Part shown: positions 1 to 34,938 of the stretch, piece by piece
Numbering within the stretch: position 1 is the stretch's first letter
Layout: every line of letters starts with the position of its first letter
Source of the DNA: Gammaproteobacteria bacterium
GTDB taxonomy: Bacteria > Pseudomonadota > Gammaproteobacteria > JAADGQ01
Assembly (NCBI GenBank): GCA_015490755.1
Contig: WFXF01000009.1
Span: 1 to 34,938, forward strand
Length of the DNA stretch: 34,938 nucleotides
Direction: 5' to 3'
Translations under genes and position numbers: made by a program
The notes under the pieces: model-generated
The model's input: the letters and a program-made list of their open reading frames with translations, nothing else
Told to the model about the DNA's origin: nothing
The model's database searches: none

Positions 1-1
1 A

Positions 2-1192
2 GTGTCTAAGGAAAAGTTTGAACGCACAAAGCCGCATGTAAACGTAGGTACGATTGGTCACGTAGATCACGGTAAAACGACGTTGACAGCGGCATTAACA
101 AAAGTATTGGCAGAGCAGCATGGTGGAGAGTTTAAAGCTTACGACCAGATAGATAATGCTCCGGAAGAGCGGGCGCGTGGAATCACGATTGCAACGGCTC
201 ACGTAGAGTATGAATCTGATAGTCGCCATTACGCTCACGTAGACTGTCCGGGTCATGCGGACTATGTGAAAAACATGATTACCGGCGCAGCGCAGATGGA
301 CGGAGCGATTCTGGTCTGTTCGGCAGCAGATGGTCCAATGCCACAGACACGTGAACATATATTGTTATCACGTCAGGTTGGTGTTCCGTATATCGTTGTA
401 TTTCTGAATAAAGCCGACATGGTCGATGATGAAGAGCTGCTTGAGTTGGTTGAAATGGAAGTGCGAGAGCTTCTGGACAGTTATGATTTTCCAGGAGATG
501 ACACCCCGGTTATTATCGGCTCAGCGCTGAAAGCGATTGAAGGTGACACAAGTGATATCGGTATTCCAGCCATACTGAAACTGGTTGAAGCGATGGATAG
601 CTACTTTCCGGAGCCCGAACGTGCTATAGACGGTGATTTTCTGATGCCGGTGGAAGATGTATTCTCAATATCGGGTCGTGGAACAGTTGTTACGGGTCGA
701 GTTGAACGTGGCGTTGTGAAAGTGGGTGAAGAGATCGAGATTGTTGGGATCAAAGATACAGTTAAAACGACTTGCACAGGTGTAGAGATGTTCCGCAAGC
801 TGCTTGATGAAGGTCGGGCAGGTGATAATGTAGGTGTATTGCTGCGCGGAACCAAGCGAGAAGATGTTGAGCGTGGTCAAGTGTTGGCCAAGCCGGGTTC
901 AATTACACCACATACAAAGTTTGAAGCGGAAGTGTATGTGCTGTCGAAAGATGAAGGGGGTCGTCATACTCCATTTTTTAATGGCTATCGTCCACAGTTT
1001 TACTTTCGCACAACGGATGTGACGGGGTCGTGTGATTTACCGGAAGGTGTAGAAATGGTCATGCCGGGTGATAATGTACAGATGGTAGTGAGTCTGATTG
1101 CTCCGATTGCGATGGAAGAAGGGTTGCGATTTGCAATACGTGAAGGTGGACGTACCGTAGGTGCGGGTGTTGTTGCGAAAATTATTGAGTAA
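2..1192 (+). CDS. tuf: Elongation factor Tu
   Basis: EF-Tu is the GTPase that delivers aminoacyl-tRNA to the ribosomal A site in the cytoplasm. The 396-residue protein is full length. The G1 loop GHVDHGKT lies at residues 19-26, the G3 motif DCPGH at 81-85 (H85 is the catalytic His) and the G4 motif NKAD at 136-139, followed by the two beta-barrel domains. The start is GTG at base 2, so the coding region is complete but its ribosome binding site and promoter lie outside the window. It stands directly before rpsJ (5-base gap), the usual fusA-tuf-rpsJ arrangement. A second tuf copy elsewhere is common in this group but cannot be seen here. Confidence 0.98.
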
Positions 1193-1197
1193 TAGAA

Positions 1198-1509
1198 ATG
1201 ACAAACCAAAAAATTAGAATTAGCCTGAGTGCTTTTGACCATCGGTTGATCGATTTTTCTGCGGCAGAAATAGCAGAGACGGCTAAGCGAACTGGTGCGC
1301 GTGTTGTAGGTCCCATTCCCTTGCCGACTCGCAAGGAGAAATTTACAATTTTGATTTCGCCTCATGTCAATAAAGATGCGCGTGATCAGTATGAAATTAG
1401 AACTCATAAGCGTTTGATTGATATTGTTGAACCGACAGAAAAAACAGTTGATGCGCTGATGCGTCTTGATCTGGCTGCAGGTGTTGACGTTCGTATTAAG
1501 CTCAATTAG
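1198..1509 (+). CDS. rpsJ: 30S ribosomal protein S10
   Basis: S10 (NusE) is a protein of the 30S head that also takes part in transcription antitermination with NusB. The 103-residue length equals that of E. coli S10. The sequence has the family features: the [15 protein letters not shown] start and the [23 protein letters not shown] region. As first gene of the S10 block it would normally sit behind the L4-controlled leader, but here tuf is only 5 bases upstream, so co-transcription with tuf is likely. S10 tends to be conserved even when operon leaders are not. Confidence 0.98.
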
Positions 1510-1555
1510 TTGACTGTTTAAAGACAGTTGAAATTGTTAGTAGAGGATTAGGTCG

Positions 1556-2200
1556 ATGGCGATCGGATTGGTAGGGCGAAAGCTCGGAATGACTCGAATT
1601 TTTACTGAGAATGGTGCCTCTGTTCCAGTGACTGTGGTAAGTGTTGAGTCAAATCGCATAACACAAGTTAAAACATTGGGGAGTGATGGTTATAGTGCCT
1701 TGCAAGTGACAACAGGGGAGCGCCGTGCTTCACGAGTTACAAAGCCAATGGCGGGTCACTATTCAAAAGCTGGTGTTGCTGCAGGTCGTGGTCTATGGGA
1801 GTTTCGCATAGATGAGTCTGAGGCTTCGGCTTTTGAAGTGGGAGGCTCTCTGGATGCGACACTGTTTGAGGCTGGTCAAAAAATTGATGTGATTGGCACA
1901 ACGATCGGTAAAGGTTTTGCAGGAACGATAAAACGCCATAACTTTTCTATGGGAGATGCAACTCACGGTAACTCATTGTCGCATCGAGCACCGGGTTCCA
2001 TTGGTCAATGCCAAACACCTGGGCGAGTTTTTAAAGGCAAGAAAATGTCAGGCCATATGGGCGATGTTAGACGTACGGTTCAAAATCTTGAAATTGTTAA
2101 GGTTGATTTGGAACGGAACTTTATTTTAGTTAAAGGCGCTGTTCCTGGAGCTAAAAATGGTGATGTCATTATTCAACCTGCAGTTAAAGCTAAGAAATAG
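1556..2200 (+). CDS. rplC: 50S ribosomal protein L3
   Basis: L3 is an early-assembling 50S protein whose long loop reaches the peptidyl-transferase centre. It is 214 residues against 209 in E. coli. The start [14 protein letters not shown] and the loop [18 protein letters not shown] are family signatures; the second Gln of GQCQ is the residue that PrmB methylates in E. coli. A ribosome binding site (AGAGGA) precedes the ATG. Gene order rpsJ-rplC-rplD is standard. Confidence 0.98.
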
Positions 2201-2212
2201 TAGGAGTTATCT

Positions 2213-2833
2213 GTGGAATTAACAGTTCATAGTTTTGGTGGTGGCGTAAAAAGTGAAGCGTTGACTGTGTCGGACATAGTTTTTAATAGTAGCTTTAATG
2301 AACCATTGGTGCATCAGGTAGTTACTGCGTACTTGGCGACCGCTCGAAGCGGTACCGCGGCTCAAAAAACACGTTCACAGGTCAGCGGGGGAGGGGCTAA
2401 ACCATTTCGTCAAAAAGGAACAGGTCGTGCGCGGGCTGGAACAATTCGTAGTCCATTATGGCGTTCAGGCGGAGTGACGTTTGCTGCTGTTCCTCGCAAT
2501 TATAGTCAGAAAGTAAACCGTAAAATGTATGTTCGTGCATTTCGTTCGATTTTTTCTGAATTGGTTCGCCAAGACCGATTGCGGGTTGTTGAAGATTTTT
2601 CAATTGAAGCACCTAAAACCAAAATTTTAATTGAAAAATTAAAAGGTATGGAGTTGGGTAAGGTATTGTTGGTTCAGGATGTTCCAAACGTAGACCTTGA
2701 GCTGGCATCCAGAAATATACCTCATGTTTTGGTTTCTAGTGTTAAGTCGCTTTCGCCTGTAACGCTGATTGGTTTTGATCATGTCCTTGTGTCAAGCAGT
2801 GCGTTGAAGATCGTAGAGGAAAAGTTTTCATGA
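2213..2833 (+). CDS. rplD: 50S ribosomal protein L4
   Basis: L4 binds 23S rRNA and lines the exit tunnel; in E. coli it also represses its own S10 operon. The 206-residue protein has the tunnel-loop region [19 protein letters not shown], typical of L4. It starts with GTG at 2213, preceded by a TAGGAG ribosome binding site. The last four bases overlap rplW (ATGA), implying translational coupling. I did not see an obvious L4-binding leader before rpsJ, because tuf lies immediately upstream. Confidence 0.97.
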
Positions 2834-3123
2834 ACAAAGAGCGTTTGTTAAGTATTGTTTTAGCCCCGGTTGTTTCTGAAAAAAGTACAGTTTGCGCAGA
2901 GTTAAGTAACCGTTTTGTCTTTAAAGTAGCTAAAGATGCAACAAAACCAGAAATAAAAAAAGCTATAAGTTTATTGTTTGATGTTGATGTTGAGTCAGTA
3001 TCAACAAGCAATGTAAAAGGTAAGCGTAAGCGTTTCGGTGCAATTCAAGGTCGTCGCGCAAACTGGAAAAAAGCTTTTGTTAAGCTTAAGTCAGGTCAGG
3101 ATATAGATTTTTCTTTAACGTAA
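2830..3123 (+). CDS. rplW: 50S ribosomal protein L23
   Basis: L23 sits at the tunnel exit and is the docking site for trigger factor and SRP. The protein has 97 residues (100 in E. coli), with the opening [17 protein letters not shown] and the extended loop [26 protein letters not shown] expected of L23. Its ATG overlaps the rplD stop by four bases, so translation is probably coupled. Confidence 0.97.
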
Positions 3124-3176
3124 GAGTTGCTTTATATCTGCTTAGTAGTTGAATTTGAAATTTACGGAATTTTAAA

Positions 3177-4004
3177 ATGGCGTTAGTCAAAGTAAAACCA
3201 ACATCTGCAGGACGTCGCTTTGTTGTTAAAGTGGTTAACCCTGATCTCCATAAAGGAGCTCCGCATGCGCCACTTTTAGAAAAGCTTTCTAAAAGTGGCG
3301 GGCGTAACAACATGGGGCGCATTACTGTTCGTCATCGTGGTGGGGGCCATAAGCGTCACTATCGTATTATTGACTTTAAAAGAACTAAAGATGGTGTTCC
3401 TGCTCAAGTAGAGCGAATTGAATATGATCCTAATCGTACAGCAAATATTGCTTTGCTCTTGTATGTTGATGGTGAAAGGCGTTATATTGTCGCGCCTGAT
3501 AAGTTGAAAGTAGGTGATGAGGTGATTTCTGGTCCGGAATCACCTATTAAAATAGGGAATTGTCTACCTTTGCGCAATATTCCATTAGGTACAGTGATTC
3601 ACTGTATTGAAATGAAGGTAGGTAAAGGTGCACAGATCGTAAGAAGTGCTGGAACATCAGCTCAGTTAGTTGCTAAAGAGGGTGTTCACGCCACTCTGAG
3701 GCTACGCTCTGGTGAAATGCGTAAAATGCGCATTGAATGTCGCGCTGTGATTGGTAGCGTAAGTAATGCCGAGCATAGTTTGCGTTCCTATGGCAAGGCA
3801 GGAGCTAAACGTTGGAAAGGTATACGTCCAACAGTTAGAGGTGTTGTTATGAATCCGGTAGATCACCCTCATGGTGGTGGTGAAGGACGTACATCCGGTG
3901 GCCGTCATCCAGTGACTCCATGGGGTGTTCCAACAAAGGGTTATAAAACACGGAAAAATAAACGTACGGATAATTTGATTGTATCGCGTCGTAAAAAACG
4001 TTAA
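3177..4004 (+). CDS. rplB: 50S ribosomal protein L2
   Basis: L2 is a core 50S protein needed for subunit association and peptidyl-transferase activity. It has 275 residues (273 in E. coli). Typical blocks are [19 protein letters not shown] and, near the C terminus, the highly conserved [14 protein letters not shown] with its functional His. The ATG at 3177 follows a 53-base gap after rplW and has only a poor ribosome binding site. Unusually, the codons for residues about 31-42 form a perfect 15-bp inverted repeat in the mRNA (listed separately). Confidence 0.98.
3268..3300 (+). repeat. Perfect 15-bp inverted repeat inside rplB
   Basis: The left arm 3268-3282 (CGCCACTTTTAGAAA) and the right arm 3286-3300 (TTTCTAAAAGTGGCG) are exact reverse complements separated by AGC. 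It lies in frame within rplB, in codons for a conserved [11 protein letters not shown] stretch, so the protein is normal and the pairing comes from codon choice. The hairpin would form about 90 bases after the start codon. No T tract follows, so it is not a standard terminator. Confidence 0.85.
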
Positions 4005-4031
4005 ATAAAAAGTTAATAGAGGAACTTGTAG

Positions 4032-4307
4032 GTGCCACGTTCAATTAAAAAAGGCCCTTTTGTCGACCTTCATCTGGCAAAGAAGGTAGATGCGGCCATT
4101 ACAGAAAATAACAAACGCCCCATTAAAACATGGTCCAGGCGTTCGATGGTTACACCAGAGATGTTGAGTTTAACTATTGCTGTACATAATGGCCGTCAAC
4201 ATGTTCCGGTATTGATTACTGAAAATATGGTTGGGCATAAGTTGGGTGAGTTTGCAGCAACTCGTACGTATCGTGGCCATGTTGCTGATAAAAAAGCCAA
4301 GAGATAA
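4032..4307 (+). CDS. rpsS: 30S ribosomal protein S19
   Basis: S19 lies in the 30S head, contacts S13 and the A-site tRNA region. The 91-residue protein (92 in E. coli) starts [14 protein letters not shown] and ends with the family block [16 protein letters not shown]. The start is GTG at 4032, preceded by AGAGGA at a longish spacing. The gene sits in its standard place between rplB and rplV. Confidence 0.97.
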
Positions 4308-4320
4308 CGGAGCAATTTAG

Positions 4321-4653
4321 ATGCAAACAATAGCAAAATTGAGAAATGCTCATATCTCTGCGCAGAAAGTGCGTTTGGTTGCTGATATGATCCGCGGAGT
4401 TCCTGTTGATCGTGCCATTAATACGTTAAGTTTTAGCACTAAAAAAGCAGCAGCTATTATGAAAAAGGTTCTGGAGTCGGCAATCGCAAATGCTGAGCAT
4501 AATGATGGCGCTGATATTGATGAGCTGAAAGTGTCTCGAGTGTTTGTAGATGAAGCGACAACTCATAAAAGAATGCGTGCACGAGCTAAAGGTCGTGCTA
4601 ATCGTATTCTTAAAAGAACGAGCCACATTACTGTCGAAGTTTCAGATAAATAA
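4321..4653 (+). CDS. rplV: 50S ribosomal protein L22
   Basis: L22 spans the 50S subunit and its beta-hairpin narrows the exit tunnel. At 110 residues it equals E. coli L22. The hairpin region [19 protein letters not shown] near the C terminus is intact; changes here give macrolide resistance in other bacteria, and none of the classic deletions is visible. A GGAG ribosome binding site precedes the ATG. Confidence 0.97.
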
Positions 4654-4664
4654 GGCGAAATATT

Positions 4665-5348
4665 ATGGGACAAAAAGTACACCCCATTGGAATGCGACTC
4701 GGTATCGTCAAAGAATGGACATCAACTTGGTATGCGGATTCAAAAAGTTATGCAGATAATTTGCATAATGACTTGCAGGTGCGTGAATTTATTCGCTCCA
4801 AACTTAAGAGTGCATCTGTTAGTCGTATTCAGATTGAACGCCCTGCTAAAAATGCAAGGATTACGGTTCATACTGCCCGGCCAGGTATTGTAATTGGGAA
4901 AAAGGGTGAAGATATTGAGTCTTTGCGTAAAGCCGTAAGTAAAATTATGGGAATTCCGGTTCATATTAATATCGAAGAAATTAGAAAGCCAGAACTGGAT
5001 GCGTATTTGGTTGCTGAAGGAGTTGCTCAGCAACTGGAAAAACGGATCATGTTTCGTCGTGCGATGAAGCGCGCAGTTGCGAACACAATGCGTTTTGGGG
5101 CCAAGGGCATTCGTATTAACGTTGCTGGGCGTTTGAATGGTGCAGAAATAGCTCGTACTGAATGGTATAGAGAGGGTAGAGTGCCTTTGCATACTTTGCG
5201 TGCAGACATTGATTACGGTACAGCAGAAGCGCATACCACTTATGGAATTATTGGTGTGAAAGTCTGGATTTTTAAAGGTGAAGTCTTTGGTCGCCCTGAG
5301 ATTGAGCCACGAAAAGAAACCAAATCTAAGCACACAGCAAAAAAGTAA
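4665..5348 (+). CDS. rpsC: 30S ribosomal protein S3
   Basis: S3 helps form the mRNA entry channel and helicase of the 30S subunit. The 227-residue protein (233 in E. coli) starts [13 protein letters not shown]. It has a KH-type RNA-binding domain with the GxxG loop in [14 protein letters not shown] (about residue 76 onward) and the C-terminal block [22 protein letters not shown]. The lysine-rich tail [11 protein letters not shown] is slightly shorter than in E. coli. Confidence 0.98.
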
Positions 5349-5363
5349 GAGAGTTGAGCCGCA

Positions 5364-5777
5364 ATGTTGCAACCAAAAAGAACTAAATTTCGTAAACAAC
5401 ACAAGGGTCGAAACCGTGGTTTGGCTACGACTGGCAATAAGGTCAGTTTTGGTGAATTCGGTTTAAAGGCCACAACGCGTGGAAGAGTGACCGCGCGTCA
5501 AATAGAAGCAGCTCGAAGAGCGATGACACGCCATATTAAGCGTGGTGGAAATATCTGGATTCGTATATTTCCAGATAAGCCTATTTCTAATAAGCCGTTG
5601 GAAGTTCGAATGGGTAAGGGTAAAGGTAATGTAGAGTATTGGGTCGCGCAAATTAAGCCTGGTGCTGTAATGTATGAAATGGAAGGGGTTTCTGAAGATA
5701 TTGCTCGTGAAGCATTTAAGCTTGCGGCAGCAAAATTACCCGTAAAAACAACTTTTGTAACTCGGATGGTGATGTGA
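5364..5777 (+). CDS. rplP: 50S ribosomal protein L16
   Basis: L16 organises the A-site region of the 50S subunit. It has 137 residues (136 in E. coli), beginning [19 protein letters not shown] and containing the conserved [18 protein letters not shown] and [12 protein letters not shown] stretches. The arginine hydroxylated by YcfD in E. coli lies in a region that is also conserved here. It is followed immediately by rpmC. Confidence 0.97.
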
Positions 5778-5779
5778 TC

Positions 5780-5977
5780 ATGCAAGCAAGCGAGTTGAGA
5801 AATAAAACTGTAAGTGAACTGAATGATGAGCTTTTGGCTTTACGAAAGGAACAATTTAACTTAAGAATGCAAAAAGCAACTGGTCAAATGAACAAAAATC
5901 ATTTGATTAAGAATGTGCGTCGAAATATTGCTCGTGCAAAAACAGTTTTAAAACAGAAAGTGAGTGAGTCGGCATGA
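5780..5977 (+). CDS. rpmC: 50S ribosomal protein L29
   Basis: L29 is a small helical protein at the tunnel exit beside L23. I place the start at ATG 5780, giving 65 residues that begin [18 protein letters not shown] and align with the L29 family start. An in-frame GTG lies at 5774, overlapping the rplP stop, but would only add two residues. The helical [16 protein letters not shown] and NIARAKTVL blocks are typical. The stop overlaps the rpsQ start by four bases (ATGA). Confidence 0.95.
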
Positions 5978-6237
5978 GTGAAAATAGCAAAATATCTCGT
6001 ACTCTAGTTGGGCGGGTTGTCAGTGATAAAATGGATAAGACTGTTACGATTCTTTTAGAGCGTAAGCTACCTCATCCAATTTACAAAAAATACATTCGTC
6101 GTTCGACTAAATTGCATGCTCATGATGAAAGAAATGAATGTAAAGTTGGTGATTTGGTTTCAATTGTTCAGTGTCGCCCGTTATCGAAATCTAAAAGTTG
6201 GCGCTTAAATGAGATTGTTAAGCAGGCAGCAGATTAG
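5974..6237 (+). CDS. rpsQ: 30S ribosomal protein S17
   Basis: S17 is a primary 16S rRNA-binding protein with an OB fold. It has 87 residues (84 in E. coli) with the blocks [21 protein letters not shown] and [14 protein letters not shown]. It overlaps rpmC by four bases and closes the S10 block; a 48-base gap separates it from rplN, the first spc gene. Confidence 0.97.
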
Positions 6238-6285
6238 ATAGTAATTAGTAATAAATAAAGAATTAAATCTGGAGTATAAAGTGCC

Positions 6286-6654
6286 ATGATACAGATGCAA
6301 TCAATGTTGGACGTTGCTGATAATAGTGGGGCGCGCCGGCTTATGTGTATTAAAGTGCTTGGCGGGTCGCATCGGCGGTATGCCAAGGTTGGTGATATTA
6401 TCAAGGTCAGTATAAAAGAAGCGATGCCTCGCGGCAAAGTTAAAAAAGGTGATGTTTATAGTGCTGTCGTTGTACGCACTAGAAAAGGTGTTAGGCGCTC
6501 TGATGGTTCACTGATTCGTTTTGATGGAAATGCTGCAGTATTGCTGAATAGTCAAAAACAGATGATTGGAACACGTATCTTTGGCCCTGTAACGCGTGAG
6601 TTGCGTGGCGAAAGTTTTATGAAAATTATTTCATTGGCTCCTGAAGTTCTTTGA
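6286..6654 (+). CDS. rplN: 50S ribosomal protein L14
   Basis: L14 lies at the subunit interface and is the target of the silencing factor RsfS. The 122-residue protein begins [18 protein letters not shown] and contains the nearly invariant [18 protein letters not shown]. It opens the spc block. A CTGGAG ribosome binding site lies about 10 bases before the ATG. No clear promoter was found in the short gap after rpsQ, so readthrough from upstream is likely. Confidence 0.98.
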
Positions 6655-6676
6655 GTTCTGTTAGGTATTATTAGTA

Positions 6677-6994
6677 ATGCGCAAAATTAAGAAAAATGAT
6701 GATGTAATTGTCCTTGTGGGCAAGGATAAAGGTCAGCGGGGTACGGTAGTTAGTGTCGCATCAGATGGTCGAGCAATTGTGGAAGGAGTTAATATGGCAA
6801 AACGCCATACAAAGCCTAACCCTAATGCGGAGCAGCCGGGTGGTATTGTTCATAAAGAGATGCCTATTCAGCTTTCTAATATTGCATTAGTTAATCCTGA
6901 AACAAATAAAGCTGATCGAGTTGGTTTTAAAGTACTGGAAGATGGTCGTAAAGTTCGTTACTTTAAATCTAACGGCGAAGTCGTTGACGTTTAA
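6677..6994 (+). CDS. rplX: 50S ribosomal protein L24
   Basis: L24 is an assembly initiator of the 50S subunit with a KOW domain. It has 105 residues (104 in E. coli). The KOW motif [18 protein letters not shown] lies at about residues 8-25, followed by [14 protein letters not shown] and [17 protein letters not shown]. It lies between rplN and rplE as usual. Confidence 0.97.
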
Positions 6995-7008
6995 TCGCAG
7001 GTAGCATG

Positions 7009-7548
7009 ATGGCAAGATTAAAAGATTATTATGTAAAAACGGTTGTTCCAAAGCTTATGGAACAATTCAAATATAAGAATGTTATGGAAGTCCCGAAAAT
7101 AACCAAAATTACACTGAATATGGGTGTGGGTGAGGCGGTCGGTGACAAAAAGGCAATTATTGGTGCCGTTGATGATATGACTAAAATATCTGGGCAAAAG
7201 CCTGTTATTTGTAAGTCTAGAAAGTCTGTTGCTAGCTTTAAAATACGTGACGGTATGCCTATCGGTTGTAAAGTTACGTTGCGCCGTGATCGTATGTATG
7301 AGTTTATTGATCGCCTGGTTAATATCTCTATTCCTAGAATTCGTGACTTTCGTGGTTTGAATGCCAGATCGTTTGACGGTAGAGGAAATTACAGCATGGG
7401 GGTACGCGAGCAAATCATGTTTCCAGAGATTGATTACGATAAAATTGATACTTTGCGAGGCATGGATATTTGTATTACAACATCAGCCAAAAATGATAAA
7501 GAGGGGAGGGCATTGCTTGAAGCTTTTAACTTCCCATTGAAAAAATAG
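7009..7548 (+). CDS. rplE: 50S ribosomal protein L5
   Basis: L5 binds 5S rRNA in the central protuberance. Two adjacent ATG codons occur at 7006 and 7009; the second is chosen because it gives 179 residues (the E. coli length), starts [19 protein letters not shown] and lies 7 bases from the AGG of its ribosome binding site. Family blocks [30 protein letters not shown] and [10 protein letters not shown] are present. Confidence 0.97.
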
Positions 7549-7558
7549 GGGTTAGATT

Positions 7559-7864
7559 ATGGCTAAGCTTTCAATGGTTAATCGAGAGATTAAACGAAGT
7601 AAAACAGTTGAAAAATTTGCAGCTAAACGTGCTGAATTAAAATCGCGTATGTTTGATGAATCTTTGAGTGAAGATGAACGTGCACATGCGTATCGCAAAT
7701 TCCACTCTTTGCCACGTGATTCAAGTCCGGTGCGTATGCGCAATCGCTGTCGAGTCAGTGGTAGGCCGCATGGGTTTTATCGTAAGTTTGGTTTGGCACG
7801 AAATAAACTTCGTGAAGCTGCAATGCGTGGTGATGTTCCGGGGCTTGTTAAAAGTAGCTGGTAA
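7559..7864 (+). CDS. rpsN: 30S ribosomal protein S14, zinc-free type
   Basis: S14 is a 30S head protein. This is the long, zinc-independent (C-minus) form: 101 residues and no CxxC pairs in the C-terminal half, which reads [22 protein letters not shown]. The E. coli protein has the same length. The operon's L36 (rpmJ) is by contrast of the zinc-binding type, so the two proteins differ in zinc need. Confidence 0.97.
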
Positions 7865-7894
7865 GAATTGCCAAATAATAATTAATGATTATTG

Positions 7895-7915
7895 TAACTC
7901 TAAAATAGAGAGTTA
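7895..7915 (+). other. Small stem-loop before rpsH
   Basis: The 74-base gap between rpsN and rpsH holds a perfect 7-bp stem, TAACTCT (7895-7901) and AGAGTTA (7909-7915), with a 7-base loop. It is AT-rich and has no T tract behind it, so it is unlikely to terminate transcription. It may only affect mRNA processing or the start of rpsH translation. Its role is not shown by the sequence. Confidence 0.4.
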
Positions 7916-7938
7916 GAGATAAAGTAGGGTTTATTGAA

Positions 7939-8331
7939 ATGACTATGACCGATCCAATCGCGGACATGCTTACGCGTATTCGCAATGCGCATATGGCTCA
8001 AAAAGCGGAGGCCAGCATGCCATCTTCAAAAATAAAGAAAGCGATTGCCAAGGTGCTTGTCGAGGAAGGTTATATTGAAAGCTTCAGTGTAACTGAAGAG
8101 ACAAAGCCAACGTTGAAGCTGACCTTGAAATACTATGAAGGCAAACCGGTTATAGCGAGTATTGATCGTGTTAGTAAACCAGGTTTGCGGATTTACAAAG
8201 GTAAAAATGAAATACCTAAAGTAATGTCTGGTTTAGGAATTGCTGTTGTCTCGACCTCTGGTGGGGTTATGACAGATAAAGCCGCTCGTGCTGCCGGTCT
8301 CGGCGGTGAAGTTTTGTGTTATGTTTCATAA
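7939..8331 (+). CDS. rpsH: 30S ribosomal protein S8
   Basis: S8 is a primary binder of the 16S central domain; in E. coli it also represses the spc operon by binding the rplE leader. The length of 130 residues equals E. coli. It begins [17 protein letters not shown] and carries the C-terminal [25 protein letters not shown], the rRNA-binding part. I could not establish an S8-binding mimic upstream of rplE. Confidence 0.98.
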
Positions 8332-8345
8332 CAGGTAAAAACAAG

Positions 8346-8876
8346 ATGTCCAGAATTGCAAAAAGCCCAGTTAACATCCCAGCCGGTGTTCAAGTGGCAC
8401 TAAAAGATTATAAAGTGACTGTTAAAGGCCCTAAAGGTGAGTTGGCTTTTAATATTCATCACTCTGTAGATGTTCTGCGGGACGGGGATATGTTAAAGAT
8501 TGCTCCCAAAAAACCTTCGTCAGGTTTAGCTATAGTTGCTACAACTCGCTCTTTGTTGAATAACATGGTTGTAGGGGTGTCAGTTGGATTTGAGAAAAAG
8601 CTGGAGCTGGTTGGTGTTGGTTATCGTGCGCAAGCTAAAGGGAAGCAATTAAGTTTATCCTTAGGTTTTTCTCATCCGGTTGAATACATAATTCCAGATG
8701 GAATTGATGTTGAAACGCCAAGCCAGACTGAAATCCTGGTTAAAGGTTCAGATAAGCAGAGAGTTGGGCAGGTCGCAGCAGATATAAGAAGTTATAGGCC
8801 ACCTGAGCCATATAAGGGAAAAGGGGTTCGTTATTCAGACGAAACCATTATTAGAAAAGAAGCCAAGAAAAAATAA
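8346..8876 (+). CDS. rplF: 50S ribosomal protein L6
   Basis: L6 binds domain VI of 23S rRNA near the factor-binding site. The start is ATG 8346 (MSRIAKSPVNIPAGVQV), giving 176 residues as against 177 in E. coli; the open frame runs further upstream but overlaps rpsH. Typical blocks are LVGVGYRAQAKGKQLSLSLGFSHPV and RPPEPYKGKGVRYSDE. Confidence 0.97.
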   Translation: MSRIAKSPVNIPAGVQVALKDYKVTVKGPKGELAFNIHHSVDVLRDGDMLKIAPKKPSSGLAIVATTRSLLNNMVVGVSVGFEKKLELVGVGYRAQAKGKQLSLSLGFSHPVEYIIPDGIDVETPSQTEILVKGSDKQRVGQVAADIRSYRPPEPYKGKGVRYSDETIIRKEAKKK

Positions 8877-8885
8877 GGGTTTGTA

Positions 8886-9239
8886 GTGAATAAGAAAACT
8901 TCTCGTATACGTCGGTCTCGCCGAGGGCGTGCAAAAATAAAAGCGCTTGGCATGCACCGGTTATGTGTAAATCGTACGCCTCGCCATATATATGCCCAAA
9001 TTATTGCGCCTTCTGGTTCTGATGTGTTGGTATCTGCATCAAGCCTTGAAAAAGATGTGAAAAAAAGCATCTCAAGTGGCGGTAATGTTGATGCTGCTGC
9101 ATTGATTGGTAAGGTTATTGCTGAGCGTGCAAAATTAGCCGGGATAGAACGTGTTGCGTTTGATCGCTCTGGCTATAGATATCATGGTCGTGTTCAAGCG
9201 CTGGCAGAATCTGCACGTGAACATGGTTTGAAAATTTAA
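8886..9239 (+). CDS. rplR: 50S ribosomal protein L18
   Basis: L18 brings 5S rRNA to the 50S subunit together with L5 and L25. It has 117 residues, the E. coli length. The start is GTG at 8886, just after an AGGG ribosome binding site. The basic N terminus [16 protein letters not shown] and the C-terminal [21 protein letters not shown] are typical. Confidence 0.97.
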
Positions 9240-9252
9240 AGGGCATTAAGTA

Positions 9253-9756
9253 ATGGCGAATGTGAATTCTCAAGTATCCGATGGGCTGGTAGAAAAGCTG
9301 GTTAATATCAGGCGAGTGGCTAAAGTTGTTAAAGGTGGTCGACAGTTCGGTTTTTCTGCGTTGACAGTGGTTGGCGATGGTGAAGGCAGAGTCGGCATTG
9401 GGCGAGGTAAAGCCAGGGAGGTTCCTGCTGCGATTCAAAAGGCTATGGAAGATGCTCGCCGTAATTTAAAGAGTATTAACCTTAAAGGGAGTACATTGCA
9501 ATATGCTATTACTTCGAACTATGGTGCAACAAAAGTTTTCATGCAGCCCGCTTCCGAAGGTACTGGAATCATTGCTGGTGGTGCAATGCGTGCAGTTTTT
9601 GAGGTGCTTGGTGTTAAAGATGTTCTAGCTAAAAGCATCGGCTCTACAAGTCAGATCAATGTCGTGCGCGCAACAATTCGTGGTTTGGAAGAGATGATGA
9701 ATGTTGAATCTGTAGCATTGAAACGTAATAAATCTATTGAAGATATTTTGGAGTAA
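9253..9756 (+). CDS. rpsE: 30S ribosomal protein S5
   Basis: S5 shapes the mRNA entry site and decoding fidelity. It has 167 residues, as in E. coli. The N-terminal double-stranded-RNA-binding fold contains [20 protein letters not shown]; this includes the loop where spectinomycin-resistance changes arise in E. coli, with no deletion seen. The C-terminal half has [22 protein letters not shown]. Confidence 0.98.
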
Positions 9757-9761
9757 AGGTT

Positions 9762-9947
9762 ATGTCAAAGAATACACTCAGTATTACGCTGGTTCGTAGC
9801 TTGGCTAAACGATTACCTTCTCATAAGGCTTGCGCTAGAGGTTTAGGGATTCGTCGTATGCATCAAACAGTTGAAGTGGAAGATACTGCTTGTAATCGTG
9901 GAATGATAAATAAAATCTCCTATATGCTCAAAGTTGAGGGTAAATAA
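9762..9947 (+). CDS. rpmD: 50S ribosomal protein L30
   Basis: L30 is a small 50S protein, absent from some bacterial lineages but kept here. It has 61 residues (59 in E. coli). The block [26 protein letters not shown] matches the family. The stop codon and the rplO start overlap by one base (TAATG), which suggests coupled translation. Confidence 0.96.
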
Positions 9948-10381
9948 TGTACTTGAATACAATCAAACCGGCATTAGGTAGCAACAAACCTGCCAAGCGT
10001 GTAGGTCGTGGTATTGGGTCAGGCAGTGGTAAAACGTGTGGTCGTGGCCATAAAGGTCAGCGTTCTCGTTCTGGTGGGTTTCACAAAGTTGGTTTTGAAG
10101 GCGGTCAAATGCCTTTGCAGCGTCGTTTGCCTAAATTTGGATTTACATCGCGAGTGGGCTTGAGTGTTGGTGAAGTTTGCCTTCACGAGCTTGCTAAAGT
10201 GAAAGACGGTGTAGCTGATATTCAGTCGCTTAAAAAAGCCAATGTTATTTCAAATAAAATTAAGCGCGTAAAAGTTATTCTCTCTGGTGAGATCACAAAG
10301 CCAGTAGTATTGAGAGGCTTGTCTGTCACCAAAGGAGCCAAAGCGGCAATTGAAGCGGCTGGCGGAAAAATAGAGGTTTAA
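9947..10381 (+). CDS. rplO: 50S ribosomal protein L15
   Basis: L15 is a late-assembling 50S protein with an extended, glycine-rich N-terminal arm. It has 144 residues, the E. coli length. The arm reads [18 protein letters not shown] and is followed by [24 protein letters not shown]. Its stop directly abuts the secY ATG, so SecY translation is probably coupled to L15. Confidence 0.97.
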
Positions 10382-11701
10382 ATGGGAACTGGTTTGCCAT
10401 CTATGGGGAAAATGACCGAGCTTCGGCGTCGGATATTTTTTGTTATCGGTGCGATTTTAGTTTATCGCATAGGTACATTTATTCCCGTTCCAGGAATTGA
10501 TCCTGTTGCACTAGCTGCTTTGTTCGATCAGCAGCGTGGTTCAATTCTTGATATGTTCAACATGTTCTCCGGTGGAGCGCTTGAGCGAGTTGCAATTTTT
10601 GCACTTGGAATCATGCCCTACATATCTGCTTCGATTATTATGCAGCTTTTAACGGCTGTTTACCCGAAGTTTGAGCAGTTAAAAAAAGAAGGTGAATCAG
10701 GTCGCAAAAAAATTAGTCAGTATACGCGTTATGGAACGGTGGTACTGGCTACTTTTCAGGCAATAGGTATCTCTATTGCTCTGGAAAGTCAATCTTATGG
10801 TGGAAGCCCTTTGGTTGTGGATCCAGGGCTGGCTTTTCGTTTCATTACAGTAATGACCTTGGTGAGCGGTACAATTTTTCTTATGTGGCTTGGGGAACAA
10901 GTGACAGAGAGAGGTATCGGTAATGGTATTTCTATTATTATATTTGCAGGTATAGTAGCCGGATTACCCTCTGCTATTGGTGGTACTCTAGAGCTTAGCA
11001 GCACAGGTGAAATGAGCGCGTTGCTAGTTATTTTCCTTTTCGTTCTAGCGCTATGTGTTACAGGTTTTGTTGTTTTTGTAGAGCGTGGCCAACGTCGGAT
11101 TACAGTTAATTATGCGAAGCGCCAACAAGGGCGCAAAGTATATGGCGGTCATACAAGTCACTTACCTCTTAAGGTTAATATGGCAGGAGTAATACCACCA
11201 ATATTTGCTTCAAGCATCATTCTCTTTCCTGCAACAATAGCTGGTTGGTTTGGTACTAGCTCAGGTATGGAGTGGCTTCAGGATTTTGCTACATTGATGT
11301 CTCCGGGTCAGCCTGTGTATGTTTTGGCTTATGCCACTGCCATTATTTTCTTCTGTTTCTTTTATACTGCTTTGGTCTTTAACCCCAAAGATACTTCAGA
11401 TAATTTGAAGCGTTCCGGAGCTTTTATTCCAGGTATACGTCCAGGGGTTCAAACGACACGTTATATTGATACGATCATGACTCGGTTGACAACGATCGGT
11501 GCGATCTATATTACTGCGGTATGTTTACTACCTGAGTTTTTAATTGTTTATTGGAATGTACCGTTTTATTTTGGTGGTACATCTCTTTTGATTATTGTAG
11601 TTGTGGTTATGGACTTTATTGCTCAGGTGCAGTCGCATTTAATGTCTCATCAATATGAGGGGCTTATGAAAAAAGCAAACCTCAAAGGCACTCTTAAGTA
11701 A
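10382..11701 (+). CDS. secY: Preprotein translocase subunit SecY
   Basis: SecY is the inner-membrane channel through which unfolded proteins are exported or inserted. The 439-residue protein (443 in E. coli) shows about ten hydrophobic segments. It has the plug region after the first helix ([25 protein letters not shown]), the cytoplasmic loop with [17 protein letters not shown], and the loop [15 protein letters not shown] that contacts SecA or the ribosome. The start abuts rplO. Its place near the end of the spc block is standard. The secreted DsbC and multihaem cytochrome encoded later in the window are expected to use this route. Confidence 0.98.
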
Positions 11702-11774
11702 GAGTCATGGTTTGATTTAGCCTCCACTAAGTTTTAGTTATTTCAGGTTTTAGGTTTTAAAGGGGTAATGGCTC

Positions 11775-11888
11775 ATGAAGGTGCGCGCATCAGTTAAAAA
11801 AATGTGTCGAAATTGTAAAGTTGTTCGGCGTAAAGGTGTTGTAAGAATAATTTGCAAGGAAGCAAAGCATAAGCAGCGTCAAGGTTAA
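11775..11888 (+). CDS. rpmJ: 50S ribosomal protein L36, zinc-binding type
   Basis: L36 is the smallest 50S protein. This 37-residue gene begins [19 protein letters not shown] and ends KHKQRQG. Cys11, Cys14, Cys27 and His32 form the zinc ribbon, so it is the zinc-dependent form. The ATG at 11775 lies behind AGGGG at 11761-11765. It follows secY as in E. coli and closes the spc block. Confidence 0.95.
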
Positions 11889-11900
11889 TTTTTTTTCGTA

Positions 11901-11929
11901 TTGATTATTAAAGGTTATATATGTAATAT
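11901..11929 (+). promoter_or_regulatory. Possible sigma70 promoter before rpsM
   Basis: A -35-like TTGATT (11901-11906) and a -10-like TAATAT (11924-11929) are 17 bases apart in the gap between rpmJ and rpsM. This would give the alpha block its own start. The region is AT-rich, so a chance match is quite possible, and readthrough from spc is expected anyway. Confidence 0.3.
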
Positions 11930-11955
11930 TGCCCGATTTTTGGCGCAATATACAT
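11921..11955 (+). promoter_or_regulatory. Stem-loop in the rpsM leader
   Basis: The arms ATGTAATATTGC (11921-11932) and GCAATATACAT (11945-11955) pair over about 11 bp with one bulged base and enclose a short loop. It lies 20 bases before the rpsM start. In E. coli the rpsM leader folds into the S4-binding pseudoknot that regulates the alpha operon. I see a simple hairpin here, not a proven pseudoknot. Confidence 0.5.
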
Positions 11956-11974
11956 AAAGATTGGAGATTTTTGG

Positions 11975-12331
11975 ATGGCTCGTATTGCCGGTATTAACAT
12001 CCCTACACATAAGCACACAGTCATTGCATTGCGTTCTATTTATGGAATAGGGGCAACTCGCGCGCAAAGTATATGTGATACATCAGGTGTTAATCCTGCT
12101 GCGAAGGTGAAAGAGTTGACTGAAGCTGAAATAGCAGCATTACGCGATGAAGTTGCAAAATTTTTAGTTGAGGGTGACCTGCGTAGAGAAGTATCCATGA
12201 ATATCAAGCGTTTGATGGATCTTGGTTGTTATCGCGGATTGCGTCATCGTCGAGGTTTGCCATTGCGTGGGCAGCGTACACGTACCAATGCACGTACACG
12301 TAAAGGGCCACGTAAGCCAATTAAGAGATAG
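11975..12331 (+). CDS. rpsM: 30S ribosomal protein S13
   Basis: S13 sits in the 30S head and forms bridges to the 50S subunit and P-site tRNA. It has 118 residues, the E. coli length. It begins [25 protein letters not shown] (helix-two-turn-helix part) and ends with the basic tail block [24 protein letters not shown] ribosome binding site precedes the ATG. It is the first gene of the alpha block. Confidence 0.98.
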
Positions 12332-12393
12332 GCCTAGTAAATAATTGCTAAGTTATTCGTTAATATTGTTTGTTTGAGATAGGTAAAAGAGTT

Positions 12394-12786
12394 ATGGCAA
12401 AGCCCGCAGCAAGTCGGTCTAAAAAGAAAGTTAAAAAAAATGTTGTTGATGGTGTAGCGCATATTCATGCGACATTTAATAATACTATCGTGACCATTAC
12501 TGATCGTCAGGGAAATGCTCTGTCTTGGGCAACTGCAGGTGGTTGTGGTTTTAGAGGGTCACGCAAGAGCACTCCATTTGCTGCACAGGTAGCTGCTGAA
12601 AAAGCGGCTGTTGTTGCCAAAGAGTGTGGAATGAAAAACCTGGATGTTATGGTGAAAGGCCCTGGGCCAGGTCGTGATTCAGCGGTACGTTCACTTAATG
12701 CTGCCGGTTTTAAAATTGGTAGTATTAACGACGTGACTCCGATTCCACATAATGGATGTCGACCACCTAAAAAACGTAGAGTATAA
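12394..12786 (+). CDS. rpsK: 30S ribosomal protein S11
   Basis: S11 lies on the 30S platform near the E-site mRNA. The start is ATG 12394 ([12 protein letters not shown]), giving 130 residues against 129 in E. coli; an in-frame TTG at 12370 would add eight residues that do not match the family. The blocks [19 protein letters not shown] and the C-terminal [18 protein letters not shown] are typical. The next gene should be rpsD but is rpoA, 77 bases away. Confidence 0.97.
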
Positions 12787-12863
12787 GCTTACGAGTTTGA
12801 TATATAGAGTTCTCTCTTTATATTATTTATTGGAATAAATTTTCACTTTGATGAGGCATTTGC

Positions 12864-13847
12864 ATGCAGAGCTCAGTGTCAGATTTTCTTAGACCTAACG
12901 TAGTAGATGTTAAGGTTCAAGATAAATATCATGCTAAAATAACACTTGAACCGCTGGAACGTGGTTTTGGCTACACATTAGGTAATGCTCTTAGGCGCAT
13001 TTTGTTGTCATCCATGCATGGCTGTGCTGTGACAGAGGTAGAAATTGAGGGTGTCTTGCACGAATATACTTCTAAAGAGGGCGTGAAGGAAGATACTATA
13101 GATATTCTTCTAAACTTAAAAAATTTGTCTGTCCGTATGCATGGGCGTAATGAAGTTGAATTGAGCCTTTCCAAAAAGGGTGAAGGTCCGGTTCTAGCCA
13201 GTGATATAGAATTGCCACATGATGTTGAGATCATCAATCCAGAACTTGTGATTGCTAACCTGACGAAGGAAGGTGAGCTGAATATGAAGTTGAAGGTTGA
13301 GTATGGTCGTGGGTATAGGGCAAGTAATATTGTCACGACTGAGGACGAATCCTGCCAAAAATTGGGCAGGCTCCCCTTGGATGCTACTTTTGCTCCTGTA
13401 AATAAAGTGAGCTATTTGGTCGAAAGTACACGTGTTGAGCAGCGCACTGATCTGGATAAACTGGTCATTGATATTGAAACCAATGGTAGTATTGATCCCG
13501 AAGAAGCAATTAGGCAATCTGCATCAATTCTTCATGACCAGTTATCTGCTTTTGTTGACCTTGAAGTTCAACCAGAAGAAGAGCCTGAAGCAGAACAAGC
13601 TGAGGTTGACCAAACATTGTTACGCTCTATTGATGATCTTGAGCTCACTGTGCGTTCAGCTAATTGCTTGAAAGCGGAGAATATTTTCTATATTGGAGAT
13701 CTGATTCAACGTACAGAAGTTGAGTTGCTTAAGACTCCTAATCTAGGTAAAAAATCACTGACTGAGATCAAAGATGTTTTAGCCAGGCATGAATTATCTT
13801 TAGGGATGCGTCTGGAAAATTGGCCACCTGCTGGTCTTTACGATTAA
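12864..13847 (+). CDS. rpoA: RNA polymerase alpha subunit
   Basis: RpoA dimerises to nucleate RNA polymerase assembly and its C-terminal domain contacts UP elements and activators. The 327-residue protein (329 in E. coli) has the N-terminal assembly domain with [20 protein letters not shown]. An acidic linker rich in Glu follows at about 235-245. The C-terminal domain contains [14 protein letters not shown] and [17 protein letters not shown], with the DNA-binding Arg and Asn conserved. It ends [14 protein letters not shown]. It follows rpsK directly because rpsD is missing. Confidence 0.98.
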
Positions 13848-13896
13848 TTGAATTTTGAAATCAATTCCTCGGGAATTAGAATAGAAGGGTATATCG

Positions 13897-14277
13897 ATGC
13901 GACATCGGAAAATCGGTCGGCAGTTAGGCCGAAATAGCAGCCATAGAAAAGCTATGTATAAGAATATGGCTGTCTCTATTATGCAGCATGAGTTGATCAA
14001 GACGACTTTGCCAAAAGCAAAAGAGCTTCGCCGTGTTGTTGAGCCACTGATTACAATGGCTAAAGAGGATAGTGTAGCTAAAAGAAGATTAGCTTTTTCT
14101 CGCCTAAGGGATAAATCAACGGTTGCCAAACTCTTTAATGAATTGGGACCCCGTTATAAAGAGCGTCCCGGGGGGTATTTGAGAATTTTGAAATGTGGAT
14201 ATCGAGCTGGAGATAAGGCACCGATGGCCATTGTAGAGTTGGTCGATAGGCCAGTTTCTGAGGCAGCGGAAGACTAA
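13897..14277 (+). CDS. rplQ: 50S ribosomal protein L17
   Basis: L17 is a 50S protein near the tunnel exit. The 126-residue protein (127 in E. coli) begins [25 protein letters not shown] and contains the [14 protein letters not shown] block. It is the last gene of the superoperon, followed within four bases by a strong terminator. The gap before it contains a small palindrome, AATTCC/GGAATT at 13863-13877, between the rpoA stop and the rplQ ribosome binding site. Confidence 0.98.
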
Positions 14278-14280
14278 GAA

Positions 14281-14306
14281 AAAGCGGGCATTGCCCGCTT
14301 TTTTTT
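14281..14306 (+). terminator. Rho-independent terminator after rplQ
   Basis: A perfect 9-bp stem, AAAGCGGGC (14281-14289) and GCCCGCTTT (14293-14301), has a 3-base loop and runs into a T tract ending at 14306. It closes the ribosomal superoperon. The T tract ends only 8 bases before the xerD start codon. Confidence 0.9.
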
Positions 14307-14314
14307 GTACCAAA

Positions 14315-15190
14315 ATGAAAGATCAATTTTTGGATATGCTCTGGTTAGAGTGTGGCCTGAGTGTAAATACAATTGATGCATATCGTTCCGATCTAAAAAT
14401 ATTTTTCGGGTGGCTCGCCAGGAAAGGAGTCTCTTTCGAGTGTGTAGATCAAAAGATATTATTGCTTTTTTTGGAAGAGTGCTTAAAGTATGGAAAGAGC
14501 GCTCGCAGTACGGCACGAACTATCACAACACTTCGGCGCTTTTATCAATATTTGTTACGTGAGTCTGTGATCTCCATTGATCCAAGCCAACATCTTGTTT
14601 TACCAAAAGTAACTCCATTATTACCAAAAATTTTAACGGAAGAAGAGGTGGAACGACTGCTTCTTGCGCCTGATGAAAATGATTCTATGGGAGTAAGGGA
14701 TCGTGCAATGATGGAAATAATGTACGCAGCGGGGGTGCGTGTAAGCGAACTGGTCAATCTGAATGTTATTCATTGCAATTTACACCAAGGGGTTTTGCGC
14801 ATTACTGGTAAAGGTGACAAAGAGCGTCTGGTTCCGATTGGTGAGGTGGCAATTAATCGTATTGATTATTACCTAAATAAAATAAGACCAAAAATCTTAC
14901 AGAATAAAAGTACTGAAAAACTATTTTTAACTCCGCGTGGAACGAACGTAACGCGCCAGGCTTTTTGGTCTTTAATAAAAAATTATGCATTGCAAGCAGG
15001 TATTACTAAAACGATATCACCTCATACATTACGTCATAGCTTTGCAACTCATTTGCTAAATCATGGAGCAGATTTGCGTGTGTTGCAGATGTTGTTAGGG
15101 CATAGTACTCTTTCAACAACGCAAATTTATACACATATTGCTAAGGAACGTATCAAAGAATTTCATGTCCAACATCATCCGCGTGGTTAA
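14315..15190 (+). CDS. xerD: Site-specific tyrosine recombinase XerD
   Basis: XerD works with XerC at dif to resolve chromosome dimers under FtsK control. From ATG 14315 it has 291 residues. The N-terminal core-binding domain covers about 1-85, the catalytic domain about 100-291. The tyrosine-recombinase residues R142, K166, H237, R240, H263 and nucleophile Y272 are all present. The ending QHHPRG and the block LNHGADLRVLQMLLGHSTLSTTQIYTH fit XerD better than XerC. A longer frame begins at TTG 14291 inside the rplQ terminator and is rejected. dsbC follows 24 bases later, a neighbourhood also seen in other gammaproteobacteria. Confidence 0.93.
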   Translation: MKDQFLDMLWLECGLSVNTIDAYRSDLKIFFGWLARKGVSFECVDQKILLLFLEECLKYGKSARSTARTITTLRRFYQYLLRESVISIDPSQHLVLPKVTPLLPKILTEEEVERLLLAPDENDSMGVRDRAMMEIMYAAGVRVSELVNLNVIHCNLHQGVLRITGKGDKERLVPIGEVAINRIDYYLNKIRPKILQNKSTEKLFLTPRGTNVTRQAFWSLIKNYALQAGITKTISPHTLRHSFATHLLNHGADLRVLQMLLGHSTLSTTQIYTHIAKERIKEFHVQHHPRG

Positions 15191-15214
15191 TAAACTTATT
15201 AAAGAGAGATTATT

Positions 15215-15958
15215 ATGTATAAACAGTTTTTGAGTTGTCTGCTCAGCTTTTTATTTATTGTTGGATCAACAACACTTTTGGCGGCAGACACAGGCAAAAT
15301 AAAGAAAATTAATAATGCTCTGAATAAGTTTTCCCCTGGTTTAAGCGCCGATGCTATTACTGAATCAGCTGTATCAGGAATTTACGAAGTCGAGGTTGGT
15401 ACTGAAATTATGTACATTTCTGGCGACGGAAAATATATGTTTCAAGGTGATTTGGTTGATCTTGATCAAATGATCAATTTGACAGAAACTCGTCGCGAAA
15501 AGTCCAGAGCAAAGCTGATTGCTAATTTAAAAGAAGAAGAGATGATTGTTTTCGCACCTGAAAAAACTAAACATACCGTCACGATCTTTACCGATATTGA
15601 CTGTGGCTATTGCAGGAAGCTACATAGAGAGATGGATGACTATAATAAATTAGGAATTGCAATTCGTTATCTGGCTTATCCTCGTTCAGGAGTTGGAACA
15701 GAATCATATCTGAAATCAGTCTCTGTTTGGTGTGCTGATGATCGTAGATCAGCAATGACAGCAGCAAAAACAGGAGAAAAGATTGAGACCAATAACTGTG
15801 AGAACAATCCTGTGAAAAAACATATGGAGTTAGGAGGGAAGATTGGAGTGCGTGGTACACCAAGTATGGTTTTAGCGGATGGAACTTTTATTCCAGGCTA
15901 TGTGCCTGCTGAGCGCTTATATAAAGTATTAGAAATGAGTGCGGCGGCCGTAAAATAA
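15215..15958 (+). CDS. dsbC: Thiol:disulfide interchange protein DsbC
   Basis: DsbC is a periplasmic homodimeric disulfide isomerase that repairs wrong disulfides and is kept reduced by DsbD. The 247-residue protein has a signal peptide (hydrophobic stretch about 5-22, cleavage probably after LLAA). It has an N-terminal dimerisation domain and a thioredoxin-like domain with the active site C130-G-Y-C133 and the cis-proline loop RGTPSM. A second Cys pair (in the SVWCADD and TNNCENN stretches) matches the structural disulfide of the family. The gene follows xerD. Such an isomerase would help secreted proteins rich in Cys, such as the multihaem cytochrome here, though that link is inference. Confidence 0.92.
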   Translation: MYKQFLSCLLSFLFIVGSTTLLAADTGKIKKINNALNKFSPGLSADAITESAVSGIYEVEVGTEIMYISGDGKYMFQGDLVDLDQMINLTETRREKSRAKLIANLKEEEMIVFAPEKTKHTVTIFTDIDCGYCRKLHREMDDYNKLGIAIRYLAYPRSGVGTESYLKSVSVWCADDRRSAMTAAKTGEKIETNNCENNPVKKHMELGGKIGVRGTPSMVLADGTFIPGYVPAERLYKVLEMSAAAVK

Positions 15959-16163
15959 GACTTCTTCTAATAATCTCTATGTAAAATAACAGATAACCTC
16001 AGTGTGGCTTCGCTTTTATTGTAGTGAGGTTTTATCGCATGTCATTTAAATTTCCCCTTTTTCTATCGCTATAAAGTTTAAAGAAAATTAGTTACTTGCC
16101 GCTCTATGCCTTGATTATTTAATTTTAAATAGCGCAAACAAGGAAAGAGGTGCAATAGGCCTT
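15959..16163 (+). other. Intergenic region dsbC-wspA
   Basis: This 205-base gap is AT-rich and has no convincing gene. It contains a weak hairpin, AACCTCA (15995-16001) with TGAGGTT (16025-16031), with a 23-base loop followed by TTTTA; this may end dsbC transcription but is a poor terminator. Further on are a sigma28-like promoter (separate entry) and an AGGAAAGAGG ribosome binding site at 16141-16150. Confidence 0.5.
16079..16105 (+). promoter_or_regulatory. Possible sigma28 (FliA) promoter of the wsp cluster
   Basis: TAAAGAAA (16079-16086), 11 bases, then GCCGCTCT (16098-16105) match the FliA consensus at TAAA and GCCG with the correct 15-base spacing between those cores. The last four bases of the -10 element do not match. 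It lies about 60 bases before the wspA start. FliA control would tie this pathway to flagellar gene expression. A weak sigma70 alternative in the same AT-rich stretch cannot be excluded. Confidence 0.35.
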
Positions 16164-18170
16164 ATGGCAGGGATATCCTCAATAATCGGTAGTTTATCGG
16201 TACGTACAAAAATTAATCTGATTATTACATTGATCTTTGTCAGTGTAGTGATATTGGTGACTATTTTTACGATGCAACGTACGGAAGAGCGTGTGCTGGA
16301 GCTCGTAACCGATCACACAAAAAGTATCACAAATTTTTATTTCGATAGCTTGAATACCATGATGTTGACAGACACGATGGATCAACGCTCTATTCTACGT
16401 AAAAAAATTCTACAAGATCCTGATGTTTTAGAAGCTCGAGTAATACGAGGCCAAACGGTTGTTGATCAACATGGCCCTGGTTTACCTGAAGAGTATCCCG
16501 TCGATGAATATGATCGGCGCGGACTATTGGGGGAGGAGATTATATTTACTGAGCAGCGTAATAGTGGACGTGTAGTGACTGTATTAACACCCATTCGAGC
16601 CACTAGTGATGGTGATACTAATTGCCTGGCTTGCCATAACGTACCTTCAGGTACCGTTAATGGCCTGGTTCGAGTGAGTTATTCTCTGGCTGATATTGAT
16701 GAAAATATGGCTCAAGAGATGTGGGCTGCTGCGCTTGCAAACTTATTGTTGATGATTATAGGTCTGTTTTTGGCTAATTTTTTATTACGTCGCTGGATAT
16801 CAGAGCCGCTTGCAGGTTTGATTAAAGTTGTTAAACGTCGAGCTAATGGCGATAGCAGTGCCAGAGCTATTGTAAACAGTTCTGATGAGGTGGGACGATT
16901 AGGCGCTGCTTTAAACACCATGTCTGATAAATTAAATGATAGCTTTCGACGCGAACAAGAGGTTGCACGAGATTTACGCCATAAAGTTGATGTATTGCTC
17001 AAAGTCGTGAGTAGAGCTGCTAAAGGTGATTTAGAGACTTCAATTCCCATATCAAAGGAAGGGGCGATTGGTGAGCTGGGTGTTGGGTTGGAAATCATGC
17101 TGGGTAATTTGCGTACCCTGATGGATGAGAGACGGACTGCAGTTGAAGAATTAAAAGAAAAAGTTGGAGTGATATTGGGTGTAGTAACACGTGCAGCCGA
17201 AGGTGACTTGACAGGAAAAGTGACTGTGAGTGGGGACGATAGCATTGGCCAACTGGCTATGGGTGTTCAGCGAATGGTTGATCGTTTGAATGCTTTGGTT
17301 ACGCAGGTACAGCAATCTGGAATTAAAGTGACTTCATCTGCAACACAAATAGCAGCAACAGCAAAGCAACAGGAGGCAACATTTACTGAACAGGCTGCGA
17401 CAATTAATGAAATCGTTGCAACAGCAACAGAGATTTCGGCAACTAATAAAGATCTTGTATTAACGATGGATGAGGTTTCTTCAGTCTCTGAGCAAACAGC
17501 TGCTGCGGCAAATAGTGGGCAAGGTGGTTTGGCTAAAATGGAAGAGACAATGCTACAGGTTGTTAATGCCTCGGCATCTATTGCGAATAAATTAGAGGTG
17601 CTGAATGAAAAAGCGAACAACATAAACACTGTGGTTACTACAATTACCAAGGTAGCAGATCAAACAAACCTGTTATCACTCAATGCGGCTATTGAAGCAG
17701 AAAAAGCAGGTGAATATGGTGTGGGTTTTGCAGTAGTAGCTACTGAAATTCGTCGGCTGGCTGACCAGACAGCTGGGGCAACTCTGGATATTGAACAGAT
17801 GGTTAAAGAAGTTCAAACCGCAGTTTCAGCAGGCGTAATGAGTGTTGATAAATTTTCAAAGGAGGTGCAAAACAGTGTCACAGTCGTGAGTGATGTAGGG
17901 CATGACCTCACACAAATCATTGAACAAGTTCAGGCATTGACACCACGTTTTGAGAGTGTACATGAAGGAATGCAGTTTCAAGCCCAAGGTGCTGAGCAAA
18001 TCAAACAAGCGATTGTGCAATTAAACAATGCGGCACAGCAAACAGTTGAATCTCTTAATCAGTCCAGTTCCTCAATTGATCATTTGAATGACGCTGCACG
18101 TGGTCTGCAGCAGGGAGTCAGTCAATTTAAAGTATTAAGCACCCATGAAAAAGAGTCAGAGGTGATTTAA
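16164..18170 (+). CDS. wspA: WspA-like chemoreceptor with periplasmic haem c domain
   Basis: This is a membrane chemoreceptor of 668 residues. Transmembrane helices lie at about 17-36 and 187-208, enclosing a periplasmic domain of roughly 150 residues. That domain contains C154-L-A-C157-H158, a c-type haem attachment motif, followed by the GTVNGLVRVSYS strand seen in haem-bearing periplasmic sensors. A HAMP domain (about 209-262) and two HAMP-like repeats (275-330, 335-385; each with RAA-x-GD) follow. The signalling hairpin has the tip at about 499-545 with EAEKAGEYGVGF and EIRRLADQTAGATLDIE, characteristic of WspA. No CheR-docking pentapeptide is present. Known: Pseudomonas WspA senses surface contact. 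Inferred: this one senses redox state, oxygen or NO through haem. Identity as a Wsp receptor is strong; the ligand is unknown. Confidence 0.9.
   Translation: MAGISSIIGSLSVRTKINLIITLIFVSVVILVTIFTMQRTEERVLELVTDHTKSITNFYFDSLNTMMLTDTMDQRSILRKKILQDPDVLEARVIRGQTVVDQHGPGLPEEYPVDEYDRRGLLGEEIIFTEQRNSGRVVTVLTPIRATSDGDTNCLACHNVPSGTVNGLVRVSYSLADIDENMAQEMWAAALANLLLMIIGLFLANFLLRRWISEPLAGLIKVVKRRANGDSSARAIVNSSDEVGRLGAALNTMSDKLNDSFRREQEVARDLRHKVDVLLKVVSRAAKGDLETSIPISKEGAIGELGVGLEIMLGNLRTLMDERRTAVEELKEKVGVILGVVTRAAEGDLTGKVTVSGDDSIGQLAMGVQRMVDRLNALVTQVQQSGIKVTSSATQIAATAKQQEATFTEQAATINEIVATATEISATNKDLVLTMDEVSSVSEQTAAAANSGQGGLAKMEETMLQVVNASASIANKLEVLNEKANNINTVVTTITKVADQTNLLSLNAAIEAEKAGEYGVGFAVVATEIRRLADQTAGATLDIEQMVKEVQTAVSAGVMSVDKFSKEVQNSVTVVSDVGHDLTQIIEQVQALTPRFESVHEGMQFQAQGAEQIKQAIVQLNNAAQQTVESLNQSSSSIDHLNDAARGLQQGVSQFKVLSTHEKESEVI
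16623..16637 (+). other. CxxCH haem c site in the receptor sensor domain
   Basis: These bases encode Cys154-Leu-Ala-Cys157-His158 between the two membrane helices of the receptor, i.e. on the periplasmic side where cytochrome c maturation attaches haem. It is the only such motif in the protein. Chemoreceptors with one periplasmic haem c are known from Desulfovibrio (DcrA) and Geobacter (GSU0582, GSU0935). Confidence 0.85.
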
Positions 18171-18172
18171 CT

Positions 18173-18667
18173 ATGATGTTTTTACTGATCACGATCGGTA
18201 ATGAACGTTATGGCATTGATGTATCCCATGTAGTTAAGGTTATTCCGCCTGTTGCAGTTAAAGAAATTCCTTGTACTCCGGACTATATTTCAGGGTTATT
18301 AAACTTTCACGGTCATCCTATCCCTGTTATTGATATTAACTATTTATATGTACAGCAACCTGTTTCAATCTATTTGGGGTCAAGAATTATTGTTGTTGAT
18401 TTGATGCACTCAAAAAAAGAAGAAGGCGCGGAATCTATTTTGTTAGGGATACTTGCTGAGGGTGTGACAGAAGCGATTCACATTGATCAAAAGTCATTGG
18501 TGAATTCCGGGATTGACATGACTGATAGATCATTTGTTAATCGAGTCGTGATGAATGATAAAGAGATCATTCAATTGGTTAATCTCGCGAATTTGGTGCC
18601 GGATCAATGGAAATCCAAGATATTACAAGCAAATACTTTATTAGCCGATGAAGTTTTAGATCAATAG
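18173..18667 (+). CDS. wspB: CheW-type adaptor WspB
   Basis: CheW-like adaptors couple receptors to the CheA-type kinase. The 164-residue protein is a single CheW domain: FLLITIGNERYGIDVSHVVKVIP at the start, then the hallmark CTPDYISGLLNFHGHPIPVIDINYL at about residues 36-60. It starts at ATG 18173 or 18176, right after the wspA stop, and lies 9 bases before wspC. The cluster has two CheW proteins, as in the Pseudomonas wsp operon; this short one matches WspB by position. Confidence 0.9.
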   Translation: MMFLLITIGNERYGIDVSHVVKVIPPVAVKEIPCTPDYISGLLNFHGHPIPVIDINYLYVQQPVSIYLGSRIIVVDLMHSKKEEGAESILLGILAEGVTEAIHIDQKSLVNSGIDMTDRSFVNRVVMNDKEIIQLVNLANLVPDQWKSKILQANTLLADEVLDQ

Positions 18668-18676
18668 TTTATTCAT

Positions 18677-19927
18677 ATGATTTATAACTTAATAGAGACA
18701 CTATTAAAAGAAAAAACGGGATTACATAGTGCATCTATTGGTTCGGAGTCAATAAAAACCAATATTAAGCGACGTATGGAAATATGCTCTATTTTTGAAG
18801 TTTCTGACTATTATGCATTACTTAATCAGTCACAGGATGAGTTGCAGTTGCTCATTAATGAAACAATGGTGCCTGAAACATGGTTTTTCCGTGATGATAT
18901 ACCTTTTAATTTTTTGAAAAGTTTTATCAATAATCAATGGCTACCCACCAGGGGTAAAAAGAGATTGCGTATACTCAACATTCCATGCGCAACAGGGGAA
19001 GAGCCATATTCTGTTGCAATGATATTGTTAGAGTGTGGTATGAAAGCGCAACAGTTTTCAATTGATGCTGTGGATATTAATACATGGGTATTAGATTACG
19101 CAGAAAAAGGTAGTTACTCACAGCACTCTTTTCGTGGAAATGTCATTGATCAATATCAACACTACTTTACAAAAAAACAGGGAAGGTATCAGCTGAACGA
19201 TACTGTAAAAAAAGCTGTTTCGTTTAATTACGGTAATGTGCTTGATGATGGTTTTATCATGAAATCAGGTGTTTATGATATTGTTTTTTGTCGAAATTTA
19301 TTGATCTATTTTGATGATGAAACCAAAAAAAAAGTTGTCAGGCATCTATGTCAGTTATTAATTGATAAAGGTGTTCTGTTTGTTGGTTATGCAGATGTTA
19401 GTGCGTTAACGAATCAATTATTCACTCCTGTCTCTTACCCCCGAGCTTTTGCTTTTTATAAACAGGAACCCATTAAATTAAAGTCTGTTACCTCTGCTAT
19501 TCAACAATATCCATCCAGAAGGTTATGCAAAAATTCGTTTGAATCACTGAGAAAAGATGAAGTACTGCAGACTAAAAAAACAGATGATACACATGTTTTT
19601 GATGATAAGGAGGTTATGGAGCGTATTCAGAAATTAGCCGATCAAGGTGAGCTGCATGAAGCTAAAACATTATGCCAGAAATTTTTGGAAAAAAATAGTG
19701 TTTCTATATCTGCTCATTATTTGATGGGGGTTATTCTTGATGTGCAGGGAGAGTGGGATAAAGCACACGACCTATTTTGTAAAACACTTTATTTAAACCC
19801 AAAGCACTATGAAGCACTCACATATTTGGCAATTTATGCTGAGCGACGGGGTGATTCTACAGCGGCAAAGGTGTATCGCTCACGTGCAGCGCGTATTGCA
19901 GAGCAAAAAGCAGGCTTAATATTATGA
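18677..19927 (+). CDS. wspC: CheR-type methyltransferase with TPR domain, WspC
   Basis: CheR enzymes methylate glutamates on receptors with S-adenosylmethionine. The 416-residue protein has the CheR N-terminal part with NETMVPETWFFRD (61-73). The SAM-binding loop NIPCATGEEPYS lies at 101-112 and the FCRNLLIYF motif at 204-212. The C-terminal part (about 312-405) is a tetratricopeptide repeat region (HYLMGVILDVQGEWDKA and following). CheR plus TPR is the architecture of WspC; the TPR replaces the need for a receptor pentapeptide. The stop overlaps the next gene by four bases (ATGA). Confidence 0.92.
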   Translation: MIYNLIETLLKEKTGLHSASIGSESIKTNIKRRMEICSIFEVSDYYALLNQSQDELQLLINETMVPETWFFRDDIPFNFLKSFINNQWLPTRGKKRLRILNIPCATGEEPYSVAMILLECGMKAQQFSIDAVDINTWVLDYAEKGSYSQHSFRGNVIDQYQHYFTKKQGRYQLNDTVKKAVSFNYGNVLDDGFIMKSGVYDIVFCRNLLIYFDDETKKKVVRHLCQLLIDKGVLFVGYADVSALTNQLFTPVSYPRAFAFYKQEPIKLKSVTSAIQQYPSRRLCKNSFESLRKDEVLQTKKTDDTHVFDDKEVMERIQKLADQGELHEAKTLCQKFLEKNSVSISAHYLMGVILDVQGEWDKAHDLFCKTLYLNPKHYEALTYLAIYAERRGDSTAAKVYRSRAARIAEQKAGLIL

Positions 19928-20628
19928 TTCAGCAATCTAATACGATAAGAAAGGTAAATGATTGTTGGAACCATATTGGTATATGGGGCGGAGAAAAACC
20001 TCGTTGTCCAGAGTTGAAAAAGGTGGTTCATTGTAGAAATTGCGATGTTTATTCCAAGGCTAGTCGTCACTTATTGGAGCGCACACCACCCAGCGGCTAT
20101 CTGGATGAATTGCAGAAGGTGATTGCTAAAGAGCATAAAAATGAAGATTATAAAACAGAGTCTATTGTGGTTTTTCGTTTGGGTTATGAATGGTTAGCAT
20201 TGCCGACAATACTCTTTAAAGAGGTTATTTGTATGCGTAAAGTGCATACACTGCCTCATCGAAGGTATGGCAGTTTGAAAGGATTGGTTAATGTGCATGG
20301 AGAGCTGTTGATATGCATTTCACTGGGGCGTTTATTAGGGGTCGATAAGCAAGAAAGTGAATCGGTGAGTGAAAAAAAAATATACGAACGGTTTATCGTG
20401 ATTGAAGGTGATGGAGGGCAATATGTATTTCCTGTCAGCGAAATTAAAGGTATTTATCACTACGCGCCCTCTGAAATATATCGTGCCCCTTCAACAGCAA
20501 CCTACTGTGCCTCAAGCTATCTCAAAGGAATGCTTGATTTGCATGATGAAACACAAAGCGGTGTACTGCATATCGGTTGTCTTGATGGTCCTAGGTTGTT
20601 GGAATCTCTGAAAAAAGAGGTGCGTTAA
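19924..20628 (+). CDS. wspD: CheW-type adaptor with Cys-rich N terminus, WspD
   Basis: This is the second CheW adaptor, 234 residues. The CheW domain covers about 75-225 (VVFRLGYEWLALPTILFKEVICM, then RYGSLKGLVNVHGELLICISLGRLL). About 75 residues precede it and contain C14, C28, H36, C37 and C40, in the pattern NDCWNHIG...RCPEL...HCRNCDVY. From memory this extension also occurs in WspD of pseudomonads, but its function is not settled; four Cys could bind a metal. Overlaps wspC by four bases. Confidence 0.9.
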   Translation: MIQQSNTIRKVNDCWNHIGIWGGEKPRCPELKKVVHCRNCDVYSKASRHLLERTPPSGYLDELQKVIAKEHKNEDYKTESIVVFRLGYEWLALPTILFKEVICMRKVHTLPHRRYGSLKGLVNVHGELLICISLGRLLGVDKQESESVSEKKIYERFIVIEGDGGQYVFPVSEIKGIYHYAPSEIYRAPSTATYCASSYLKGMLDLHDETQSGVLHIGCLDGPRLLESLKKEVR

Positions 20629-20632
20629 CAGC

Positions 20633-23600
20633 ATGAATGATGAAGAATTACATAACTCTTCTATGCTGGATTTGTTCCGTCATGAACTGGAGAAACATTT
20701 TCCTGCTATTAAGAATGGCTTGTTAGAGCTGGAGCAAGGAAAACCATCACTTGAATGTTTAGAGTCGTTGATGCGAGCTGCGTACTCTATTAAAGGTGCA
20801 GCGCGGATGGTTGGGGTCAATGAAGTTGATGGAATTAATCTGGACGAAAATGATATTGACCGCTTATTGAAAAGTATTGATCTTATTATCCAGTTTTCTG
20901 ATTCAAAAGAGCCTGCAGAAAAATGGATGGCTGATCACCAAAATGAATATAACGAATTGCTGGTTAGATTGAAAGTATTAATGGCTGCAGATGAAATATT
21001 GGTGGAGAAGGCTGCTTCAAAATCAATTTCGTCTCCTAAAGTATCTAATTTACTACCTAATGATGAGGGCGGTGTGAGTGATACGTCTATGTTGGAGTTG
21101 TTCCGGTCAGAGTTTGAGGAGCGTGGCCGTATATTAAATAGTGGTCTGCTTGAATTAGAACAAGGCCAATCATCACATAAATGTTTAGATGCTTTGATGC
21201 ATGCAGCGCACTCTATTAAAAGTGCGGCACGGATGGTTGGTTTGAATGAAGTGGTTGAAGTTGCACATTTAATGGAAGGTTGTTTTGCGACGGCTCAAGC
21301 GGACAAAATTAATTTGAACACAAATGATATTAATCTCTTGTTAAATAGTCTTGATCTTATAGGTCAAATTTCCGGGTCAAAAAAACTAGCCGATAAATGG
21401 GTGGCTGAGCATCAGAATGAGTATGATGAATTGCTGCGTCGTTTAAGAACTTTGGCGGTAGAGAGTAAAGTATTGGAAGAGACAGTTACTCCAGAATCAA
21501 TGCAACCCCTTGAAATACCCAGGCTTGAATCTAATTCACTATCAAATGAATTGAGCCAGAGTGATTCATCAATGCTGGAGTTGTTCCAGTTAGAAGTTGA
21601 AGAGCACTCCCGTATATTAAATAGCGGTTTGCTAGAGCTGGAGCAAGGAAAGCCATCAGATAAGTGTTTAGAGGCTTTGATGCGAGCAGCGCACTCTATA
21701 AAAGGTGCGGCGCGAATGGTTGGTTTGAATGAGGTTGTTGATGTTGCACATCTAATGGAAGATTGCTTTGTAGTCTTGCAGGAGAGTGGTAGCACTCTGG
21801 CTGCTGAGGATATTGATGTTTTATTTAAAAGTATTGATATGATCTCTATGCACCTTCAAACTCCCGAAAGTAAATGGTTGGATAATAACAAAAAAGAGTA
21901 TGAGTCACTGTTGATATCTTTGCAGGGTGTTCGACAAAAACTTGTTAGTAAGGAGCAATGCCATTCACCTGAACTTATTCAAGCCAAGTCTGAAGATATA
22001 CCGTCCGAACAAGAGATAAAGATAGCACAGCCTTTACCAAAAAAGGTGGATGTCTCTTCATCTGAAGCTACGGATGAGGATACAGATGAGTTGGCTTCTG
22101 TTCTGCGGGTGAGTACAGCGCAAATTAACAGGCTTATGGGATTAACAGGTGAATCAATTGTGCGAGCACGCTGGTTACGACCTTATGTTGATTCCATGTC
22201 ACGGCTGAAACAGCACCATGTGAAGTTAGCCCAGCGCCTTGATGTGTTGTGGAGTGTCGTGGGTAATATCACGAATGATGAAAAAGTTTATGAACTACTG
22301 CGTGATATTCAAAATAGAGAAGTTGAGTGTCGCAGAGAGTTGGCGGATAGAATTGCCGCGATGGAAGAGTATGACCGGCATGCGACTAATCTTTCCAGTC
22401 GATTGCATCAGGCTGTTGTAACAAGCCGTATGCGCCCATTTGCTGATGGTGTGGAAGGGTTTCCACGCATGGTACGTGATGTTGCTCGTTCATTAAATAA
22501 ATCAGTTCAATTGGAAATAGAAGGAAAAGCCACAAAACTGGATCGGGATATTCTTGAAAAAATTGAAGCACCTCTGAATCACTTGCTACGTAATGCGGTG
22601 GATCATGGTATTGAAATGCCTGAAGTGCGAAAAGCATCAGGAAAGCCTGAAAAAGGAGTTATACGGCTTTCAGCATTTCATCAGGCAGGAATGCTATCCA
22701 TCGTCATTGAGGATGATGGCGGTGGAATTGATATCGAAAGTTTGCGTGCAAAAGTTTTGCAGAAGGGAATGGTTGATGAAAGCATGGCCAAGAATCTGTC
22801 AGAAGCTGAGCTGTATGAGTTCCTGTTTTTACCTGGATTTTCGACTAAACAGGATGTTACAGAAATTTCTGGCCGTGGTGTTGGTATGGATGTGGTTCAT
22901 GAAGTTGTTCAAAAAATGCGTGGACAGGTTCGTGTTTCATCACACCTGGGAAAGGGAACGCGCTTTCATATGCAGTTGCCACTGACGTTATCGGTGATTC
23001 CATGTTTGCTTGTTTATGTCTCGGAAGAGCCCTATGCTTTTCCATTGGCACGTATAAAACAGATCTTTGAGGAGGATAAAAGTGCTATTGAAGAGATTGA
23101 GGGTCATCAGTTTATCAATGTAGAGGGGCGGTCTGTCGGTGTTATCTCTATGGCGCAGTTACTTGAGTTATCCGGTGATTTAATATCGAATAAAGAGACT
23201 GTTTCAGTTGTTGTTTTGGGTGAAAAAAAGAGTGCTTATGGTCTGGTTGTCGATAGTTTTATTGGAAAACGGGACTTGGTTGTGCAGCAAATGCCTGGAC
23301 AACTCAGAAAAATAAAAGACATCAGTGCTGCTGCATTAATGGAAGATGGCTCTCCTATTTTGATTGTAGATGTGGATGATATATTGTGCTCTATTAACAA
23401 GATTGTTAATAGTGGGCAGGTCAATGCTATCTCTGCTGAACACAGAGAGATTGATCAGCACTTAATTAAGCGCATTTTGGTGATTGATGATTCAATTACG
23501 GTTCGTGAAGTTGAACGTAATTTGTTGCTTGCATCAGGCTATCATGTTGATGTTGCTGTCGATGGTATGGACGGCTGGAATATGGTAAATCAGGGCAACT

Positions 23601-23848
23601 ATGACCTGGTTATCACTGATATTGATATGCCAAGAATGGATGGTATTGAATTTGTGAACTATATCAAAGGAAATTCCAATACTGCTCATATCCCGGTAAT
23701 TGTGGTCTCTTATAAAGATCGAGAGGAAGACCGGCTTCGTGGCCTGGAAGCCGGTGCGGACTATTATCTGACTAAAGGTAGTTTTCATGATCACAGTTTG
23801 CAAGAAGCTGTTCGGGATCTCATTGGTGAGGCGCTCGTTACAGCATGA
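20633..23848 (+). CDS. wspE: CheA-type hybrid kinase WspE with three HPt repeats
   Basis: WspE is the histidine kinase that passes phosphate to WspR and WspF. The 1071-residue protein has three N-terminal HPt repeats, at about 9-110, 151-270 and 312-430. The phospho-accepting His is H193 in repeat 2 (AAHSIKSAAR) and H354 in repeat 3 (AAHSIKGAAR), but is Tyr51 in repeat 1. Next come the dimerisation part, the ATPase domain with the N box LNHLLRNAVDHGI (648-660), G1 DDGGGID (694-700), F box PGFSTKQ and G2 SGRGVGMDVV (746-755). A CheW-like domain (about 785-925) follows, then a C-terminal receiver with DD 952-953, phospho-acceptor D996 and K1048. HPt-kinase-CheW-REC is the WspE order; three HPt copies are unusual. 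The stop overlaps wspF (ATGA). Confidence 0.95.
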   Translation: MNDEELHNSSMLDLFRHELEKHFPAIKNGLLELEQGKPSLECLESLMRAAYSIKGAARMVGVNEVDGINLDENDIDRLLKSIDLIIQFSDSKEPAEKWMADHQNEYNELLVRLKVLMAADEILVEKAASKSISSPKVSNLLPNDEGGVSDTSMLELFRSEFEERGRILNSGLLELEQGQSSHKCLDALMHAAHSIKSAARMVGLNEVVEVAHLMEGCFATAQADKINLNTNDINLLLNSLDLIGQISGSKKLADKWVAEHQNEYDELLRRLRTLAVESKVLEETVTPESMQPLEIPRLESNSLSNELSQSDSSMLELFQLEVEEHSRILNSGLLELEQGKPSDKCLEALMRAAHSIKGAARMVGLNEVVDVAHLMEDCFVVLQESGSTLAAEDIDVLFKSIDMISMHLQTPESKWLDNNKKEYESLLISLQGVRQKLVSKEQCHSPELIQAKSEDIPSEQEIKIAQPLPKKVDVSSSEATDEDTDELASVLRVSTAQINRLMGLTGESIVRARWLRPYVDSMSRLKQHHVKLAQRLDVLWSVVGNITNDEKVYELLRDIQNREVECRRELADRIAAMEEYDRHATNLSSRLHQAVVTSRMRPFADGVEGFPRMVRDVARSLNKSVQLEIEGKATKLDRDILEKIEAPLNHLLRNAVDHGIEMPEVRKASGKPEKGVIRLSAFHQAGMLSIVIEDDGGGIDIESLRAKVLQKGMVDESMAKNLSEAELYEFLFLPGFSTKQDVTEISGRGVGMDVVHEVVQKMRGQVRVSSHLGKGTRFHMQLPLTLSVIPCLLVYVSEEPYAFPLARIKQIFEEDKSAIEEIEGHQFINVEGRSVGVISMAQLLELSGDLISNKETVSVVVLGEKKSAYGLVVDSFIGKRDLVVQQMPGQLRKIKDISAAALMEDGSPILIVDVDDILCSINKIVNSGQVNAISAEHREIDQHLIKRILVIDDSITVREVERNLLLASGYHVDVAVDGMDGWNMVNQGNYDLVITDIDMPRMDGIEFVNYIKGNSNTAHIPVIVVSYKDREEDRLRGLEAGADYYLTKGSFHDHSLQEAVRDLIGEALVTA
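20657..21925 (+). repeat. Three direct HPt-coding repeats in wspE
   Basis: Repeat 1 is about 20657-20962, repeat 2 about 21086-21442 and repeat 3 about 21569-21925. The shared core reads SMLxLF...LELEQG...AAxSIKxAARMVG. Similarity is high at the DNA level too (for example GAGCTGGAGCAAGGAAA in repeats 1 and 3), which points to fairly recent duplication. Repeat 1 lacks about 16 codons after NEV compared with repeat 2. Confidence 0.9.
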
Positions 23849-24867
23849 GAGTTGCCATCGTCAATGATATGAAAATGGCGGTGGAAAGTTTACGTCGGGT
23901 ATTAGTATTTTCGGGAGTATATGAAGTCGCCTGGGTGGCATATAATGGTCATGAAGCGGTCGAGTTATGTAAAAAAGATCGTCCCGACCTGATTTTGATG
24001 GATTTAATCATGCCTGTTATGGATGGAGCTCAGGCCACACGCAAGATTATGCAGGATTCACCCTGTCCAATTTTAGTGGTTACAAGTTCAATACACCGTC
24101 ATTCAGCACAAGTATTTGAAGCGATGGGGGCCGGTGCTTTGGATGCAGTGAATACGCCAGAACTGGGTGTGAATGGTGATGGCCAGGGGCAGAGTGATTT
24201 ATTAAAAAAAATTGAAACACTTCAAGTATTAATCAATGCTGAAAATTTATTTCAAACCACAGTAGCCACAGAAAAAATTGAGTGCCCCAGTATTAAAAAA
24301 GATTCACCGTTAGTTGTCATTGGTGCGTCTTCGGGGGGCCCCCAAGCGTTATTAAAAATATTGTCGGGGTTACCTGAAGATTATAAGTCTTCAATTTTGG
24401 TTGTTCAGCATGTTGATGCACAGTTTGCGAAAGATCTTGCTCAGTGGCTAGATTCGCAATGTAAAGTCCATGTTCGATTGGCAATGTGTGGTGATACTCC
24501 AATGCCGGGGACGGTTTTGCTTGCAGGCACGGGTGATCATATGGTTATGACAGCAGAGGGTAAGATCGGTTATTCGGCGGAGCCTGTTGAAGAGGTCTAT
24601 CGTCCCTCTGTCGATGTTTTATTTAATAGTGTTGTCAAATACTGGAGATCAGAATTAATGGGGGTCTTACTTACCGGAATGGGGCGAGATGGTGCTAAAG
24701 GTTTGTTAAGACTACGTCAAAGAGGTTGTTATACAATTGCACAAGATCGTGTGAGTAGTGCTGTGTATGGTATGCCAAAAGCTGCTGTTGAAGCCGGGGC
24801 TGCTATCGATGTTCTGCCCGCCGAAGTTATTAGTTCGGTATTAATAAAAAGGAGCAATAGTGGATAA
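23845..24867 (+). CDS. wspF: CheB-type methylesterase WspF
   Basis: CheB enzymes remove receptor methyl groups when phosphorylated. The 340-residue protein has a receiver domain (1-120) starting MRVAIVNDMKMAVESLRRVL, very like WspF, with phospho-acceptor D53 (LMDLIMPVMDG). The esterase domain runs from about 153 to 335 and has the catalytic set S162 (GASSGGP), H189 (VVQHVDAQF) and D282 (TGMGRDGA). In Pseudomonas, loss of wspF locks the pathway on and gives wrinkly colonies. Here the gene looks intact. It overlaps wspE by four bases and wspR by eight. Confidence 0.94.
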   Translation: MRVAIVNDMKMAVESLRRVLVFSGVYEVAWVAYNGHEAVELCKKDRPDLILMDLIMPVMDGAQATRKIMQDSPCPILVVTSSIHRHSAQVFEAMGAGALDAVNTPELGVNGDGQGQSDLLKKIETLQVLINAENLFQTTVATEKIECPSIKKDSPLVVIGASSGGPQALLKILSGLPEDYKSSILVVQHVDAQFAKDLAQWLDSQCKVHVRLAMCGDTPMPGTVLLAGTGDHMVMTAEGKIGYSAEPVEEVYRPSVDVLFNSVVKYWRSELMGVLLTGMGRDGAKGLLRLRQRGCYTIAQDRVSSAVYGMPKAAVEAGAAIDVLPAEVISSVLIKRSNSG

Positions 24868-25831
24868 CGATACGCAAGGAAAGATGCCTGGACCACGAGT
24901 TTTTTTAGTGGATGACCAATTGATTGTTGCGGAAGGTATCAGGCGTATGCTGGCAGGAGAAAGTGATATTGATTTTTATTACTGCCAGAATCCAACGGAT
25001 GCCATCAATGCTGCAGCAAAATATCAGCCGACCGTTATTTTGCAGGATTTGGTGATGCCTGATGTTGATGGTATGACGTTGTTACGTTTTTTAAATAAAA
25101 GTCCGGCAACATCAAAAGTGCCTGTGATTGTTCTTTCGAGTAAAGAAGATCCAAAAATAAAAAGTGATGCTTTTGAAAATAATGCGGCAGACTACTTGGT
25201 TAAGCCGCCTGAAAAAATCGAGCTGATTGCTCGAATTCGTGCTCATTCACGCAGTTATCTGGCACACCAGGCACTCGATGAAGCACATAAAGAGTTGGAA
25301 GAAAAAAATGCCATATTAGAACGAATATCATCTGAGGATGGTTTGACAGGTATATTTAATCGCAGAAGTTTTGATCAGTTTTTACAAAAGGAGTGGGATC
25401 GGGCGATTCGTGAAAAAACAAATATTAGTCTTATCATGATCGATATTGATCACTTTAAAGGGTATAACGATCACTATGGACATCAGGGGGGGGATGATTG
25501 TTTATGCCAAGTAGCCAGTGCATTGGCTGAAGCTGTGGGGCGACCAGGAGATATGGTTGCACGTTATGGTGGTGAAGAGTTTGTGGTTGTTTTGCCTAAT
25601 ACGGATATTGATGGCGCTGCTTTGATTGCAGAAAAATTACGCCGAAAAGTAGAAGGTTTGGCCTTGCCACATAACTACTCTACAACTGCTAATTACGTGA
25701 CAATCAGCTTGGGTGTTGCCGGAATCGTACCAGCTGTTGATAGTGACCCTGATACATTAATTAAACAGGCAGATGCCGCACTGTATGAATCCAAGGAATC
25801 AGGGCGCAATCGGTATTGTTTGTCAAAATAA
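24860..25831 (+). CDS. wspR: Response regulator diguanylate cyclase WspR
   Basis: WspR makes c-di-GMP from two GTP when its receiver is phosphorylated. The 323-residue protein starts at GTG 24860, overlapping wspF and preceded by AAAAGGAGC. The receiver (about 11-130) has D63 (LQDLVMPDVDG) and K115. A helical linker (about 135-157, LDEAHKELEEKNAILERI) precedes the GGDEF domain. The active-site motif is GGEEF (237-241), as in Pseudomonas WspR, and the inhibitory I-site RPGD (228-231) is placed correctly, so the enzyme should be active and product-inhibited. It is the last gene of the cluster and the output. Confidence 0.95.
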   Translation: MDNDTQGKMPGPRVFLVDDQLIVAEGIRRMLAGESDIDFYYCQNPTDAINAAAKYQPTVILQDLVMPDVDGMTLLRFLNKSPATSKVPVIVLSSKEDPKIKSDAFENNAADYLVKPPEKIELIARIRAHSRSYLAHQALDEAHKELEEKNAILERISSEDGLTGIFNRRSFDQFLQKEWDRAIREKTNISLIMIDIDHFKGYNDHYGHQGGDDCLCQVASALAEAVGRPGDMVARYGGEEFVVVLPNTDIDGAALIAEKLRRKVEGLALPHNYSTTANYVTISLGVAGIVPAVDSDPDTLIKQADAALYESKESGRNRYCLSK

Positions 25832-25836
25832 TTTTT

Positions 25837-25870
25837 ATACTCAGCAACTTATGGTGCTGAGTATATTTTT
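25837..25870 (+). terminator. Rho-independent terminator after wspR
   Basis: A perfect 10-bp stem, ATACTCAGCA (25837-25846) and TGCTGAGTAT (25855-25864), has an 8-base loop and is followed by ATTTTT. It ends the wsp transcript. It stands between convergent genes; on the minus strand the bases after the stem are A-rich, not T-rich, so it should act mainly in the plus direction. Confidence 0.75.
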
Positions 25871-25886
25871 GCAGAGTGACAGTTCT

Positions 25887-27632
25887 TTATGAAATTGGGC
25901 AGTAATCTCTTTCCTGGCTATTTTTTTCTTCGATCTCAAATGATAAACGATGATCATCTTGAAGGAGCTTTATGAATTTATCTTCTGGGACTGGTTTACT
26001 GAATAAAAAACCCTGAATATGATCACAGCCTGTATCTTTCAAAAATAACAGCTGTTTATTGGTTTCCACACCTTCAGCAATTACACTAAGCTTCAAACTG
26101 CGAGCCATGGCAACAATCAATGAAGTGATTGCTTCATCGTCGGGGTCAATGGTGAGGTCGCGAATAAAAGCACGATCTATCTTTAATGTATCAATAGGAA
26201 AGCGTTTTAAATATGCGAGAGAAGAGTAGCCAATGCCAAAATCATCAATTGCAACTCGTACACCCATTGCACTGATTGCTTTTAAGGATTCAATGGTCAC
26301 TTGAATGTTGTGCATGATAGTGCTTTCGGTAATCTCAACCTCAAGCAGATGGGGGCTTATAACGGCATCTTGTATCACCTTTCTTATTGTATCTACGATA
26401 CCAGGCCTGACAAACTGTCGGCTTGAAAGATTAACTGAAATACGCAGATCTTTACCCAGCCCATTACTGTGCCAATTTTTAGCCTGCTGGCATGCTGTTT
26501 TTAGTACCCATTTGCCGACGGGAATAATTAAATCAGTCTCTTCAAGTGTGGGAATGAAATCAGCAGGAGAGACAAGGCCAAGCTTTGGATGTTGCCACCG
26601 TAACAGGGCTTCAGCGCCAAAAATTTTTCCAGTTTTCAGGTCAACTTGTGGTTGATAATGGAGTAAAAATTCATCTCTATCCAATGCCAGCCTTAAACTA
26701 TTTTCCAGCATCATTCTCTGGTAGGATTTTTCATTCATCTCTATTTTGTAAAACTGATAGCTATTTCGCCCCTCTTCCTTTGCTTTATACATCGCAGCTT
26801 CGGCATTACGCTGCAATATGGAAATCTCTGTTCCATCGGTTGGGTATATACTGATTCCTGCACTGCTAGTGATATATATTTCATGGTTTGTCAGGTGGAA
26901 AGGCTTGCTGATATTTTCAAGTAACTTTTTGACAATCTGATGAATATCGTCTGTTTTGGTAATGTTTTCTAATATTATTGCGAAGATGTCACTTGACAGA
27001 CGAGCAATAGAGTCACATTTTCGGAGGCAATCAGAGAGTCGTAAGCTGACCTCTTGAAGTACATGGTCGCCCGCTTCATGTCCCAAAGTTTCATTGATTT
27101 TTTTAAATTGGTCCAGATCAAGAACTACAAGAGCCATTTGGTTTTTATGTCTTTTTGTGCGGGTTATGGCCTGGCGCAGCCTGTCCAGAAAAAGATGACG
27201 GTTTGGAAGCTCGGTGAGATCATCGTAATTGGCTAAATGATACAGACGATTTTCAGCTCGTTTTCTTTCACTGATGTCACTGAATGTTATAACTGCACCC
27301 TCAATATTTCCATTATTTTTTATAGGGTAAGATGAGTATTCCACGGGAAATGATGAGCCATTTTCACGGTACATTTGTTCATCATCGACAGTGCACCCTT
27401 GCCCGGTTAAAAATAGACTGCAAATACGTGAATCATGCAACGGGAGGCATTGACCGTCAGGTTTTGCTTGACACATTAATTTAATGATCTCCTTTCCCAG
27501 GAGCTCTTTTTCAGTGCGTTCCAACATTTTTTGTGCAGATTGATTAACAAAGGTACATTTTCCAGCCGTATCAATACAGATGATTCCTTTGTCAGTTGAA
27601 TCAAGTATGAGCTGCATGTTTTCTTCGCTCAA
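25887..27632 (-). CDS. PAS-GGDEF-EAL protein, probable c-di-GMP phosphodiesterase
   Basis: EAL domains hydrolyse c-di-GMP to pGpG. Counting from the longer frame starting at TTG 27707 (606 residues), there is a PAS domain (about 30-145), a GGDEF domain (160-320) and an EAL domain (335-590). The GGDEF signature is SSDIF (238-242), so cyclase activity is unlikely, although an I-site-like RKCD (229-232) remains. The EAL domain has E366-A-L, NLSSRQF, EITES, DDFGIGYSS (488-496), K509 and EGVET, the set needed for hydrolysis. I prefer the start at TTG 27632 because AAGGAG lies 6 bases before it and it falls just before the PAS domain; TTG 27707 has no ribosome binding site. Convergent with wspR. 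Confidence 0.88.
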   Translation of the reverse strand: MSEENMQLILDSTDKGIICIDTAGKCTFVNQSAQKMLERTEKELLGKEIIKLMCQAKPDGQCLPLHDSRICSLFLTGQGCTVDDEQMYRENGSSFPVEYSSYPIKNNGNIEGAVITFSDISERKRAENRLYHLANYDDLTELPNRHLFLDRLRQAITRTKRHKNQMALVVLDLDQFKKINETLGHEAGDHVLQEVSLRLSDCLRKCDSIARLSSDIFAIILENITKTDDIHQIVKKLLENISKPFHLTNHEIYITSSAGISIYPTDGTEISILQRNAEAAMYKAKEEGRNSYQFYKIEMNEKSYQRMMLENSLRLALDRDEFLLHYQPQVDLKTGKIFGAEALLRWQHPKLGLVSPADFIPTLEETDLIIPVGKWVLKTACQQAKNWHSNGLGKDLRISVNLSSRQFVRPGIVDTIRKVIQDAVISPHLLEVEITESTIMHNIQVTIESLKAISAMGVRVAIDDFGIGYSSLAYLKRFPIDTLKIDRAFIRDLTIDPDDEAITSLIVAMARSLKLSVIAEGVETNKQLLFLKDTGCDHIQGFLFSKPVPEDKFIKLLQDDHRLSFEIEEKNSQERDYCPIS

Positions 27633-27737
27633 GGTGATCTCCTTTGGGGCTGCTGCATTGGTATATGCACGTTTGTTGAATACTCTAGTCAAGAGGAATA
27701 TCGACAAAAGAGAGGAGATCTTTATTTTTAAAAGTGC

Positions 27738-28736
27738 TTAAATTTGGGATAAAACCAGTGAAGCTGCGGCTTCTATAAAGTCCGGTCTGCTATTAAGCGC
27801 AGGAATATAATGATATTTTTTACCCCCGGATTTAATAAAATATGATCGGTTTTCTACTGCAACTTCTTCCAGTGTCTCTAAACAGTCAGCACTAAATCCC
27901 GGGCAGATGATATCAATGCTTTTGGTGCCATTTTGGGCGAGCTCTTTAAGTGTTTCATCCGTATAGGGCTTTAACCACTCTGCGCGACCAAAGCGTGACT
28001 GAAAGGTGGCAAGCCATTGCCGCTCAGAAAGCCCCAGTTGCTGAGCAACGTTTTGTGCTGTTTCCATGCATTCATCGAAGTAGGGGTCACCCTGGGTGTG
28101 GTGATGTTTGGGGCAGCCATGAAAAGAGAGTATTAATTTCTCTGCCTGGCCGTGTTTTGTCCAATGCTCCTGAATTGAACTGCATAATGCATTGATATAT
28201 TTGGGGTGAGTGTAGTATCGGCTGATAAATTGCAAGTGAGGCAGATTACGCCAGGTTTTGAATGTATTTGCAATTTCATCGAAAGTAGATGCAGCGGTTG
28301 TGCATGAGTATTGAGGGTATAATGGTAAAACGATAATGCGTTTCACACCATGCTGTCTGAGTTTTTCCAGTGCTGAAGGGATGGATGGATTGCCGTAACG
28401 CATTCCCAGTTCGACTTTTGCTGTACCTCCCAGCCTTTTTTGCAGAGCATCTTTTTGTGCCCGGGATATGACGAGCAGAGGCGAACCTTCATCAGTCCAG
28501 ACTGACTTGTAAAGTTCGGCTGAGCGGCGTGGACGTGTGCGTAAAATAATGCCATGTAATATTAACCACCATGGAATACGTGGTATATCAACAATACGGG
28601 GATCCCATAAAAACTGTTTTAAATAGCGACGTACTGCTTTAGGTGTGGGCGCATCAGGGGTTCCTAAATTAGTGATTAAAACTCCCACGGATGAATCTTT
28701 ATCGTGCGTTGGATTATTATTGGTTATTTCAGTCAT
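27738..28736 (-). CDS. hemH: Ferrochelatase
   Basis: Ferrochelatase inserts ferrous iron into protoporphyrin IX, the last step of haem synthesis. The 332-residue protein (320 in E. coli) has the substrate region GVLITNLGTPDAPT, the catalytic-His motif LSFHGCPKHHH, then TFQSRFGRAEWLKPYT and CPGFSADCLETLEE with the conserved Glu. The ATG at 28736 is clear. The PDE gene follows with a gap of 30 bases to the end of its longest open frame, so the two may share a transcript. Haem supply matters for the two c-haem proteins encoded nearby, but hemH placement may be chance. Confidence 0.95.
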   Translation of the reverse strand: MTEITNNNPTHDKDSSVGVLITNLGTPDAPTPKAVRRYLKQFLWDPRIVDIPRIPWWLILHGIILRTRPRRSAELYKSVWTDEGSPLLVISRAQKDALQKRLGGTAKVELGMRYGNPSIPSALEKLRQHGVKRIIVLPLYPQYSCTTAASTFDEIANTFKTWRNLPHLQFISRYYTHPKYINALCSSIQEHWTKHGQAEKLILSFHGCPKHHHTQGDPYFDECMETAQNVAQQLGLSERQWLATFQSRFGRAEWLKPYTDETLKELAQNGTKSIDIICPGFSADCLETLEEVAVENRSYFIKSGGKKYHYIPALNSRPDFIEAAASLVLSQI

Positions 28737-28780
28737 GAGAGTTTACTTTTAGAAATTAATTAAGTTTTGATGTCTACTGC

Positions 28781-29221
28781 TCACAATGTGAGCTGGTCAA
28801 TGCCCCTATTGGCCAGTTCATCCGCTTTTTCATTTTCTGGGTGTCCAGAGTGCCCTTTGACCCACAGCCATTGAATATCATGAATATTCGTTGCCGCATC
28901 AAGGCGACGCCATAAATCATCATTTTTAACCGGTTTTTTATTGGCCGTTTTCCAGCCACGCTTTTTCCAGTTTACAATCCATTTACTGATGCCATCTTTG
29001 ACATATTTTGAATCGGTCGTCAGTTGGACGCGGCAGGGTTTTTTAAGTGACTCCAGACCCATGATCGCTGCCATAAGCTCCATACGATTATTGGTTGTGT
29101 GGTTTTCTCCACCAAAAATCTCTTTTTTATGGCCGTTATATTTTAATATTGCTCCCCAGCCTCCCGGGCCAGGGTTGCCACGGCATGCGCCATCAGTAAA
29201 AATTTCAACCATGATTGTCAC
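28781..29221 (-). CDS. rnhA: Ribonuclease HI
   Basis: RNase HI cuts the RNA strand of RNA-DNA hybrids. From GTG 29221 the protein has 146 residues, and the catalytic residues fall at D10, E48, D70, H124 and D134, the same numbers as in E. coli, which supports this start over ATG 29212. Motifs are [33 protein letters not shown] and [17 protein letters not shown]. The GTG overlaps the stop of the upstream methyltransferase, implying translational coupling. Confidence 0.95.
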
Positions 29222-29979
29222 TTTTTATTATCTGCTTTGTAATTTCTTAGTGTGGGTTGGCTGAGGCTTGAGGCGATTACTTTTTTTGGCCACCAACGAG
29301 GTTTGATCGGCGTGTAGGTGATCACTCGTTTTTTTGCGACCAACATATATGCGCCGCCGCATTGAGGATACCAGCGTGCGCCGGTTGATTCGAGAATTTT
29401 CAGGTTTTGCATTATTTTTTGTTGCTGGATCGGAGGGCGAAAGCAGTAGTTATGTTGTTCAACAATATCAAAGCCAACCTCTCTCAGCCATTGTTTAACA
29501 TGAGATATGCCGTGAAAGTGGCCACACCAGGGCGCATGGGTTTTTTGCTTTGAAAATACTTGCCACAGTCCAAGCAGACTGTACGGATTAAATCCGCAGA
29601 TAACAACGTGCCCTTCAGGAATTAATATTCGGTCTATTTCACACAAGACCTGGCCGGGTGATTGAGTCAGTTCGAGAGTGTGGTGGAGCAAAACAACATC
29701 AATACTGTCGGCGGTGATGGGCAGCGCATCATAACGGCCATACAGATGGATAAAATTTGAAGAACCGCTTGTATCTTTAGATAGAACCATGTGGTGTTTA
29801 ATCTGGCTGACCTGGTGTAAATTCCGGCTTGTTAATTGCTCGATTTGAAGCAGCTCGTAACCAAATAACCTGGAAAGGGCTTCATCAATTAGTACCTGCT
29901 CCGTTTCCAGCACATGCTGGCCAATGGCGCTGGAATACCAGCGTCGCATTTTTTGCAGCATTAACAGTTCAGGCATCAA
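29218..29979 (-). CDS. SAM-dependent methyltransferase, YafS-like
   Basis: The 253-residue protein has a class I methyltransferase core: the strand [32 protein letters not shown] (about 78-110) corresponds to motifs II-IV, then [21 protein letters not shown]. The usual glycine-rich motif I is not obvious, as in the Methyltransf_11-like YafS group. It lies directly upstream of rnhA, as yafS does in E. coli. The substrate is unknown. The last four bases overlap rnhA. Confidence 0.8.
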
Positions 29980-30052
29980 TTTACATCCCTTTATTTAAAT
30001 AGTAGTTACAGGCAGAATGTCGTCAGTTTAGTTTATAGATAAAAAAAACACT

Positions 30053-31927
30053 ATGGCGTTATTAAATTTAAGAGATATTTGTGTCAGTTATGGCGGCCCG
30101 TTATTGCTTGATCATGTCAATTTTCAGATCAATGCAGGGGAACGGCTCTGTTTGATTGGGCGTAATGGCGAAGGTAAATCGACTTTGATGAAGTTGATTG
30201 CTGGTGAAATTGTCGCTGATGATGGCCTGATTGAGTGTTCGCAGAGTATAAAAATTGCGAAGCTCGCTCAGGAGGTGCCACAAAACATTGAGCAATCTGT
30301 TTATGAAGTGGTGGCGGCAGGTTTGGGGCACGTTGGACAGCTTTTGAGTGACTATCATGAAGTGTTGAGCCAGCTCGAAGCGGGAGAGGATGTACTGGAT
30401 CAGCTTGAAAAAGTTCAACATGAGCTGGAGTCACATGATGGATGGTTGTTGCAACAGAGAGTTGATTCAGTGCTGACTCGGCTTGATCTGGATGCAGAGC
30501 TTTCATTTGCGGGTCTTTCAGGGGGACTTAAACGGCGGGTTTTGCTGGCACAAGCTTTAGTCACCGAACCTGATTTGTTGTTGCTGGATGAGCCAACCAA
30601 CCATCTGGACATTGCTTCGATTGATTGGCTTGAGGCCTTTTTATTGGGTTACAAAGGTGCGTTACTGTTTGTGACTCATGACCGAATGCTGTTGCAAAAA
30701 CTGGCGACACGGATGATCGAACTGGATCGGGGGCAACTCACCAGTTGGCCGGGTGACTATCATGCCTATTTACGCCATAAAGAAGAGATGCTTGATGCTG
30801 AAGCATCGCAGCGAGCCAAATTTGATAAAAAACTGGCAAAAGAGGAGGTGTGGATTCGTCAGGGAATTAAGGCCCGTCGCACACGCAACGAAGGGCGAGT
30901 GCGTGAACTGGAAGCTTTGCGAAAACAGGCGGGTGAACGGCGTATGCGTTCGGGTACGGCAAAGATACAGATGCAAGAAGCAATACGTTCTGGGAAATTG
31001 GTCGTTGAAGTTGAAAATGTCAGCTTTGAATATCCCGAAAAAATATGTATGCGTAATTTTAGTACGACGATCATACGAGGCGATAAAATTGGCATCATTG
31101 GCCCTAATGGATCAGGTAAAACCACACTGTTACAAATTTTACTGGGAAAACTGGAGCCACAATCAGGGCGGGTCGAGTTAGGCACACGTTTGCAGGTTGC
31201 CTATTTTGATCAGCTTAGAAGCCAGCTTGATGAAGAGAAAAGTGTACAGGATAACGTGGCTGAAAATGGCGATGAACTGATGATTGATGGCAAGCCACGC
31301 CATGTGATGGGTTACTTGCAGGACTTTTTGTTCAGCCCCGAGCGGGTTAGAACGCCAGTTAAAGCACTGTCGGGTGGAGAGCGAAATCGGCTGCTGCTTG
31401 CCAAGTTGTTTACCAAGCCTGCCAACGTTCTTGTGATGGATGAGCCGACGAATGATCTTGATGTGGAGACGCTGGAGCTATTAGAGTCCCGCTTGGTAGC
31501 TTACACAGGCACATTACTGCTGGTGAGTCATGACCGTGTCTTTCTCAATAATGTGGTGACGAGTACGTTAGTGCTTGAAGGAGAAGGTCAGATCAGCGAA
31601 TACGTGGGTGGCTATGATGATTGGCTCAGGCAGCGGCCACAGATTGAAACAAAAGCTCCGGTAAAAGAGAAAAAGTCTCAAGTGGCAGCTAAACCAGAGA
31701 GTAATAAACCAGTTAAATTGAGTTACAAAGAGCAGCAGGAGCTGGAGGCTTTACCACAACTGATCGAATCTTTGGAAAAAGAGCAAGAGGCTTTGAATCA
31801 AGCGATGGCGGATCCCGGTTTTTATAAAAAAGAGGTGGATGTGATCGCGGAATCTTCAAGCCGACTTTCAGCGATCAGTGACGAACTGGCCAAAGCTTAC
31901 AGTCGCTGGGAAATATTAGATGCCTGA
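30053..31927 (+). CDS. uup: ABC-F family ATPase Uup
   Basis: ABC-F proteins have two fused ATP-binding domains and no membrane part; they act on the ribosome or, for Uup, also influence DNA branch processing and transposon excision. The 624-residue protein has Walker A GRNGEGKST, signature LSGGLKRR and Walker B LLLLDEPTNHLD in domain 1. The P-site tRNA-interaction linker contains EEVWIRQGIKARRTRNEGRVRELEAL. Domain 2 has GPNGSGKTT, LSGGERNR and VLVMDEPTNDLD. A lysine-rich stretch and a coiled-coil C-terminal domain (about 545-624) mark it as Uup and not EttA or YheS. Transcribed away from the methyltransferase. Confidence 0.93.
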   Translation: MALLNLRDICVSYGGPLLLDHVNFQINAGERLCLIGRNGEGKSTLMKLIAGEIVADDGLIECSQSIKIAKLAQEVPQNIEQSVYEVVAAGLGHVGQLLSDYHEVLSQLEAGEDVLDQLEKVQHELESHDGWLLQQRVDSVLTRLDLDAELSFAGLSGGLKRRVLLAQALVTEPDLLLLDEPTNHLDIASIDWLEAFLLGYKGALLFVTHDRMLLQKLATRMIELDRGQLTSWPGDYHAYLRHKEEMLDAEASQRAKFDKKLAKEEVWIRQGIKARRTRNEGRVRELEALRKQAGERRMRSGTAKIQMQEAIRSGKLVVEVENVSFEYPEKICMRNFSTTIIRGDKIGIIGPNGSGKTTLLQILLGKLEPQSGRVELGTRLQVAYFDQLRSQLDEEKSVQDNVAENGDELMIDGKPRHVMGYLQDFLFSPERVRTPVKALSGGERNRLLLAKLFTKPANVLVMDEPTNDLDVETLELLESRLVAYTGTLLLVSHDRVFLNNVVTSTLVLEGEGQISEYVGGYDDWLRQRPQIETKAPVKEKKSQVAAKPESNKPVKLSYKEQQELEALPQLIESLEKEQEALNQAMADPGFYKKEVDVIAESSSRLSAISDELAKAYSRWEILDA

Positions 31928-31942
31928 TTGGGCGGGAGAAAA

Positions 31943-32617
31943 ATGATGAATGTACTGATTACAGGAGCCAATCGAGGCATTGGTCTGGGTTTTGTTAAAT
32001 ACTACTTGAATCAAGGCTGTAAGGTCTGGGGCTGTTATCGAAGTGACCTGGGTGGCCTGGCGGATATTGAGTCGTCTGACTTGCACACTGTTCAGTGGGA
32101 TGTTCAGGAAGAGAAGAGAGCAGCAGAGCTTGCGCAAATGGGTCTGCCTGACTCACTGGATTTATTAATTAACAATGCGGGTGTTTATGGCGCTAACCAG
32201 TCATTTGAAACGGTCACAACTGAAACCATGAAAACCGTGTTTGATATTGATTGTCTGGGTGCACTTCGAGTCGCGCAAGCACTTAAACCACGTATCGAAA
32301 AAGCACGGGGTACGATTGCTAATTTAAGCTCAAAAATGGGCTCGTCAGACGATAATAGCAGCGGCGGCTGTTACGCGTATCGAGCGGCAAAAGCGGCGCT
32401 GGTGATTGTTTCCAAATCAATGGCGATTGATTTGGCTGAGTATGGCATTCAGGTGATTACGTTACATCCAGGCTGGGTGCGTACTGATATGACGGGTCAT
32501 GGAGGATTGATTGATGTGACTCAATCTGTTGCGGGAATGACCGATGTGATTCATCGTATTGATGAGTATGAGCGCGGTGCATTTGTGGCATTTGATGGGA
32601 AGATTGTGCCTTATTAA
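31943..32617 (+). CDS. Short-chain dehydrogenase/reductase
   Basis: This is an NAD(P)-dependent oxidoreductase of the classical SDR family with unknown substrate. From ATG 31943 it has 224 residues; the second ATG at 31946 is equally possible (GGGAG lies 4 or 7 bases upstream). The nucleotide-binding TGANRGIG is near the N terminus, NNAGVYG in the middle, and the catalytic pair is in YAYRAAKAAL (YxxxK) preceded by a Ser in NLSSKMGSS. The overall form resembles the C-factor/CsgA-like short SDRs. It lies 15 bases after uup and may be co-transcribed. Confidence 0.85.
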   Translation: MMNVLITGANRGIGLGFVKYYLNQGCKVWGCYRSDLGGLADIESSDLHTVQWDVQEEKRAAELAQMGLPDSLDLLINNAGVYGANQSFETVTTETMKTVFDIDCLGALRVAQALKPRIEKARGTIANLSSKMGSSDDNSSGGCYAYRAAKAALVIVSKSMAIDLAEYGIQVITLHPGWVRTDMTGHGGLIDVTQSVAGMTDVIHRIDEYERGAFVAFDGKIVPY

Positions 32618-32827
32618 CGGTGCCAGGATATTTTATGTATGGTTATTCCTTGGTGTTGCTTTGAACCGGCAGCAGTGTATCGTTTTATGGTTGTATTACG
32701 AAAGAAAAGGTCATAATTCAATCCATATTGAATCAGAGGCAGCTACGGAGTAGCTTACGGAAGCTCTGGTCAAGTCTGGATGAAAGGTTTGATCAGAGCT
32801 TTCCGAATCGGAATGCAAGGGCTATTT
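32618..32827. other. Convergent intergenic region with two hairpins
   Basis: This 210-base gap between the dehydrogenase and the cytochrome has no gene I can support. It holds AGCTAC/GTAGCT (32741-32755, 3-base loop). It also holds a larger imperfect hairpin, CGGAAGCTCTGGTCAA (32758-32773) against 32789-32805, with one bulge and one mismatch. No T tract follows either, so they are not typical terminators, though they may block transcript ends from both sides. Confidence 0.5.
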
Positions 32828-34684
32828 TTATCTTCCTCCCCAGCCCCATAAAGACCACCAGCTCCAGATACTCCACCATGATGGTCGGCCGTTTCCGGCA
32901 TCGTTGCAATCAATATCAGAAGATGCCTTACCAAACAGTCCATTAATGGTGATCCCGCTGATACCTTCACTACAACTGGCAACCACCCTGTTATCTGACC
33001 ATGAATCAACAGAACAGTAAACGCTGCTTTCATCATATATCCCCAGATTATTTGCACCATCCACGTATTTATCACCAAACCCTGATCCTGTGATGGTTGC
33101 TGTACCATCGTCACAAAGGGCTGAATTGATTCTGGTTTCACGAGTCACCAGAAAACTGATGGCAGGACTATATACGGCATAACCGCCTCGACCTCTGACA
33201 ACAGAGAGTTCGTAGTTGTCAGCAACAATATTTTTTGGAAGAGTGGTTCGGGCAGATGTAAAATCATTTTCCAGCATTGCAACTTCAGTGATCCGACCAT
33301 CTGTTCCTGTCAGCTCCAGCCGTGTACTCGGGCCGTTTAAACTGGTTCCTTTAATGAAAATTTCGGTTTCTTTACCTTCTATTGCAACGGTCACATTTAT
33401 TTCAGCAATATTGGCTGCTGTGCCAGGGAAACTAATCATTTCATCCAGAGACCGTGCGCTGGCAGCACGATAAGTGTTTCCACTCCTGTAGTTGAGGTGA
33501 CATCCATTGCAATTAAGAGTATTGCCTACATGACCCATAAAAGGAGGATCCTGGCCTATATTAATGCCATCCCCCTCAGCATCGAACTCAATAGCATGCA
33601 GAGTGCTGATGCCATGACACACTTCGCAGCCGCGGATTGTATAATCAGGAGGATCAAAAGGAGCATGGCAAAGATCACAGCCATGAACTGACCCACTGCC
33701 TGGTTGTCCGACTCCAGTGCTATGGTGATTAGACATATTGCTGCCAATATCACTTTTAGCAAGTCCGGTACCAGCTTGCACTGCATCTCCCGGATTCTCT
33801 CCTCCAAAATGGCAATGTTCACAATTACCTGTACGGCGGCCACCTTCCACGCCATCTGGAACGAGTATTGCCTTTATCTTGCCACTGGTATCCTTCTCAT
33901 ATCTGTAACGAGGCGGATTGATATTAAACTGGCCATCAAGTACCTCTGGATTATAATAGCGCTCACCGAAATCGGGGCAATCGGAAAAGATGAATTTAAG
34001 CATAGGGATCCAGTTTTCACTATCATAATTATCACCAGGCCATGGTGTGATCATCGAAATATCATAAAAATTACGATCTCCATCAGAGGCCACTTCTCCA
34101 CAACGACGCGCTTTTCCAGGATCAGGTGCATAAACGGGATCAGGAATACGATGTTCACCAGTAGCATCATTCACCAAACTGCCATGGCATGTATGGCATA
34201 ACTTTTTTTGTGCCTTGTCTGTCAGATGGTGAACAGTTGCAATCAATTTACCATCTCTTTTTTTCTGCTCATGGCAATTGAGGCAATCACGAAACTGGGG
34301 GGATGATGGTTCTTCAGCAAATGCAAAATAGCCTCCTAATGGCCTTGAGGTATCTTCAACCCAGTCAATCAAGTGACAAGTGATGCATTTATGGGTTCCA
34401 TCAGGCGATTTTTCAGGGTATTGCGATGCAGTAAATTCCATATCAATAGGTGTATCAACCCGAAGGTGATGTCTGTCTGGTAAGTAACCTGTCTTAACAG
34501 GAGCAGGGGCATTTTCCGGGTCTCCATGACATACAAGACAGGTCTGAAATGTCATGTCTGAAAACTTTCCATCAGGTATGCCCAGATTTTGATTTACTGG
34601 CGGTGGAGGTAATTTGGCCCAGGTTTGGCCTGTTGTAATCATAAAAGCCGTTAGTAATATTATTTTTATGGCTATTTTTAGCAT
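32828..34684 (-). CDS. Secreted eight-haem cytochrome c with TIG-like C-terminal part
   Basis: The 618-residue protein has a signal peptide (about 1-23, ending TWA). It has eight CxxCH motifs, at residues 49, 100, 134, 163, 288, 336, 353 and 392 (first Cys), so eight c-type haems in the periplasm or outside the cell. Additional His residues (for example HRI, NHH) could be distal ligands. From about 400 to 595 there are no haem motifs; two Ig/TIG-like stretches occur (INVTVAIEGKETEIFIKG, ATITGSGFGD) and several extra Cys. The last 20 residues hold seven Trp and end GWGGR. It does not match the well-known octahaem reductases by arrangement that I can see; the function is probably electron transfer or redox catalysis, partner unknown. 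Confidence 0.85.
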   Translation of the reverse strand: MLKIAIKIILLTAFMITTGQTWAKLPPPPVNQNLGIPDGKFSDMTFQTCLVCHGDPENAPAPVKTGYLPDRHHLRVDTPIDMEFTASQYPEKSPDGTHKCITCHLIDWVEDTSRPLGGYFAFAEEPSSPQFRDCLNCHEQKKRDGKLIATVHHLTDKAQKKLCHTCHGSLVNDATGEHRIPDPVYAPDPGKARRCGEVASDGDRNFYDISMITPWPGDNYDSENWIPMLKFIFSDCPDFGERYYNPEVLDGQFNINPPRYRYEKDTSGKIKAILVPDGVEGGRRTGNCEHCHFGGENPGDAVQAGTGLAKSDIGSNMSNHHSTGVGQPGSGSVHGCDLCHAPFDPPDYTIRGCEVCHGISTLHAIEFDAEGDGINIGQDPPFMGHVGNTLNCNGCHLNYRSGNTYRAASARSLDEMISFPGTAANIAEINVTVAIEGKETEIFIKGTSLNGPSTRLELTGTDGRITEVAMLENDFTSARTTLPKNIVADNYELSVVRGRGGYAVYSPAISFLVTRETRINSALCDDGTATITGSGFGDKYVDGANNLGIYDESSVYCSVDSWSDNRVVASCSEGISGITINGLFGKASSDIDCNDAGNGRPSWWSIWSWWSLWGWGGR

Positions 34685-34840
34685 GGGAACGCCTGACTAC
34701 ATTATGAAAAAAATATTTATACAGTAGGGTTATCGTCCAATGATAAAATTTATTTACAGGTTACACGTCATATTGATACTTTAAGCTTTGATCTGTTCAA
34801 ATTTCTGGCTCTATGTGATTTATAGTGGGTGGTAACGTAG
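34685..34840 (-). other. Upstream region of the cytochrome gene
   Basis: AT-rich leader for the minus-strand cytochrome gene. A TATAAA (minus strand, 34716-34721) could be its -10 element; no good -35 is seen at the right distance. CAGGCG lies about 7 bases before the ATG as a weak ribosome binding site. No other gene is apparent. Confidence 0.3.
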
Positions 34841-34866
34841 GTCGGGTTAGCGCAGCGTAACCCGAC
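34841..34866. repeat. REP-like palindrome
   Basis: GTCGGGTTA (34841-34849) and TAACCCGAC (34858-34866) are perfect 9-bp arms; the inner CGC-A-GCG extends the stem with a bulged G. Palindromes of this GTCGGGTTA type recur between genes in many proteobacterial genomes and behave like REP elements. Only one copy is seen in this window. The remaining 72 bases to the window end show no gene. Confidence 0.65.
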
Positions 34867-34938
34867 ATGATGGAAAGGAAGGTGTTAGCGGCGGATGTGG
34901 ATAGTGAATGAGTTGTGGCTTGCTGGATTGGTGTCATG

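Follow-up and report, generated by a model that had tools for sequence, protein, structure and literature searches.

Introduction

Why should a CheA-type kinase carry at its head an HPt domain that has lost the phosphate-accepting histidine? The question is posed by wspE in a 34,938-nucleotide stretch of gammaproteobacterial DNA (contig WFXF01000009.1 of assembly GCA_015490755.1), here called the window. An earlier sequence-only reading described three HPt repeats in the encoded kinase (R1, R2 and R3 below), and proposed a recent duplication with the first copy already decaying or re-used as a docking or spacer domain. CheA proteins with several HPts, and HPts that lack the His, are already known; more than one HPt is present in about 18% of all CheAs (PMC10782961). 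For His-less HPts in CheA proteins, reviews give the role as unknown (PMC10782961, PMC12632253).

Results and discussion

A complete wsp operon

Positions 16164-25831 of the window hold a complete wspABCDEFR-type operon, as judged from Pfam domains and gene order (Table 1). The wspA-B-C-D-E-F order with a REC-GGDEF wspR, which identifies a Wsp system, is shared by the other family members. Gene order and domains resemble those of the Wsp systems of Pseudomonas and Burkholderiales, and the likeness extends within WspE to the kinase core, CheW and fused REC. The protein consists of a CheA core and a C-terminal REC, with Pfam matches to Hpt, HATPase_c, CheW and Response_reg; Pfam gave no match to a P2 domain in WspE, and no NCBIfam WspE model fires on it. 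Its start agrees with that of the sister species (MNDEELHNSS in the window, MHEEELHNSS in the sister). WspR and WspF are phosphorylated by WspE in Wsp systems (PMC5812489), and the receiver Asp motifs, read by eye, are present here. The host is a relative of Crenotrichaceae (Methylococcales, Gammaproteobacteria). A 2021 survey gave Pseudomonas as the sole gammaproteobacterial genus with Wsp (PMC8552884); the window and its relatives suggest that the range within Gammaproteobacteria is wider.

Two neighbouring proteins have features of their own. The sensor part of WspA contains a CxxCH motif (NCLACHNVP, at residue 154) as in c-type haem binding. It is found in all three family members and in none of the other listed WspA homologues, which are mostly betaproteobacterial and some of which are shortened by the end of the locus. 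A haem- or redox-sensing Wsp is possible from this motif. The N-terminus of WspD has four cysteines kept across the family, CWNHIGIWGGEKPRCPELKKVVHCRNC, possibly a metal or Fe-S site.

Table 1 Features of the wsp operon and of wspE, in positions of the window
Feature	Position	Strand	Basis
wspA-like chemoreceptor	16164-18170	+	ORF and Pfam domains
wspB-like CheW	18173-18667	+	Pfam
wspC-like CheR with TPR	18677-19927	+	Pfam
wspD-like CheW	19924-20628	+	Pfam
wspE, CheA-type kinase, HPt-HPt-HPt-kinase core-CheW-REC, 1071 aa	20633-23848	+	ORF and Pfam
R1, His-less HPt with Tyr51, without helix C; four long helices predicted against five	20633-20970	+	alignment, Pfam, AlphaFold
Tyr51 codon of R1: TAC in the window, TAT in HyVt-476, CAC in the sister species	20783-20785	+	
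Site of the 16-residue (48-nt) gap, right after Val65 of R1	20825-20830	+	alignment
Tract with 14 of 60 wspE synonymous differences and 1 amino-acid change	20785-20944	+	window against HyVt-476
R2, HPt with His193 and Ser197 at His+4; R3-like head, R1-like tail	21068-21430	+	alignment, identity, AlphaFold
His193 of R2	21209-21211	+	residue check
Ser197, His+4 of R2 (HSIKS), common to HyVt-476	21221-21223	+	
Crossover in R2	about 21255-21304	+	DNA identity along units
R3, canonical HPt, ortholog of sister-species HPt2	21545-21904	+	identity, tree, AlphaFold
His354 of R3	21692-21694	+	residue check
Dimerization / HATPase / CheW core of wspE	22091-23422	+	Pfam
C-terminal receiver domain of wspE	23474-23812	+	Pfam
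wspF-like REC-CheB methylesterase	23845-24867	+	Pfam
wspR-like REC-GGDEF diguanylate cyclase	24860-25831	+	Pfam

Three HPt domains, one of them without histidine

The WspE open reading frame contains three Hpt (PF01627) stretches. When each copy was scored on its own against the curated cut-off of 24.6 bits all three passed, with 28.2 bits for R1, 49.7 for R2 and 58.9 for R3. R1 clears the cut-off narrowly and over the first half of the profile only (positions 2-48 of 84). Checking of the codons and alignment of the copies bore out the residue-level description given in the sequence-only reading: R1 has Tyr51 where the phospho-accepting His would be, and exactly 16 residues are absent from it after NEV65, R2 keeps H193 with Ser197 for the Gly of SIKG, and R3 (H354) is canonical. 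The missing residues correspond to helix C, so that the four helices (A-D) of an HPt bundle are not all present in R1. The frame of R1 is open, with neither frameshift nor stop, and helices A and B are retained along with the motif YSIKGAARMVG.

The AlphaFold model of R1 consists of two helix pairs with an uncertain join at residues 63-72 and no helix C; its confidence is moderate (pLDDT 79). Foldseek returned no good PDB match for this model, the best matches being CheA P1 domains at a weak level (E 0.04, rmsd 15 Å). From these models, R1 is most likely not folded as a normal HPt bundle. R2 and R3 are predicted as confident five-helix HPts, with pLDDT above 90. The His, the HxxKG motif and five helices are all found in R3; R2 has them with Ser for Gly at His+4. 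Among the 126 His-bearing HPts of the WspE survey, this Ser is the one departure from Gly, which makes R2 the copy with the most doubtful activity; R2 may itself be impaired.

Origin of the copies

The WspE of the sister species (G001) has two HPts, both full length and both with His, and that of another genus of the family (G002) has one. Homology between the copies is still evident in the DNA, at 82% over 212 nt for R2/R3 and 75% over 130 nt for R1/R2, as expected for the duplication that had been proposed. Sliding DNA identity along the units identified R1 as the ortholog of HPt1 of the sister species and R3 as the ortholog of its HPt2. R2 is like R3 in its head and like R1 in its tail, and the switch between the two lies near the position of the R1 gap; such a chimera points to intragenic unequal crossing-over between the two units. 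The protein tree of HPt domains agrees with this assignment: R1 groups with HPt1 of the sister species (99/92), R3 groups with HPt2 (100/98), and the five repeats of the two species form one clade (100/99).

Synonymous-site divergence is 55% between the heads of R2 and R3 and 64% between the tails of R1 and R2, against 42% for the kinase core between the window and the sister species. Together with the separate clade, these values indicate a duplication that is specific to the genus but not recent; the earlier proposal of a recent duplication thus fails as to its age. The middle unit may have been lost in the sister species, the order of events resting on three genomes. The His of R1 (now Tyr) and its helix C were most likely lost once the lineage had diverged from that of the sister species. 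We also considered a single ancient His-less N-terminal HPt common to all lineages. It is not supported: the copies of the window group with those of the sister species, on a tree whose deep branches are poorly resolved, and some lineages (L073, L074, L080) have their His-less copy in C-terminal position.

Constraint on R1

The nearest named record is HyVt-476 (L020; Crenotrichaceae, Methylococcales), a near-identical MAG whose WspE also has 1071 residues and shares the three HPt copies, the Tyr and the gap. Since 85 nucleotide differences separate the two wspE genes, HyVt-476 is a separately assembled genome. An assembly artefact, named beforehand as one way in which the three copies might prove false, is accordingly very unlikely.

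The differences between the two wspE genes were split by region into synonymous and nonsynonymous; wspB was left out of the comparison because of an upstream indel. Kinase core and receiver together gave 27 synonymous and 0 nonsynonymous differences. The corresponding counts are 15 and 1 for R1, 8 and 12 for R2, and 6 and 7 for R3. R1 differs from R2 and R3 combined (15:1 against 14:19, Fisher p = 5.7e-4) and is not distinguishable in ratio from the core and receiver. For this one pair of genomes, then, R1 is constrained and the His-bearing R2 and R3 are more variable. The Tyr51 codon itself has changed silently. Against their sister-species orthologs, dN/dS is 0.07 (head) and 0.23 (tail) for R1 and 0.13 and 0.32 for R3, so that the value for R1 is no higher.

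The silent differences are unevenly spread: 14 of the 60 in wspE fall in the 160-nt tract listed in Table 1, on about 32 synonymous sites (p = 4e-7). The tract is likely a product of recombination with a more distant relative, in which case the donor allele likewise had the Tyr codon and the gap, and coded for an almost identical protein. R2 and R3 were rejected as donors, by gene conversion, of the silent differences in R1, as the codons concerned are mostly unlike those of R2 and R3. It is probable, as part of the explanation that we favour overall, that R1 is kept by purifying selection; the evidence comes mainly from one genome pair, with most differences in one tract.

These counts bear on the idea that R1 is a functionless relic of the duplication, decaying but not yet lost, as the sequence-only reading had it. 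The loss of both the active-site His and a whole helix, each kept in the sister species, and the redundancy of R1 with R2 and R3 are what a relic would show. The 15:1 ratio, the silent change at the Tyr codon and the intact frame are not, and the relaxed pattern is seen in R2 (8:12) and not in R1, the most constrained of the three copies against HyVt-476. We regard a relic as improbable. Strict constraint on sequence is also more than a pure spacer needs. If R1 were a structural spacer only, it would alter the stoichiometry of R2 and R3 or how far they reach, and its place at the far N-terminus, with helical hairpins and flexible linkers, would suit such a part; but a domain at the N-terminus does not lie between the core and either R2 or R3, and this account too is unlikely.

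His-less HPts in WspE across the class

A strong WspE match was found in 62 of 369 genomes from the class, nearly all 62 loci having the gene order C-D-E-F-R. The expectation that CheA/WspE proteins usually have one HPt does not carry over to this sample, in which over half of the WspE-bearing genera (24 of 43) have two or three. Single HPts are found in the WspE of Achromobacter and Bordetella that were examined, unlike the three, with a His-less first copy, of the window. Nine of the 43 genera have a His-less copy, one of the nine (g35) being a weak match; the residues that replace His are R, C, K, Q, L, N, G and Y. At least 9 changes are needed to account for the loss of His on a quick tree with some long branches. 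Every sampled WspE with an intact N-terminus retains at least one canonical His copy. Wide conservation of the Tyr copy, which would have marked it as an old feature, is not seen; the recurrent feature across the class is that one copy has lost its His. Outside this lineage, conservation is lower in the His-less copy than in the active copy (63 against 79%, 52 against 70% and 49 against 74%), which means that constraint as strong as that on R1 is not a general rule and may be special to the lineage of the window.

We note that in two genomes (G024 and G187) the HPt part is absent from the open frame of WspE, which is 670 and 621 aa long and has a reported internal stop; these are possibly broken genes or contig ends.

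Could Tyr51 itself accept phosphate? It is retained through a silent codon change, and a second, independent His-to-Tyr replacement occurs in the second HPt of another family (G095, G215). Against this, many other residues (R, C, K, Q, L, N, G) replace His in other lineages, R1 is without helix C and the conserved glutamate that this helix carries, and the His-less HPts of ChpA were not labelled in vitro (PMC10782961). We consider phosphorylation of Tyr51 to be very improbable.

A proposed role for R1

On balance we think it probable that the WspE tandem has been rearranged and that R1 is translated and retained as a non-phosphorylatable helical module for docking, spacing or gating. Intragenic unequal crossing-over would have rearranged the N-terminal HPts, and R1, having lost its His to Tyr and its helix C, would remain in the translated protein as the first domain of the kinase, maintained by selection. 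The kinase core would phosphorylate H354 of R3 and perhaps also, with less efficiency given the Ser at His+4, H193 of R2. WspR, WspF and the fused receiver would obtain their phosphate from H354 and perhaps from H193. R1 would be unable to take phosphate on His and would probably lack a normal four-helix HPt bundle; it may act as a non-catalytic module on a flexible linker.

The closest parallel is ChpA, the Tfp-class CheA of P. aeruginosa, which has several HPts, some of them His-less, a fused REC, and a four-helix HPt-like domain without His (PMC10782961). Its four non-phosphorylated Xpt domains have been suggested as binding scaffolds (PMC12632253). R1 resembles an Xpt domain in that it derives from an HPt, lacks the His and belongs to a tandem that includes active HPts, in a protein with a fused REC, and a docking or gating role may be proposed by this analogy; re-use of the first repeat had rightly been listed as a possibility. 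ChpA differs from the WspE of the window in belonging to another CheA class (pili), in having eight or more domains and in not being a genus-specific tandem. In CheA3 of Rhodobacter sphaeroides HPt 1 is active, and HPts 2 and 3 are His-less and structurally deviant (PMC10782961); its kinase domain is broken, however, and works with CheA4, whereas the WspE core is intact.

Plant pseudo-HPts of the AHP6 type, His-less and retained for a regulatory role, inhibit the cytokinin phosphorelay (PMC5975490). R1 might by analogy be a competitive pseudo-HPt that binds the receivers of WspR, WspF or WspE without phosphotransfer and so lowers gain, and the helices A and B and the motif that it retains would be compatible with this. 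Helix C, however, belongs to the receiver-binding face in known HPt-receiver complexes, and R1 is without it. AHP6 also differs from R1 in being a separate protein, with a full-length HPt fold and Asn, not Tyr, in place of His. We find competitive binding rather unlikely, and prefer a docking, spacing or gating module.

A broader suggestion, put forward tentatively and at less than even confidence, is that spare HPts in WspE have repeatedly become regulatory domains without catalytic function, much as pseudokinases have arisen from kinases. R1, with its Tyr, without helix C and under tighter selection than the catalytic copies, would then have a specific selected role in c-di-GMP output.

Conclusions

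What is new here is that the pattern recurs among WspE proteins, that helix C has been lost together with the change from His to Tyr, and that there is evidence of stronger selection on a His-less copy than on the live ones. The WspE of the window combines a single His-less HPt beside two His-bearing ones with evidence of selection and a simple read-out (c-di-GMP); as a test case for the role of His-less HPts it is smaller than ChpA. Since WspE proteins show repeated HPt duplication with subsequent loss of the His from one of the copies, they offer a natural comparative series.

Follow-up and report, generated by a model that had tools for sequence, protein, structure and literature searches.

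Results

An octahaem cytochrome gene at the end of the window

The window, that is the whole stretch of 34,938 nucleotides analysed here, is one contig of a gammaproteobacterial genome (G000, 99.67% complete). An omcZ-type gene, omcZ1, lies close to its end, and the contig stops (34938) 254 bases upstream of this gene. The gene and the features of its product are as follows.

32828..34684, minus strand: omcZ-type gene (omcZ1), precursor of 618 residues (ORF with ATG start; phmmer to OmcZ, PDB 8d9m/7lq5; profile search)
34616..34684, minus strand: probable signal peptide, residues 1-23 (sequence; hydrophobic helix modelled at 2-22; putative cleavage site)
33485..34609, minus strand: octahaem OmcZ core, residues 26-400, with PPPPVNQ at its start (alignments; VIA-align to 8d9m)
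34526..34540, minus strand: haem motif 1, CLVCH, residues 49-53 (motif scan)
34373..34387, minus strand: haem motif 2, CITCH, residues 100-104, canonical (motif scan, alignment)
34271..34285, minus strand: haem motif 3, CLNCH, residues 134-138 (motif scan)
34184..34198, minus strand: haem motif 4, CHTCH, residues 163-167 (motif scan)
33824..34183, minus strand: 120-residue insert, residues 168-287, with Cys195 and Cys236 (motif spacing; subfamily tree)
33809..33823, minus strand: haem motif 5, CEHCH, residues 288-292 (motif scan)
33665..33679, minus strand: haem motif 6, CDLCH, residues 336-340 (motif scan)
33614..33628, minus strand: haem motif 7, CEVCH, residues 353-357 (motif scan)
33497..33511, minus strand: haem motif 8, CNGCH, residues 392-396 (motif scan)
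33140..33415, minus strand: first Ig/TIG-like beta-sandwich, residues ~424-515 (AlphaFold2 model, structural neighbours)
32906..33139, minus strand: second Ig/TIG-like beta-sandwich, residues ~516-593, with Cys 524, 557, 571 and 593 (model)
32831..32890, minus strand: Trp-rich C-terminal tail GRPSWWSIWSWWSLWGWGGR, residues 599-618 (alignments, tail HMM; low-confidence helix at 603-614)

A first-pass annotation had described eight CxxCH motifs in residues 49-396, a motif-free insert of 120 residues between haems 4 and 5, Ig/TIG-like domains with extra cysteines and a Trp-rich tail, and this architecture was borne out. The motifs begin at residues 49, 100, 134, 163, 288, 336, 353 and 392, with a measured spacing of 120 between the fourth and the fifth; in 20,000 shuffled versions of the protein, CxxCH motifs averaged 0.02 and never exceeded 2, as compared to the 8 observed. 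Extra cysteines occur within the insert (195, 236) and C-terminal of the haem part (524, 557, 571, 593). The latter four belong to the beta-sandwiches modelled by AlphaFold2 at residues ~424-592, with a pLDDT of 80-93 in most ten-residue blocks and 67 in one. Plexin and MET are among the proteins whose IPT/TIG or Ig domains are structural neighbours of these sandwiches. The Pfam TIG model scored above its cut-off on the orthologue from a second genome of the genus (G001) and was not listed for the window protein itself. The model of the whole protein, in which haems are not included, is of moderate quality (pLDDT 65).

The cytochrome had also been put forward as a partner, or signal source, for the haem receptor. 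Nothing links the gene to such a role. Among window ORFs of 120 codons or more, the only other one with CxxCH encodes a chemoreceptor, 14 kb away on the other strand, that has a single motif. This methyl-accepting chemotaxis protein (16164-18170, plus strand) carries its CxxCH in the sensor part and possibly contains haem; genes for CheR, a CheA-like kinase and CheB follow. A ferrochelatase gene (27738-28736, minus strand) is found ~4 kb from the cytochrome gene.

The protein belongs to the OmcZ family

A phmmer search of PDB sequences matched the protein to OmcZ of Geobacter sulfurreducens (8d9m, 4.4e-28; 7lq5, 1.5e-16), the matches flanking the insert. A profile built from seven paralogues and orthologues retrieved OmcZ at 7.9e-57, covering OmcZ residues 3-56 and 107-458 of 473. 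VIA-align superposed residues 27-403 of the model on 8d9m over 230 residues with 35% identity, a Z score of 7.6 and an rmsd of 8.2 Å; the tool rates a Z of this size as middling, and it is identity and order that carry the assignment. Foldseek alone returned the Ig domains, with OmcZ absent among the best 50 matches listed, and the VIA structural second look did list OmcZ. Scans of the full protein against Pfam and NCBIfam gave no family above cut-off, and the octahaem families proposed for comparison (HAO, OTR, ONR) were not listed by either at E ≤ 1. The arrangement, which had been thought to fit no named protein, thus has a clear full-length match to a characterised cytochrome family by phmmer, profile, alignment and structure, the outcome that the first-pass annotation had named as refuting its view. 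A scan of viral contigs for relatives found none.

Homologues were aligned from ORFs matched by the OmcZ profile. Thirty-six of these were dropped, having no start pattern for automatic trimming; they include genuine OmcZ proteins whose start varies, copies truncated at the 5′ end, five decahaem relatives, tetrahaem cytochromes and tailed proteases. Of the 62 distinct ORFs that passed trimming, 48 (window gene included) were aligned and 14, all untailed homologues, were left out; the untrimmed L124 and L151 were added by hand, giving 50 rows. The Cys and His residues of the CxxCH motifs are invariant in all 50, save for C100 (48/50), as are eight further histidines (H72, H73, H152, H153, H320, H321, H363 and H385). 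In the published OmcZ structure, eight His pairs ligate the haems (PMC9473688). The eight CxxCH motifs and the eight conserved His, which are candidate ligands by sequence, fit bis-His ligation of eight haems. Sequence and domain order make the window protein a member of the OmcZ family, the nanowire cytochromes known from Geobacter. OmcZ and its spread are already known; the Trp-rich tail appears to be the new part.

Haem motif 2 and the insert

Haem 2 of G. sulfurreducens OmcZ is bound by a CX14CH motif, whereas the window protein has a canonical CITCH. We did not take CX14CH as defining membership of the family, because a subset of Borg OmcZ also lacks it (PMC11208441) and the first Cys of the canonical motif is present in 48 of the 50 aligned homologues. 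The insert marks a subfamily: a spacing of 120-128 residues between motifs 4 and 5, together with two extra cysteines (195 and 236), is seen in 9 of 28 tailed proteins. These nine, the window protein among them, form one clade (support 100/100). Spacings of 40, 52-53 or 100 residues occur in the other tailed proteins, one nine-haem row not being measured. Lacking the CX14CH loop of the Geobacter subunit interface and carrying a 120-residue insert, the window protein cannot be assumed to use the same polymer interface, which counts against a nanowire.

The number of haem motifs varies around the family. Tailed OmcZ versions with nine CxxCH are encoded at L072 4448-6055, L119 2547-4373 and L120 3247-4962. 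Matches to the OmcZ profile with ten CxxCH, ~325-377 residues long and without Ig domains or tail, were found in L167, L169, L170, L171 and L172, all from Geobacter and other Deltaproteobacteria.

Paralogues and the omcZ gene cluster

OmcZ is encoded four times in the window genome: by the window gene, by two paralogues on contig C82, of which one (omcZ2) is truncated where the contig stops, and by a further paralogue on C77. The ends of the window contig (34938) and of C82 may flank one unassembled stretch. G001 also has four paralogues, with the gene order omcZ1-PPIase-tetrahaem-omcZ2-omcZ3, in which a PpiC-type isomerase and a tetrahaem cytochrome lie between the first and the second omcZ.

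A scan of genome contigs recovered 71 loci, from gammaproteobacteria (including Sedimenticola, Thiodiazotropha and Thiomicrorhabdus), Desulfuromonadales, Desulfobulbaceae, Campylobacterales, Methanoperedens and ANME-2. Many of them have the order omcZ-subtilase-isomerase, often with a tetrahaem cytochrome close by, and omcZ operons of this kind are stated to be widespread (PMC9473688). The sister genus also keeps an omcZ-subtilase-PPIase cluster (L078, L110, L113). None of the nine subtilases of the window's genus (Pfam S8; four in G000 and five in G001) is an orthologue of OzpA: they score at most 74 bits against the cluster proteases, as compared to at least 285 bits for nine cluster proteases among themselves. 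OzpA is a frequent companion of OmcZ and does not form part of the protein itself. The G000 assembly, in which the contig end cuts omcZ2, lacks the cluster PPIase, whose gene could sit in the gap beside the truncated omcZ2. A contig gap beside omcZ2 cannot explain the absence of the protease from the G001 cluster. The missing OzpA orthologue counts against a nanowire precursor in this genus, as would the PPIase missing from G000 if no gap hides it. A porin-cytochrome partner, suggested in the first pass, was not found either: a search for MtrB/PioB porins was negative in both genomes of the genus, which also counts against that reading, and gave a single weak match in G374.

Several other genes accompany the clusters. 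Tetrahaem cytochromes with a Gly/Met-rich end are encoded beside omcZ at L019 11654-12271, L077 5183-5842 and L078 4693-5298, and similar genes occur near omcZ in many lineages. Secreted repeat proteins lie near the cluster in both genomes of the genus (L017 3187-7613, L019 19182-19901), with two GlyGly-CTERM-like ends, and further cytochromes are found at L017 7773-11080.

A Trp-rich tail marks a single OmcZ clade

The window protein has 7 Trp among its final 16 residues. The seven paralogues and orthologues first aligned all terminate in GRPxWWSxWxWxxxWGWxGR, and the tail consensus over the 20 C-terminal residues is GRPxWWSxWxWxxxWxWxxR. Six Trp and the terminal Arg are invariant in all 15 OmcZ tails aligned from two genera, and every OmcZ copy seen in the window's genus keeps the tail. 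In the haem-domain tree, the 28 tailed OmcZ proteins form one side of one branch (99/100) with the 22 untailed ones outside, and tail presence is a single change in 100% of 200 bootstrap trees.

Tails were searched for with a 22-position HMM, which replaced an earlier search of DNA for a Trp pattern that gave many chance matches. The HMM found tails in 4 of 369 genomes of the class, identical to the four that hold close OmcZ relatives, and in 1 of 398 genomes of the phylum, the window's own. It found them also in 8 of 12 genomes from the order of G212, the eight all belonging to one genus and the other four genomes having none. By its sequence distribution, the tailed OmcZ is a single clade within two gammaproteobacterial genera.

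The tail occurs on unrelated, probably exported proteins

In whole-genome searches the tail HMM also picked out proteins other than OmcZ: in G000 an M23 peptidase (E 3.3e-9), in G001 a polysaccharide lyase of PF14099 (1.5e-9), and in G212 an amidase (9.1e-9). The tail has no counterpart on the protein encoded beside the G001 lyase gene, which looks similar by eye. A further tailed protein, in G374, is called an amidase because it resembles the one of G212, and G000 has an amidase-like ORF with a diverged tail end. In the sister group, OzpA-like proteases carry a looser or shortened tail (L113, L110 and L077; E 0.0004, 0.0005 and 0.17). The last Ig/TIG domain and the tail are common to OmcZ and these proteases (84-98 bits), suggesting that enzyme and substrate are brought together.

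Examination of 8,718 ORF C-termini gave 42 distinct tail matches (E ≤ 1), comprising 34 cytochromes and eight ORFs without CxxCH, one of which is a decayed fragment. This fragment, which looks like an amidase end of 64 codons with the Trp tail in an otherwise unrelated place (L102 1387-1581; G212:C37:58924), was not counted as a protein. The M23 peptidase, the lyase, the G212 amidase and a protease have signal-peptide-like N-termini on inspection. At the 14 non-Trp codons of the tail, the M23 gene and omcZ4 of the same genome show 4 identical codons, 8 synonymous and 2 non-synonymous differences; the mostly synonymous differences point to selection on the peptide, not to recent copying. The occurrence of each tailed non-cytochrome is sporadic, which counts against the explanation that we favour below.

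Properties of the tail

The predicted energy of transfer of the tail to a membrane interface is about -11 to -13 kcal/mol for 14 residues, and -9.5 for the protease tail. Such strongly favourable values make it plausible that precursors are held at a membrane surface. The predicted tail helix has a pLDDT of ~50 and weak amphipathicity. We considered an amphipathic helix or strand and rejected both, the periodicity being weak for the helix (moment p 0.03-0.35) as well as for the strand (p 0.24-0.81). Three tails submitted alone gave no Pfam or NCBIfam model at E ≤ 1, and in the openly licensed PMC literature we found no report of a Trp-rich OmcZ tail or of a Trp-rich sorting signal. The tail shows a GRP-like motif and an Arg end, with an apolar stretch of only ~14 residues.

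Exosortase, considered as a tail-specific partner, does not appear to be specific: it is present in 7 of 10 tailed genomes and in 1 of 5 untailed ones. A G212 protein near an exosortase has an ordinary PEP-CTERM-like end.

Discussion

In Geobacter, OzpA is the protease that cleaves the OmcZ precursor behind the haem domain; before this cleavage, polymerisation is thought to be blocked by the C-terminal domain (PMC12307469). Maturation thus removes the tandem Ig domains (PMC9473688, PMC12307469). We consider that the window gene probably encodes an OmcZ nanowire precursor, whose tail sends it to the cell envelope, or holds it there, before the haem domain is cut free. The precursor, in the order signal peptide, octahaem electron-wire domain, two Ig/TIG domains and lineage-specific Trp-rich tail, would be exported and then loaded with eight bis-His haems. 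If it behaves as Geobacter OmcZ does, its Ig domains would prevent polymerisation until they are split off by proteolysis behind the haem domain, and the haem domains so released would stack into conductive filaments for extracellular electron transfer. Polymerisation, cutting and tail function are what we infer here. The outer-surface electron transfer that the first-pass annotation drew from the TIG-like domains gains support from the homology to OmcZ; the cell contact offered as its alternative need not follow from these domains, since the Ig domains of OmcZ are removed.

Being located beyond the Ig domains, the tail would act on the precursor and not on the finished wire. It would be a tag for targeting or for retention at the membrane, bringing precursors to an envelope site, to which, in the sister genus, it would also bring some OzpA-like proteases; a few cell-wall and polysaccharide hydrolases would use the same tag. 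Peptidoglycan is the substrate of the amidase and the M23 peptidase, an argument against a destination solely on the outer surface, and the site may be periplasmic. We propose, more tentatively, that the tail is an undescribed sorting or anchoring signal which evolved around OmcZ precursors in uncultured gammaproteobacteria, is common to some proteases and hydrolases, and organises nanowire assembly at one envelope site.

A protein of the OmcZ family need not form a nanowire. The tail could hold an uncut precursor at the outer membrane as a fixed surface cytochrome, the loss of OzpA marking the change. We regard this as rather unlikely, even though it would account for the lack of an OzpA orthologue among the nine subtilases of the genus and for the tail on every OmcZ copy seen there, and even though known interface regions are changed by the insert and by the lack of the CX14CH loop. 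In the sister genus this tail occurs alongside OzpA-like proteases (two with recognisable tails, one with a shortened tail), so that tail and cutting coexist, and G001 keeps the PPIase and the tetrahaem partner.

An improbable alternative is that the tail is a local functional element, an aromatic patch that binds polysaccharide, peptidoglycan or haem, and no sorting or anchoring tag. Tryptophan can stack on sugars, and enzymes acting on peptidoglycan and polysaccharide are among the tailed proteins. However, the tail occupies the extreme C-terminus, mostly with a GRP-like lead motif and, in 15 of 15 OmcZ tails, an Arg end, like known sorting signals; in OmcZ it also follows the Ig domains that Geobacter removes. 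It is very improbable that the tail has no selected function, having come down with OmcZ as a relic and been copied now and then to other genes: its restriction to one OmcZ clade and its sporadic non-OmcZ cargo would fit, but the M23 and OmcZ tails are the same peptide with mostly synonymous DNA differences, and the six Trp and last Arg never vary in the 15 tails. A catalytic octahaem enzyme of the HAO, OTR or ONR type, with nothing but the eight haem motifs in its favour, is hardly conceivable given the clear OmcZ match, the absence of such families at E ≤ 1 in Pfam and NCBIfam, and the fit to bis-His ligation.

Even for Geobacter, the delivery, anchoring and release of cytochrome nanowires are described as an open question (PMC12307469). 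If the tail is a sorting or anchoring signal, a tag on nanowire precursors and on some proteases of the sister genus would offer a direct handle on these three steps. Our analysis extends OmcZ, in up to four copies per set, to two genera of uncultured gammaproteobacteria, and in the window's genus OmcZ is present without a recognisable OzpA (all nine subtilases checked).

Like OmcZ of G. sulfurreducens (GSU2076; PDB 8D9M, 7LQ5), the window protein has a PPPPVNQ start, an octahaem domain, distal His and tandem Ig domains. It differs in its insert with two Cys, its four paralogues, its Trp-rich tail and the lack of an OzpA orthologue in the genus. The OmcZ of Methanoperedens, Borgs and ANME are of the same family, in a cluster with protease and isomerase (PMC11208441, PMC10874420, PMC9012536); unlike the window protein, the Methanoperedens/ANME homologues that we recovered (L162, L168) have no Trp tail. 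As for the tail, it differs from the PEP-CTERM, GlyGly-CTERM and MYXO-CTERM signals in its Trp/Ser-rich stretch of ~14 residues, which is not a full membrane helix, and in having no known signature motif, identified cognate enzyme or NCBIfam match. Nevertheless, it resembles them as a short C-terminal homology on otherwise unrelated exported proteins, built from a lead motif, an apolar stretch and an Arg end (PMC3237569, PMC11980579), and is possibly a new kind of C-terminal tag.
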